Part shown: positions 1 through 52,228 of the stretch, one piece after another | How the letters are laid out: each line of letters starts with the position of its first letter | Numbering within the stretch: the first letter of the stretch is position 1 | Assembly: GCF_011320075.1 (NCBI RefSeq) | Contig: NZ_JAANPA010000018.1 | Span: 1 to 52,228, forward strand | Source of the DNA: Sphingosinicella sp. YJ22 | GTDB taxonomy: Bacteria > Pseudomonadota > Alphaproteobacteria > Sphingomonadales > Sphingomonadaceae | Length of the DNA stretch: 52,228 nucleotides | Direction of reading: 5' to 3' | Notes under the pieces: generated by a model | Database searches by the model: none | The model's input: only the letters and a program-made list of their open reading frames with translations | Told to the model about the DNA's origin: nothing | Program-made: the position numbers and the translations under genes

Positions 1-29
1 GGGGTATCGGGCCGCGACGCCCCCAGCGC

Positions 30-180
30 CCGCCCCCTCCCTTCAGGGAAGCCGTTCAAGGGCCGGGGAGCGCTGAGGCGGCTCGATGCCGCCGAAGCGC
101 TTTCGAGGCCGCGAGGGGGAGTTCCCTGGCGCGCAGACGCGCGCACCCACCCCCGTCCCCTCCCTTGAAAGGGAGGGGTG
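30..180. repeat. Structured intergenic region with several inverted repeats upstream of sucC
   Basis: No gene was found in the first 257 bases. The stretch holds several nested inverted repeats. At 70-100 the arms GGCGGC (77-82) and GCCGCC (88-93) extend, across a tandem G/A mismatch, into a 5-bp outer stem. At 157-178 there is a perfect 10-bp stem (CCCCTCCCTT with AAGGGAGGGG) around a 2-base loop. A related pattern, CTCCCTT-CA-GGGAAG, lies near 36-52. These look like REP-type elements or a terminator of the gene beyond the left edge; which of these cannot be decided here. Confidence 0.45.
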
Positions 181-257
181 AAGAACCTTCCCATTGCGCG
201 TCCGCTATGCTTTAGGCGCGCCCAACCACAGGTGCGATCCGAAGGACTCCCACAGAC

Positions 258-1463
258 ATGAACATCCACGAATATCAGGCCAAGGAGCTGCTCGCGAAGT
301 TCGGCGTGCCGGTTCCGGCCGGCGTTGCCGCGATGAGCGTCGAGGAGGCGGTCGCCGCCGTCGACACGCTCCCCGGGCCGCTCTACGTCGTCAAGGCGCA
401 GATCCATGCCGGCGGCCGCGGCAAGGGCAAGTTCAAGGAATTGGGCCCCGACGCCAAGGGCGGCGTCCGCCTCGCCCGAAGCAAGGAAGAGGTCCGCGCG
501 GCGGCCGAGGAGATGCTCGGCAACACCCTCGTCACGATCCAGACCGGGGCCGAAGGCAAGCAGGTCAACCGCCTCTACGTCACCGACGGCGTCGACATCG
601 CCAAGGAATTCTACCTGGCGCTGCTCGTCGACCGCGCGACCGGCCGGATCGCGTTCGTTGCCTCGACCGAGGGCGGCATGAACATCGAGGACGTGGCCCA
701 TGACACGCCCGAGAAGATCCACACGCTCGTCATCGACCCGGCGACCGGCTTCATGCCGCATCATGGCCGCGCCGTCGCCAAGGCGCTGGAGCTGACCGGC
801 GACCTCGCCAAGCAGGCGCAGAAGGTCGCGGCCAAGCTGTACGACGCCTTCCTCGGCACCGACGCCGAGCAGATCGAGATCAACCCGCTCGCGGTCACCG
901 ACAAGGGCGAGCTGCTCGTCCTCGACGCCAAGGTCGGCTTCGATTCCAACGCCATGTTCCGCCACAAGGACCTCGCCGCGCTTCGCGACGAGACCGAGGA
1001 GGACCCGATGGAGCTGGAGGCGTCGAAGTACGACCTCGCCTACATCAAGCTCGACGGAAATATCGGCTGCATGGTCAACGGCGCCGGCCTCGCCATGGCG
1101 ACGATGGACATCATCAAGCTGAACGGCGCCTTCCCGGCCAACTTCCTCGACGTCGGCGGCGGCGCCTCGAAGGAGAAGGTCACCGCGGCGTTCAAGATCA
1201 TCCTCAGCGATCCCGCGGTCGAGGGCATCCTCGTCAACATCTTCGGCGGAATCATGCGCTGCGACATCATCGCGGAAGGAATCGTCGAGGCGGCGCGCGA
1301 GTGCCACATCACGGTGCCGCTGGTCGTACGCCTCGAGGGCACCAATGTCGACGAGGGCAAGCGCATCCTCGCCGAATCCGGCCTCGACATCCTGCCCGCC
1401 GACGACCTCGGCGACGCGGCGCGCAAGATCGTCGCGCAGGTGAAAGAGGCGGTTCCGGCGTGA
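258..1463 (+). CDS. sucC: Succinyl-CoA ligase (ADP-forming) beta subunit
   Basis: This is the beta chain of succinyl-CoA synthetase, which couples succinyl-CoA cleavage to ADP (or GDP) phosphorylation in the TCA cycle. The 401-residue length is close to the family (about 388-400). The N-terminal ATP-grasp domain starts [12 protein letters not shown] and carries the nucleotide-binding stretch [15 protein letters not shown] at residues 46-60. The C-terminal ligase domain has the conserved [10 protein letters not shown] near residue 330, where the helix contacts the phosphohistidine loop of the alpha subunit. The ATG at 258 begins the family-typical N-terminus. The alpha-subunit gene sucD does not follow; instead a tiny ORF overlaps the stop codon and etfBA come next. 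SucD must be encoded elsewhere. Confidence 0.97.
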
Positions 1464-1591
1464 TCAAGCCGAACCTGGCCAACGCCCACAAACGCTACGG
1501 ACCGGGCGGGCGCGAGCTCGCCTGGGCGGCGTTGAAGGGCGCGGGCATGGGTGCGCTTCTTGCCGTGATCGTGGTGAAGCTGGTCGCCTGA
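1460..1591 (+). CDS. 43-residue single-span membrane peptide coupled to sucC
   Basis: A short ORF starts at a GTG that overlaps the sucC stop (GTGA, 1460-1463), a standard arrangement for translational coupling. The product has a polar, basic N-terminal half ([19 protein letters not shown]) and then one hydrophobic helix ([20 protein letters not shown]), so it would be a small inner-membrane peptide. No family was recognised. The coupling and the sensible membrane topology argue that it is real; its small size keeps confidence moderate. It sits between a TCA-cycle gene and the ETF genes and may be co-expressed with both. Confidence 0.55.
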
Positions 1592-1665
1592 AGCGTTCGC
1601 GGGGCGCTTGACGTTAACGGAAGGTGGGCGGTAGCGGCTGCCTGCAAGCGATTGAGAGGAAGGCC

Positions 1666-2411
1666 ATGAAGCTCCTGGTCCCGGTCAAACGGGTGCTCGA
1701 TTACAACGTGAAGCCGCGGGTGAAGGCGGACGGGACGGGGGTCGACCTCGCCAACGTCAAGATGAGCATGAACCCGTTCGACGAGATCGCGGTCGAGGAA
1801 GCCATCCGCCTCAAGGAGAAGGGCGCGGCGACCGAGATCGTCGCGGTGTCGATCGGACCGGCGAAGGCGCAGGAGACGTTGCGCACCGCGCTGGCGATGG
1901 GCGCCGACCGCGCGATCCTCGTCCAGAGTGACGACGAGGTCGAGCCGCTGGCGGTCGCCAAGATCCTCGCCAAGATCGCAGAGGAAGAGCAGCCGGGGAT
2001 GATCATCCTCGGCAAGCAGGCGATCGACGACGATTCCAATCAGGTCGGCCAGATGCTGGGCGCACTGCTCGGCTGGGGCCAGGGCACGTTCGCGTCGAAG
2101 GTCGAGGTCGAGGGCGACAGCGTCAGCGTCACCCGCGAGGTCGACGGCGGCCTCGAGACGGTGAAATTGAAGACCCCGGCGATCGTCACCACCGACCTTC
2201 GCCTGAACGAGCCGCGCTATGCGACCCTGCCCAACATCATGAAGGCCAAGTCAAAGCCGCTCGCGACCAAGAGCCCGGCCGATTACGGCGTCGACACCGC
2301 GCCGCGGCTCACGGTGCTCAAGGTGACCGAGCCCTCCAAGCGCCAGGCCGGCGTGAAGGTCGGCAGCGTCGACGAGCTGATCGCCAAGATCAAGGAAACG
2401 GGAGTCATCGG

Positions 2412-2415
<4 letters not shown>
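1666..2415 (+). CDS. etfB: Electron transfer flavoprotein beta subunit
   Basis: EtfB is the AMP-binding subunit of the ETF heterodimer, which takes electrons from acyl-CoA and other flavin dehydrogenases and passes them to ETF:quinone oxidoreductase. The 249-residue product begins [19 protein letters not shown], the family N-terminus, and contains the signature block around [20 protein letters not shown] (from about residue 184). The ATG at 1666 is preceded by GAGAGGAAGG at the right distance. A TTGACG hexamer at 1608-1613 could be a -35 box, but the matching -10 is poor. The stop overlaps the etfA start (ATGA, 2412-2415), so the two subunits are translationally coupled. Confidence 0.97.
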
Positions 2416-3340
<925 letters not shown>

Positions 3341-3344
<4 letters not shown>

Positions 3345-3805
3345 ACGCTCGCGAGCCCGTGCCAGTCGATTCGGCTGGGCGGGCAGCCCGGCGACAGGGC
3401 GACGGCCGTGATCGGGTGGCGCGCCGGCCTCAATCCCAGCCGCGACGCCTCCCGCCAGACGTAGAAGTCGAGCAGCGGCAGCAGCTTGGGCGCGTCTTCG
3501 CTGAGGCTGCCACGCCATGCATAGCGAAGCGGCGCCACGCCTCGCGCCGCGATGCCGAGGACCTGGCGCAGTGTGCCATGCGGCGGGTAGTCGGCGACCA
3601 GCACGACGCAAGCGCCCGAGCGGCCGTGAACGACGGTGCCGAAGCGCTGTCGCTCCCGCCGCACCTCGAACCCGCTGCGGCGCAGCAGCTCCTCGGCCTG
3701 GACATCGAACGCCGAGGAATCGATGGGCGGCGCCTCGCGCGCCCAGGCCGCCTTCACGCAGAGGCTGAGCAGCAGGGCGGCGCCGAGCGCAACCCTAGCG
3801 CGCAC
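3341..3805 (-). CDS. Small exported protein of the exosortase operon
   Basis: This 154-residue product has a convincing signal peptide (basic start, hydrophobic [17 protein letters not shown], likely cleavage after residue 22). The mature part is about 130 residues with no recognised family; it has an N-terminal alpha-beta-looking segment ([20 protein letters not shown]), cysteines in [13 protein letters not shown] and LSPGCPPS, and a tryptophan near the C-terminus. The GTG start at 3805 has GGGAGG six bases upstream and overlaps the end of the exosortase gene by 11 bases, so the two are coupled. Position suggests a periplasmic accessory factor of the exosortase, but no function is established. 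Confidence 0.7.
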
Positions 3806-4637
3806 CGAACACCTCCCGGCGCGCGCCGAACAGGACGATGGCGACGACCAGCACCAGGGTCAGCCAATTGAACAGGCTGTAGCCCCAGCCATTGTGGAGC
3901 GCCTCGAGATGATCGGGGAACGAGAGCATCGCGCCGATGCGGACGACGTTGACCGCGACCGTCGCCGCCAGCGCAGCCGCGCACCAAGCGACCGCGCCCC
4001 AGCTGAAGGGCACGCGGAACAGCTGGTTGACCGTCGCCCAGAAGACGATGGCCAGCGACATGCCCTGCATCGACGAGCAGCCGGGGGCGACGATCAGGCG
4101 CGTCGCCCTGTCCGTCGACCAGAGCGTGTTGCCGACATGCTCGACGCCGAGGCTGCCGGCAACGAAGACGGCGTCCAGGGCGAGCAGCGGGCCGCTGAAC
4201 AGGGCGAGGAGCAGCCGGCCCCACAAGACCGCCCCGGTGATGGCGAGAAAGACGAGACCGGAGCGGCGTAGCGGCGATCCGGGCGCGCTGGTGAACACCG
4301 TCCACAAGGATGCGCCGGTAAGCGCGACCGCGCTCGCGGTCGGCACCGGAAACAGGGCCCCGGCGACGACCAGCGCCGCGACCAGGGCGTCGCCGCGCCG
4401 CCACGGTTCGGTTGCGTCGCCCTCGCGCGCGATCGACAGACCGGCGGCAAGCGCGGCCCACAGGATTGCGCTCACGCCGAACAGATTGAGCGCTGCGGCG
4501 ACGAACCCCATCCCTTCGAGGTGCCGCAAGGCCAGGCCGACAAACGCGTTCAGCGTCGCCAGCAGGAACAGGCCGAAGAAGAGGCTGGCGCGGGAAACGG
4601 CTGGCAGCCGCGCCTCTGCGCTGGCGGCCGAATTCAT
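3795..4637 (-). CDS. Exosortase/archaeosortase family transpeptidase
   Basis: A 280-residue polytopic membrane protein with about eight hydrophobic segments. It carries the exosortase catalytic triad in the expected order: Cys187 in [13 protein letters not shown], Arg233 in NVVRIGAM, and His248 in [14 protein letters not shown]. Exosortases are thought to cut proteins bearing a C-terminal PEP-CTERM-like tripartite signal and hand them to an unknown acceptor. The gene lies directly downstream of a 56-residue PEP-CTERM-like peptide and overlaps the next exported-protein gene, so a dedicated three-gene sorting operon is likely. No polysaccharide synthesis cluster, the usual companion of larger exosortase systems, is present nearby. 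The exact Xrt subfamily was not assigned. Confidence 0.85.
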
Positions 4638-4662
4638 CCTGCCGTCTCCCGCGCGAAGTGGA

Positions 4663-4833
4663 TCAGCGCGAGCGGCGCTTCTTCACGAGATAGTAGCCGC
4701 CGGCAAACAGCGCCAAGGCGGGCAGGCCCGCGCCGAGGATCGGAGCCGGAACGACGACACCGGCGATCGCCGGAGAGGCCGCAAACAGGGTTCCGGCGGC
4801 AATCAGGCCGGCACCGGCAAGACGAGATAGCAT
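4663..4833 (-). CDS. 56-residue PEP-CTERM-like peptide, probable exosortase substrate
   Basis: The product is almost nothing but targeting signals. Residues 1-25 form a signal peptide ending ASPAIAG. What remains is about 31 residues: a VVVPAPILGAG motif resembling the VPxP/VPAP variant of PEP-CTERM, a hydrophobic helix (LPALALFAGGYYLV), and a basic end KKRRSR. That is the tripartite layout of an exosortase recognition signal with no passenger domain. The ATG at 4831-4833 follows a strong GGGGGAG ribosome-binding site. It is the first gene of the operon, 25 bases upstream of the exosortase start. It could be the sole substrate, a decoy or regulator of the exosortase, or a structural peptide. 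Confidence 0.75.
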   Translation of the reverse strand: MLSRLAGAGLIAAGTLFAASPAIAGVVVPAPILGAGLPALALFAGGYYLVKKRRSR

Positions 4834-4954
4834 CGATGACTCCCCCTTTTGTGACTTGGACCGCGCGTTGCGGTGAGAGCCGACTTGCCCCAGAACGCGG
4901 CCTGCGTAAACCGGGGCGCGGCGCCCGGCGTCGACAGGAGAGAGAACGCCCGGA

Positions 4955-5761
4955 ATGCCCACTGACTGGCTTCCCATCGCAGGGTTCTGGCTGCTCCTGC
5001 TGGCGCTGTTCGCTGCCGAGCTCGCCTGGCCCATGCGCCGCGGCCAAGCGGAGGGCGGGGGCCGCCTTGTCACCAATTTCGGGCTAGCCGCGATCAACGT
5101 CCTGTTGCTGTCGTTGCTTCCCTTGTCCGCCGTTATCGCGGCCCAATGGTCCCGCGAGAGCGGTTTCGGCCTGCTCCCGCGCCTCGGCGTCGGCGGCGTC
5201 GCGGCGATCGTCCTCACCCTCGCTGCTCGAAGCCTTGCCGGCTACGCACTGCATCGGGCGGCCCACCGCTGGCAATTGCTGTGGCGTGTGCACAAGGTCC
5301 ACCACTGCGACGCGGCCGTCGACCTGACCACCGGGCTGCGTCACCATCCGCTCGAGCTGCTCTACGTCGCCTCGTTGGTCGCCTTGCTGGCCGCCGGCCT
5401 CGGCCTCTCGCCCGAGGCCGTCGCCGTCTATGAGGCTGCCGCGGTCGGCTTTTCCTTATGGTCCCACGCCAATGCCGGCCTCCCGCCCGCGCTCGATCGG
5501 GCGCTTCGCCTGCTGGTCGTGACTCCGGCCGCCCATTCGGTCCACCATTCCGCCGCCCAGGTCGAAACCGACAGCAATTACGGCGAGGTCTTCACCTTCT
5601 GGGATCGACTGTTCGGCACCTATAACCGCATGTCGCCCGCCCAGGCGGCGACCTTGCGTTGTGGGCTGGGCGACGCTGAGGACGCGAGCGCCGGCCGGCT
5701 CCACGTGCAGCTCTGCGCGCCCCTGCTCGTGGCCCGACACCGTCAAATGCCGAAAGTCTGA
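4955..5761 (+). CDS. Sterol desaturase / fatty acid hydroxylase family membrane protein
   Basis: A 268-residue integral membrane di-iron oxygenase-type protein. It has the histidine boxes of the superfamily: HRAAH at 100-104, HKVHH at 113-117, HH near 130, and a late HSVHHS followed by TDSNYGEVFTFWDRLFGTY. These ligate a non-heme di-iron centre that hydroxylates or desaturates lipid chains or sterol-like substrates in the membrane. The ATG at 4955 has GGAGAGAG upstream. The HDAC-family gene follows after six bases, so the two are probably co-transcribed. The lipid substrate cannot be told from sequence; carotenoid and hopanoid-like lipids are possible in sphingomonads. Confidence 0.88.
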   Translation: MPTDWLPIAGFWLLLLALFAAELAWPMRRGQAEGGGRLVTNFGLAAINVLLLSLLPLSAVIAAQWSRESGFGLLPRLGVGGVAAIVLTLAARSLAGYALHRAAHRWQLLWRVHKVHHCDAAVDLTTGLRHHPLELLYVASLVALLAAGLGLSPEAVAVYEAAAVGFSLWSHANAGLPPALDRALRLLVVTPAAHSVHHSAAQVETDSNYGEVFTFWDRLFGTYNRMSPAQAATLRCGLGDAEDASAGRLHVQLCAPLLVARHRQMPKV

Positions 5762-5767
5762 GCTGCC

Positions 5768-6772
5768 ATGCGTATCTTCTTCGACTCCCGTCAGCTCGAG
5801 CACGATCCGCAGCAGGAGCTGCACAACGGCGCGTGGATGGCGCATTCCGAGCATCCCGGGCGGACGCGCGCCATCGTCTCGGCGGTCGGCGCGACCGAGA
5901 CGCCGAGCGACCGGGGCGAGGCGCCGCTGCTGCGCGTCCATCCCGCCGATTATCTCGGCTTCCTCAAGACCGCTCATGCCGATTGGCAGTCGGCGGGGCG
6001 GCCGGGCAATGCGATCGGCTATACCTGGCCGGTGGCGCGGCGGCGGCCGCTCAACCTCTCGCGGATCGACGCCCGGCTCGGCCAGTACAGCTATGACGCC
6101 GCGACTCCGGTGGCGGCGGGGACGTGGACGGCCTCCTATTGGGGCGCTCAGACGGCGCTTGCCGCGACCGAGGCGGTGCTGGGCGGCGAGCGCTCGGCCT
6201 TCGCCTTGTGCCGGCCGCCGGGCCACCATTGCGGCGCCGACTATCTCGGCGGCTATTGCTATCTCAACAATGCCGCCATCGCGGCCGAGGCGGCGCTGGC
6301 GGCGGGCAAGAAGCGCGTCGCGGTCCTCGACGTCGACTATCATCACGGCAACGGCACTCAGGACATCTTCTACGACCGCGGCGACGTGCTGTTCGTGTCG
6401 ATCCATGCCGACCCGGCGACCGACTATCCCTTCTACTGGGGCCACGTCGACGAGGCCGGCGAGGGTGCGGGCGAGGGCGCGACCCTCAACCTGCCGCTGC
6501 CGCAGGGCACCGATTTCGCCGCCTACCGCCCCGCGCTCGCCCAGGCGCTGGAGCGGATCGCGGCGTTCGGCGCGGAGCTGCTGATCGTCTCCTACGGCGC
6601 CGACACGTTCGTCGGCGACCCCATCTCCCATTTCGCGCTGGACACCGCCGACTATCCGCTGATGGCCCGCGAGATCGCGTCGCTGGGCCTGCCGACCGCG
6701 ATCGTCATGGAAGGCGGCTACGCGACCGATGCGCTCGGCGCCAACGTCGCCGCCTTCCTCAGCGGCTTCTAG
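5768..6772 (+). CDS. Histone deacetylase family protein (acetylpolyamine amidohydrolase-like)
   Basis: This 334-residue zinc hydrolase of the arginase/deacetylase fold removes acetyl groups from small amines or lysine side chains. The catalytic histidine pair is in RPPGHHCGADYLGGYCYLNN (about residues 149-166). The zinc ligands are in VAVLDVDYHHGNGTQDIFY and at VSYGADTFVGDPISHF, and the transition-state glycine-tyrosine motif is MEGGYATD near the C-terminus. The ADTFVGDPISHF stretch resembles bacterial acetylpolyamine amidohydrolases more than AcuC. It follows the sterol-desaturase gene by six bases. Its TAG stop is shared, as CTAG at 6769-6772, with the convergent oxidoreductase gene. Confidence 0.9.
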   Translation: MRIFFDSRQLEHDPQQELHNGAWMAHSEHPGRTRAIVSAVGATETPSDRGEAPLLRVHPADYLGFLKTAHADWQSAGRPGNAIGYTWPVARRRPLNLSRIDARLGQYSYDAATPVAAGTWTASYWGAQTALAATEAVLGGERSAFALCRPPGHHCGADYLGGYCYLNNAAIAAEAALAAGKKRVAVLDVDYHHGNGTQDIFYDRGDVLFVSIHADPATDYPFYWGHVDEAGEGAGEGATLNLPLPQGTDFAAYRPALAQALERIAAFGAELLIVSYGADTFVGDPISHFALDTADYPLMAREIASLGLPTAIVMEGGYATDALGANVAAFLSGF

Positions 6773-7860
6773 GCTGCCTCGCGCTCCTCTTCGAGCGTCG
6801 GGTAGTCGACATAGCCGTCGGGGCCCTGGCTGTACCAGGTCGCCATGTCGTCGGCGTTCCAGCGCGCGCCGGTGCGGATGCGCTCGGCAAGGTCGGGATT
6901 GGCGATGAACGGGCGGCCGAAGGCGATGCCGTCGGCCAGTCCTTCGGCCACCGCCGCCTGCGCGGCGATACCCGTGAAATCCTGGTTGAGGATCAGCGGC
7001 GTCGTCACCGCGGCCCGGATCAGCGGCGAGACCTTGGCCTGGTCGCTTCGTCCGAAGGTGCCGTCCGGTCCCTGCTCGCGCAGCTCGATGAAGGCGAGAC
7101 CGATCCGCTCCATTTCGCGGGCGGCGGGCACGAACACCGAGGCGGGATCGCTGTCCTCGACGCCCTGCGACGCGCCGTTGGGCGAGAAGCGGACGGCGGT
7201 GCGCCCGCCGCCGATCGTGCCGGCGATCGCCTCGGCGACCTCGACCAGGAAACGGATTCGCTTCGCCGGCGCGCCGCCATAATCGTCGTCGCGCAGGTTC
7301 GCCGCCTCGCGCAGGAACTGGTCGATCAGATAGCCATTGGCGGCGTGGATCTGGACTCCGTCGAAGCCGGCGGCGATGGCGTTGGCCGAAGCGCGCGCAT
7401 AATCCTCGACGATGCGCTGGATGTCGTCTTGGGTGACGGCCCGCGCCTCGACGTAGTGCTTCTTGCCTTCATAGGTGTGGGCGTAAGCCGGCGCGGTGGT
7501 CGCGGAGGCGGAGACCGGTTGGCCGCCGCCGAGATCGGGGTGGACGAGCCGGCCCATGTGCCACAGCTGGGCGAAGATGCGCCCGCCCGCTTCGCGGACG
7601 GCGCCGGTGACCGGCTTCCACGCCTCGACCTGCGCCTCGTTCCACAGGCCCGGCGCGAACGGCCAGCCGAGGCCTTCGCGGCTGATCCCGGTCGCCTCGG
7701 AGATGATCAGGCCGGCGCCGGCGCGCTGGCTGTAATAGTCCGCCATGACCGGCGTCGGCACCGCCTCGCGCGTGGCGCGAGCGCGGGTCAGCGGCGCCAT
7801 CAGGATTCGGTTGGGCGCGCTCACCGCGCCGAGCTGGATGGGGTCGAACAGGCTGGCCAT
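6769..7860 (-). CDS. NADH:flavin oxidoreductase of the Old Yellow Enzyme family (alkene reductase)
   Basis: A 363-residue FMN-dependent TIM-barrel protein of the NemA/OYE class, which reduces activated C=C bonds of enones, nitro-alkenes and nitrate esters using NAD(P)H. Signatures are the N-terminal LFDPIQLGAVSAPNRILMAPLTRARA, the substrate-binding pair in QIHAANGYLIDQFLRE, and the FMN-binding end ADGIAFGRPFIANPDL. The ATG at 7860 is chosen because AAGGAG precedes it and because it begins the standard family N-terminus; the reading frame stays open far upstream only because of base composition. It is divergent from the DUF885 lipoprotein gene across a 186-base spacer that could hold regulatory sites. 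Confidence 0.93.
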   Translation of the reverse strand: MASLFDPIQLGAVSAPNRILMAPLTRARATREAVPTPVMADYYSQRAGAGLIISEATGISREGLGWPFAPGLWNEAQVEAWKPVTGAVREAGGRIFAQLWHMGRLVHPDLGGGQPVSASATTAPAYAHTYEGKKHYVEARAVTQDDIQRIVEDYARASANAIAAGFDGVQIHAANGYLIDQFLREAANLRDDDYGGAPAKRIRFLVEVAEAIAGTIGGGRTAVRFSPNGASQGVEDSDPASVFVPAAREMERIGLAFIELREQGPDGTFGRSDQAKVSPLIRAAVTTPLILNQDFTGIAAQAAVAEGLADGIAFGRPFIANPDLAERIRTGARWNADDMATWYSQGPDGYVDYPTLEEEREAA

Positions 7861-8046
7861 TGGTGCCGCTCCTTGGAAGGCCGGCACCATGCCGGCGTCT
7901 CGAATGATAAGTGCGCAAATGAAACCTTCCAATGGGCCCGAGGATGGAAATTCCGATGGATCGCATCGATCCTCCTTATGGATCCGGCCGGCTGGCCGGC
8001 GCGCCGCGCCGCGGCTAACAAGGCCGCGAGGCAGCAGGAGAATGAC

Positions 8047-9327
8047 ATGAAATGGCTCTGGAGCGTGGTCGCGGCTTTGCTGCTCGCCGGATGCATGACG
8101 CCGCAGCAGAGCGCCGACAGCCTCGACGCCATCGCCCGCGACTATGTCGGCCTCAGCCTCGAGATCGGCACCCACGAGGAAGGCTATGTCGACGCCTATT
8201 ATGGGCCGGCCGAGTGGAAGCAGGCGGCGGAGGCGAACCCGCGCGCGGTGCCAGTTCTCGCATCGGCCGCGGCCGACCTGCAGGCGCGGCTGCGCGCGAC
8301 TGCGGCGCCCACGGATCCCCTCGTCCAGCGCCGCCGTGCCTTCCTCGACGCGCAGCTGACCGCCGCGCGCACGCGCCTCAGGATGATCGCCGGCGAGCGA
8401 CTGAGCTTCGCCGAGGAGGCGCAAGGGCTGTTCGGGGTCACGCCGGAAATCCGGCCGCTCACTCATTATGACGGGGTGCTCGCCCGCATCGAGCGGCTGG
8501 TGCCCGGCACCGCGCCGCTCCCCGAGCGGGTCGAAGCGTTCCAGGGCCGCTTCGTCATTCCGCCCGACCGGCTCGACTCGGTGATGCGCGCCGCCATCGC
8601 CGAGTGCCGGCGCCGCACCATCCAGCATATCCCGATGCCGCAAGGGGAGGCGTTCACCCTCGAATTCGTGCGCGACAAGAGTTGGTCAGGCTACAATTGG
8701 TACCAGGGCGATTATCGCAGCCTCATCCAGATCAACACCGACCTGCCGGTGCGGCTGAGCCGCGCCGTCGACCTCGGCTGCCACGAGGGTTATCCCGGCC
8801 ATCACGCCTACAACGCGCTGCTCGAGCGCGAGCTCGCGCGCGGCCGCGGCTGGGTCGAATATATGGTCTATCCGCTCTACTCGCCGCAGTCGCTCATCGC
8901 CGAAGGCTCGGCCAATTACGGAATCGACCTCGCCTTCACGCCCGAGGAGCGGCTCGCCTTCGAGCGCACGACGCTCTACCCGCTCGCCGGGATCCAGCCA
9001 GGCGACGCGTCCCGCTATCTCGACCTCCAGTTGGCGATCGAGGAGCTGGCCGGCGCCCGCTTCACCATTGCGCGCGACTATCTGGAAGGCCGAATCGACC
9101 GCGCCCGGGCGGTCGAGCTGACCCAGCGCTACCAGCTCGTCGGCGCGCGCCGCGCCGACCAGTCGGTCGGTTTCATCGACCAGTACCGGACCTATGTGAT
9201 CAATTACGGGCTCGGCAAGGACATGGTCCGCGCCCATATCGAGGCGGCCGGGCCGGATCGCGGCGCGCGCTGGGCGGCGATGCGGCGAATCCTCAGCCAG
9301 CCGACCCTGCCGGCTGACCTGCGCTGA
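8047..9327 (+). CDS. DUF885-family putative metallopeptidase, lipoprotein
   Basis: A 426-residue exported protein. The N-terminus ends in the lipobox LLAGC (Cys16), so it is likely anchored to a membrane facing the periplasm. The core matches DUF885 proteins: CHEGYPGHHAYN at 245-256 carries the HExxxGHH histidines and glutamate thought to bind zinc, and the downstream glutamate region is YMVYPLYSPQSLIAEGSANYG. The start is the ATG at 8047 with AGGAG seven bases upstream; the frame is open well before it without meaning. A second DUF885 gene lies at 45657-47477 and has a different active-site variant (HEGAPGHHFQ). Peptidase activity is inferred from family resemblance. Confidence 0.87.
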   Translation: MKWLWSVVAALLLAGCMTPQQSADSLDAIARDYVGLSLEIGTHEEGYVDAYYGPAEWKQAAEANPRAVPVLASAAADLQARLRATAAPTDPLVQRRRAFLDAQLTAARTRLRMIAGERLSFAEEAQGLFGVTPEIRPLTHYDGVLARIERLVPGTAPLPERVEAFQGRFVIPPDRLDSVMRAAIAECRRRTIQHIPMPQGEAFTLEFVRDKSWSGYNWYQGDYRSLIQINTDLPVRLSRAVDLGCHEGYPGHHAYNALLERELARGRGWVEYMVYPLYSPQSLIAEGSANYGIDLAFTPEERLAFERTTLYPLAGIQPGDASRYLDLQLAIEELAGARFTIARDYLEGRIDRARAVELTQRYQLVGARRADQSVGFIDQYRTYVINYGLGKDMVRAHIEAAGPDRGARWAAMRRILSQPTLPADLR

Positions 9328-9328
9328 C

Positions 9329-9360
9329 GAAAAAGGCGCCCCGGATCGCTCCGGGGCGCC
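9329..9360 (-). terminator. Intrinsic terminator serving the 9385-10170 gene
   Basis: A perfect 11-bp inverted repeat (GGCGCCCCGGA, 9335-9345, with its complement at 9350-9360) encloses a TCGC loop. On the minus strand it is followed by a run of five T, so it terminates the minus-strand gene. On the plus strand it may also help end the DUF885 transcript, although a T-run is lacking there. Confidence 0.85.
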
Positions 9361-9384
9361 TCCCTCGCAACACCCGCTCTGCGC

Positions 9385-10170
9385 TTAGCGCAGCGGGTGG
9401 ATGGCGATGACCTGGTTGGTGCGTGCGTCGATCTCGTAGACGCGCTGGCCGTCAGAGCGGAAATAGACGTCGCTACGGCCCTGGTAGCTGGTGCTCGGCG
9501 CCGGGCGGAGAACGCTGCCGATCGTGCCGGTGATCAGATCGCCGACTCGAAGGCCGCCATTGCCGAGGATGCTGCCGAGGATGTTGCCACCCATGCCGCC
9601 GCCGCCGAGCACGCTGCCCAGCACGCCGCCGAGAACGTTGCCGACGCCGCTATTGGTGCGGGTCTGCGGATACGGCGCGTAAGGGCCGCCCTGGCCGTAA
9701 TAGCCGTTCTGGACCGGCACCGGACGGCCATACTGGTCGTAGGTGTAGCCCGGCGCCAGGACGCGGCGGCCATATTGGTCATAGGTATAGCCGGTGTTGC
9801 CGTAAGCGTAGCCGGCGCCCGGCTGGGCATAGCCATAAGCATAGGCGCCGCCAGCGACCTGAAGCTGCTGGCTCAGATTGCCGACCCGCTGTTGAAGCAC
9901 GTTCCATTCCTGCTGGCTGATGCCGTTGGCGGCATAGCGGGCCCGCAGGCGGGTCAGGGTGCGGATTTCCTGGCGCAGACGACGGCGCTCGGTCGCGTCG
10001 ATCGTGCCGGCGCGCACGCCGGCATTGAGCTGCGTCTGCAGCTGAACGATCTGGTTCTGGACCGTGGCATTCGCGTTGGCGTTGCTGGTCACATAGGTCT
10101 GCGCGGACGCCTCGACCGCCATCGTCGCGATCGGAAGCGCCGCCAGGGTGATAATAAACCGTTTCATCAT
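9385..10170 (-). CDS. Exported glycine/tyrosine-rich protein with coiled-coil N-terminal part
   Basis: The 261-residue product has a signal peptide (MMKRFIITLAALPIATMAVEASAQ). Residues 30-110 look like a helical hairpin (VQNQIVQLQTQL... ERRRLRQEIRTLTRLRARY... NVLQQRVGNLSQQLQ). Then follow repeats of the type YTYDQYGRRV-LAPG-YTYDQYGRPV, a long Gly-rich hydrophobic stretch (GNVLGGVLGSVLGGGGMGGNILGSILGNGG), and a small C-terminal module SDVYFRSDGQRVYEIDARTNQVIAIHPLR. It is likely an outer-membrane-associated or periplasmic protein. The ATG at 10170 is preferred over an in-frame GTG at 10182 because GGAG sits six bases before it. No function is known. Confidence 0.75.
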   Translation of the reverse strand: MMKRFIITLAALPIATMAVEASAQTYVTSNANANATVQNQIVQLQTQLNAGVRAGTIDATERRRLRQEIRTLTRLRARYAANGISQQEWNVLQQRVGNLSQQLQVAGGAYAYGYAQPGAGYAYGNTGYTYDQYGRRVLAPGYTYDQYGRPVPVQNGYYGQGGPYAPYPQTRTNSGVGNVLGGVLGSVLGGGGMGGNILGSILGNGGLRVGDLITGTIGSVLRPAPSTSYQGRSDVYFRSDGQRVYEIDARTNQVIAIHPLR

Positions 10171-10338
10171 CTGATACTCCACTACGCCCCTCGCGCCTTG
10201 TGGAGTGTAAAACGGACGAAGCGTCGTGGTGTTTCACAGACAAAGTTTGTAAGGCTCGCAAAGTCGAGTCTTACCCGTCACTTTACCGCCTGTGCCGAAC
10301 GGTTCGCCGTTACTTGCGGTAGGATGAACAAACGCTTC

Positions 10339-10641
<303 letters not shown>

Positions 10642-10731
10642 TCAGTGTCGTGGTTGGTTGCGGTAGAGGAACAATCGGGGTGACGCGCCGGTTCCGCCGC
10701 CCTAACCAGCTTGTCGACGAGGAAAGGCCCG

Positions 10732-11232
10732 TTGAACGAGACCGAAACATTGTCCCCGGCGATCCCGGGCGAGCTTGAGGAAGCGACCCGCCGGCTGCTC
10801 GACAAGGCGTGCGAGCGCGACATCAGTCTCGCCACCGCCGAGAGCTGCACCGGCGGCATGCTCGCCTCGCTGCTGACCGATGTGCCCGGCATCGCCCACG
10901 CCTTCGAGCGCGGCTTCATCACCTATACCGACGAATCCAAGAACGAGATGCTCGGCGTGCCCAAGGAGCTTCTCAAGGAGAAAGGTGCGGTGTCGAAAGA
11001 GGTGGCGATCGCCATGGCCGAGGGCGCGCTGGAGCGGTCGCGCGCCAACATGGCTCTCGCCGTCACCGGCTTCGCCGACAAGGGCGACGAGCCGGGCCTG
11101 GTCCACTTCGCCTGCGCCCGCCCCGGCCGCAAGACAGCGCATCGCGAGGAGCATTTCGGCCCGATCGGGCGCGGGCCGACGCGCGTCGAATGCCTTCGCG
11201 TCGGCATCGAGATGATGACGGAGATGCTGTGA
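10732..11232 (+). CDS. CinA C-terminal (PncC-like) nicotinamide-nucleotide amidohydrolase
   Basis: A stand-alone CinA C-terminal domain of 166 residues, the family of PncC, which deamidates NMN to nicotinate mononucleotide. The catalytic serine motif TAESCTGGMLASLLT and the ITYTDESKNEMLGV segment with the expected lysine are present. The usual glycine-rich loop AVTGIAGPGGG is changed to AVTGFADKGDEPG, so activity should not be taken for granted. The TTG at 10732 is favoured because GAGGAAAGG precedes it; an in-frame TTG at 10711 is the alternative. The stop overlaps the NAD synthase start (TGATG), which fits a shared NAD recycling role because NaMN feeds the pathway whose last step is NadE. 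Confidence 0.82.
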   Translation: MNETETLSPAIPGELEEATRRLLDKACERDISLATAESCTGGMLASLLTDVPGIAHAFERGFITYTDESKNEMLGVPKELLKEKGAVSKEVAIAMAEGALERSRANMALAVTGFADKGDEPGLVHFACARPGRKTAHREEHFGPIGRGPTRVECLRVGIEMMTEML

Positions 11233-13307
11233 TGGCGGCGGAGATGAACGCGATCGAGGCGCTGCCGTTCGAGTCGATCCACCGCCACGGCTTCGTCCGA
11301 GTCGCGGCGGCGAGCCCGTGCGCGTCGTCGGGCGACGTCACGTTCAACGTCGACCAGACCATCGCGCTGGCGCGGGAGGCGCATGAGCGCGGAGTCGATC
11401 TCGCCGTCTTCCCCGAGCTCAACATCTCCTCCTACGCGGTCGACGACCTCCACTTGCAGGACGCCTTCCTCGACGCGGTCGAGCTGGGGATCGGCCGGCT
11501 CGCGCGCGAGACAGCGGACCTGAAAACGGTGCTGCTGGTCGGCGCTCCGCTCCGCCGCAACGGCCGGCTCTACAATTGCGGCCTTGCCCTCTCGCGCGGC
11601 CGGATCCTCGGCGTGGTGCCGAAATGCTTCCTGCCCAATTACCGCGAATATTATGAGAAGCGCTGGTTCGCCTCCGGCATCGGCACCGAGGGGCTGACCA
11701 TCCGTGTCGCCGGGCAGGAGGTACCGTTCGGCCCCGACCAGATCTTCGCTGCGGATAGCCTGCCGGACTTCATCTTCCACATCGAGCTGTGCGAGGATTA
11801 TTGGGCGCCGCTTCCGCCCTCGACCAACGGCGCGATGGCCGGCGCCTTGATCCTCACCAATCTTTCCGCCTCCAACATCACCATCGGCAAGGCCGACGAG
11901 CGCAAGCTGCTCTGCGCCGCCCAGGCGAGCCGCTGCCACGCCGCCTATGTCTATTCGGCGTCGGGGCCGGGCGAGAGCACCACCGACCTCGCCTGGGACG
12001 GCCAGGGCTCGGTCTACGAGCTCGGCGAGCTGCTCGCCGAGACCGGCCGCTTCGACCGCGGCAACGAGCTCGCGGTCGCCGACATCGACGTCCAGCGGCT
12101 GCGGCTGGAGCGGATGCGCAACGGCACGTTCAACGACAATGCCCGCGCCGCCGGCCACCCGGAGAAGAGCTTCCGTCGGGTCGGGTTCGATCACGCCCTG
12201 GCCGACCGCGACATCGGCTTCGAGCGGATCCTGCGCCGCTTTCCCTATGTGCCGAACCGCGCCGACCAGCTCGACCAGGACTGCTACGAGGCGTTCAACA
12301 TCCAGATCCAGGGCCTCGCCAAGCGCTTCCAGACGACGAGCGGCAAGCACCTCGTCATCGGCGTGTCGGGCGGGCTCGATTCCACCCACGCCCTGATCGT
12401 CGCGGCCAAAGTGTGCGACTGGCTCGACATCCCGCGCTCGACCATCCTCGGCTACACCATGCCGGGCTTCGCCACGGGCGAGACCACAAAGTCCAACGCC
12501 TGGGCGCTGATGCGCGCGCTCGGCATCGAGGCGGCGGAGATCGACATCCGCCCGGCCGCGACCCAGATGCTCAAGGACATGGGTCACCCCTTCGCCAAGG
12601 GCGAGCAAGTCTACGACATCACCTTCGAGAATGTTCAGGCGGGGCTTCGCACCGACTATCTGTTCCGCCTCGCCAACCATCGCGGCGGCTTCGTCGTCGG
12701 CACCGGCGACCTCAGCGAGGTGGCCTTGGGCTGGTCGACCTATGGGGTCGGCGACCAGATGAGCCATTACGGCGTCAATGCCGGCGTGCCCAAGACGCTG
12801 ATCCAATATCTCGTGCGCTGGGTGATCAAGTCGGGCCAGTTCGACGCCGAGACCAACAAGGTGCTTCAGGCTATCCTCGACACCAAGATCTCGCCCGAGC
12901 TGGTCCCCGCCGACGACGAAGGCGCGATTCAGTCGACCGAGGACCGGATCGGCCCGTACGAGCTTCACGACTTCTTCCTGTGGCACGTCCTTCGCCACGG
13001 CCAAAAGCCGTCCAAGGTCGCGTTCCTCGCCTGGCAGGCGTGGAAGGACCGCTCGGCGGGCCTGTGGCCGTTCGACTATCCCGAGCCTCTCAAGCGCGAA
13101 TATGACCTCGCCACGATCGTCAAATGGCTCGAGGTGTTCCTGTTCCGCTTCTTCCAGATCAGCCAGTTCAAGCGCAGCGCCATCCCCAACTCGCCCAAGG
13201 TGTCGGCGGGTGGCGCGTTGAGTCCGCGCGGCGACTGGCGCGCGCCGAGCGACGGCACCGCCGCGCCGTGGCTCGAGGAACTGAAGCGGGCGCTGCCGAA
13301 GGGCTGA
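11232..13307 (+). CDS. nadE: Glutamine-dependent NAD(+) synthase
   Basis: A 691-residue two-domain enzyme that converts nicotinate adenine dinucleotide to NAD using glutamine as ammonia source. The N-terminal nitrilase-like glutaminase domain has the triad Glu62 (FPELNISSY), Lys131 (VPKCFLPN) and Cys187 (IELCEDYWAP). The synthetase domain follows from about residue 350, with the PP-loop VIGVSGGLDSTHAL near 376-389 and the NAD synthase segment GTGDLSEVALGWSTYGVGD. The length fits the long glutamine-dependent class seen in Mycobacterium and many proteobacteria. Start ATG 11232 overlaps the CinA-family stop by one base. Confidence 0.96.
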   Translation: MAAEMNAIEALPFESIHRHGFVRVAAASPCASSGDVTFNVDQTIALAREAHERGVDLAVFPELNISSYAVDDLHLQDAFLDAVELGIGRLARETADLKTVLLVGAPLRRNGRLYNCGLALSRGRILGVVPKCFLPNYREYYEKRWFASGIGTEGLTIRVAGQEVPFGPDQIFAADSLPDFIFHIELCEDYWAPLPPSTNGAMAGALILTNLSASNITIGKADERKLLCAAQASRCHAAYVYSASGPGESTTDLAWDGQGSVYELGELLAETGRFDRGNELAVADIDVQRLRLERMRNGTFNDNARAAGHPEKSFRRVGFDHALADRDIGFERILRRFPYVPNRADQLDQDCYEAFNIQIQGLAKRFQTTSGKHLVIGVSGGLDSTHALIVAAKVCDWLDIPRSTILGYTMPGFATGETTKSNAWALMRALGIEAAEIDIRPAATQMLKDMGHPFAKGEQVYDITFENVQAGLRTDYLFRLANHRGGFVVGTGDLSEVALGWSTYGVGDQMSHYGVNAGVPKTLIQYLVRWVIKSGQFDAETNKVLQAILDTKISPELVPADDEGAIQSTEDRIGPYELHDFFLWHVLRHGQKPSKVAFLAWQAWKDRSAGLWPFDYPEPLKREYDLATIVKWLEVFLFRFFQISQFKRSAIPNSPKVSAGGALSPRGDWRAPSDGTAAPWLEELKRALPKG

Positions 13308-13420
13308 CTCGCCCGCTCCCGCGCCCGTCGAGTGCTTGCCTGCCTTGGTCGAATAGTGCAGCGGGTCCCCATCACGAACCAGAACACAAGCGGGCAAAGA
13401 CTCGCTCAGGGAGGGTAATC

Positions 13421-16400
13421 ATGTTCAGGGGCCTCGCCGCCGTTTCGCTTCTTCTGCTGTCCAGCACCAGCCTCGCCACCGCCCAACAGGGCCGCGGCGG
13501 CGGCGGCTCGGGCAGCGCGCCCGCCTGGGACGTCAACGCCCCTCCCGGCCAGACCCTCCGCCAGGTTCGGATCGACACCGACGAAGGCACCTGGATGAAC
13601 GTCGATCTGTCGCCGGACGGCCGCACCATCGCGTTCGACATGCTCGGCGACATCTATGTGATGCCGGTCGTCGGCGGCACGCCGCGCCGGCTGACCTCGG
13701 GCCTCGCCTTCGACCACCAGCCGACCTTCTCGCCCGATGGCAGCCGAATCGCCTTCACCTCGGATCGCGGCGGCGGCGACAATATCTGGGTGATGAACGC
13801 CGACGGCAGCGGCGTCCGCCAGATCACCAACGAGACCTTCACCCTGACCAACGCGCCGACGTGGAGCCCCGACGGGCGCTTCATCGCCGCGCGCAAGCAT
13901 TTCACCACGCAGCGCTCGCTCGGCACCGGCGAGATCTGGCTCTACGATGCGAGCGGCCAGGGCAATGGCGTCGCGCTCGTTGAGCGCCCCAACCCGCAGC
14001 ACCAGAAGGAACTAGGCGAGCCGGTGTTCAGCCCGGACGGCGCCCACATCTATTTCTCGCGCGACACCACCCCGGGCGGCACCTTCCAATATGCCCAGGA
14101 TTCCAACCAGCAGGTGTTCGCGATCGAGCGCTACACGGTCGCGACCGGCGAGCGCACGACGATCGCCGGCGGCCCCGGCGGCGCGGTCCGTCCCACGCCC
14201 TCGCCCGACGGGCGAAGCCTCGCCTTCGTTCGCCGCGAGGAAGGCCGCAGCCGCCTGTTCGTCAAGGACCTCGCCACCGGCCGGGAGCGCCGCATCTACG
14301 ACGATCTCGACCAGGACCTGCAGGAGACCTGGGCGGTCCACGGCGTCTATCCGACCATGGACTGGACTCCGGACAGCCGCTCGATCGTGTTCTGGGCGGG
14401 CGGCCACATCCGCCGCATCGACGCGGCCGGCGGGGCGGCGACCGAAATCCCGTTCCGGGTGAACGACACCCGCGCGGTGATCGATCCGCCGCGGCCGGAA
14501 GTGGACGTCGCCCCGGCCACCGTCACCACCCGAATGGTGCGCTTCCCCTCTGTGTCCCCTGACGGCCGCCAAGTCGTGTTCGAGAGCCTCGGCCGGCTCT
14601 ACGTCCGCGACATGAGCGGCGGCTCGGCGCGTCCGCTGACCGCCGCCGACGGAGACTTCCAGCTGTGGCCGAGCTGGTCGCGCGACGGCAGCCGGATCGT
14701 CTTCTCGTCGTGGAACGACCGCACGCTCGGCCACATCCGCACCGTGTCGCCGGACGGCTCGAACCTCACCACCGTCACCGCCACGCCGGGTCATTACCGC
14801 CGGCCGCGCTTCTCGCCGGACGGCCAGACCATCGTGTTCGAGCGCGACAGCGGCGGCTTCCTCACCTCCGAGCTCTATTCGGGCGAGACCGGAATCTACC
14901 GCGTGCCCGCCAACGGCGGCGAAGCGGCCCGAGTCCTCGGCTCGGGCGCCAACCCGCATTTCGGCAATCTCAACGACCGCATCTTCCTCCAGGTCTCGGA
15001 GAATCAGAAGCAGCGGCTGGTCAGCGTCGATCTCGGCGGCGGCAACCGCCGGGTCCATGCCGAGGGCGACCTCATCACCGGCTTCGAGGTTGCGCCAGAC
15101 GGCCGCGCCCTCGCTTTCCGCGAGAATTACAACTGGTTCGTGACCCCGTTTTTCAACGGGGCTGCGACGATGAACCTGTCGAGCCGCTCCGGACCGCTGC
15201 CGGTGACCCGCGCCACCCGCCATGCCGGCCAGTTCGGCCGCTGGGGCGCGGGCGGACGCACGTTCAGCTGGACCTTCGGGCCGACCCTCTACACCGCCGA
15301 CACCGCCGCCCTAGTGAGCCGCGCTCCGGGCGCGAGCTATACCGCGCCGGCGCAGGGCACCAACCTGTCGATCACCGTCCCGGCCGACGTGCCGCAAGGC
15401 GTGGTCGCGCTGGTCGGCGCCCGCATCGTGTCGATGCAGGACGACAATGGCGGAATCATCGACGACGGCGTCGTGATCATCGAGGGCAACCGAATCCGTG
15501 CGGTCGGCCCGCGCGGCTCGACCCAGATCCCGGCCGATGCGCGCCAGGTCGATATGGCCGGCCGAACCATCGTCCCCGGGTTCATCGATGGCCACGGCCA
15601 CGGCCCCTATGGCGTCGACGAGCTGGTGCCGCAGCAGAACTGGTCGATCCTGTCGCACATGGCGCTGGGCGTCACCACCATCCACGACCCGTCGAGCACC
15701 GCGAGCGAGGTGTTCGCCGCGGCCGAGATGCAGCGCGCCGGCATCATCCAGGGCCCGCGCCTCTTCTCGACCGGCGAAGTGGTCTACGGCGCCCGCGCGC
15801 CCGGCGTGTACGCGCAGATCGACAGCTATGACGACGCGCTCGGTCACGTCCGCCGGCTTCGCGCGGAAGGCGCCCACTCGGTCAAGAACTACAACCAGCC
15901 GCGCCGCAACCAGCGCCAGCAGGTGGTCGCCGCGGCGCGCGCCGAGAATATCGCCTCGGTCGCCGAGGGCGGGTCGCTGTTCACCATGGACATGACCCTG
16001 ATCGCCGACGGCAACACGGTGCTCGAGCACAACATCCCGCAGGCGCGGCTCTACGAGGACGTGCTGAGCTTCTTCAGCCAGAGCCGGGTCGCCTACAATC
16101 CGACCCTGGTCGTGACCTATGGCGGCCTCGCCGGCGATCCTTATTGGTCGCAGGCCGAGCCGGTGTGGCAGCATCCTTTGCTTACCCGCCATGTGCCGCC
16201 GGGCGAGCTCGCCAACCGCGTCCGCGTGCAGACCGCGCCCGCCGATCAGTTCGTCGACCAGGTCAGCGCCCGCGAGGCCGATCGCCTCGATGCGCGCGGC
16301 GTGCTCGTTGCGACCGGCGGCCACGGCCAGCAGCAGGGCCTCGCCACCCACTGGGAGCTGTGGAGCCACGTCCGCGGCGGCGCCACGCCGCTCGAGGCGC

Positions 16401-16654
16401 TTCAGCATGCCACGGTCGATGCCGCCCGCGCTTATGGCTTCCGCGACATCGGCGTGATCGCGCCGGGCAAGCTCGCCGATCTCGTCGTGCTGTCGGCCGA
16501 TCCGGTCGCCGACATCCGCAACAGCGACGACATCACCCATGTGATGGTCAACGGCCGCCTCTACAACGCGCAGACCCTGAACGAGGAAGTCACCGGCAAC
16601 CGCCAGCGGCAGCCTTATTTCTGGGAAGATTCGCAATCCGCACCCGCGCAGTAA
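13421..16654 (+). CDS. Exported beta-propeller (PD40/TolB-like) plus amidohydrolase fusion
   Basis: A 1077-residue exported protein. A signal peptide (MFRGLAAVSLLLLSSTSLATAQ) leads to a Gly-rich linker. Repeated PD40 motifs of the type LSPDGRTIAFDMLGDIYVM and FSPDGSRIAFTSDRGGGDNIWVMNADGS fill roughly residues 50-630, forming one or two beta-propellers. From about residue 650 an amidohydrolase domain begins, with GRTIVPGFIDGHGHGPYG (first metal-binding HxH), a conserved VKNYNQPRRNQRQ lysine, LEHNIP, and ATGGHGQQQGLATHWELW, ending with LADLVVLSADPVADI. The last block has Gly where imidazolonepropionase-type enzymes have the catalytic Asp. GGGAGGG precedes the ATG. Probably a periplasmic peptidase or cyclic-amide hydrolase; substrate unknown. 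Confidence 0.88.
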   Translation: MFRGLAAVSLLLLSSTSLATAQQGRGGGGSGSAPAWDVNAPPGQTLRQVRIDTDEGTWMNVDLSPDGRTIAFDMLGDIYVMPVVGGTPRRLTSGLAFDHQPTFSPDGSRIAFTSDRGGGDNIWVMNADGSGVRQITNETFTLTNAPTWSPDGRFIAARKHFTTQRSLGTGEIWLYDASGQGNGVALVERPNPQHQKELGEPVFSPDGAHIYFSRDTTPGGTFQYAQDSNQQVFAIERYTVATGERTTIAGGPGGAVRPTPSPDGRSLAFVRREEGRSRLFVKDLATGRERRIYDDLDQDLQETWAVHGVYPTMDWTPDSRSIVFWAGGHIRRIDAAGGAATEIPFRVNDTRAVIDPPRPEVDVAPATVTTRMVRFPSVSPDGRQVVFESLGRLYVRDMSGGSARPLTAADGDFQLWPSWSRDGSRIVFSSWNDRTLGHIRTVSPDGSNLTTVTATPGHYRRPRFSPDGQTIVFERDSGGFLTSELYSGETGIYRVPANGGEAARVLGSGANPHFGNLNDRIFLQVSENQKQRLVSVDLGGGNRRVHAEGDLITGFEVAPDGRALAFRENYNWFVTPFFNGAATMNLSSRSGPLPVTRATRHAGQFGRWGAGGRTFSWTFGPTLYTADTAALVSRAPGASYTAPAQGTNLSITVPADVPQGVVALVGARIVSMQDDNGGIIDDGVVIIEGNRIRAVGPRGSTQIPADARQVDMAGRTIVPGFIDGHGHGPYGVDELVPQQNWSILSHMALGVTTIHDPSSTASEVFAAAEMQRAGIIQGPRLFSTGEVVYGARAPGVYAQIDSYDDALGHVRRLRAEGAHSVKNYNQPRRNQRQQVVAAARAENIASVAEGGSLFTMDMTLIADGNTVLEHNIPQARLYEDVLSFFSQSRVAYNPTLVVTYGGLAGDPYWSQAEPVWQHPLLTRHVPPGELANRVRVQTAPADQFVDQVSAREADRLDARGVLVATGGHGQQQGLATHWELWSHVRGGATPLEALQHATVDAARAYGFRDIGVIAPGKLADLVVLSADPVADIRNSDDITHVMVNGRLYNAQTLNEEVTGNRQRQPYFWEDSQSAPAQ

Positions 16655-16668
16655 TTTCTCGTTAGGGA

Positions 16669-16698
16669 GTGGGGACTTAACGTCCCCACCCTGTTTGT
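16669..16698 (+). terminator. Intrinsic terminator after the propeller-amidohydrolase gene
   Basis: A perfect 8-bp stem, GTGGGGAC (16669-16676) with GTCCCCAC (16682-16689), closes a TTAAC loop. It is followed by CCTGTTTGTTG, which is moderately T-rich. It lies 15 bases after the stop at 16654 and before the PilZ gene. Confidence 0.65.
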
Positions 16699-16713
16699 TG
16701 CGGGAGTGGGGCG

Positions 16714-17043
16714 ATGCTGGCGAAATTCGACGAGAGCATTTTGCGGCGGGTGCCGTTGCTGAATCTTCTGCGTCCGCCGCAGGTCGAGCAGCGTTCGGAG
16801 CCGCGCTACACCTGTTCCGAAGGCCAGCGCGCGACCCTGTTCCTCAGGGCCGGCGGCTCCTACGCGGCCCGGATCGGCAACATCTCGACGAGCGGTGCGA
16901 TGCTGAAGGTAGCCGCTCGGCCGCTGGTCGACGATCGCGTCGTGGTGAAGTTCGAAGGCTGCGACCCGCTCAACGCCACGGTGCGCTGGGTAAAGGACGG
17001 CTGCGTCGGTCTTCAGTTCGGCGACCCTATCTGCCTCGCCTGA
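16714..17043 (+). CDS. PilZ-domain protein (putative c-di-GMP receptor)
   Basis: A 109-residue single-domain PilZ protein. The c-di-GMP-binding RxxxR is RSEPR (about residues 27-31), and the second motif NxSxxG is NISTSGAML (about 54-62). The rest shows the PilZ beta-barrel strands (ATVRWVKDGCVGLQFGD). It would bind cyclic di-GMP and act by protein contact. GGGAG precedes the ATG. It lies just upstream of two tail-tube-like genes on the same strand, 93 bases apart; whether they share a transcript is unclear. Confidence 0.85.
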   Translation: MLAKFDESILRRVPLLNLLRPPQVEQRSEPRYTCSEGQRATLFLRAGGSYAARIGNISTSGAMLKVAARPLVDDRVVVKFEGCDPLNATVRWVKDGCVGLQFGDPICLA

Positions 17044-17136
17044 CCTGCTCTGCCGGCATCGCCTCCGCCGGAATGGGATCGGATCGCGATCCATGTTAGA
17101 TTTCCCGCCGGCTCCGACTCCTGGGGAGGGCGGCGG

Positions 17137-17586
17137 ATGGCTGTGCAGCGCGACAAGCCTTACGGTGAACAGAATTTCCTCGTCGATCTCGGCGACGGCC
17201 TGACCGACGAGCCCGACGGCGCCTTTAGCGAGGTCAGCGGCCTCGACACCTGGGTCGACGTCACCGAATATCGCAGCGGCGCCGGCCGCGATTCCAGCCC
17301 GACCAAGATCACCGGCCTCGCCCGAGTGGCCGACGTCACCCTGAAGCGCGGGATCATCGGCACGCTCCGTCTCTATCGCTGGTTCAACGACGTTCGGAAC
17401 GGCGATGCGGGCGCGATCCGCACCGTCACCATCACCCTGCTCGCCGAGGACCGAACGCCTGTGCTCGTGTGGAAGCTGATCCGCGCGCGGCCGGTCCGCT
17501 ACGTCGCCGGCTCCCTCAACGCGGAGGGGACGGACGTGGCGATGGAGGAGCTGGTCCTCGCCTATGAGCGGCTGGAGATGGAGTGA
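17137..17586 (+). CDS. Phage tail tube protein (T4 gp19 family), orphan
   Basis: A 149-residue protein with the conserved features of gp19-type tube proteins found in contractile phage tails and extracellular contractile injection systems. These are an N-terminal NFLVDLGDG strand, FSEVSGLDTWVDVTEYRSGAG, the PTKITGLARVADVTLKRGI block, YRWFNDVRNG, and a C-terminal VAMEELVLAYERLEME. GGGGAGGG sits six bases before the ATG. No sheath, baseplate, spike, terminator or ATPase gene of an injection system is near. Together with the next gene it makes a two-gene orphan set, so it may be a domesticated remnant or a tube used with components encoded elsewhere. Confidence 0.85.
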   Translation: MAVQRDKPYGEQNFLVDLGDGLTDEPDGAFSEVSGLDTWVDVTEYRSGAGRDSSPTKITGLARVADVTLKRGIIGTLRLYRWFNDVRNGDAGAIRTVTITLLAEDRTPVLVWKLIRARPVRYVAGSLNAEGTDVAMEELVLAYERLEME

Positions 17587-17975
17587 TGGCGCGCGCGCCG
17601 CAGCAGCGGCCGGCGCTCGCCCGCAACTTCCGAGTCGATCTCGGCAAGGGGATCGATGCGAGCACGATCAGCCAGGTCATCCTGCCGCGCTTTCCGGCCC
17701 AGCCCGAATATGATTCCGAACCGCTGCTGACCCTGCGAAGGGCGGCGAGCGCCGACCGGTCGTTCCACGATTGGTGGGAGGAGACCCGCGGCGGCCGGGG
17801 CAAGAGGCGCGCCGTCACGGTCACCATGGTCGGCGCCGACCTGGGCCCGATCTTCGCCTGGCGGTTCACCGAGGCGCGGCTCGCGGCGCTCCACTACGGC
17901 CTGCTCGATGCGAGCGCGGAAGGCGTGCTCGTCGAGACGATCGAGCTCGCCTTCGCTCGGATGGAGCGGGCCTAG
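17586..17975 (+). CDS. Second, divergent tail-tube-like protein
   Basis: A 129-residue paralogue of the preceding gp19-like protein. The framework is recognisable: NFRVDLGKG, VILPRFP, LRRAASADRSFHDWWEETRGG, VTVTMVGADLGPIFAWRFTEARLAALHYG, and an end VLVETIELAFARMERA that parallels the VAMEELVLAYERLEME end of the first. The central GL..TLKRG block is weaker. The ATG at 17586 overlaps the upstream stop (TGATG), so expression is coupled. Real eCIS loci also encode two or more tube paralogues, which supports the family call. Function here is unknown. Confidence 0.72.
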   Translation: MARAPQQRPALARNFRVDLGKGIDASTISQVILPRFPAQPEYDSEPLLTLRRAASADRSFHDWWEETRGGRGKRRAVTVTMVGADLGPIFAWRFTEARLAALHYGLLDASAEGVLVETIELAFARMERA

Positions 17976-17987
17976 GCCGCTCGGCGC

Positions 17988-18410
17988 TCAGATCAGGCCG
18001 GTGGTCGCCGCGAAGCCGAGGCTGTCGAACATCTCCATGAACTTCACCGCCTTGCCGTCGCGGAACGTCCAGATGTCGACCTTGGGCGAGTTGATCTCGC
18101 GGCCGGTGGGCTTGTGGCGCCAATGGCAGCGGCCGATCCACACCACGGTGTCGCCGTCGGCGACGATCTTCTCCTGGGGATAGTCGATCATCTCCCAGTC
18201 GCGGGAGAGGATCTCGAAATATTGCCGCGCCTCCTCCCGGGTCTTGCGGTCGGCGGCGAGATCGTCCGGGAGGCCGGGGTCGAGCACCGAGCCCATCTCG
18301 ATCTCGTCGGCCATCATGTCGATGATCTCGTCGACATTGTGCCCGCGGCTCTCGCGCCACGTGCGATAGGCCTCGGTAACTCGGTCGATCGGCAGATCCG
18401 CGTCGAGCAT
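17988..18410 (-). CDS. SnoaL-like / NTF2-fold protein
   Basis: A 140-residue cytoplasmic protein with the cone-shaped NTF2 fold pattern: an N-terminal helix pair (VTEAYRTWRESRGHNVDEIIDMMADEIEM), then strands in VADGDTVVWIGRCHWRHKPTGREINSPKVDIWTFRDGKAVKFMEMFDSLGF. Such proteins may be ketosteroid-isomerase-like enzymes or ligand-binding proteins; no substrate is suggested by the neighbours. GGGAGA lies upstream of the ATG at 18410. It converges with the tube-like gene across 12 bases. Confidence 0.78.
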   Translation of the reverse strand: MLDADLPIDRVTEAYRTWRESRGHNVDEIIDMMADEIEMGSVLDPGLPDDLAADRKTREEARQYFEILSRDWEMIDYPQEKIVADGDTVVWIGRCHWRHKPTGREINSPKVDIWTFRDGKAVKFMEMFDSLGFAATTGLI

Positions 18411-18497
18411 CGCGAGTTCTCCCCGGTGAAGCGACGAAGAATAGCATAAGCAGCGGGAAAGGCTGAGTCCGGCCTCGCCCCGGCGAAACCGGCCCGA

Positions 18498-19187
18498 CTA
18501 CTGTCGGAGCGCCTCAATTACGCGCGGGGTGATCGCGCTCACCATGCGCTTCACCCCCTGGAAATTGGGATGGAGGCCGTCGGCCTGGTTGAGCGCCCGG
18601 TCGCCGGCGACTCCGTCGAGGAGGAAGGGGTGGAAGGCGGCGTCGTGGGCGCGCGCCAGCTCGGCGAACATCGGACTGTAGGCATTGGCATAGTCCGGGC
18701 CGAGGTTGGGCGCGGCGATCATGCCCGCGACGAGCAGCTTCACCTCGCGCCGCGCCAGTTCGGCGAGAATGGAGTCGAGCGCCGCACGGGTCTGCGCCAC
18801 CGGGAGCCTGCGCAGCATGTCGTTGGCGCCCAGCGCGACGATCGCGAGGTCCGGCTTCCGCTCCAGCCCGTCCAGGGTCCAGGCGAGGCGGCGAAGCCCC
18901 TGCGCCGCGGTGTCGCCCGACACGCCGGCATTGGTCAGGCGCGCCGGGACGCCGTGACGCCGCAGATGCGCCTCGAGCTGCGGCACGAAGCCGAGTTCGC
19001 GCGGCAAGCCGAAGCCCGCGGTGAGGCTGTCGCCGAGCGCGAAGATGTGGACCTCGTCGGACGGCGCCGGGCGGGGCTGAGCCGCGGCCGCGATCGGCAG
19101 GGTCAGCGCGGTCAGCGCGGCATGGACGAGGAAGCCGCGCCGCCCCTGAAGCGCCGCTCCGCCTTCGCTCTCGTTGCCGGACCGCAT
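18498..19187 (-). CDS. Exported SGNH/GDSL arylesterase (TesA-like)
   Basis: A 229-residue esterase of the TesA (acyl-CoA thioesterase I/protease I/lysophospholipase L1) group. The four SGNH blocks are visible: FALGDSLTAGFGLP (Ser), NAGVSGDTAAQG (Gly), VALGANDMLRRLP (Asn) and NQADGLHPNFQGV (Asp-x-x-His). An N-terminal hydrophobic segment after paired arginines (RRGFLVHAALTALTLPIAAAAQ) suggests export, with a twin-arginine-like look though the consensus is incomplete. It hydrolyses esters or thioesters in the periplasm. The ABC transporter genes often divergent from tesA elsewhere are absent here. Confidence 0.88.
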   Translation of the reverse strand: MRSGNESEGGAALQGRRGFLVHAALTALTLPIAAAAQPRPAPSDEVHIFALGDSLTAGFGLPRELGFVPQLEAHLRRHGVPARLTNAGVSGDTAAQGLRRLAWTLDGLERKPDLAIVALGANDMLRRLPVAQTRAALDSILAELARREVKLLVAGMIAAPNLGPDYANAYSPMFAELARAHDAAFHPFLLDGVAGDRALNQADGLHPNFQGVKRMVSAITPRVIEALRQ

Positions 19188-19404
19188 GACCGCGCCTTAC
19201 GTCATCGACGCTTGCCAAGTCACGCTGCCGCTCGGAACGCTTGCCGCCGGCACGGGTTTGACGCTCCTCCTCGGTCTGCTCGGATCGCTCCCCGCGCTCT
19301 TTGCGCCAATCGTGACGTTCATGCTGGCGACAGGCGAAGCGGGCAACTTGCCGCCCGCGGAGCCGGGGCCTAAGCCAATTTCAAAGATTTAAGGGATGAC
19401 CGAC

Positions 19405-20289
19405 ATGCGCATGTTCCTCCTGCTCGCCGCTGCCGCGGCCGTCGCCGCACCGGCTTTCGCCCGGCAGGACGAAAGCGCGGCGCAGAAGGCGCAGGTCACC
19501 GCCGCGCCCGCTGCGCCACCGCTGCAGCTCACTGCGGCGCATCGCGCGTCGATCGCCGAGGCGATCCGCCGCGGCCGTCTGATCGCGGCGATCGACCGCG
19601 CCGGCGCGGTCACCACCCGCGACATGCTCGCGCGCGTCGCCGATCCCGCCGCGGCCGGAATCGTCGGCTGGGTCGCCGAGCCCGAAGGCAATGCCGTCAC
19701 CGTCACTTATTATGCCCGCGAAGGCGACGGCTACGCCGCCGTCTATCGCAGCCAGATGCTCGGCGGCCGCGCCGTGTCCCCGGAAGTGTTCGAGGCCGGC
19801 AGCCGCCCGGCGCTGACCGGCAACGCCGCGCGAATGGCCGCGGCGCGAAGCGCGGTCGGCGATCTCCAGCAGACGCCGTGCGGCGGCGGCGGCGACTTCA
19901 ACACGATCATCCTGCCGCCCGAATCCGCCGCCGCGCCCGTGCTGGTCTATCGCATCAGCCCGCGCATGGCCGCGGAGGCGGTCCCGGCCGGCGGCCATTA
20001 CCGGACCGAGGTCGCCGCCGACGGCAGTGTCGGGGACACCGTGGCCCTCGCCGGCGAGTGCACCGAACTGCGCCTCGCGCCGCTCGCCGCCGGCCAGCGG
20101 CCGCGGCCGCTCGTCGTCAACGCCCGCGACGCCGAGCTGCCGGGCGAGCTCCATGTCTTCCTGTCGCTGTGGAGCGGCCGTCCTCTCGCCGTCGCCACCG
20201 GCACGGACGCGGTGCGGATGTGGGGCGTCACCGGCGAGGGCATCGGCGAGCTGGCGCAAGGGCCGAACACCCATCCCGTGGGCAGGTGA
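19405..20289 (+). CDS. Exported protein of unknown function
   Basis: About 294 residues with a signal peptide (MRMFLLLAAAAAVAAPAFARQ). The mature part is Ala/Pro-rich at first, then has a beta-rich middle (GWVAEPEGNAVTVTYYAREGDGYAAVYRSQML) and a cysteine pair spread widely (QTPCGGGGDF, GECTELRLAPL) that could form a disulfide. No family was recognised. The ATG at 19405 is preferred over the ATG at 19396 because AGGG at 19392-19395 is too close to the latter. It is followed by the M13 peptidases after 85 bases and may be co-regulated with them. Confidence 0.7.
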   Translation: MRMFLLLAAAAAVAAPAFARQDESAAQKAQVTAAPAAPPLQLTAAHRASIAEAIRRGRLIAAIDRAGAVTTRDMLARVADPAAAGIVGWVAEPEGNAVTVTYYAREGDGYAAVYRSQMLGGRAVSPEVFEAGSRPALTGNAARMAAARSAVGDLQQTPCGGGGDFNTIILPPESAAAPVLVYRISPRMAAEAVPAGGHYRTEVAADGSVGDTVALAGECTELRLAPLAAGQRPRPLVVNARDAELPGELHVFLSLWSGRPLAVATGTDAVRMWGVTGEGIGELAQGPNTHPVGR

Positions 20290-20374
20290 GTTGCGCGGCT
20301 AATACGGATTTTGCTTGCGCGACTCGCCGCAAACCGCAAAGTCTCGTCCCCTGACCTGACCGGAGGGGATTATC

Positions 20375-22456
20375 ATGAGAAATCATCGCCTTGCGCTTTG
20401 CGCAATTCTGCTGCTCGCGGGCACCGCGCCGGTATATGCCCAATCGCAGCCGCGTGCCGCCGAGGCGCGCCCGCCGCAGGTCTCGCCGGGCTCGGCCGCG
20501 CGCCAGGGCCAACCGCGCTACGGCTCGTTCGGCCTCGACCTTGCCGCCCGTGACGTCGCCGTCGATCCGGGCGACGATTTCTTCCGCTACGCCAACGGCA
20601 CCTGGCTGAACGCCACCGAGATTCCCGCCGACCGCACCAGCTGGAGCCTGTGGACCGTCCTGTCCGAGGATATCGAGCAGCAGTTGCGCGCGATCGTCAC
20701 CGACGCGGCGGCGTCGACCGACCCGGCGCAGCGCAAGGTCGGCGATTTCTACGCCGCCTGGATGGACGAGGCCGGGATCGAGGCGCGCGGCACCGCCCCG
20801 CTTCACCCCTACCTCCAGCGCATCGCCGGCATCGGCAACCGCGACCAGCTGCTCGCGACCTTCGCGACGCCGGGCTTCGTGTCGCCGGTCGGCGTCGGCA
20901 TCATCCCGAACCTCGCCGATCCGACCCGCTACACCGCCGTCGCCGGCCAGGGCGGGCTCGGCATGCCGAACCGCGATTATTACCTGCGCGAGGGCGCGGA
21001 ATATGACCGCTACCGCGCCGCCTACCGCGACTATATCGTCCAGCTCCACACCCTCGCCGGAATCGCGGACGGCGCGGCCAGGGCCGACCGAATCATCGCG
21101 CTCGAGCGGCGAATCGCCGAGGCGCACTGGACGCCGGAGCGCAGCCGCGACATCGCCGCGATCAACAATCCGATGACCCGCGCCCAGCTGATGGAGCTGG
21201 CGCCGCAGTTCGAGTGGGAGACCTATCTCCAGCGCCGCGGCCTCGGCGCCGCCGAGACCGTGATCGCGACCCAGACGACCGCGATCCAGGGCATCGGCCG
21301 ACTGCTCGACGAGGTGCCGCTCGACACGTGGAAGGAGTATCTCGCCTTCCACTTCATCAACAGCTACGCGAACTACCTGCCGCGCGCCTTCGACGAGGCG
21401 AAGTTCAACTTCTTCAGCCGCACCATCGCCGGCCAGGAGCAGCAGCGCGACCGCTGGAAGCGCGGCCTCGGCCTGGTCAACGCCGCGCTCGGCGAGGCGG
21501 TCGGCCGAATCTATGTCGAGCGCCACTTCCCGGCCGAGAGCCGGCGCCAGATGGACGAGCTGATCACCAATCTGCGCACCGCGTTCGGCGAGCGGCTGCG
21601 GACCCTCGACTGGATGGACGACGAGACCCGCGCCCAGGCGCTCGCCAAGCTCGACTCGTTCGAGCCGCGGATCGGCCATCCCGAAGTGTGGATCGACTAT
21701 TCCAACTACCAGGTCGACCGCGGCGACCTGCTCGGCAACATGGTCCGCGCCGCCGAGTTCGGCTGGAACCTGCAGCTGTCGCGCTTCCCGAACCCGGTCG
21801 ATCGCCGGCTGTGGGGCATGAACCCGCAAATCATCAACGCGTCCTACAACCCGCTGATGAACCAGATCACCTTCCCGGCCGGCATCCTCCAGGCGCCGTT
21901 CTTCGATCCCAATGCCGACCCGGCGGTCAATTACGGGGCGATCGGCGCGGTGATCGGCCACGAGATCGGCCATGGCTTCGACGACCAGGGCCGCCGCTTC
22001 GACCCCACCGGCCGAGTCCGCGACTGGTGGACGGCGGCATCGGCCGAGCGCTTCACCGAGCGCACCACGCGGCTCGGCCAGCAATATAGCCAGTACAGCC
22101 CGCTGCCCGGACTTAACGTCAACGGCCAGCTTACCATGGGCGAGAATATCGGCGACCTCGGCGGGCTCGAAATGGCCTATGCCGCCTATCGCCGCCACGT
22201 CGCCCAGCATGGCGAGCCGCCGGTTCTCAACGGCCTCACCGGCGACCAGCGTTTCTTCCTGTCCTGGGCGCAGGTGTGGCGCAGCAAGCAGCGCGAAGGC
22301 GCGACTCGCCAGCGTGTGCTGACCGATCCGCACAGCCCGGACGAATATCGGGTCAACGGCGCGGTCCGCAACATCGACGCCTGGTACCGCGCGTTCAACG
22401 TGACGCCCGACGACGCGCTCTATTTGCCGCCTGAACAGCGCGTCCATATCTGGTAA
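20375..22456 (+). CDS. M13-family zinc metallopeptidase (PepO/neprilysin-like), first copy
   Basis: A 693-residue exported peptidase. A signal peptide (LALCAILLLAGTAPVYAQ) precedes the M13 N-terminal domain (DLAARDVAVDPGDDFFRYANGTWL). The zinc site is VIGHEIGHGFDDQGRRFD with the first histidine at residue 529, and the third ligand is in GENIGDLGGLEMAY (about 589-602). The family's C-terminal signature is RVNGAVRNIDAWYRAFNV and the chain ends EQRVHIW. M13 enzymes cleave small peptides on the outer face of the membrane or in the periplasm. A second M13 gene follows, separated by a hairpin terminator. Confidence 0.93.
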   Translation: MRNHRLALCAILLLAGTAPVYAQSQPRAAEARPPQVSPGSAARQGQPRYGSFGLDLAARDVAVDPGDDFFRYANGTWLNATEIPADRTSWSLWTVLSEDIEQQLRAIVTDAAASTDPAQRKVGDFYAAWMDEAGIEARGTAPLHPYLQRIAGIGNRDQLLATFATPGFVSPVGVGIIPNLADPTRYTAVAGQGGLGMPNRDYYLREGAEYDRYRAAYRDYIVQLHTLAGIADGAARADRIIALERRIAEAHWTPERSRDIAAINNPMTRAQLMELAPQFEWETYLQRRGLGAAETVIATQTTAIQGIGRLLDEVPLDTWKEYLAFHFINSYANYLPRAFDEAKFNFFSRTIAGQEQQRDRWKRGLGLVNAALGEAVGRIYVERHFPAESRRQMDELITNLRTAFGERLRTLDWMDDETRAQALAKLDSFEPRIGHPEVWIDYSNYQVDRGDLLGNMVRAAEFGWNLQLSRFPNPVDRRLWGMNPQIINASYNPLMNQITFPAGILQAPFFDPNADPAVNYGAIGAVIGHEIGHGFDDQGRRFDPTGRVRDWWTAASAERFTERTTRLGQQYSQYSPLPGLNVNGQLTMGENIGDLGGLEMAYAAYRRHVAQHGEPPVLNGLTGDQRFFLSWAQVWRSKQREGATRQRVLTDPHSPDEYRVNGAVRNIDAWYRAFNVTPDDALYLPPEQRVHIW

Positions 22457-22464
22457 TTATGTCA

Positions 22465-22491
22465 GGGGGCCGGGCGACCGGCCCCCTTTTT
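22465..22491 (+). terminator. Intrinsic terminator between the two M13 peptidase genes
   Basis: A 9-bp perfect stem (GGGGGCCGG, 22465-22473, with CCGGCCCCC, 22478-22486) around a GCGA loop is followed by TTTTTC. The second peptidase begins only about 14 bases later, so either that gene has its own promoter inside the first one or it depends on readthrough. Confidence 0.8.
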
Positions 22492-22505
22492 CTCGTGGAG
22501 TGCCC

Positions 22506-24572
22506 GTGATCCTTCGCCTGCTGCTCGCCGCCGCGCTGATCTTCAGTCCAGCTTCGGGCTTCGCCAGCCCCGCGCCGCCGGCGCCCGCGCCCGCTCAGAT
22601 CACGCGCGAGCAGGCCGTGGCGATGCTGCTCGGCTTCAACGAGACCGGCATCAACCTCGCCGCCCGCGACCTCAGCGTCCGCCCCGGTAACGACTTCAAT
22701 CTCTACGCCAACGGCGCCTGGATGCGCTTCATCCGGGTCTCGGGCGGCGCCCAGGAATTCTCCTACTCGATCCAGGCGCAATTGAACGAGGACGTCGAGG
22801 CACAGGTCCGCGCAATCGTCGAGAACCCGGCCGGCGACCCGGCCGCGCAGCAGATCTCGGAGCTCTACCGCGGCTTCATGGACACGGCGACGATCGAGCG
22901 CCTGGGGGTGACTCCGCTTCGGCCCTATTTCGATCGGATCGCGCGCATCCGCAACCGCGCGGACCTCCTCAAGACGTTCAGCGAGAACGGCTACAACATG
23001 CCGTTCAGCATCGGCGTCATTCCCGATCCCGGCAATCCGACCCGCCACATCGTCGCGATCGGCCAGGCCGGCACGCTGATGCCGACCCGCGATTACTATC
23101 TGCGCGAGGGCCCCGAGTTCGACCGCTACCGCGCCGCCTATCGAAGCTACGTGACACAATTGCTCCAGCTTGCCGGAATCGACGGCGCCCCGGCCAAGGC
23201 GGAGGCGATCTTCGGTCTCGAGCGGCGCCTTGCCGAGGCGCACTGGCCGCCCGAGCGCAGCCGCGACGTATCGCAGAGCATGAACCGCATGACGGTGGCG
23301 GAGCTGCAGCGGCTCGCGCCGGAATTCGACTGGCCGAACACCTTGCGCCTGCTCCAGATGGGCGACGTCGACACCCTGCTGGTCGGCGAGACGACCGCGA
23401 TCCAGGCGGCCGGCCGGCTGCTCGACGAGGTGCCGCTCGACACCTGGAAGGCGTGGCTCACCTTCCACTTCATCGACGCCTTCGCGCCCTACATGTCGTC
23501 GCAATTCGACCGCGCCGCCTTCACCTTCCACAACCAGGTGCTGAACGGCATGAACCAGCCGCACGAGCGCTGGCGGCGTGGCGTGCAGCTGGCCGACGGC
23601 GCGCTCGGCGAGGCGGTCGGCCGAATCTACATGGCCCGCCATTTCCCGAACGAGAGCAAGCGAGTCGTCGAGGAGATGATCGGCAATTTGCGCGGCGCCT
23701 TCGCCGAGAGGCTGCGCCGGATCGACTGGATGGACGCGCCGACCCGTGCCGAGGCGCTCGCCAAGCTCGAGGCGTTCGGCGCCCGCGTCGGCGGGCCGGA
23801 GCGCACCATCGACTATGCGAGGCTGCGCCTCGACCGGGCCGACATGGTCGGCAACATCATGCGCCTCGGCGACTTCAACTTCGCCCGCGAGATCGCGCGG
23901 CTGCGCGAGCCGGTCGACCGCAATTTGTGGGACATGACCGCGCAGACGGTCGGCGCGTCCTACAACGTGCTGACCAACCAGATCACCTTTCCGGCCGGAA
24001 TCCTCCAGCGCCCGCTGTTTCACCCGACCTATGACGCCGCGGTCAATTACGGGCGGATCGGCGCCGCCATCGGCCACGAGCTCGGCCACGGCTTCGACGA
24101 TCAGGGCCGCCGCTTCGACGGCGTCGGGCGCCTGCGCGACTGGTGGACGCCGGCCGCGGCGCAACGCTTCCACGAGCGCGCCGAGCAGCTCGGCCGCCAG
24201 TTCGCGACCTACGAGCCGGTGCCCGGCTTCCGAGTCAATGCCGAGGCGACGATGGGCGAGAATATCGGCGACCTGGGCGGCCTCGAGATCGCCTATGAGG
24301 CTTATCGCCGCCACGTCGCCCAGCACGGCGAGCCGGCCGTCGTTGGCGGCCTCACCGGCGACCAGCGCTTCTTCCTGTCCTACGCCCAGACCTGGGCCAG
24401 CTATATCGGCAACACGCTGATGCAATCGATCGTGCTGACCGACGAGCACGCGCCGCCCGCCTACCGGGTCAACGGCATCGTTCGGAACATGGACGCCTGG
24501 TACCGCGCCTTCGACGTGAAGCCCGGCGACGCGCTTTACCTGCCGCCCGAGCAGCGCGTCAGGATCTGGTGA
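22506..24572 (+). CDS. M13-family zinc metallopeptidase, second copy
   Basis: A 688-residue paralogue of the preceding gene; the C-termini align almost residue for residue (RVNGIVRNMDAWYRAFDVKPGDALYLPPEQR). The zinc motif is IGHELGHGFDDQGRRFD with the first histidine at residue 524, and the third ligand is in GENIGDLGGLEIAYEAYR. The signal peptide (ILRLLLAAALIFSPASGFAS) follows the GTG at 22506, which has GGAG six bases upstream; a GTG at 22500 is the alternative start. A weak 6-bp hairpin with a TTTGG loop lies just after the stop (24587-24603) but lacks a T-run. Confidence 0.92.
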   Translation: MILRLLLAAALIFSPASGFASPAPPAPAPAQITREQAVAMLLGFNETGINLAARDLSVRPGNDFNLYANGAWMRFIRVSGGAQEFSYSIQAQLNEDVEAQVRAIVENPAGDPAAQQISELYRGFMDTATIERLGVTPLRPYFDRIARIRNRADLLKTFSENGYNMPFSIGVIPDPGNPTRHIVAIGQAGTLMPTRDYYLREGPEFDRYRAAYRSYVTQLLQLAGIDGAPAKAEAIFGLERRLAEAHWPPERSRDVSQSMNRMTVAELQRLAPEFDWPNTLRLLQMGDVDTLLVGETTAIQAAGRLLDEVPLDTWKAWLTFHFIDAFAPYMSSQFDRAAFTFHNQVLNGMNQPHERWRRGVQLADGALGEAVGRIYMARHFPNESKRVVEEMIGNLRGAFAERLRRIDWMDAPTRAEALAKLEAFGARVGGPERTIDYARLRLDRADMVGNIMRLGDFNFAREIARLREPVDRNLWDMTAQTVGASYNVLTNQITFPAGILQRPLFHPTYDAAVNYGRIGAAIGHELGHGFDDQGRRFDGVGRLRDWWTPAAAQRFHERAEQLGRQFATYEPVPGFRVNAEATMGENIGDLGGLEIAYEAYRRHVAQHGEPAVVGGLTGDQRFFLSYAQTWASYIGNTLMQSIVLTDEHAPPAYRVNGIVRNMDAWYRAFDVKPGDALYLPPEQRVRIW

Positions 24573-24616
24573 GACGAACCGCTCGTCCCGTTTTTGGAAC
24601 GGGCACGAAACAAGCA

Positions 24617-24624
24617 ATGGTTAA
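24617..24624 (-). promoter_or_regulatory. Possible CtrA half-site (TTAACCAT)
   Basis: The minus strand reads TTAACCAT here, matching the half-site recognised by the cell-cycle regulator CtrA in alphaproteobacteria. It lies in the AT-rich spacer between the second M13 gene and the serralysin unit. A match of eight bases can arise by chance. Confidence 0.25.
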
Positions 24625-24771
24625 CAATTGACCACCATAACTTTTCTAAATAGCCAAACCACTTAGCACGGATTCGAGGCGGTTCGCGGTCGCGGATTTC
24701 CGGGCTTTTTGGGGGTGGGGCCGATTCTCTTCTTCGGGGCTTCCTGCGTGGCTCTTGGCCGCCTTGGGCGG

Positions 24772-25269
24772 ATGATACCGCTGTGCGTCCTCGCCGCGGC
24801 CTGCGCTTCGGCCGCGACGAGCGCGGCCCCTGCCGCCGCTCAGGTGCAGGCCTCGCCTCCGCCCGCCTCCGTTCGCGACATCGGACGAGTCCATATCCTC
24901 TGCCTCGTCGCGGGCGGCTCGGACGCGCGCCTCCAGTCGGACCTGTGCGCGCGCCTGCAGCGGCTCGTGTCTGCCGGCGCGCCGGTCCCGGTCACGGTGG
25001 TTCAGCTCGGCGACCCGGCGGTGCTCGATCCCGCCGCGCTCAACCTGCTCCTTCATGCTTCGCTCGAGCGGATCGGCGGCGCGCCTGTGCTGGCCCTGTC
25101 GCTGCGCTCGTTCCGCAATGCCGGCCCGGACAGCGTGACCCTGTTCGGCCCCGCGCCGCGCGCCGTCCCGGCCGGCGACGCCACCCAGATCGAGCGCGCC
25201 CTCGCGGCCGCGCTGACCCATGTCCTGCCGTGGCGCGTCGCGCCACAGGGAGCACGACCCATCGACTAA
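24772..25269 (+). CDS. Small exported protein upstream of the serralysin gene
   Basis: About 165 residues. A short hydrophobic, alanine-rich leader (MIPLCVLAAACASAATSAAPAAAQ) suggests export. The mature part contains VRDIGRVHILCLVAGGSDARLQSDLCARLQRLVSAGAPVPVTVVQLGD and a later ALNLLLHASLERIGGAPVLALSLRSFRN, an alternating strand-helix pattern, with two cysteines that might pair. No family was recognised. The start is uncertain: ATG 24772 is chosen for the leader, but TTG 24709 or GTG 24715 are in frame. It ends 21 bases before the serralysin start, so the two are probably one unit and this protein may help the protease's fold, inhibit it or sense its target. Confidence 0.6.
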   Translation: MIPLCVLAAACASAATSAAPAAAQVQASPPPASVRDIGRVHILCLVAGGSDARLQSDLCARLQRLVSAGAPVPVTVVQLGDPAVLDPAALNLLLHASLERIGGAPVLALSLRSFRNAGPDSVTLFGPAPRAVPAGDATQIERALAAALTHVLPWRVAPQGARPID

Positions 25270-25290
25270 ATCCACTGAGGAGGGGACCAA

Positions 25291-27342
25291 ATGCCTGACG
25301 TGATCCGACATTCCGATGCACCCGGCTGCGCCTGCACCGCTTGCTCCAACCTGCAGCTCGACCTCAACGACCGCGTCGACGGGTCGATCGACCCGCAGGC
25401 GGGCGGCACGCTCAACGGGAAGCCGATCCTGACCGCCGAGCAGGTCGCCGCCCACCTCAACCGCACCGGCGGCGGCTATGCGGACGGCTTTAACGACACG
25501 CCCTTCGTCGGCCAGCAGAACAATATCGGCGACGACAACACGGTCATCACCTACGGCTTCTTCGACTCCCAGTCGCAGCTGTTCACCAACGGCTACGTCT
25601 ACGCCTCCGGTGGCCAGCTGTTCGGCCTCTCCGAATATTTCAACTTCGCGCCGTTCAGCTCCGCCCAGCGCGACGCCGCGCGCGAGTCGATGCAGGCCTG
25701 GGACGATCTCGTCGCGGTGAGCTTCCGCGAAGTCGGCGCCGACGAGGCCGACATCAACTTCGCCAATCTCGCCAGCGCGCCGACCACCCAGGCCTATTCG
25801 CGCATCCCGACCGCCGCGCTCGACGCGACGCTCGGGGGCCAGGTCCGCGAGATCGGCGGCGACATCTGGGTGTCGGCGAGCCAGGCCAGCAACTTCCGCC
25901 TCGACGAGGGCCAGTACGGCATCCACACCCTGGTCCACGAGATCGGCCACTCGCTCGGCCTCAGCCACCCGGGGGCCTATAATGCCGCGCCGGGCGTCTC
26001 GATCACCTATCCGGTCAACGCCGAATATGCCCAGGACACCCGCGCCTATTCGGTGATGTCCTATTTCGAGGGCAGCTCGATCTCCGGCACCCGCCACTTC
26101 GACTTCCACGTCTCGACCACGGTCTATGCGGCGACTCCGCTGGTCCACGACATCCTCGCCATCCAGCGCATCTACGGCGCCGACATGACCACCCGCACCG
26201 GCGACACGGTCTATGGCTTCAACAGCAATGCTGGCCGCGATTCCTACGACTTCACCAAGACCCCGGCGCCGATCATGGCGATCTGGGACGCGGGCGGAAA
26301 CGACACGATCGACGCGTCGGGCTATCATACCGACCAGATCATCGACCTGGCGCCGGGCTCGCTGAGCAGCATCGGCGGAGTCACCTACGACACCGCGCCG
26401 AGCTTCGAGCAGGTCAACGCCAACCGCGCGGCCAACGGTCTGCCGCCGGTCGCCCTGGCCACTTACAACGCCAATATGGCGGCATTGCTGGCAAACCCGG
26501 TCGTCGGCCGCCTCACCAACAATGTCGGCATCGCTTATGGCGCGATCATCGAGAACGCCATCGGCGGCCACGGCCATGACTCGCTGCTCGGCAACAGCGT
26601 AGACAACGTCCTGCGCGGCAATGCCGGCAACGACATCATCGGCGCGGGCGCGGGCAACGACCTGCTCGACGGCGGCACCGGCAACGACACGATGCTCGGC
26701 GGAATCGGCGACGACACCTTCATCGTCGGCGAAGCGGGCGACATCGTCACCGAGCTGGCCGGCGAAGGCACCGACCTGGTCAAGTCGTCGATCGACTATG
26801 TCCTCGTCGACCATGTCGAGAACCTGGTCCTCACCGGCAGCGCCGTCAGCGGCACCGGCAACGGCCTCGACAACGTCATCACCGGCAACGATCTCGGCAA
26901 TCTGCTCAGGGGCGAGGCCGGCAACGACGTGCTGATCGGCGGCGACGGCGTCGACCACATGATCGGCGGCGCCGGCGCGGACGTCTTCGTGGCGGAGATC
27001 AACGACACCAAGGTCGCCGGCAAGGACGGCCTCATCTCGCTCGATCTCATCCTCGACTTCGAGAAGGGCGTCGACAAGATCGACGTGTCCGATCTCGGCG
27101 CCTTCACCTGGAAGGGCCATGCCGCGAACAAGGATGCCGGCGACCTGTCGATCAAGACGTTCGGCAACATCAACGCGGCCGAGAAGGCGCTCGGCATCGA
27201 CATCGACGGCGTCGACGGCCCGAGCCCGTTCGGCGGCCAGGTGACGGTCGTGTTCGGCAACACCGACGGCGGCCCGGCGGACTTCGCGCTGGTGGTCATG
27301 GGCACCCACAACCTCGACAACACCGACTTCATCTTCGTCTGA
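25291..27342 (+). CDS. Serralysin-type RTX metalloprotease (M10B)
   Basis: A 683-residue secreted zinc protease. The catalytic site is HTLVHEIGHSLGLSHPG, with H216, E217, H220 and H226 in the metzincin HExxHxxGxxH pattern, and the Met-turn is SVMSYF (Met256). From about residue 435 run calcium-binding RTX nonapeptides such as GNAGNDIIGAGAGNDLLDGGTGNDTMLGG. The C-terminal domain ends in hydrophobic residues after an acidic one (NTDFIFV), as in type I secretion signals. There is no Sec signal peptide, as expected. The N-terminus carries a cysteine cluster (PGCACTACSNL, about residues 10-19), unusual for serralysins. No type I exporter is encoded in this window. AGGAGGGG precedes the ATG. Confidence 0.93.
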   Translation: MPDVIRHSDAPGCACTACSNLQLDLNDRVDGSIDPQAGGTLNGKPILTAEQVAAHLNRTGGGYADGFNDTPFVGQQNNIGDDNTVITYGFFDSQSQLFTNGYVYASGGQLFGLSEYFNFAPFSSAQRDAARESMQAWDDLVAVSFREVGADEADINFANLASAPTTQAYSRIPTAALDATLGGQVREIGGDIWVSASQASNFRLDEGQYGIHTLVHEIGHSLGLSHPGAYNAAPGVSITYPVNAEYAQDTRAYSVMSYFEGSSISGTRHFDFHVSTTVYAATPLVHDILAIQRIYGADMTTRTGDTVYGFNSNAGRDSYDFTKTPAPIMAIWDAGGNDTIDASGYHTDQIIDLAPGSLSSIGGVTYDTAPSFEQVNANRAANGLPPVALATYNANMAALLANPVVGRLTNNVGIAYGAIIENAIGGHGHDSLLGNSVDNVLRGNAGNDIIGAGAGNDLLDGGTGNDTMLGGIGDDTFIVGEAGDIVTELAGEGTDLVKSSIDYVLVDHVENLVLTGSAVSGTGNGLDNVITGNDLGNLLRGEAGNDVLIGGDGVDHMIGGAGADVFVAEINDTKVAGKDGLISLDLILDFEKGVDKIDVSDLGAFTWKGHAANKDAGDLSIKTFGNINAAEKALGIDIDGVDGPSPFGGQVTVVFGNTDGGPADFALVVMGTHNLDNTDFIFV

Positions 27343-27363
27343 TTGGGCGAGGCATGACGAAGG

Positions 27364-27397
27364 GAAGGGCTCCGGTTCGCCGGGGCCCTTCTTTTTT
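27364..27397 (+). terminator. Intrinsic terminator after the serralysin gene
   Basis: A 12-bp stem with one G-T wobble (27364-27375 with 27380-27391) closes a TTCG tetraloop inside a CGG/CCG pair, an especially stable loop, and is followed by TTTTTT. Confidence 0.93.
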
Positions 27398-27458
27398 GCG
27401 CCGCTTGCCTTGCCGACGCGGGCGCGGAACAAGGGTGCGTCACGACAGGGGATCCAGG

Positions 27459-28382
27459 ATGCGCCTTACCGCCGCCGCTCTCGCCATGCTTCTCGCCGGC
27501 TGTTCCGTTTCCTCCACTCAGGAGCGCGGCGCGTGGCGGCCGATGCCGATCCCGGGCGCGACCGAGCCGTCCCAGGTGATCGCGAACAGCGCGCCGTCCG
27601 ACTGGCGCGAGATCGCGCCCGACAATTTGATGGTGATGGAGCTCCCGGAAGGGCGCGTGGTGATCGAGCTCGCGCCCGGCTTCGCGCCCGTCCATGTCGC
27701 CAACGTGCGCGCTTTCGCCCGCGGCGGCTGGTGGAACGGAGCCACCATCTACCGGATGCAGGACAATTATGTCGCCCAATGGGGCAATGGCGACGCCGAG
27801 GTGGCGCTGCCCGCCGGCGTCGTGCAGCGGCCGCCGGCCGAATATGAGCGCTCGCTTGCCGGGCTCCAGCTGCTCGAAATCCCCTATCCCGACGCCTATG
27901 CCGGAACGGTCGGCTATGCGGACGGCTGGCCGGTCGCGTTCGATCGCGCCGCCGGGCTCGCCTGGCTGCCGCACTGCTACGGGACCGTCGGCGTCGGCCG
28001 CGACCTCGCGCCCGACACCGGCACCGGCGGCGAGCTCTACGCTGTGATCGGCCACGGACCGCGCCATCTCGACCGCAACATCGCCAATGTAGGCCGGGTG
28101 GTGGAAGGAATGAGCCTGCTTTCGGCGCGTCCGCGCGGCACCGGCGACCTCGGCTTCTACCAGGCCGATCGCGGCGAGACGGCGGTCCCGATCCGCCGCA
28201 TCCGCCTCGCCAGCGACATGCCGGCGGCCGAGCGGCCGCGCTTCGAGGCAATGCGGACGGATACAGCGGCGTTCAACGACTATGTGAGAGGCCGGGCCAA
28301 TCGCGGCGGCACCTTCTTCAACCGCCCGGCTGGCGGCGTCGACATCTGCAACGCGCCGGTACCGGTGCGGCGCAAATCCTAG
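27459..28382 (+). CDS. Cyclophilin-type peptidyl-prolyl isomerase, lipoprotein
   Basis: A 307-residue product with a lipobox (MLLAGCS, Cys14), so it is probably a membrane-anchored periplasmic protein. The cyclophilin domain begins near residue 50 (LMVMELPEGRVVIELAPGFAPVHVANVRAFARGGWWNG) and includes the Phe/Tyr-rich region IYRMQDNYVAQWGNGD and a late VIGHGPRHLDRNIANVGRVVEGM, matching bacterial cyclophilins with an enlarged insert. It would catalyse proline isomerisation of exported proteins, possibly folding partners such as the neighbouring peptidases. The ATG at 27459 lies after CAGGGGA. Its TAG stop shares CTAG with the convergent retropepsin gene. Confidence 0.82.
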   Translation: MRLTAAALAMLLAGCSVSSTQERGAWRPMPIPGATEPSQVIANSAPSDWREIAPDNLMVMELPEGRVVIELAPGFAPVHVANVRAFARGGWWNGATIYRMQDNYVAQWGNGDAEVALPAGVVQRPPAEYERSLAGLQLLEIPYPDAYAGTVGYADGWPVAFDRAAGLAWLPHCYGTVGVGRDLAPDTGTGGELYAVIGHGPRHLDRNIANVGRVVEGMSLLSARPRGTGDLGFYQADRGETAVPIRRIRLASDMPAAERPRFEAMRTDTAAFNDYVRGRANRGGTFFNRPAGGVDICNAPVPVRRKS

Positions 28383-28807
28383 CGTAGGACCATCCGATCC
28401 GCGTCGACGCTGACCGAGACCTTGTCGAGGAAGGAGCGGCCGAGCAGCGACACCGGCAAATCGGGCGCGACCACAGCGTCGACGCTCGCCGCGGCGATTG
28501 GGCCGAGCGCGAGAGTCGGCAGGGTCACGGGCGTGAAGCCTTCGCCGGCCTCGATGCCGAGCCGCGCGGCATCGTCGGGCGTCAGCAGCACGTCGCTGGC
28601 GCCGGGATCGACGAGCATGCGAACCCGCTCGGGTCCGATGCTGACGTCGGTGTAGAACTGGCCGTCCGGGGCACGCAGGATGGTGAAGCCGTCCGCCGCG
28701 ACGGCGGCGCGCTCAGGCGCGGGGGCGGCGTGATCGAACGCAGGTGTCAGCGAGACCAGGCCGACCAAGCCTGCCGCATACCACAGCAAAGATCCGCTCC
28801 CCGCCAT
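28379..28807 (-). CDS. Retropepsin-like (clan AA) aspartic protease homologue with altered active site
   Basis: A 142-residue single-lobe aspartic protease homologue with an N-terminal membrane anchor or signal segment (SLLWYAAGLVGLVSLTPAF). Family members carry D-T/S-G-A-S; here the motif reads VRMLVDPGASDVLLT, with Pro in place of Thr/Ser. The rest follows the family: the DAARLGIEAGEGFTPVTLPTLALGPI region and the VSLLGRSFLDKVSVSVD end with the conserved LLGxxFL. Dimerisation would be needed for activity. The Thr-to-Pro change makes catalysis doubtful. Start 28807 (ATG) is chosen; an in-frame GTG at 28822 is possible. It shares stops with the cyclophilin gene. Confidence 0.75.
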   Translation of the reverse strand: MAGSGSLLWYAAGLVGLVSLTPAFDHAAPAPERAAVAADGFTILRAPDGQFYTDVSIGPERVRMLVDPGASDVLLTPDDAARLGIEAGEGFTPVTLPTLALGPIAAASVDAVVAPDLPVSLLGRSFLDKVSVSVDADRMVLR

Positions 28808-28860
28808 GGAAAACGGATACACCTGCCATGCTCAACAGCCGGTTAATGGGGGAGGGGTGG

Positions 28861-28891
28861 CCGGGGCCCTGGAAGGGGGCGAGGGCCCCGG
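28861..28891. repeat. Inverted repeat downstream of the zinc-ribbon gene
   Basis: A 10-bp perfect stem, CCGGGGCCCT (28861-28870) with AGGGCCCCGG (28882-28891), encloses an 11-base loop. It lies just beyond the 3' end of the minus-strand gene at 28904 but has no T-run, so it may stabilise the transcript end or work with Rho. Confidence 0.5.
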
Positions 28892-28903
28892 CGAGGAAAC
28901 AGG

Positions 28904-29158
28904 TCAGGCGGCGAGCGGATGCTGATAGTCGCGACGGGTGTGACGCACGGTCTGGCTGCCCATCAGCGCGCCGTTCTCGAGCGGCAGAGCGGTGGCGCAG
29001 AAGGCGCACTCCGCCATCAGCCGACCGATCAGCCACTGGCTGCGGCCGCAGCCCGGGCAGTGGTTCGTCTCATGGTCGCGATAGACCACGTGGTAGCCCC
29101 GCTCATGAGGCCGCGAAGGGAGGCTACCGCTGCGTGCCTCGAAGATACTGGTCGCCAT
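28904..29158 (-). CDS. Small zinc-ribbon-like protein
   Basis: An 84-residue protein with two CxxC pairs, HCPGCGRSQW and ECAFCATALP, 19 residues apart, a spacing fit for a single zinc ribbon. The surrounding HVVYRDHETNHCPGCG is rich in histidine. AAAGGAG lies upstream of the ATG at 29158. It could be a regulatory or nucleic-acid-binding protein; no closer family was recognised. The spacer on its 5' side (29159-29389) holds nothing obvious except short imperfect GATGAGCCG repeats near 29300-29330. Confidence 0.7.
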   Translation of the reverse strand: MATSIFEARSGSLPSRPHERGYHVVYRDHETNHCPGCGRSQWLIGRLMAECAFCATALPLENGALMGSQTVRHTRRDYQHPLAA

Positions 29159-29389
29159 ACAATTGGCTCCTTTCGAACTCGACTTGGCTGCCCAACGCCC
29201 GTTCTACAGGAGAGGTTGCATGTACCGAAATGACCGCAGCGGCGTACTGCGCCAGGATCGCCGCTAGACCGAGCCGCCGCTAACCATGAAAGCCTAGGCG
29301 ATGAGCCGCTCGCGATGAGCGATGAGCCGTTTTTGCAACAGTTAGGGAATTTTTAGGAATCCCGGCCTGGGACCCGTCGAGCGCGCGAA

Positions 29390-29743
29390 TTAACCCTTTT
29401 TCGGCCGCTTCTTAGCCGCCGCGCGCAGGCCGGCGTCGACGGCGAGCCGTGCCCAGCGCTGCATTTCGTCCGGATCGTCATAGGCTGCGTCCGGCGCCCG
29501 TCGATAGTTCATCACTTCGGTGCGGCCGTCCTTGGCGGTGAAGGTGAAGCGCTCGCAGCCGGCCGCGTCCCATTGCGCGTCGGTCGCCGCGTCCGACTTG
29601 AACCACAGCTCCTCCTCGACGACCGCGAACACGACCCCGTCGAGGTAGAGCGTCGCGGCGCCCATCATCCGCCGCATCGTCACAATGCCGAGCGGCGCCA
29701 GCGAGTCCTGGACCAGAGCAACGATGCCTTCATCGTAAGCCAT
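29390..29743 (-). CDS. TfoX/Sxy N-terminal domain protein
   Basis: A 117-residue protein with the TfoX N-terminal fold: LVQDSLAPLGIVTMRRMMGAATLYLDGVVFAVVEEELWFKSDAATDAQWDAAGC, followed by FTFTAKDGRTEVMNYRRAPDAAYDDPDEMQRWARLAVD. TfoX/Sxy proteins with both domains act in competence regulation; stand-alone N-terminal forms are common and of unknown role. The start overlaps the SMR-gene stop (TGATG, 29741-29745) so it is the last gene of a coupled three-gene unit. Confidence 0.85.
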   Translation of the reverse strand: MAYDEGIVALVQDSLAPLGIVTMRRMMGAATLYLDGVVFAVVEEELWFKSDAATDAQWDAAGCERFTFTAKDGRTEVMNYRRAPDAAYDDPDEMQRWARLAVDAGLRAAAKKRPKKG

Positions 29744-30057
29744 CAGTGGATGAGCTTCAGGCCTGCGATGCAGGCGACGATGCCGAAGATCAGGGCGATG
29801 CGTAGCGCGCCCGCCGCCTCGCCGAAGAAGAAGATGCCGACGAGCACGGTGCCGACCGCGCCGATCCCGCCCCACACCGCATAGGCCGTGCCCATCGGAA
29901 TGGTGCGCGCGGCAAGCTCGAGCAGCGCCATGCTGACCCCCACCGACACCAGGAAGGCGAGCGTCCAGGGGAGGTTTCGGAAGCCGTCGACGAAGCGCAG
30001 CGAGGTGGTGAAACCGACTTCGAACAGGCCACCCAGGATCAGCCAGAACCACGCCAT
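29743..30057 (-). CDS. Small multidrug resistance (SMR) family transporter
   Basis: A 104-residue four-helix exporter (MAWFWLILGGLFEVGFTTSLRFVDGF). The membrane-embedded glutamate is Glu14 in GGLFEVGFT, which in SMR proteins carries protons and substrate. The WGGIGAVGTVLVGIFFFGE stretch is the signature of the family; the lack of further subfamily residues leaves guanidinium export (SugE/Gdx-like) and EmrE-like drug export open. The ATG at 30057 overlaps the stop of the upstream EamA transporter gene. Confidence 0.9.
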   Translation of the reverse strand: MAWFWLILGGLFEVGFTTSLRFVDGFRNLPWTLAFLVSVGVSMALLELAARTIPMGTAYAVWGGIGAVGTVLVGIFFFGEAAGALRIALIFGIVACIAGLKLIH

Positions 30058-30974
30058 CACACGCCTCCCGGGACGCCGCTTTCGACCTCGCCGCCGACAT
30101 CGGGCCGGCGCCGAGTCGCGGCAAGCAGGCATGCGCCGACGATCATCGCCGCGCCGAGCAGGGTCAGCGGCTGAACCGCTTCGGCGAAGACGATCCAGCC
30201 GAGCAGCACCGCCCAGATGAAGGCGGTATATTCGACCGGCGCAAGGTGCTGCGCCTCCGCCCGCGCATAGGCCCAGGCGAGCAGCATCAGCGACGCGAAC
30301 GACAGCAGGGCCGCCGCGGCGATCGCCGGCAGATGCTCGACGGTCGGCGGCACCGCAAGGAACGGCGCGGCGGGGAGCAGACCGAGCGTCGTGAACAGGC
30401 TCATGAAGAAGGCGACCTCCAAAGGCCCGGCGACCAGCGCCTGCTGGCGCATCAGGATGATGTTGTAGGCGTAGAGGCAGGCCGAGGCGAGGATGGCGAG
30501 CGAGCCGAGCAAGGCCTCCGGCCCGAGATCGGCTTGGGCTTGGCCGCCGAAGATCACCACGACCCCGGCGAGGCCGAGCAGGGAGGCAAGGATCGCGCGC
30601 CGCTCGATCCGCTCGTGGAGCAACACCGCGGCGAGATAGAGCGCGATCAGCGGCGCGATGAAGGCCAGCGCGACTCCCTGCGCCAGCGGCACGCGGCCGA
30701 GGCCCCAGAAGAACAGGAAGCCCATCACCGTGCTGACCAGGCCGCGGATGATATGGATCCGCATCACCGAGCGAGAGGGCCAGGGCGAACGCAGCGAAGC
30801 GAAGGCGAGCGCGCCGAGCAAGGCGACCGCGCCCATCCGCCATATCAGCGCATTATAGGCGCCGATCGTCATCACGAGATGCTTCATCACCGCGTCCATC
30901 GCCGAAAAGCATGCGATGCCGAGGGTGGCGACGGCAAAGGGAAGGGCGATGCTGGAGGAACGCGGCGCGGACAT
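30057..30974 (-). CDS. EamA/DMT-family permease
   Basis: A polytopic transporter of about 305 residues in ten hydrophobic helices, with two EamA repeats. The first contains GLVSTVMGFLFFWGLGRVPLAQGVALAFIAPLIALYLAAVLLHERIERR, and the second LLSFASLMLLAWAYARAEAQHLAPVEYTAFIWAVLLGWIVFAEAV. Family members export or import metabolites; the substrate is not evident. The ATG at 30974 is used; a GTG at 31010 would add 12 residues. It is the first gene of an operon with the SMR and TfoX-like genes, each joined by one-base overlaps. Confidence 0.88.
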   Translation of the reverse strand: MSAPRSSSIALPFAVATLGIACFSAMDAVMKHLVMTIGAYNALIWRMGAVALLGALAFASLRSPWPSRSVMRIHIIRGLVSTVMGFLFFWGLGRVPLAQGVALAFIAPLIALYLAAVLLHERIERRAILASLLGLAGVVVIFGGQAQADLGPEALLGSLAILASACLYAYNIILMRQQALVAGPLEVAFFMSLFTTLGLLPAAPFLAVPPTVEHLPAIAAAALLSFASLMLLAWAYARAEAQHLAPVEYTAFIWAVLLGWIVFAEAVQPLTLLGAAMIVGACLLAATRRRPDVGGEVESGVPGGV

Positions 30975-31071
30975 GAGCGCGCGCTTAGCGGTTTCGCGAC
31001 CGCTGAACACCCTCGGACTGGCGAACCGCTCAGTCCGTCATGGCGAGCCGCCGGGTGGCGGCGGACGCGAG

Positions 31072-31374
31072 TCAGGCCGCGCGGCGTTCCGTCGCGGTCG
31101 CTGCGAGCCAGGCGCGGGCGCCGCGCTGGGCCTCGGCGATCTCGCGGGCGGTCATTTCGTCGGCGATGTCGGCGCGGCACTGCTGGGCCTCGAACGAGCC
31201 GGACAGCGCGGCGAGGTTGAACCATTTGTGCGCTTCGATGAGGTCGACATCGACCCCGTCGCTGCCGGTCGAATAGGCGATTCCGAGCTGGAAGAGCGCG
31301 TCGACGCTGCCCATCGCGGCGTCGGCGATGCGCGTTTCCATGAGGAAGGCGGCGGCTTGTAGGCTGTGTCCCAT
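31072..31374 (-). CDS. Sel1-repeat protein
   Basis: A 100-residue protein with one clear Sel1-like repeat (DALFQLGIAYSTGSDGVDVDLIEAHKWFNLAALSGSFEAQQ), a helical pair of the TPR superfamily that binds other proteins. The tail is basic and alanine-rich. No signal peptide is seen. Its 5' region carries a TTAACCAT half-site (31427-31434). It is the same orientation as the EamA operon but separated from it by almost 100 bases. Confidence 0.8.
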   Translation of the reverse strand: MGHSLQAAAFLMETRIADAAMGSVDALFQLGIAYSTGSDGVDVDLIEAHKWFNLAALSGSFEAQQCRADIADEMTAREIAEAQRGARAWLAATATERRAA

Positions 31375-31426
31375 GTGATGCCCCCTATTTCTGCGTGAAT
31401 TAGAATGAGGCAGCATCGGCAAACAA

Positions 31427-31434
31427 ATGGTTAA
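31427..31434 (-). promoter_or_regulatory. Possible CtrA half-site upstream of the Sel1 gene
   Basis: TTAACCAT on the minus strand, ending 53 bases before the Sel1 start codon, matches the CtrA half-site and sits where a regulator could act. Support is only an eight-base match. Confidence 0.3.
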
Positions 31435-31461
31435 CGCGAAATTTGCCGTAATTTGCGGGCG

Positions 31462-32310
31462 TTACGGGGCTGGGTCGACCGGGAGATTGTCGATCAGGCG
31501 GGTGTGGCCGAGGAATCCGGCAGCGAGGAGCCGAGCGGGACGGTCGAGAGCCGCCATCGGCTCGAGCGAGGCGGCGTCGCGCAGCTCGACATAGTCTACG
31601 GGCGCGAATCCGGCGGCCGCGAGCCTGTCGCGGGCACGGTCGATCGCCTCCGCGACCGGCGTGCCGTCGATGATCGCCTGGGCCGCTTCGCCTAGGGCGC
31701 GCGGAAGGGCGCGGGCGGAGCGGCGCTCCTCGTCGGAAAGGTAGGCGTTGCGCGAGGAGAGGGCGAGGCCGTCGGCATCGCGCAGGGTCGGAACGCCGAC
31801 GATGTCGATGCCGAGGCCCTGGGAGGCGACCATCTGCCGGATGACGAGGAGCTGCTGATAGTCCTTCTCGCCGAACAGGGCGATGTCGGGCTCGACCTGA
31901 GCGAACAGACGCGCGACCACCGTCGCCACGCCGTCGAAATGGCCCGGGCGGGCGTCGCCATCCAATCCGGCCGAGGCCGGCCCGGCCTTCACGTCGATCT
32001 CCGGGCCGTCGGGGTACATGGTCTCGACGTCCGGCGCCCACAGGATCGCCGTCCCGGCTTCCTCAAGCATGCGCGCGTCCCCCGCCTCGCGGCGCGGATA
32101 GCGGCTCAGATCCTCGTTCGCCCCGAATTGCGTCGGATTGACGAAGATCGACGCGACGACGTGGGTTGCGCGCCGCCGCGCTTCGGCGACCAGCGCGATA
32201 TGGCCGGCGTGGAGCGCGCCCATGGTCGGCACCAGCGCGACCGTGCCGCCGCCTTCGCGCAACATGCTTAACGCTTGGCGAAGCTCGGCTTTTCCACGGA
32301 TGATTTGCAC
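31462..32310 (-). CDS. panC: Pantothenate synthetase
   Basis: PanC joins pantoate and beta-alanine, with ATP, to make pantothenate for coenzyme A. The 282-residue product has the nucleotidyltransferase HIGH-type motif VPTMGALHAGHIALV, then VASIFVNPTQFGANEDLSRYPR, FGEKDYQQLLVIRQM and the KMSKS-region equivalent LSSRNAYLSDEER, all canonical. The GTG start at 32310 is the family N-terminus (MQIIRGKAELR). It is divergent from mipZ across about 97 bases. Confidence 0.96.
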   Translation of the reverse strand: MQIIRGKAELRQALSMLREGGGTVALVPTMGALHAGHIALVAEARRRATHVVASIFVNPTQFGANEDLSRYPRREAGDARMLEEAGTAILWAPDVETMYPDGPEIDVKAGPASAGLDGDARPGHFDGVATVVARLFAQVEPDIALFGEKDYQQLLVIRQMVASQGLGIDIVGVPTLRDADGLALSSRNAYLSDEERRSARALPRALGEAAQAIIDGTPVAEAIDRARDRLAAAGFAPVDYVELRDAASLEPMAALDRPARLLAAGFLGHTRLIDNLPVDPAP

Positions 32311-32407
32311 GGCCTTCTGGCCTCCGATACAGGCATGACTTAAGAGAGAAGGCGGCTCCTTTGCGGGCCGTCTTGTGTAAGATCAAGTGGTCGAGGAAGA
32401 CGCGTCT

Positions 32408-33214
32408 ATGGGCCCAGGCCGCCCCCACATCATCGTCTTCGCCAACGAGAAGGGCGGCACCGGCAAGTCGACGACGGCCGTGCACACCGCCGTCGCGCTG
32501 GCGAGCATGGGCCGCAAGGTCGCCGCGCTCGACCTCGACACCCGCCAGCGTACGCTTGGCCGCTATCTCGACAACCGCGCCGCGACACAGCGCCGGCTGC
32601 TGATTCCGATCCCTTTGGTCGAACATGAAACGTTCGATCCGGCCAAGGGCGTGGAGATCGGCGATGTCATCGACCGCGTCGGCGAAGGCGCGGACGTTCT
32701 CGTCATCGACACGCCGGGCCGCGACGATCCCTATTCGCGCGAGGCGATGATCCGCGCCGACACGCTGGTCACGCCGATCAACGACAGCTTCGTCGACCTC
32801 GACCTGATCGGCGAGGTCGATCCCGACACCTACAAGGTGCGCCGGCCGAGCTTCTATGCCGAGGTGGTGTGGCAGAGCCGCACGCGCCGCGCCAAGACCA
32901 CCGGCGCGACGGTCGACTGGGTGCTGCTCAGGAACCGCCTGCAGCACGTCAATGCGCGCAACATGCACCGCGTCGCCGAGGCGCTCAGTGACCTGTCGCG
33001 CCGGGTCGGCTTCCGGGTTATCCCGGGGCTCGGCGAGCGGGTCATCTACCGCGAGCTGTTCCCCAAGGGCCTGACGCTGATCGACCTCCCCCATATCGGC
33101 GAGGCGAGCTTCGCCCACATCACCGCCCGCCAGGAGCTTCGCGAGATGATCGCCGGCCTCGACCTGCCGGGCGATGCGGACGAAGCGCCCGAGCCCCAGC
33201 GCATGGCCGGGTGA
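32408..33214 (+). CDS. mipZ: MipZ-type division plane positioning ATPase
   Basis: A 268-residue ParA/MinD-family P-loop ATPase. The deviant Walker A is FANEKGGTGKSTT (residues 11-23, signature lysine Lys15), followed by AALDLDTRQRTLGRYLDNR, the segment that distinguishes MipZ from ParA, and a later VLVIDTPGRDDPYSREAM. In alphaproteobacteria MipZ interacts with ParB at the origin and forms a gradient that keeps FtsZ away from the poles. ATG 32408 with GAGGAAG upstream is preferred over GTG 32387. A J-domain gene starts one base after its stop. Confidence 0.92.
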   Translation: MGPGRPHIIVFANEKGGTGKSTTAVHTAVALASMGRKVAALDLDTRQRTLGRYLDNRAATQRRLLIPIPLVEHETFDPAKGVEIGDVIDRVGEGADVLVIDTPGRDDPYSREAMIRADTLVTPINDSFVDLDLIGEVDPDTYKVRRPSFYAEVVWQSRTRRAKTTGATVDWVLLRNRLQHVNARNMHRVAEALSDLSRRVGFRVIPGLGERVIYRELFPKGLTLIDLPHIGEASFAHITARQELREMIAGLDLPGDADEAPEPQRMAG

Positions 33215-33215
33215 G

Positions 33216-33644
33216 GTGCAGTTCCTCCTGCCGATCCTCGCCCTCGCCCTGATCTGGGCCTGGTGGACCGGCCGGCTCAAGCAATTCTCACTCGACGACG
33301 CGATCGGCGCCACTGTCTTTGTCCTCGGCGCGCGAATGCTGACCACGGGCAGGATCCTGCCCGGTGCGATTCTGATGGCGGGCGGGCTGCTCTATATCGG
33401 CTTCCGCCGCGGCCGCTTTCGTCATGACACGGCGATGCCGCTGGAGGACGCGCGGCGCCTGCTCGGCGTGCCCGAAGGCGCCAGCATCGCCGACATCCGC
33501 GCCGCCCACCGCCGGCTCATCGCCAAGGTTCATCCCGATGCGGGCGGCTCCGAAGAGCTTGCCCAGCGGATCAACGCGGCGCGCGACGCCTTGATCGCCG
33601 CGCACGCACGCGGCAACGGGTCGCGGCGCGATTCCATTTCCTGA
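33216..33644 (+). CDS. Membrane-anchored J-domain protein
   Basis: A 142-residue protein with two N-terminal membrane helices ([36 protein letters not shown]) and a C-terminal J-domain: [51 protein letters not shown]. The conserved HPD is present. It would recruit and stimulate DnaK at the membrane. GTG 33216 is one base past the mipZ stop, so the two are co-translated. A link between MipZ and a membrane chaperone is suggested by position only. Confidence 0.85.
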
Positions 33645-33669
33645 CGCGCGGCGACGGAGCTTTTCGACC

Positions 33670-35049
33670 ATGCACCAATTCCACCCGACGACCCTGCGCG
33701 AGTACGACATCCGCGGCATCGTCGGCGAGACTCTGGGCGAGGCGGACGCGGAAGCGATCGGCCGCACCTTCGGAACGCTGGTCCGGCGGGGCGGCGGCAG
33801 CCGGGTGGCGGTCGGCTATGACGGGCGCCAGAGCTCGCCGGCGCTGGAGGCGGCGCTGGTCAAGGGCCTGAACGCGGCCGGCGTGGACGCGGTTCGGGTC
33901 GGCCTCGGAGCGACTCCGATGCTCTATTATGCGGAAGCCGTGCTCGACGTGGACGGCGGCATCATGATCACCGGCAGCCACAACCCGCCCGACTATAACG
34001 GCTTCAAAATGGTGCTCCGGCACGGGCCTTTCTTCGGCGCCGACATCCAGAAGCTCGGGCAAATGGCCGCCGCCGCAGACTGGGAAAGCGGCGAGGGCAA
34101 GGTCGAGCAGGTCGAGATCGAGGACCGCTATGTCGATCGGCTGCTTCAGGGCTTCGACGGGCCGGCGCTGAAGGTCGGCTGGGACGCCGGCAACGGCGCC
34201 GCGGGGCCCGCGCTCGAGAAGCTCGTCGCCAGGCTGCCGGGCGAGCATCACACGCTCTACACCGACATCGACAGCCGCTTTCCCAACCACCATCCCGACC
34301 CGACCGACGAGAAGAATCTCGCCGATCTCAAGGGGCTGATCGCGGACAAGGGCCTCGACCTCGGCATCGCGTTCGACGGCGACGGCGACCGCATCGGCGC
34401 GGTCGACGGCCAGGGCCGGGTGATCTGGGGCGACCAATTGCTGTCGATCCTCGCCGAGCCGGTGTTAGAGGACGTGCCGGGCGCGACGATCATCGCCGAC
34501 GTGAAGGCGAGCCAGGCGCTCTACGACCGCGTCGCTGAGCTCGGCGGCGAGCCGGTGATGTGGAAGACCGGCCACAGCCTCATCAAGCAGAAGATGAAGG
34601 AAACCGGATCGCCGCTCGCCGGCGAGATGAGCGGTCACGTTTTCTTCGCCCATGAATATTACGGCTTCGACGACGCCCTCTATGCGGCAGTGCGCCTGAT
34701 CCGGGCGCTCGGCCGTCTCGGCAAGCCGCTCGCCCAGCTGCGCGACGAGATGCCGGACATGGTCAACACGCCGGAGATGCGCTTCCAGGTCGACGAGAGC
34801 CGCAAGTTCGCGGTGGTCGAGGAGGTGCTGGAACGGCTCGAAAGCACCGGCGCGACGGTCAACCGCACCGACGGCGCTCGGGTCAACACCGCCGATGGCT
34901 GGTGGCTGCTGCGCGCGTCGAACACGCAGGACGTGCTGGTCGCGCGCGCCGAGGCGAAGGACGAGGCCGGGCTGGAGCGGCTCGTCGCTCAGATCGACGA
35001 CCAGCTCGCCCGATCGGGCGTGAAGCGCGGGCCGCAGGCGGGCCACTGA
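33670..35049 (+). CDS. pgmG: Phosphomannomutase/phosphoglucomutase
   Basis: A 459-residue alpha-D-phosphohexomutase that interconverts 6-phospho and 1-phospho forms of mannose and glucose, giving sugar nucleotides for exopolysaccharide and lipopolysaccharide-like glycolipids. The phosphoserine loop is [16 protein letters not shown] (about residues 99-114), the metal loop [13 protein letters not shown] (about 236-248), and the sugar-binding loop ESGEMSGHV-type sequence is [20 protein letters not shown]. The symbol follows sphingomonad usage for the bifunctional enzyme. It follows the J-domain gene by 25 bases. Confidence 0.93.
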
Positions 35050-35050
35050 G

Positions 35051-35308
35051 GTGGGCTCGGGCTCGCTGTGGCACCCCGAGGCCGCCGCCTTCTGCGTCGC
35101 CTGGGTGGCGATCGCGACCGCGGGCTATGTGCTGGAAGGGTTCCTCGCCGGCGCGCTGCTCACCTTCGGCCTGATGGGCGTGCTGATGCCGGTTAGCGGC
35201 TACCTTCTGGGCAAGAGGGACGACGCGGTTCTCGAGCGCACCGTGCGCTGGTCCATCCTGATCGGCGCCGGCGTCATCCTCGCGCTGGTGAACGCGCTCC
35301 AGGCCTAA
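35051..35308 (+). CDS. Small three-helix membrane protein
   Basis: An 85-residue hydrophobic protein with three helices: EAAAFCVAWVAIATAGYVLEG, ALLTFGLMGVLMPVSGYLLG and WSILIGAGVILALVNALQA, with KRDDAVLERTVR between the last two. The GTG start at 35051 lies one base after the pgmG stop, so it is the last gene of the mipZ-pgmG unit. No family recognised. Its TAA stop overlaps (CTAA) the TAG stop of the convergent exonuclease gene. Confidence 0.65.
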   Translation: MGSGSLWHPEAAAFCVAWVAIATAGYVLEGFLAGALLTFGLMGVLMPVSGYLLGKRDDAVLERTVRWSILIGAGVILALVNALQA

Positions 35309-36303
35309 TCGTCCTCGTCCTCATAGCCGACGAGGTTCAGTTCGCGCGCCTTGATCTGGCGGGTCATGCACCAGTGCATCAGCGCGTCCTCGCGGCCGTG
35401 GGTGATCCACACTTCCCGGGGGGCGATCTCGCGGATGGTCGTCGTCAGCTCGTCCCAGTCGGCATGGTCGGACATGATCAGCGGCAGCTCGACGTTGCGC
35501 TGGCGCGCGCGCTGGCGGACCCGCATCCAGCCCGACGCCATGGCGGTGATCGGATCGGGCAGGCGGCGCGACCAGCGGTCGTTGAGCGCGCCGGGCGGGG
35601 CGATGACGATCCGGCCGCGAAGCTCGTCCTTGGCGACCCCGGTGGCGGGGCGGAGGTCGCCGAGGTCGACTCCCCATTCGATGTAAAGGTCGCACAGGCG
35701 CTGGAGCGCGCCGTGGATGAAGATCGGGTCGCGGTGGCCGCGGGCGCGCAGCTCCATGATCAGCCGCTGCGCCTTGCCCAGCGCATAGGCGCCCACCAGA
35801 ACGCAGCGCTCCGGATTGTCGGCGAGGCGGGCGAGCAGCTTGTCGACCTCGCTCTCGGTCGCGGGGTGGCGGAAGACGGGGAGGCCGAAGGTCGCCTCGG
35901 TGATGAAGATGTCGCACGGCACCGGCTGGAACCGCGCGCAGGTGGGATCGGGGCGGCGCTTATAGTCGCCGGAGACGACGACTCGCTCGCCGGCATGCTC
36001 GAGCACGATCTGGGCGGAGCCGAGGACGTGGCCGGCGGGGACGAAGCTGACGTCCACCTCGCCGACTCGGATCACTTCGCCATAGGCGACCGGGCGGCCC
36101 TGCTGCGCGCCATAGCGACAATCCATGATCGCCAGCGTTTCCGGCGTCGCCCACACCTCGGCATGGCCGCCGCGGGCGTGGTCGCCATGGCCGTGAGTGA
36201 CCAACGCGCGCCCCTTGGGCTGCGACGGATCGATCCAGGCGTCCGCCGGCGCCACGTAAATCCCTTCCGGAAACGGTACGATCCAGGAACCAAGCCGCGC
36301 CAT
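35305..36303 (-). CDS. Ligase-associated DNA exonuclease of the LHR-Core repair set
   Basis: A 332-residue metallo-beta-lactamase-fold nuclease of the SNM1/CPSF-like type found in clusters with the LHR-Core helicase and an ATP-dependent DNA ligase. The metal motifs are VTHGHGDHARGGHA (HxHxDH), PAGHVLGSAQIVLEH, VVSGDYKRR and a terminal ISMSDHADWDEL-like SDHADWDELTTTIREI followed by VWITHGRED. It would resect DNA during a damage response. The ATG at 36303 is used. A ligase gene is expected beside it but is absent. It is divergent from a 64-residue membrane peptide across 65 bases. Confidence 0.88.
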   Translation of the reverse strand: MARLGSWIVPFPEGIYVAPADAWIDPSQPKGRALVTHGHGDHARGGHAEVWATPETLAIMDCRYGAQQGRPVAYGEVIRVGEVDVSFVPAGHVLGSAQIVLEHAGERVVVSGDYKRRPDPTCARFQPVPCDIFITEATFGLPVFRHPATESEVDKLLARLADNPERCVLVGAYALGKAQRLIMELRARGHRDPIFIHGALQRLCDLYIEWGVDLGDLRPATGVAKDELRGRIVIAPPGALNDRWSRRLPDPITAMASGWMRVRQRARQRNVELPLIMSDHADWDELTTTIREIAPREVWITHGREDALMHWCMTRQIKARELNLVGYEDEDD

Positions 36304-36368
36304 CGGCACTATATGGGCAACGGTCCGCCGCCGGCCAAGCCGCGGACAGCAGACGAAGGACAAACGAC

Positions 36369-36563
36369 ATGGACCTCGGGGGCTTCAGCTGGACCCTTCT
36401 CACCATCATCGGGCCGCTTGTCCTGGCCGTGGTCATCATCGTGGCGGTGCTGCGCAACCGCGTGTCGCGCGACGTCGCGGACAAGAGCGAGCGGGCGACC
36501 CGCGACCTCTATCGCGAGGAGGACCGGGTCCATCGCGACGACGACGATGAGGACCGCATCTAG
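36369..36563 (+). CDS. 64-residue membrane peptide with acidic tail
   Basis: One N-terminal membrane helix (FSWTLLTIIGPLVLAVVIIVAVLRNRVSR) is followed by a charged tail (DLYREEDRVHRDDDDEDRI). AAGGA sits upstream of the ATG. It lies between the exonuclease and the helicase genes of the LHR-Core set, but its type resembles generic small envelope peptides and no link is known. It shares CTAG stops with the convergent gene at 36560. Confidence 0.65.
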   Translation: MDLGGFSWTLLTIIGPLVLAVVIIVAVLRNRVSRDVADKSERATRDLYREEDRVHRDDDDEDRI

Positions 36564-36961
36564 GCCGCGCGCGAGGCGATGCGGCCGCCGAGCAGGGCCG
36601 CGACCAGCTTGCTGAGCCATGACAGGAGAAGCAGCGGCCAGGCGGTGAAGGCCTCGCGCTGGAACGCGGCGAGCAGCACCAGGTCGATCAGGATGAAGGT
36701 CGCGGCCGGAGTCAGCGCCAGCGGCAGGGCATAGGCCCGGTGGCGGACCGCGAAATGGCCGGCGAGCGCGAAGACGGGGAGGCCGACGGCGATCCCGGCG
36801 AGCGGGGCGACACGCGCCGCATAAGCCTGATAGTGAGCGGGCGCATGGCCGGGCGCGACGACATAGGCATGGACGAGCACCCAGGCGAAGATGACCGCCG
36901 TCAGCAACGCCGTCGCGGCAAGGCCGAGCGCGGCGGCGCGCGCGATAGGGCGGAGCTCCAT
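36560..36961 (-). CDS. Four-helix membrane protein of unknown function
   Basis: A 133-residue integral membrane protein with four predicted helices (ALGLAATALLTAVIFAWVLVHAYVV, VAPLAGIAVGLPVFALAGHFAV, ALTPAATFILIDLVLLAAFQ, WPLLLLSWLSKLVAALLGG). No family was recognised. The ATG at 36961 overlaps nothing but lies 48 bases from the divergent helicase gene. Upstream ribosome binding is weak. Confidence 0.65.
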   Translation of the reverse strand: MELRPIARAAALGLAATALLTAVIFAWVLVHAYVVAPGHAPAHYQAYAARVAPLAGIAVGLPVFALAGHFAVRHRAYALPLALTPAATFILIDLVLLAAFQREAFTAWPLLLLSWLSKLVAALLGGRIASRAA

Positions 36962-37009
36962 GCGCCCACGTTAGGAGAAGGCGGCGAAGGCGGCAACGCG
37001 CTGCCCGCC

Positions 37010-39409
37010 GTGATCGCCGACTGGTTCGAATCGCGGGGATGGACGCCGCGGCGCCACCAGCTCGAAATGGTCGAGGCGGGCCGGGCTGGGCGCAGCGTGC
37101 TGCTGGTGGCGGCGACCGGAGCGGGCAAGACGCTGGCGGGTTTCTTGCCGAGCTTGATCGAACTCATCGAGCAGCCGGCCGACGGCCTCCACACCCTCTA
37201 CATCTCGCCGTTGAAGGCGCTGGCGGTGGATGTGCGGCGCAATCTCCTGACGCCGATTGAGGAGATGGGTCTGCCGATCAAGGTCGAGACCCGCACCGGC
37301 GACACGCCGACCGACCGCAAGGCGCGGCAGCGCAAGCAGCCGCCGCACATGCTTCTCACGACGCCGGAATCGCTGAGCCTGCTGCTCACCCACGAGGACA
37401 GCGCCACCCTGTTCGCGTCGCTGAAGACGGTGGTGATCGACGAGATCCACGCCTTCGCATCGGGCAAGCGCGGCGACCTCCTGTCACTCGCACTGTCGCG
37501 GCTGGAGAAATTCTCGCCGGGCTTTGGGCGTGTCGGCTTGTCGGCGACCGTCGCCGACCCGGACGCGTACCGCGCCTGGCTGGCGCCGCACGGCGACATG
37601 GACCTGGTCGACATGGTGTGGGGCGATCCCGGCGCCGAACCCCAGGTGGAGATCATGCTGCCGCAGGACGAACGGGTCCCCTGGGCGGGTCACTCCGGGC
37701 GCTGGGCGATCCACCAGGTGATGGGCGAGATCGAGCGACACAAGACGACTCTGGTCTTCTGCAACACCCGAGGGCTGGCCGAGCTCACCTTCCAGGATCT
37801 GTGGGCGGTGAACGATAAGGGGCTGCCGATCGGAATCCACCATGGCAGCCTGTCGATTGAGGCTCGGCGCAAGGTCGAGGAGGCGATGGCGGCGGGCCGG
37901 TTGCGCGGGCTCGTCTGCACCGCCAGCCTCGATCTCGGCGTCGACTGGGGCGATGTCGACCTCGTCATCCAGATGGGCGCACCCAAGGGCTCGTCGCGCC
38001 TCTTGCAGCGGATCGGCCGCGCCAACCACCGGCTCGACGAGCCGTCCGATGCACTTGTCGTGCCGGGCAACCGCTTCGAATATCTCGAGGCGCGGGCGGC
38101 GCTGGACGCGATCGGCGAACGCGCGCTGGATCCGGACCGGTTCCGTGCGGGCGCCCTCGACGTGTTGGCCCAGCATGTCATGGCGGTCGCCTGCTCGGGC
38201 CCGTTCGACGAGGCCGAGCTGCTCGCCGAGGTCGCCGCAGCGGCGCCTTATGCGGGCCTCGACGCCGATCTGTTCGGCCGCATCCTCAGCTTCATCGAGA
38301 GCGGCGGCTATTCGCTTCGCGCCTATGACAAGTTCAAGCGGCTCAGAAAGGGCCCGGACGGCAAGTGGCGGGTCACGTCGCCGAAATTCATCCAGCAGCA
38401 TCGCGAGAATGCCGGGATCATCGTCGAGGCGCCGGTGCTCGAGGTGCGCTTCCGCAACGGCCGCCGGCTCGGCACGATCGAAGATTATTTCGCCTCGACC
38501 CTGTCGGTCGGCGACACCTTTCATTTCGCCGGGCTGACGCTTGAGGTGGAGCGGATCGACGCGCCGGAGCTGATCGTCAAGGCGAGCAGCAAGCCGGCGC
38601 GCATTCCAACCTATACCGGCATCCGCATGGCGATGACGACGCACCTCGCCAACCGGGTCCGCCAATACCTCGCCGACCCGTCGTCATGGCACCGCTTTCC
38701 GGATGACGTGCGCGACTGGCTGGAGGTGCAGCAGCGCCGCTCGATCCTGCCCCAGCCCGACCAATTGCTCGTCGAGACCTTCCCGCACGAGGGGCGCCAC
38801 TACATGGTCGCCTACAGTTTCGAAGGCTGGAACGCGCACCAGTCGCTAGGCATGCTGATCACCCGGCGCATGGAAAGCGCGGGGCTCAAGCCTCTGGGCT
38901 TCGTCAGCAACGACTATGCGCTCGCCGTCTACGGCCTCGAGCCGATCGAGGACCCGCGCGCTTTGTTCTCCTCCGATATCCTCGAGGACGAGTTCGTCGA
39001 CTGGGTGCAGAGCTCGAACCTGCTCAAGCGCGCGTTCCGCGAGGTGGCGATCATCGGCGGGCTGGTCGAGCGCCAGCAGCTCGGCAAGCGCAAGTCGGGG
39101 CGGCAGGTCACTTTCTCGACCGACCTCATCTACGACGTGCTCAGGCGCTACGAGCCCGACCATCTCCTGCTTCGCGCCGCGTGGGAGGATGCTCGCACCC
39201 GCCTCACCGAAGTGGCGCGGCTCGGCGACCTGGTCGAGCGCGCCGCCGACACGATGGTTCACGCCAGGCTCGACCGCGTGTCGCCGATGGCGGTGCCGGT
39301 GCTGGTGATGATCGGCCGCGAGGCGGTGACCGAGGGCGCGGGCGACGACGCCTTGCTGATCGAGGTCGAGGCGCTCGCCGGCGAGGCGATGCGGACCGAG
39401 GTGCCCTAA
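37010..39409 (+). CDS. LHR-Core ligase-associated DNA damage response DEIH-box helicase
   Basis: A product of about 800 residues of the LHR-Core (short Lhr-like) superfamily 2 helicases. Walker A is VAATGAGKTLAGFLP, the Walker B is VIDEIHAFASGKRGD, motif III reads GLSATVADPD, and motif VI is QRIGRANHRLDEP. The winged-helix region and C-terminal core follow. These helicases move 3'-5' on single-stranded DNA and act with a ligase, exonuclease and the PdeM phosphoesterase. The start is uncertain: no ATG lies in frame near the conserved IADWFESRGWTPRRHQ; GTG 37010 is used, with a CTG at 37001 just upstream. Its TAA stop overlaps the convergent gene's TAG (CTAA, 39406-39409). Confidence 0.9.
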   Translation: MIADWFESRGWTPRRHQLEMVEAGRAGRSVLLVAATGAGKTLAGFLPSLIELIEQPADGLHTLYISPLKALAVDVRRNLLTPIEEMGLPIKVETRTGDTPTDRKARQRKQPPHMLLTTPESLSLLLTHEDSATLFASLKTVVIDEIHAFASGKRGDLLSLALSRLEKFSPGFGRVGLSATVADPDAYRAWLAPHGDMDLVDMVWGDPGAEPQVEIMLPQDERVPWAGHSGRWAIHQVMGEIERHKTTLVFCNTRGLAELTFQDLWAVNDKGLPIGIHHGSLSIEARRKVEEAMAAGRLRGLVCTASLDLGVDWGDVDLVIQMGAPKGSSRLLQRIGRANHRLDEPSDALVVPGNRFEYLEARAALDAIGERALDPDRFRAGALDVLAQHVMAVACSGPFDEAELLAEVAAAAPYAGLDADLFGRILSFIESGGYSLRAYDKFKRLRKGPDGKWRVTSPKFIQQHRENAGIIVEAPVLEVRFRNGRRLGTIEDYFASTLSVGDTFHFAGLTLEVERIDAPELIVKASSKPARIPTYTGIRMAMTTHLANRVRQYLADPSSWHRFPDDVRDWLEVQQRRSILPQPDQLLVETFPHEGRHYMVAYSFEGWNAHQSLGMLITRRMESAGLKPLGFVSNDYALAVYGLEPIEDPRALFSSDILEDEFVDWVQSSNLLKRAFREVAIIGGLVERQQLGKRKSGRQVTFSTDLIYDVLRRYEPDHLLLRAAWEDARTRLTEVARLGDLVERAADTMVHARLDRVSPMAVPVLVMIGREAVTEGAGDDALLIEVEALAGEAMRTEVP

Positions 39410-40104
39410 ATAAAGGGGACGTCGACCGTCAGGTCGGTGCTCGGCAGGCCCTTGAAAAGGACCAGGATCTCGTCCTCGCCATATTGGAAGCCGGCCTGGC
39501 CGTTCGAGTCGATGACCAGGAACATGCCGCCGACAAGATCGCCTTCGTTCGCGCCGATGATGGCTCGGTCGCCAAAATTGACCAGCGCGCCTTGGGCAAG
39601 CCCTGAGATGTCGGCGCCGATGCTGTCCATCGACACCGAGCCGATGGCGGTGCCCACCCCATTCTCTGAAACGGTGAGTTGCGGCGGGCCAAAAGCGGAT
39701 TCGTGATCGATATCCGCGCCGAAGCGGCTCTGCAGCCAGTCGATCGCCTGGAGGGCGGTCAGCACCGCGGGCTGGGCCGCGCCCGTGAACACAGTCGCCA
39801 CAATCTCCGGATCATTGGCGACCGGCCCGTCGTCCTGCGCTGCGGCTTCCGAAGCGGGTGCCGAGGCGACCGGCGCGGCCGTCGGTTCCACCGGTTCGTC
39901 TCGCGACAGCAGGGCGCGGAACGTCTCGGCGTCAAATGCTGAAAAGGCGTCGCCCTTTGCCTCGGTGAGTCGCGGGACCAGGATATCGCGCAGGATGGTT
40001 TCCCAACGCAGGGCCGCCTCCGTCGGAGGCGCACCGTTCGATTCATCCGACTTGTTCTTGCGCACCAATGACCCCACCGGTTCCCCGCACGAGGGCGGCA
40101 GCAT
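39406..40104 (-). CDS. Unknown protein with RTX/T1SS-like C-terminal segment
   Basis: A 232-residue product with no signal peptide. The first 100 residues are acidic and Ala/Pro-rich (EPVEPTAAPVASAPASEAAAQDD). Residues 120-232 contain LQAIDWLQSRFGADIDHESAFGPPQLT and then GDLVGGMFLVIDSNGQAGFQYGEDEILVLFKG... ending DLTVDVPFI. That last stretch resembles the D-x-N-G-x-A and Leu-rich C-terminal modules seen on type I secreted or surface proteins of sphingomonads, so it might be an export signal. That reading is inference. The start ATG at 40104 lacks a good ribosome-binding site; a GTG nearer the body is possible. Confidence 0.6.
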   Translation of the reverse strand: MLPPSCGEPVGSLVRKNKSDESNGAPPTEAALRWETILRDILVPRLTEAKGDAFSAFDAETFRALLSRDEPVEPTAAPVASAPASEAAAQDDGPVANDPEIVATVFTGAAQPAVLTALQAIDWLQSRFGADIDHESAFGPPQLTVSENGVGTAIGSVSMDSIGADISGLAQGALVNFGDRAIIGANEGDLVGGMFLVIDSNGQAGFQYGEDEILVLFKGLPSTDLTVDVPFI

Positions 40105-40215
40105 AGCGAACTCAATTGCTTAAATCCATCCGCGCGATCGGGTTCCACGTCGGGCTTGACCCGGCGGCAGGCAGTCGATCATCTGCCGCGACCCATGACT
40201 TCGAGGACGTCCTGC

Positions 40216-41418
40216 ATGCGCCTTGCTTTCGCCGCCGCCCTGTCGCTTGTCCTTCTCTCGCCGGCCGCGGCACAGCAGAGCGACGTCACTCCCGAAGACC
40301 GCTACGTCCACGACCGGATGATGGTGCTCGACACCCATCTCGACGTGCCGCTGCGCTTTCGCGACGGTTGGGATTTCGGCGACCACCATTATTTCGCCGA
40401 GGACAACAGCCAGGTCGACCTGCCGCGCATGGCGCTGGGCGGGCTCGATGGAGGCTTCTTCGTCATCTACACCCCGCAAGGCGAGGTGACGCCCGCGGGT
40501 TACCGCCAGGCGCGCGACGCCGCGCTTCTGCGCGCCTCGGAAATCCACCGCATGCTGTCGGCCTATCGCGACGACGTCGCGCTCGTGACGACGGCGAACG
40601 AGGCCGAGCAGGCCTGGCGCGAGGGCAAGCGAATCGCCTTCCTCAGCATCGAGAACAGCTGGCCGCTCGGCGACGACCTCAGCCTGCTCGAGACCTTCCA
40701 CAAGCTGGGCGTGCGCATGGCCGGCCCGGTCCACAGCCGCACCAACCAGCTTGCCGACAGCACCACCGGCGAGGCGCGCTGGCGCGGCCTGTCGCCGCTC
40801 GGCCGGCGCTGGGTCGCCGAGATGAACCGGCTCGGCATGCTGATCGACGTCAGCCATTCGTCCGATGCGGCGTTCGACCAGATGGTCGAGCTGAGCCGGG
40901 CGCCGGTGATCGCGTCGCATTCGGGGCCGAAGGCGATCTTCGACCACCCCCGCAACCTCGACGACGAGCGGCTTCGGCGTCTGGCGCGGTCGGGCGGCGT
41001 GCTGTTTCTCAACAGCCTGTTCCTGACCCCCGGAGTGAGTTCGGAAGGGCATGACGACATGGAGCAGCGCCAGCGGCGCTGGGCCCAGATGAGCGACGAG
41101 GAGCGTCGGCAGATGCTTCGCGACCGCGCCGCGCTGGAGGCCGCCCAGCCGTTCAGCAATGCGGACTTCGAGACCTATATGCGCGCGCTTCTCCACGTCA
41201 TCCGAGTGATGGGCGCGGACCATGTTGGCCTCGGTGCCGACTGGGACGGAGGCGGCGGCGTGCGCGGGCTGGAGGACGTGTCGCTGCTTCCGCGGATCAC
41301 CGCGCGCCTGCGCCGCGAAGGGATCAGCGAGGCCGACATCGCCAAGATCATGAGCGGCAATCTGATGAGGGTCATGCGCCAGGTCCAGGCCGCGGCGGCG
41401 GCCCCGTCGGCCGGCTGA
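40216..41418 (+). CDS. Membrane dipeptidase (M19 family), exported
   Basis: A 400-residue zinc dipeptidase of the renal-dipeptidase family with a signal peptide (MRLAFAAALSLVLLSPAAAQ). Metal motifs are MMVLDTHLDVPLRF (HxD), the SIENSW glutamate, LIDVSHSSDAAFDQM (His), PVIASHSGPKAIFDHPRN (His) and GADHVGLGADWDGG (late aspartate). M19 enzymes hydrolyse dipeptides, including D-amino-acid-containing and some beta-lactam-like substrates, at the cell surface or in the periplasm. GAGG upstream and the signal peptide decide the ATG at 40216. Confidence 0.93.
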   Translation: MRLAFAAALSLVLLSPAAAQQSDVTPEDRYVHDRMMVLDTHLDVPLRFRDGWDFGDHHYFAEDNSQVDLPRMALGGLDGGFFVIYTPQGEVTPAGYRQARDAALLRASEIHRMLSAYRDDVALVTTANEAEQAWREGKRIAFLSIENSWPLGDDLSLLETFHKLGVRMAGPVHSRTNQLADSTTGEARWRGLSPLGRRWVAEMNRLGMLIDVSHSSDAAFDQMVELSRAPVIASHSGPKAIFDHPRNLDDERLRRLARSGGVLFLNSLFLTPGVSSEGHDDMEQRQRRWAQMSDEERRQMLRDRAALEAAQPFSNADFETYMRALLHVIRVMGADHVGLGADWDGGGGVRGLEDVSLLPRITARLRREGISEADIAKIMSGNLMRVMRQVQAAAAAPSAG

Positions 41419-41494
41419 AACAGCGGAAAAGCGCGGGTTTTCAAGGCGCGGTAACTTGGCTAGTAAGAGAACGGGCGGGTGACACGGGAGTGAA

Positions 41495-44005
41495 GTGCCC
41501 CCCATGCAGCCCGCCGAGCCGACCCTCCCCGCTTTGAGCCTGTCCTTCCTCGGCGCGGGGGGAATGATGGGCGAGGCCGTCCGCGGTCACGATTGGAGCG
41601 CGTCGCCGCTCGGCCCGATCGCGGACTGGCCGCAGTCGCTGAAGACCGCGGTCGGGATCATGCTCAGCTCCAAATTCCCCATGTTCCTCGCCTGGGGGCC
41701 GGAACTCACCTTCCTCTACAACGATTCCTACGTCGACATCCTCGGCGCCAAGCATCCGGCGCTCGGCGAGCCGTTCGAGCAGATCTGGTTCGAAATCTGG
41801 GACGACATCTCCCCGATCGTGAGCCAGGCGCTCGCCGGGGAGGCGACCTATTGGGAGAATCTGCCGCTCACCATGACCCGCAAGGGCTATGAGGAGCAGA
41901 CCTGGTTCACTTTCTCCTACAGCCCGCTGCGCGGGGACGGCGGCGCGGTCGAGGGCATGTTCTGCGCCTGCACCGAGACCACCGCGACCGTGCTCGCGGA
42001 ACGGCGGCGCGAGACGGAGATGGAGCGGCTGCGCACCCTGTTCGACCGCGCGCCCGTGTTCATCGCGGTGCTTGCCGGCCCCGACCATGTCTTCGAGATC
42101 GCCAACGCCTCCTATCTGCGTCTCGTCGGCGAGCGTGATGTCATCGGCAAGACCGTCCGCGACGCGCTGCCGGATGTGAGCGGGCAGGGTTTCTTCGAGC
42201 TGCTCGACCAGGTCTATTCCTCGGGCGAGCCCTATACCGGCCACTCGACACGGGTTTCGCTTGCCCGCGCGTCGGATGGCGCATCGGAGCAGCGACTCGT
42301 CGACTTCGTCTACCAGCCGACCCGCGAGGCGGACGGAAGCGTCAGCGGCATCTTCGTCGCCGGCTACGACGTCACCGAGCAGCGCCTCGTCCAGCTCAAG
42401 CTGCGCGAGAGCGAGGAACGGTTCCGACTGATCGCGGACTCGGCGCCGGTGCCGATGTGGGTGAGCAAGCCGGACCGCACCCGCAGCTTCGTCAACAAGG
42501 CCTATGTCGACTTCGTCGGGCTGAGCTACGAGGAAGCGGCGGCGCTCGACTGGCGCACCATCCTCCATCCCGACGACCATGACCGAATCGTCGCGGAGTC
42601 GATCGCCGGAGAAGCGAGCCTGCAGCCGTTCAACCTGGAAGCGCGCTACCGCGGCCGAAACGGGGAGTGGCGCTGGATCCGTTCGACCTCGCAGCCGCGC
42701 TGGGGTCCCGACGGGGAAGTCGAGGGATTTATCGGCGTCGCCCACGACGTCACCGAGGCGAAGGAAGCGGAGGCCGCGCTCGAGGGGCGCGTCGAGGAGC
42801 GGACCCGGGATCTTCTCGACGCTCTCGAGCGGGTTCGGCAGGAAGTGGCGGAACGCGAGCGCGCCGAGGAGGCGCTGCGCCAGTCGCAGAAGATGGAGGC
42901 GGTCGGTCAGCTTACCGGCGGCATCGCCCACGACTTCAACAATCTGCTCACGCCGATCATCGGCGGCCTCGAGATGATCGTCCGCCGGCTCGAGGAACCG
43001 CGGCTGCAGCGTCTCGCCCAGGCGGCGCTCGATTCGGGCCGGCGCGGCGCCAAGCTCGCCACCCAATTGCTCGCCTTCTCGCGGCTGCAGCGGCTGTCGA
43101 TGACGTCCGTCGACGTCAACAAGCTGATCGCCGACCTGCGCAGCATCCTGCAGCACACGATCGGTCCCAATATTGCGGTTGAGACGATGCTCGCCGACGA
43201 TGCCGGCCACGCGCTGTGCGACACCAACCAGCTCGAAAATGCGGTGCTCAACCTCGCCATCAACGCCCGCGACGCGATGGCGGAGGGCGGTACCCTGACC
43301 ATTACCACCGGGCGGCATCGCGAGGCGACGGGGAGCGACCTCGCCGCCGGCGATTATGCCTGCATCGCCGTCAGCGACACCGGACGCGGCATGGCGCCGC
43401 ACGTCCTCGCCCGGGCGACCGAACCGTTCTTCTCGACCAAGCCGGTGGGCAAGGGCACCGGGCTCGGCCTGTCCCAAGTCTATGGCATCGCGAAGCAGGC
43501 GGGTGGAACCGTGCGGATCGAAAGCGAGGAGGGGCGGGGCACCACGATCAGAATCCTCCTCCCGCACGTGCCGGAGGCTCAAGGCGAAGCCGTCAGCCCG
43601 GCGAGCGAAACGCCCGGCCTCGCCGCGTGTCGGGTCACCGGGTGCCGGATCCTCGTCGTCGACGATGACCCCGAAGTGCGCAACTTCCTCGCCGATGCGC
43701 TCGGCGAGCTCGGCCACGAGGTGGAGACGGTGGCCGGCGCCGAAGAGGCGCTCCGCCGGCTCGGCAACGGCGCGCCCGATCTGATGCTTGTCGACTTCGC
43801 CATGCCGGGCTGCAACGGCGCCGAGCTCGCTCGGCAGGTCCGCGACCGTCGGCCGGAGCAGCGCATCATCTTCGTCACCGGCTATGCCGAGAGCGGCCAG
43901 ATCGAGGCCGCGCTCGGGAGCGACGCGCCGGTGCTGCGCAAGCCGTTCAGCATGGACGAACTGGCGGCGGCGATCGGCGACCAGCTGGACGCGCAAGCCG
44001 GCTGA
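41495..44005 (+). CDS. Hybrid PAS sensor histidine kinase with receiver domain
   Basis: An 836-residue soluble multidomain sensor. Roughly, residues 30-170 form a first PAS-like domain (SPLGPIADWPQSLKTAVGIML, FLYNDSYVDILGAKHP), about 185-300 a second, and about 310-430 a third PAS with a PAC end (WIRSTSQPRWGPDGEVEGFIGVAHDVTE). A coiled segment leads to the HisKA dimerisation domain with GGIAHDFNNLLTP (phospho-acceptor His479). The HATPase domain has the N box NLAINARDAMAEGG and ATEPFFSTKPVGKGTGLGLS. The receiver domain follows (ILVVDDDPEVRNF; Asp767 in LMLVDFAMPG). The GTG at 41495, after CGGGAG, is used; ATG 41504 is the alternative. No membrane segments are seen, so it senses a cytoplasmic signal. 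Confidence 0.92.
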   Translation: MPPMQPAEPTLPALSLSFLGAGGMMGEAVRGHDWSASPLGPIADWPQSLKTAVGIMLSSKFPMFLAWGPELTFLYNDSYVDILGAKHPALGEPFEQIWFEIWDDISPIVSQALAGEATYWENLPLTMTRKGYEEQTWFTFSYSPLRGDGGAVEGMFCACTETTATVLAERRRETEMERLRTLFDRAPVFIAVLAGPDHVFEIANASYLRLVGERDVIGKTVRDALPDVSGQGFFELLDQVYSSGEPYTGHSTRVSLARASDGASEQRLVDFVYQPTREADGSVSGIFVAGYDVTEQRLVQLKLRESEERFRLIADSAPVPMWVSKPDRTRSFVNKAYVDFVGLSYEEAAALDWRTILHPDDHDRIVAESIAGEASLQPFNLEARYRGRNGEWRWIRSTSQPRWGPDGEVEGFIGVAHDVTEAKEAEAALEGRVEERTRDLLDALERVRQEVAERERAEEALRQSQKMEAVGQLTGGIAHDFNNLLTPIIGGLEMIVRRLEEPRLQRLAQAALDSGRRGAKLATQLLAFSRLQRLSMTSVDVNKLIADLRSILQHTIGPNIAVETMLADDAGHALCDTNQLENAVLNLAINARDAMAEGGTLTITTGRHREATGSDLAAGDYACIAVSDTGRGMAPHVLARATEPFFSTKPVGKGTGLGLSQVYGIAKQAGGTVRIESEEGRGTTIRILLPHVPEAQGEAVSPASETPGLAACRVTGCRILVVDDDPEVRNFLADALGELGHEVETVAGAEEALRRLGNGAPDLMLVDFAMPGCNGAELARQVRDRRPEQRIIFVTGYAESGQIEAALGSDAPVLRKPFSMDELAAAIGDQLDAQAG

Positions 44006-44022
44006 TTTTCGCCGTCGGAGCC

Positions 44023-44052
44023 TCTTGAAGGCGGCGCGATTCCACCCAGATT
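44023..44052 (+). promoter_or_regulatory. Candidate heat-shock (RpoH-type) promoter for the Hsp20 gene
   Basis: CTTGAA (44023-44028) is the RpoH -35 hexamer. After 17 bases the sequence CCAGATT (44046-44052) is a fair match to the -10 region. It lies 104 bases upstream of the hsp20 ATG, leaving room for a leader of about 100 bases that carries the RNA-thermometer structure. Confidence 0.45.
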
Positions 44053-44097
44053 CCTGCTGTCGGGCGACCAGGTTTAAGGTGTCCGGCCTGTATCCCC

Positions 44098-44156
44098 GGG
44101 GGCGCTCCGCACCGGGCGCTCCCTCACGTGAACTGTTGCTCGAAGGAGGACATATC
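44098..44156 (+). promoter_or_regulatory. ROSE-like RNA thermometer in the Hsp20 leader
   Basis: The leader has an 8-bp stem (44098-44105 with 44116-44123, one G-U wobble) and then a small 3' hairpin over the Shine-Dalgarno. In it TTGCTC (44136-44141) faces GAGGA (44146-44150) across a GAAG loop (44142-44145), giving C-G, U-A, C-G, a G-G opposition and U-A. That TTGCT/AGGAGG pairing with the G-G mismatch is the hallmark of ROSE elements, which mask the ribosome site of small heat shock genes in alphaproteobacteria at low temperature. AAGGAGGA (44143-44150) is seven bases before the ATG at 44157. Confidence 0.7.
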
Positions 44157-44669
44157 ATGCGTGGATTCGACTTTTCGCCTTATCGTCGCAGCACCGTCGG
44201 CTTCGACCGGCTGTTCGATTTCCTCGAAAACGCCGCGCGCGCGGACCAGGACAATTACCCGCCGTTCGACATCGAGAAGGTGACCGATGACCAGTATCGG
44301 ATCACCCTCGCGGTCGCCGGCTTCCGCCGCGACGAGATCGACATCACCGCGCTTCAGAACATGCTGGTGATCTCCGGCCGCAAGGCGGAGAATCGCAATC
44401 GGGACGGCAATTTCCTGCACATGGGAATCGCCACCCGCGCGTTCGAGCGCCGCTTCGAGCTGGCCGATTTCGTTCGCGTGACCTCGGCCGACCTCGCCGA
44501 CGGCCTGCTCACCATCGAGCTGGTCCGTGAGGTTCCGGAGGCGATGAAGCCCCGCAAGATCGACATCAGCGGCGGCGCCCCGGCGCAGCGGACGATCGAC
44601 AACAAGGCTGGCGACACCAAGACCGGCGCGGACGCCGGTCGCGTCGAAGGCGAGGTTGAACGCGCCTAA
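44157..44669 (+). CDS. Small heat shock protein, Hsp20/IbpA type
   Basis: A 170-residue alpha-crystallin-domain chaperone that holds unfolding proteins in oligomers. The N-terminus MRGFDFSPYRRSTVGFDRLFDFLENAA is IbpA-like. The alpha-crystallin core spans about residues 38-128 (FDIEKVTDDQYRITLAVAGFRRDEIDITALQNMLVISGRK ... GIATRAFERRFELADFVRVTSADLADGLLTIELVREVP). The polar tail lacks a clear IxI motif beyond KIDISGG. It is preceded by an RpoH-like promoter and a ROSE-like leader. A hairpin follows at 44685-44715. Confidence 0.95.
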   Translation: MRGFDFSPYRRSTVGFDRLFDFLENAARADQDNYPPFDIEKVTDDQYRITLAVAGFRRDEIDITALQNMLVISGRKAENRNRDGNFLHMGIATRAFERRFELADFVRVTSADLADGLLTIELVREVPEAMKPRKIDISGGAPAQRTIDNKAGDTKTGADAGRVEGEVERA

Positions 44670-44684
44670 GACGTCCTGATCGCC

Positions 44685-44715
44685 GCACCGGCGCCGTTCG
44701 TCGCGGCGCCGGTGC
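44685..44715 (+). terminator. Hairpin after the Hsp20 gene
   Basis: A perfect 12-bp inverted repeat, GCACCGGCGCCG (44685-44696) with CGGCGCCGGTGC (44704-44715), around a 7-base loop. It is positioned as a terminator, but the downstream T-run is weak. Confidence 0.6.
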
Positions 44716-44788
44716 CTTCCAACGACAGATTCATCATTCGTTTATGCGGGTCCTGCCAACCGGAGCCCGTAACCCGTGGAGCCGCCCC

Positions 44789-44944
44789 GTGAAGAAGCTC
44801 AAGGCCATCATCACCAATCCCATCCTGCTCGGGATGCAGGGATTCGCGGCCGGCGCGCTCTTCATCTGGGCGAGCCCGGCGCCTGCCGAAGCGTCGCAGA
44901 TGCCGGCTCCGGCCGCCGTCGCGCAGGTCCAGGCCGCGCAGTAA
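44789..44944 (+). CDS. 51-residue membrane peptide
   Basis: A short ORF starting at GTG 44789 with GGAG upstream. The product has a basic start (KKLKAIITNPILLG), one hydrophobic stretch (MQGFAAGALFIWASPAPAEAS) with an ASPAPAEA end that resembles a signal-peptide cleavage site, and an Ala/Pro/Gln-rich tail. It may be a small exported or membrane peptide. An ATG at 44744 would extend it, but the shorter start fits the ribosome site better. No family recognised. Confidence 0.5.
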   Translation: MKKLKAIITNPILLGMQGFAAGALFIWASPAPAEASQMPAPAAVAQVQAAQ

Positions 44945-44997
44945 GACGCGCCGTTCCAGCCGCTTGAGTCCACGCGCGCCCGCATTATAGCGGGATT

Positions 44998-45660
44998 ATG
45001 GTTCGCTTTTCGTTCTGTGGTCACGACCTCGTCGCTCTGGCGCAGGGCGCGCTCTATTGGCCTGCCCGGCGCGCGCTGATCGTCGCCGACCTTCATCTCG
45101 AGAAAGCGAGCTGGTTCGCGCGCGGCGGGCAGATGCTGCCGCCCTATGACACGCTGGCGACGCTTGCCGATCTCGGCGCGCTCGCCGCGGCGACCGATCC
45201 GGCGGAGATCTGGTGCCTCGGCGACAGCTTCCACGATGTCGGCGGCTGCGAGCGGCTGCCGCCCCAGGCGTGCGAGACCCTCGCCGAGCTCACGGCAAGC
45301 CACCGCTGGGTGTGGATCACCGGCAATCACGATCCCGTCGTGTCGGCGCTGGTCGGCGGCGAGACGATGGTCGAGGCGGCGGTCGACGGCCTGGTGCTTC
45401 GCCACGAGGCCGATCCCGCCGAGACCCGACCAGAGCTGTCCGGCCATTTCCATCCGAAATTCCGGGTCCACCGCCGCGGCCGGCTCGTCTCGCGGCGCTG
45501 CTTCGTAATGGCCGAGACCAAGCTGATCCTGCCCGCCTTCGGATCGCTGACCGGCGGGCTCGAGGCCCATCATCCCGAGATCTTGCGCGCGGTCGGTAGC
45601 CGCGCCGAGGCGCTGGTGCCGGTGCGCGACCGCCTGCTGCGTTTTCCCGTCGCCGCTTAG
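44998..45660 (+). CDS. pdeM: Ligase-associated DNA damage response endonuclease PdeM
   Basis: A 220-residue calcineurin-like metallophosphoesterase of the PdeM/MPE group that travels with LHR-Core helicase, exonuclease and ligase genes. The binuclear metal motifs are LIVADLHLEKASWFA (DxH), IWCLGDSFHDVGG (GD-x), VWITGNHDPVV (GNHD), and the late RPELSGHFHPKFRV (GHxH). It would act as a phosphodiesterase or endonuclease on damaged DNA ends. The helicase and exonuclease members lie about 6-9 kb upstream in this window. Its TAG overlaps (TTAG) the TAA stop of the convergent DUF885 gene. Confidence 0.85.
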   Translation: MVRFSFCGHDLVALAQGALYWPARRALIVADLHLEKASWFARGGQMLPPYDTLATLADLGALAAATDPAEIWCLGDSFHDVGGCERLPPQACETLAELTASHRWVWITGNHDPVVSALVGGETMVEAAVDGLVLRHEADPAETRPELSGHFHPKFRVHRRGRLVSRRCFVMAETKLILPAFGSLTGGLEAHHPEILRAVGSRAEALVPVRDRLLRFPVAA

Positions 45661-47477
45661 CCGGCGCGCTGCTCCGCGATCCAGGTGTCGATCTTCTCTT
45701 CGAGCACGGTCAGCGGCAGCGAGCCGGTGTTGAGCACCTGATCGTGGAAGGCGCGGATGTCGAACCGGCTTCCGAGCGCCTGCTCGGCGCGAGCGCGAAG
45801 CTCGAGGATCTTCAATTGGCCGAGCTTGTAGGCGAGCGCCTGACCGGGGATTGCGATGTAGCGCTCGACCTCGGCGGTGACGTCGGTCTCGGTGAGGCCG
45901 CTATTCTCGAGCATGTAGCGGATCGCCCGCTCGCGGGTCCAACCCTGGGCATGGATGCCGGTGTCGACGACGAGGCGCATCGCGCGAAGCATCTCATCGT
46001 TGAGGCCGCCGAAGCGCTGATAGGGGTCGGTCTCCATGCCGAGCTCGTCCCACAGGGTTTCCGCATAGAGCGCCCAACCTTCGACGAAGGCGGTATTGCC
46101 GCCATAGCGCATGAAGTTGGGAAGCGCCTCGTTCTCGGCCGCAAGCATGATCTGGAAGTGATGGCCGGGCGCGCCTTCGTGCAGGTAGAGCGTCTCCATG
46201 CCCCACACCGGACGCGCCGGCAGATCGTAGGCGTTGAAGTAGAAGACGCCCGGCCGCGACCCGTCCGGCGCGCCGTCCTGGTAGGAGCCGGCCGCCTCGG
46301 TGCGCTCGCGGAACGCCTCGACCTCGCGGATGTCGAGGCGGGTGCTCGGTAAGTGCGAGAACAGCTCGCCGATGCGCTGATCGACGGTTCGACCGATCTC
46401 GAAATAGCGGTTGCGCAGCCATTCGCGGCTCGCCGGCGTGAAGCGCGGGTCGGTGCGCAGATGCTCGAAGAATTGCGCGAGCGTTCCGTCGAAGCCGACT
46501 TGGCTCTTGACCGTCTCCATCTCGCCGCGGATTCGCGCGACTTCGCTGAGGCCGAGCTCGTGGACCGCCTGCGCCTCGAGCGGCAGGGTGGTGTTCTCCT
46601 CGATCAGGCGCCGGTACAGCCGGTCGCCGCCCTCCATGTACAGGAGGCCGACCTGGTCGCGGGCGCGCGGCAGATATTCCTCCTGGAGGAAGGTGCGGAG
46701 GCGGCGATAGGCCGGATAGATGTCGTCGCGGATGGCGGCGAGATGCGCCTGGCGCAGCCGCTCGCGCTCGCCGGCGGGGACCGCGGCGGGGAAATTCTCG
46801 ATGGGATCGTAGAAGGGCGAGGCCTCGGGCGCGTCGCGGAGCAGATTGTCGATCTGCTCGACCATGTTGCGCACGGTCAGCTTGGTGTCGACGACGCCCG
46901 ACGACAGACCCTGGCGGAAGCGGGCGATGATGCGATCGACGAGCGCGCCGAACTGGCGGTGGCGGGCGAGGTTGTCCTCATAATCGTCGACATCGTGGAA
47001 CGGCGCGATGCTCCGGCCGGAGGCGAACACGGGGTAGAAGCTCTGCAGGCCGCCGAAATGGTTGATCGGGCGGACGATGGTCAGCGGCAGGATATCCGGC
47101 GCGAAGCCCTTCAAGTCCTGCTCGCGGCCGAACTTGAACACGTCGTAGGCGAGCTGGTCGGTGGCGTTGAGCGCGGCGCGGTCGATGCTGGCGAGGGCGG
47201 CGAGATCGCTCTCCACCGCCGCTTTCTCGGCTGCGACATAGGAGTCGCTATAATAGTCGCCGAGCTGGTCGGCATTGGTGAAGTCGCCGCGGCCGATCGC
47301 GGTGATCGGGTTGCGCCGAAGCATCGCCGCGTCGCTCGCCGCGAACAGCGCGCGCAGGCGTTCCCCCTGATCCTCGCGCGCGTCGGCGGCCGGCGGCGCG
47401 GGCTGCGGCGCGGGGCCGGTCGGGGTGGTGCAGGCGGCGAGGCCCAGAATCAGCAGGGCGGCGGAACGGCGGGTCAT
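45657..47477 (-). CDS. DUF885-family lipoprotein, putative metallopeptidase (second copy)
   Basis: A 606-residue DUF885 protein with a lipobox (LGLAACT, Cys16) and thus a membrane anchor. The active-site-like segment is ETLYLHEGAPGHHFQIML around residue 430, the HExxxGHH variant, with a downstream FVEGWALYAETLWDELGM glutamate region typical of the long DUF885 class. The length is standard for that class, unlike the 426-residue copy at 8047. It may hydrolyse peptides in the periplasm; the substrate is not known. ATG 47477 starts the signal region. Confidence 0.88.
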   Translation of the reverse strand: MTRRSAALLILGLAACTTPTGPAPQPAPPAADAREDQGERLRALFAASDAAMLRRNPITAIGRGDFTNADQLGDYYSDSYVAAEKAAVESDLAALASIDRAALNATDQLAYDVFKFGREQDLKGFAPDILPLTIVRPINHFGGLQSFYPVFASGRSIAPFHDVDDYEDNLARHRQFGALVDRIIARFRQGLSSGVVDTKLTVRNMVEQIDNLLRDAPEASPFYDPIENFPAAVPAGERERLRQAHLAAIRDDIYPAYRRLRTFLQEEYLPRARDQVGLLYMEGGDRLYRRLIEENTTLPLEAQAVHELGLSEVARIRGEMETVKSQVGFDGTLAQFFEHLRTDPRFTPASREWLRNRYFEIGRTVDQRIGELFSHLPSTRLDIREVEAFRERTEAAGSYQDGAPDGSRPGVFYFNAYDLPARPVWGMETLYLHEGAPGHHFQIMLAAENEALPNFMRYGGNTAFVEGWALYAETLWDELGMETDPYQRFGGLNDEMLRAMRLVVDTGIHAQGWTRERAIRYMLENSGLTETDVTAEVERYIAIPGQALAYKLGQLKILELRARAEQALGSRFDIRAFHDQVLNTGSLPLTVLEEKIDTWIAEQRAG

Positions 47478-47559
47478 GCGGGCCTTACGGTAAACAGGGT
47501 GTTCATGCGTCCTAGAAGGACGATACACCCGGGGCAACCCGGTGCGCCGCCTCGAAAAA

Positions 47560-48243
47560 TCAATAAAGCGGGGTATCTGGCGGGAGCGGCTTCCAGGTGC
47601 GCTCGCGATACCATTTGGTGATCACATATTTGGTGCCGGCCTCGACCGGGCTGCCCTGATGCTTGGAGCGTTCGTTGATGTTCCCGTCGGGGTCGAGATT
47701 GTTCCACACCAGCAGGTTGCCGGCGCGCGGGCGGACGGAGACCTTAGCCTCTGTGAAGACAGTGTGGCCGCCGGCCTCCGGCTCGTTGAGGAACATCATT
47801 CCGGTCCAGGTGCGCTGGCCGCCGCACTTCATGATCCGCGGCCAATAGGGCGCGGCGGTGTCGAACCAGTCGTAATGCGGCTTGAACTGCTGGCCGACCT
47901 CGTAGCGCTGGCCCTGCACATATTCGCCAAGCTCGGGCTGGATCCCGACCACCTCGTGGATTCGCCGCTCGAGCTCCCTGACCAGCGGGTGATCGGGGTG
48001 GGGATTGGAGGTGTGGCTGGTGCGGAAGTCCTTGTCGTCGGTCGGCCCGAGCAGGCCGGAGGGGACGAGATCGGCGTCGATCAGGCGGATGAGGTCGCCG
48101 CACAGCTGCGGGTCGGCGACGTCGCGGACGATGAACAGGTCGAGGCCGTCCGCGTCGATCTTGATCGCGTCGGGATTGCGCATCAGCCGCGCCTTGACCC
48201 AGGCGCCGATGCGGACTCGGTAATTGCTCTCAGCCTCGCTCAT
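47560..48243 (-). CDS. 2-oxoglutarate/Fe(II) dioxygenase, prolyl 4-hydroxylase-like
   Basis: A 227-residue dioxygenase with the P4Hc fold. The iron-binding HxD is QQFKPHYDWFDTAAPY (His and Asp) and the distal His with the 2-oxoglutarate-binding basic residue lie in RSKHQGSPVEAGTKYVITKWYRERTW. The N-terminal LFIVRDVADPQLCGDLIRLIDADL is the usual helix before the jelly-roll. It would hydroxylate a prolyl or related side chain. It is on the minus strand upstream of the DUF885 gene, about 80 bases away. Confidence 0.85.
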   Translation of the reverse strand: MSEAESNYRVRIGAWVKARLMRNPDAIKIDADGLDLFIVRDVADPQLCGDLIRLIDADLVPSGLLGPTDDKDFRTSHTSNPHPDHPLVRELERRIHEVVGIQPELGEYVQGQRYEVGQQFKPHYDWFDTAAPYWPRIMKCGGQRTWTGMMFLNEPEAGGHTVFTEAKVSVRPRAGNLLVWNNLDPDGNINERSKHQGSPVEAGTKYVITKWYRERTWKPLPPDTPLY

Positions 48244-48280
48244 CGCCGGCAGAAATGCGCAGGCGGGCTTCGGCTGACAA

Positions 48281-48314
48281 GAGAAAAGCCCGGGACGGCG
48301 GGCGCCCCGGGCTT
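48281..48314 (-). terminator. Intrinsic terminator for the RcnB-like gene
   Basis: A 9-bp perfect stem (AAGCCCGGG, 48286-48294, with CCCGGGCTT, 48306-48314) is followed on the minus strand by TTTTCTC. It lies just after the 3' end of the minus-strand gene at 48338. Confidence 0.8.
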
Positions 48315-48337
48315 CCCCATGCTTTCGGCAAGAAGGC

Positions 48338-49210
48338 TTACCAGAAGAAGTCGTAGATCACATCGACGACTCGGCCGTTCCAGGTGTCGACCAGGATGAC
48401 GTCGTTGTAATAGCGCACCCACTGGTAGCCCGGAGGCGCCGGCGGCAGGCGATACTGCCACGGATCCGAGACCCAGTAATTGCGGCCGAACAGCAGCGAG
48501 TCGAGAACCGAGCCGATCCCGAAGCGGCGGTAGCCGTAACCGTAGCCATAGGGCGAGTAATAGGGGTTCAGCCGGAACACGAACCGGTTCTGGTTGCGAT
48601 AGCGGCCCCAGTCGTAGCGGCGGTCGTTGCGCCAGTCGCGGCGCCACTCGCGCCGGTCCGCGCGGCGGTCCTGCCGCCAGTCACGGCGATCCTCGCGACG
48701 CTCCGCACGGTCTTCGCGGCGGTCCCGACGGTCTTCACGGCGATCCTGACGGATGTCCTGGCGGACCTCCCGGCGCTGCTCGCGGGTGCCGTAGCGAAGC
48801 GCGTTCTCGGCCGCCTGACGCTCGTAACGGGCGCGGGCCGGATCGTTGGGATTGCCCTGCCAGGCGTCGCGCACGGTCTGCGACTGCGGCACCCGGGGAC
48901 GATTGCCCCGGTCACTGCGGTTGCCGTCGCGATCGCGACGTTGAGCGACGACGGCGGCCGGCGCCGGCGGGGTCCGCGCCGGGGCGACCTGCGTCTCGGC
49001 CGGAGCCTGGGCCGTCTCGGCCGGAGCCTGGGCGCGCGGGCTGTCGCTGCGACGCTGCTGACGCGCCTCCCGACGATCGGCGCGAGTGGCTTGGCGCGTT
49101 TCCCGACGCTCCGAGCGGGCCTCGTTGGCGTTCGAATCCTGCGCCACGGCGGCAGGGACGGTAAGGGCCGTGGTCGCGGCCAGAAGAACCAGGGTCACTG
49201 CCCTTTTCAT
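48338..49210 (-). CDS. RcnB-like exported protein with Arg/Asp-rich repeat block
   Basis: A 290-residue exported protein with a signal peptide (MKRAVTLVLLAATTALTVPAAVAQ). Residues 60-110 are Ala/Pro/Gln-rich. Residues about 143-200 are a dense run of R, D and E (QDRREDRRDRREDRAERRED-type repeats with W and Y), which could form a single charged helix. The C-terminal 40 residues, WQYRLPPAPPGYQWVRYYNDVILVDTWNGRVVDVIYDFFW, match the RcnB family, whose E. coli member acts in periplasmic nickel/cobalt homeostasis. AAAGGAG precedes the ATG at 49210. Confidence 0.85.
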   Translation of the reverse strand: MKRAVTLVLLAATTALTVPAAVAQDSNANEARSERRETRQATRADRREARQQRRSDSPRAQAPAETAQAPAETQVAPARTPPAPAAVVAQRRDRDGNRSDRGNRPRVPQSQTVRDAWQGNPNDPARARYERQAAENALRYGTREQRREVRQDIRQDRREDRRDRREDRAERREDRRDWRQDRRADRREWRRDWRNDRRYDWGRYRNQNRFVFRLNPYYSPYGYGYGYRRFGIGSVLDSLLFGRNYWVSDPWQYRLPPAPPGYQWVRYYNDVILVDTWNGRVVDVIYDFFW

Positions 49211-49367
49211 ACTCTCTACTCCTTTCGCGGCGGCGTACGACCGAGCCCAAGGCCGACCTTTTGCCCGTGCCACCCGTGCGGCGACCTGTGCGCCTCCGCG
49301 GATGAGCGGTTGCTGAACTAACCAGAAATCCGCGCGCAAGCTTTTGGGGTCACGTCCTTTTTCGGGA

Positions 49368-49925
49368 TCATTCCGTCGGCGTGACGATTTCGTCGCCAGG
49401 CTGCGCGCCCGGGGGCTCGGGAACGGGGGCCGGCTCCGCCGCGGGCGCGGCTTGCGGCGCCGCCTGGACCGGTCCGCCACGCGCCTGAAGCGCCGTTCGG
49501 ATCGCCTCGCGCAGCCGAGGATAGACGCCGCAGCGGCAGATGTTGGTAAGCGCGCCGTCGATGTCCTGGTCGGCCGACGCCTGGCCGCGGTCGACCAGGG
49601 CGGCCGTCGCCATCACCATGCCCGGGATGCAGAAGCCGCATTGGACGAGGTTGGCGGCGAGGAAGGCCTGCTGAACCGGGTGAGCGCGATTGGCGGCGAG
49701 GCCCTCGATGGTGGTGACCTGGCTGCCCTCGCAATCGGCGATCGCGACCTGGCAGCTGCGCACCGCCTGGCCGTCGACATGGACGGTGCAGGCGCCGCAA
49801 TGGCCGGTGCCGCAGCCATATTTGGCCCCGGTCAGGTTCGACGCCTCCCTCAGCGCGAACAGCAAGGGCGTGCGCGGATCGAGGCGATACTGGACCGGCT
49901 GGCCGTTGACGATGAGGCGGCTCAT
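49368..49925 (-). CDS. (2Fe-2S)-binding oxidoreductase small subunit (isoquinoline 1-oxidoreductase alpha-like)
   Basis: A 185-residue small subunit of the xanthine-dehydrogenase family, close in layout to isoquinoline oxidoreductase alpha. The plant-type 2Fe-2S site is KYGCGTGHCGACTVHVDGQAVRSC, and the second 2Fe-2S site is QCGFCIPGM plus NICRCGVYPR. It ends in a Pro/Ala/Glu tail. Such subunits pass electrons from a molybdenum cofactor subunit; no gene for that large subunit lies in the window, and neighbours are RcnB-like and enoyl-CoA hydratase genes. It is either an orphan or pairs with a distant partner. Confidence 0.88.
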   Translation of the reverse strand: MSRLIVNGQPVQYRLDPRTPLLFALREASNLTGAKYGCGTGHCGACTVHVDGQAVRSCQVAIADCEGSQVTTIEGLAANRAHPVQQAFLAANLVQCGFCIPGMVMATAALVDRGQASADQDIDGALTNICRCGVYPRLREAIRTALQARGGPVQAAPQAAPAAEPAPVPEPPGAQPGDEIVTPTE

Positions 49926-49939
49926 GGCCTTCCACCTAT

Positions 49940-50029
49940 CCGTTCGCCCTGAGCTTGTCGAAGGGCTGTCCTTTTCTTGTTCACCGGTTGAAAGAAAGGA
50001 CAGGGCTTCGACAGCCTCAGCTCGAACGG
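49940..50029. repeat. Long imperfect inverted repeat (REP-like), divergent spacer
   Basis: The arms 49940-49978 and 49991-50029 are each about 39 bases and complementary at most positions; the left starts CCGTTCGCCCTGAGCTTGTC and the right ends in GCTCGAACGG. The repeat fills the divergent spacer between the 2Fe-2S subunit and enoyl-CoA hydratase genes. The GAGCTTGTCGAAGG core is of a type dispersed between genes of sphingomonads, from general knowledge; no second full copy was seen in this window. Confidence 0.8.
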
Positions 50030-50038
50030 AGAATGGTA

Positions 50039-50851
50039 GTGAGCGAGAGAGTCACGGTGACGCAGGACGGCGGCGTCGCGCATGTCGAGCTGGCGCGGGC
50101 GGACAAGCTCAATGCCATGGACGGCGAGATGTTCGCGGCGATCGGCGACACCTTCCGGCGCGTCGGGCGCGATCCGGCAGTTCGGGCGATCCTGATATCG
50201 GGTCAGGGGCGGCATTTCACCGCCGGGCTCGACCTCGAATATGCTTCCAGCCAGTTCCCGCCGGCGAGCGACGCGGGCCGGGCGGCGGAGGCGCGGCTTC
50301 GCCACATCGAATGGCTGCAGGACTCGTTCAGCGCGGTCGAGCAGGCACGGGTGCCGGTCGTCGCGGCGATCCACGGCGGCTGCATCGGCGCTGGGGTCGA
50401 CATTGCCTCCGCCTGCGACCTTCGCGTCGCCAGCGCCGACGCCTTCTTCCAGGTCGCCGAGGTGGACGTGGCGATCACCGCCGACCTCGGCACTCTGCAG
50501 CGATTGGGCTTCCTCATTCCCCACGGCGTGCTTCGCGAGCTCACTTATACCGGCCGCCGCATGGGCGCCGAGGAGGCGGCGCGCCACGGCCTCGTCAACC
50601 AGATCGCCGACAGCCGCGAGGCCGCGATCGAGTCGGGCCTCGAGATCGCGCGCGCCATCGCCGCCAAGTCGCCGCTCGCCGTCGCCGGCGCCAAGCGAAG
50701 CCTCAATTACAGCCGCGGCCGCCCGGTCGAGGAGGGGCTGCGCGACGTCGCGCTTTGGAATGCCGGGACCCTCGTCAGCGCCGACCTTGGCGAAGCGGTG
50801 AAGGCGCGGCTCGGCAAAACCGAACCCGAGTTCGGGCCGCTCGACCCTTGA
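50039..50851 (+). CDS. Enoyl-CoA hydratase/isomerase (crotonase) family
   Basis: A product of about 270 residues in the crotonase fold. Oxyanion-hole segments are ISGQGRHFTAGLDLEYAS and PVVAAIHGGCIGAGVDIASACDLRVAS, and the acid/base region holds AEVDVAITADLGTLQRLGFLI, where the pattern E/D residues resemble delta3,5-delta2,4-dienoyl-CoA isomerase more than a simple hydratase. It would act in fatty-acid or amino-acid beta-oxidation, and its electrons could drain through EtfAB. GTG 50039 has GGAG seven bases before it; an ATG at 50033 sits too close to that site. Confidence 0.85.
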   Translation: MSERVTVTQDGGVAHVELARADKLNAMDGEMFAAIGDTFRRVGRDPAVRAILISGQGRHFTAGLDLEYASSQFPPASDAGRAAEARLRHIEWLQDSFSAVEQARVPVVAAIHGGCIGAGVDIASACDLRVASADAFFQVAEVDVAITADLGTLQRLGFLIPHGVLRELTYTGRRMGAEEAARHGLVNQIADSREAAIESGLEIARAIAAKSPLAVAGAKRSLNYSRGRPVEEGLRDVALWNAGTLVSADLGEAVKARLGKTEPEFGPLDP

Positions 50852-51018
50852 ATGCTTGATCCCCGCACCTTCCCCTGCTAGGGGGCGCGCCAACGTCGCG
50901 GGACCCGTCTCGCGGCGAAACCTGTTTTGTGCTATATGCGTTTGGACTGACGGCGGCTGGAGCCCAAGTGCCCGCCCCCGGCAATCAAGCCAGAATTGAA
51001 ACGGAGCTGACGGCTTTT

Positions 51019-51225
51019 ATGCAAATCATCGTTCGCGATAACAATGTCGACCAGGCGCTGCGCGCGCTCAAGAAGAAGCTGCAGCGCGAGGGCGTCTATC
51101 GCGAGATGAAGCTGCGCCGTCACTATGAGAAGCCGTCCGAGAAGCGCGCCCGCGAGCGCGCCGCCGCGATCCGCCGCGCCCGCAAGCTTGAGCGCAAGCG
51201 GGCCGAGCGCGACGGCGTTCGGTAA
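51019..51225 (+). CDS. rpsU: 30S ribosomal protein S21
   Basis: The 68-residue S21: [68 protein letters not shown]. The basic, helical sequence and length are typical for alphaproteobacterial S21, which binds near the 3' end of 16S rRNA and helps initiation. The ATG at 51019 is fixed by the conserved N-terminus; GGAG lies 12 bases earlier. The frame runs open upstream but without meaning. Confidence 0.97.
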
Positions 51226-51242
51226 GAATAACAAGTCGTCGG

Positions 51243-51316
51243 CCTGAACCTTGGTTCAGGGTCCATCTTCCCGCCCGCTGTGCGGTTCGAAAATGGATGC
51301 TGAAACAAGTTCAGCA
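51243..51316. repeat. Two palindromes downstream of rpsU
   Basis: CCTGAACC (51243-51250) mirrors GGTTCAGG (51253-51260), and TGCTGAA (51298-51304) mirrors TTCAGCA (51310-51316) around ACAAG. The GCTGAA-ACAAG-TTCAGC type recurs between sphingomonad genes. The pair fills the spacer between rpsU and the FKBP-like gene. Confidence 0.6.
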
Positions 51317-51372
51317 TGACGATTCGGGGCGCGGGCCTTGTCCTGCGACCAAACTAGCCTTGGCATCCGGAA

Positions 51373-51402
51373 GGGGCGGCGATACATCTCGCCGCCTCTT
51401 TT
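51373..51402 (+). terminator. Intrinsic terminator between rpsU and the FKBP-like gene
   Basis: A 10-bp stem with one G-T pair (51373-51382 with 51389-51398) around TACATC is followed by TTTT. It probably ends the rpsU transcript. Confidence 0.75.
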
Positions 51403-51447
51403 CGTTTGCGCGGGTGCCGCGCTAGGCTCCTAGGGGGATCAGCCTCA

Positions 51448-52137
51448 ATGTCGTCGGTCACCGCCGTTCCGCTCCAGCCGCTCAAGAAGGGCTCCATCGC
51501 CAAGCTGTGGATCGGGATCATCGCCGTCGTCCTCTTGGGCGTCGGCCTCGCCTGGATCGGCACCGCCAAGCAGCAGGTCGCGGAGGCGTCCAACGGTGTT
51601 CGCTACCGCGTCGTCGAGACCGGCACCGGCCCGAGTGTGACCCCGGCCGACCTGGTCGGGCTCGAGTTCGAGATCCGCAAGGCCGACGGCACCGTTCTCG
51701 ACAGCACCGCACGCAGCGGCCAGCCGCTTCCGGTGAGCGTCGACAGCCCGTTCCCGGGCCTTCGCGACGTCATCCTGCAGATGCGCGAAGGCGGCGTCTA
51801 TCAGGTGTGGGCGCCGGCCCAGGTCGCGCTCGGCCAGGCGCTTCCGCCGGGCGCTCCGGTCGCCAATGACGAGGTGCTCGAATTCCGCCTGCGCGTCGGC
51901 TCGATCCTCGAAGGCATGGCGGCGATGCAGCAGATGATGGGCGGTGGACCGGGTGGCCCCGGCGGCCCCGGTGGCGCTCCTGGCGGTCCGGGTGGACCCG
52001 CCGGCGCTCCGGGCGGCCCGGGCGGTCCCGCTCCCGCGGGTCCGGGCGCCGGTCCGGCTCCCGAGGGTTCCGGCACGCAGGTTCCGCCGCCGGCTGGTCA
52101 GCCTCAGGCGGCTCCGCAGCCCGGCAACCGACAGTAA
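51448..52137 (+). CDS. FKBP-like protein with membrane anchor and collagen-like tail
   Basis: A 229-residue protein with an N-terminal membrane helix (KLWIGIIAVVLLGVGLAWIG), a single FKBP-fold domain (about residues 48-150: YRVVETGTGPSVTPADLVGLEFEIRKADGTVLDSTARSG ... PFPGLRDVILQMREGGVYQVWAPAQVALGQALPPGAPV), and a tail of about 65 residues made of Gly-Pro-Gly repeats. Active-site aromatics of FKBP, including the Trp after GxP-G and the late Tyr, are replaced by Leu, so isomerase activity is doubtful. The Gly-Pro tail resembles collagen-like or low-complexity linkers and may drive assembly. Confidence 0.8.
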   Translation: MSSVTAVPLQPLKKGSIAKLWIGIIAVVLLGVGLAWIGTAKQQVAEASNGVRYRVVETGTGPSVTPADLVGLEFEIRKADGTVLDSTARSGQPLPVSVDSPFPGLRDVILQMREGGVYQVWAPAQVALGQALPPGAPVANDEVLEFRLRVGSILEGMAAMQQMMGGGPGGPGGPGGAPGGPGGPAGAPGGPGGPAPAGPGAGPAPEGSGTQVPPPAGQPQAAPQPGNRQ

Positions 52138-52147
52138 TCAGCAAACT

Positions 52148-52170
52148 CCCTCTCCCCGACGGGGAGAGGG
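52148..52170 (+). terminator. Hairpin after the FKBP-like gene
   Basis: CCCTCTCCCC (52148-52157) and GGGGAGAGGG (52161-52170) form a 10-bp stem with a 3-base loop, then GTTGGGGTGAGGG. The T-run is weak. The same type of sequence is a common dispersed intergenic element in proteobacteria. Beyond it (52171-52228) no gene is seen before the window ends. Confidence 0.55.
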
Positions 52171-52228
52171 TTGGGGTGAGGGGGCTCGGACTTCGGGATT
52201 ATCCCTGGAAGCCTGGACGCTCGCTTGC

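Follow-up and report, generated by a model that had tools for sequence, protein, structure and literature searches.

We found that the window (the whole stretch of 52,228 nucleotides of Sphingosinicella sp. YJ22 DNA analysed here) encodes an exosortase of an unnamed subfamily next to a 56-residue peptide that has both ends of a sorted protein and no passenger between them. This peptide is very probably the substrate of the exosortase, and the pairing of the two is well supported by the gene comparisons described below. The overall reading that we prefer, to which we give slightly less than an even chance, is that the dedicated exosortase would make a peptide of 4 to 10 residues that is most likely passed to a lipid modified by a neighbouring hydroxylase. 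Comprising, besides the exosortase, a single passenger-less substrate some 56 residues long, one partner protein, and one candidate lipid enzyme, this would be near the smallest possible exosortase system, and if the reading is true, a pair of sorting signals can itself be cargo. The small product should be directly visible by mass spectrometry, and four genes are enough for a test. Exosortase systems, predicted in 2006 (PMC1569441, accessible portion), and one-target sorting pairs (PMC3237569, accessible portion) are already known; what appears to be new, among the literature matches listed, is the unnamed subfamily, the passenger-less and sometimes tandem substrate, and the linked hydroxylase.

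Three minus-strand genes make up the core of the locus, at exactly the coordinates given by the original prediction. The peptide gene (4663..4833), called as an open reading frame (ORF), has an ATG start with GGGGGAG immediately upstream. The exosortase gene (3795..4637, 280 aa) starts with ATG 25 nt past the peptide stop, and the gene of the 154-residue partner (3341..3805) starts with GTG inside the exosortase end, the overlap being 11 nt. On the plus strand, a gene for a fatty-acid/sterol hydroxylase of 268 aa (4955..5761), absent from the original prediction, is divergent from the peptide gene. By the gene coordinates, 121 nt lie between them (4834..4954), a putative two-way promoter region; a simple 8-mer comparison of the regions upstream of the peptides found no shared promoter motif, the best 8-mer being common to no more than three of eight regions. 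The operon had been described as minimal, a description that we have abandoned because the hydroxylase gene accompanies the passenger-less version of the set.

The order peptide-exosortase-partner was found in all ten loci compared, nine from genomes of the window's family (our own, G196, G203, G518, G415, G340, G290, G359, and G302) and one from a MAG of a named genome collection (Alphaproteobacteria RYN_528, L011), in keeping with the earlier proposal that the exosortase is dedicated to a passenger-less target encoded by a conserved adjoining gene. The proposed lack of cargo holds for the window and, in all, for seven of these ten loci, but not for the other three, which have a longer Gly-rich protein with a PAP...AGLG tail (124 aa in G290, 106 aa in G359, and 159 aa in G302), nor for distant relatives, which have short passengers. 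Exosortases that go with passenger-less peptides are 27 to 54% identical to that of the window. In the phylogenetic tree, whose branching order is provisional because it was midpoint-rooted, the three Gly-rich loci form a clade (99/98) nested in a clade of ten (97/95); passenger-less lineages flank the Gly-rich clade on both sides, with our own locus and the MAG outermost. Considering these positions, the passenger-less state is either old or arose more than once. Counting our own genome each time, the enzyme was detected in 4 of 296 genomes of the order with a single sequence as the query, in at least 8 of 397 genomes of the family with a five-row profile, and, with a ten-row profile, in at least 10 of 385 genomes of the class and at least 1 of 110 genomes of the phylum (the sole match being our own genome); the profile figures are lower bounds, since only the top first-look candidates of each genome were scored in the large profile searches (up to 6 for the enzyme, 17 for the peptide, and 20 for the tail).

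The peptide consists of a signal peptide ending in AIA (assigned by eye and from the AxA motif), a stub GVVV, the residues PAP and ILGAG, one helix with GYY, and a terminal KKRRSR; both the N-terminal signal peptide and the tripartite tail of motif, helix, and basic cluster are therefore present. Across the seven passenger-less loci, the peptides are 53 to 60 aa long and the distance from AxA to PxP, counted by eye, is about 4 to 6 residues. Two of these peptides fell short of the models of PEP-CTERM tails: the window peptide scored 11.2 bits against a TIGR02595 cut-off of 16, and a G340 copy scored 13.4 against a PF07589 cut-off of 20.7. In G340, four peptide genes stand in tandem, with a pS of 0.51 to 0.62 versus a pN of 0.19 to 0.29 in all six pairs. 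The stub between AxA and VPGP differs in all four copies (TKF, FEV, GSVV, and ELAP), and the PGPEAG-helix tail is nearly constant among them. Run over 21 regions totalling 337,952 bases, a pattern for the architecture gave 10 matches, all at exosortases of the window's family, a count that is not independent because these peptides served to define the pattern and the regions had been picked for their exosortases. On sequence grounds, the 56-aa peptide is a real gene and not a chance ORF, given that its architecture recurs at homologous loci, that pN is lower than pS in G340, and that the pattern matches fall as they do.

A real gene could still be the remnant of something larger. We consider it unlikely that the locus is an ordinary exosortase/PEP-CTERM pair whose passenger decayed, with the peptide left as a relic or minimal tether that yields no special product. 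The distant relatives would fit such a course, having short low-complexity passengers and one annotated polysaccharide cluster, as would the side-by-side one-target sorting pairs known for rhombosortase (PMC3237569, text available in part). However, the peptides have been kept alongside exosortases as divergent as those above (27 to 54% identity) and in lineages flanking the Gly-rich clade, the four G340 copies have a pN below pS, and the hydroxylase is associated with them; it is this retention, duplication, and hydroxylase linkage that speak most against decay.

The enzyme itself scored above the exosortase/archaeosortase signature TIGR04178 (26.2 bits versus a cut-off of 23), which matched nine of the ten exosortases of alignment A4 at an E value of 0.01 or lower; PF09721 matched one of the ten at the same threshold, and the relatives L027 (14.9 bits) and L084 (17.9 bits) fall under the TIGR04178 cut-off of 23. 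No named Xrt, Art, or Crt subfamily of NCBIfam 20.0 claimed the window enzyme, its only match being ArtC at 9.6 bits versus a cut-off of 100. Relatives scored in bits also stayed below the named cut-offs (L025, ArtC, 28.2 versus 100; L027, CrtA, 19.0 versus 150), and for the other A4 members, compared by E value only, the best value to a named subfamily was 1.5e-6 (ArtC). The best reading is that they belong to a new, dedicated, and as yet unnamed exosortase subfamily. Cys187, Arg233, and His248, the residues singled out by the original prediction, are invariant in all 10 rows of A4. Together with Asn230, they are also unchanged in all 23 sequences compared, that of the window among them (the 22 of the tree plus G581, which is not in the tree), so that none of these homologues has lost the catalytic Cys. 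An AlphaFold model made from two sequences had a pLDDT of 45 and lends no support to an active-site geometry, and the window proteins had no credible match among the sequences of solved structures. The same genome codes on contig C6 for a standard XrtA-EpsI fusion of 528 aa (match at C6:25691-25969, L002 and L028; TIGR03109, 317 bits versus a cut-off of 208); hence, the exosortase of the window is an additional enzyme. The two resemble each other in combining an exosortase with an exported partner, but in the window the partner is separate and not detectably EpsI, and no XrtA model claims the enzyme.

If the peptide is a dedicated substrate, its tail should be scarce elsewhere in the genome. 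A tail profile used at an E value of 0.01 or lower on 18 genomes found the tail once in seven of the nine enzyme-holding family genomes, five times in G340, and twice in our own genome, where the matches are the C-terminal tail of the peptide and an internal helix on contig C36. In eight of the nine family genomes, then, the sole C-terminal tail adjoins the enzyme; the exception is G340, with its four tandem copies and one orphan. Even at an E value of up to 10, where the peptide profile had eight matches in our own genome, only the peptide and the C36 protein covered the tail part, so the genome does not hold the many PEP-CTERM proteins with the same tail that would have told against a one-substrate system. 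Among the 397 family genomes, the profile of the whole passenger-less peptide had matches in 5, each of which is one of the 8 enzyme-holding genomes. Because sequences from these five were used to build the profile, what is informative is that none of the 389 genomes without a detected enzyme had a match. Similarly, tail and enzyme occur together in six of the seven tail genomes of the class, a largely circular figure, five of the seven having supplied rows to the tail profile.

It seems quite improbable to us that the peptide instead persists unconsumed as a two-helix membrane subunit or regulator that stabilises or gates the exosortase, with the true substrates elsewhere; the original prediction had raised a role of this kind, in regulating or decorating the enzyme. 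Its gene lies immediately upstream of that of the enzyme in all seven passenger-less loci and it has nothing to display, as one would expect of a subunit, but a longer, substrate-like protein with the same tail occupies the upstream position in three of the ten trio loci and four of the ten class-level loci, which speaks against a pure subunit. The G340 orphan, away from the enzyme and next to a hydroxylase gene, and the lack of other C-terminal proteins with the same tail in eight of the nine family genomes also count against it.

Several other tails deserve a description. The C36 match (C36:239-316, L030 and L073) is a mid-chain LPIAGAGIG...RRRRR helix, after which the protein runs on for about 140 residues. 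On contig C14 (29674-29739, L008), a Ser/Gly-rich protein of 279 aa has the tail VPVPAPPMVLLFGAAAAALVARRRLARR (VPVPAPPMV...). With 17.3 bits, it alone in our own genome exceeds the TIGR02595 cut-off, and it was not reported by the tail profile at an E value of 0.01; it may belong to XrtA, and it counts against a strict one-target rule. A PxP tail as such was rejected as a family-specific marker, because G869 has tails of this kind and is absent from the enzyme matches. The G869 tails belong to three neighbouring larger proteins on contig C56 (L079), of the APAPVAGAG type, and these proteins look like ordinary sorted ones of a single tandem family. In G821, contig C97 (L071) codes for a 65-aa passenger-less peptide with the tail PAPAPVAGASLLG...RRR, away from the exosortase match of that genome and adjoining an ABC-transporter ORF that looks, by eye, like one of type I secretion.

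The third gene of the trio codes for a protein that is predicted to be exported or membrane-tethered, with two invariant cysteines at residues 66 and 141 (alignment A5). Its profile, built on five loci, recovered the other five with E values of 5.5e-62 to 1.6e-23. Pfam gave no match, NCBIfam and the PDB gave none that was credible, and an AlphaFold model from two sequences (pLDDT of 64) had no Foldseek match at an E value of 0.001 or lower. An identity as EpsI/DUF3485 was rejected (hhalign probability of 0.1% against a single EpsI sequence). Some rows of alignments A1, A4, and A5 start at non-start codons, and their N ends are arbitrary. In Microvirga ossetica, exosortase and partner are fused in one frame of 483 residues (L084, 4351-5799, NZ_CP016617.1, a stretch without annotated feature), with the enzyme at residues 40-316 and the partner at 328-481 (40 bits), which argues that the two proteins act together.

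The fourth gene is the divergent hydroxylase, whose product scored 99.8 bits against a PF04116 cut-off of 31. Its sequence has HRAAH, HKVHH, and HSVHH, which we take to be the histidine boxes of this family. The named family nearest to it is the ornithine-lipid hydroxylase OlsE (NF052566; E values of 6e-18 for the window protein and 5e-22 for that of G340), but at 65.2 and 78.5 bits, respectively, both proteins lie far below the cut-off of 475. A tblastn search (E value of 1e-4 or lower) located a divergent homologue adjoining the peptide in six of the seven passenger-less loci and none within 15 to 17 kb of the three Gly-rich loci. The seventh passenger-less locus is that of G340, whose contig ends about 200 nt past the peptides; on contig C19 of that genome, the orphan peptide, of 53 residues and with the same tail, is divergent next to a hydroxylase gene and away from the enzyme. 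The hydroxylases of the module scored 126 to 205 bits to that of the window, versus 70 bits or fewer for the best homologue in seven of the nine same-genus genomes sampled among those with no enzyme match. Five loci (our own, the MAG, G196, G518, and G415) have syntenic sucC-etfBA surroundings, and the adjacency of the hydroxylase in these is therefore partly shared inheritance. However, G203 has the hydroxylase with no sucC or etfBA found in 17.5 kb, so shared synteny does not fully account for the linkage. Among plasmids, the neighbouring sucC is matched best by one of Sphingomonas parapaucimobilis (84.9%).

The pairing of the genes, their conservation, the catalytic residues, the link to the hydroxylase, and the fusion were all observed; two cleavages, a transfer, and a lipid acceptor are predicted. 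Sec would insert the peptide as a helical hairpin, signal peptidase would cut after AxA (judging from the motif), and Cys187 of the exosortase would, by homology, attack at or near PxP...G, freeing the tail helix. The remaining stub of about 4 to 10 residues (GVVVPAP... in the window) would then, most likely, leave its thioester with Cys187 for an amine on an envelope lipid, and the product would be a peptide-lipid of ribosomal origin. The neighbouring hydroxylase may prepare or modify the acceptor lipid, and the partner would probably assist at the periplasmic face. The role given to the hydroxylase is by analogy with archaeosortase A: in haloarchaea, archaeosortase substrates are lipid-anchored, with an ethanolamine lipid as an acceptor that the authors themselves call speculative, and lipid-synthesis genes adjoin artA in several Methanosarcina (PMC7157517, accessible part). 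Provided that the peptide is the substrate, we see the case for a lipid acceptor as evenly balanced. Some observations count against the preferred reading as a whole: the hydroxylase, well short of the OlsE cut-off, might modify free lipids; three loci keep enzyme and partner with no hydroxylase found nearby; and hydroxylase and peptide share a divergent region, not an operon. A bolder version, which we regard as rather unlikely, has the exosortase as a peptide-lipid synthase that would ligate the stub to a lipid hydroxylated by its neighbour, the product being a ribosomal lipopeptide and the G340 copies encoding different head-group peptides.

The variable stubs of G340, with their nearly constant tail, would also be expected of a short variable product that is simply released, and the multiplication of peptide genes, one of them apart from the enzyme, agrees with this too. 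Signal peptidase and exosortase would in that case free a soluble signal or effector of 4 to 10 residues, with the hydroxylase as a bystander or acting independently. We hold this to be improbable, considering that no conserved receptor, transporter, or regulator gene was found among the nine window genes compared (a weak point against it) and that the hydroxylase linkage is left unexplained.

Attachment of the stub to a lipid would bear on a wider question, since the covalent anchoring of sorted proteins, and to what, was still open according to the available portion of a 2025 study (PMC12188702). Among the literature matches listed, we found no passenger-less exosortase substrate, a mention in the 2012 Haft survey (10.1128/JB.06026-11) being possible. 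A search for literature on an exosortase with a sterol desaturase had no match. A 2011 paper, going by its title, reportedly connects exosortase systems with N-acyl amino acid synthases.

The window system shares features with several known ones. Its enzyme is like the exosortase/archaeosortase superfamily (TIGR04178) in signature score and in its Cys, Arg, and His, and differs from XrtA, XrtB, XrtV, CrtA, and ArtC in that no named subfamily was over cut-off where scored. The targets of the rhombosortase/GlyGly-CTERM system bear domains of their own, whereas the window peptide carries nothing. One enzyme, one target, and neighbouring genes are what the two systems have in common, as far as the rhombosortase system is described in the accessible text of PMC3237569. 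With PEP-CTERM proteins (TIGR02595/PF07589), the peptide has in common the signal peptide at the N end and the motif, helix, and basic cluster at the C end; it differs in its motif (P-[ATSGR]-P, then G), in the absence of a passenger, and in number, typically one per genome in the window's family versus a median of eight (PMC1569441, accessible portion). Archaeal ArtA with PssA/PssD (PMC7157517, accessible part) is likewise a superfamily enzyme linked to lipid-enzyme genes, but the window system is bacterial and has a PF04116 hydroxylase and a passenger-less substrate.

Farther away, the class-level set comprises ten loci in nine genomes. A protein with the same tail and a passenger of about 30 to 80 residues lies within 0.4 kb upstream of the enzyme at loci of G641, G899, G750, and G653; the other six loci had no such tail nearby by pattern, bar a PSPAP ORF at the second G899 locus. 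The partner profile matched at four of the ten loci with an E value of about 1e-8 or better and weakly at three (2e-4 to 2e-3), the three remaining matches not being credible. Three Hyphomicrobiales plasmids also carry the enzyme, at 32 to 35% identity. The original prediction saw no polysaccharide cluster, and none was found among the window ORFs of positions 1-12000 read by eye for exopolysaccharide functions, but some relatives do have such genes nearby. Glycosyltransferase genes surround the enzyme-partner pair of Rhizobium sp. WL3, and a UDP-glucose/GDP-mannose dehydrogenase ORF is found just upstream in G302, within the family. Such polysaccharide clusters suggest that the wider exosortase family is tied to envelope polysaccharide. 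Just upstream of the Microvirga ossetica fusion are two proteins with VPGPIAGAG tails (4053-4403 on the plus strand and 3689-3961 on the minus strand), one of them divergent. The second G899 locus (C2, L057) codes for a divergent exosortase, and the short divergent ORF beside it ends in PSPAPELSMGLVGLVAVAGAYGLTRLNKRK.
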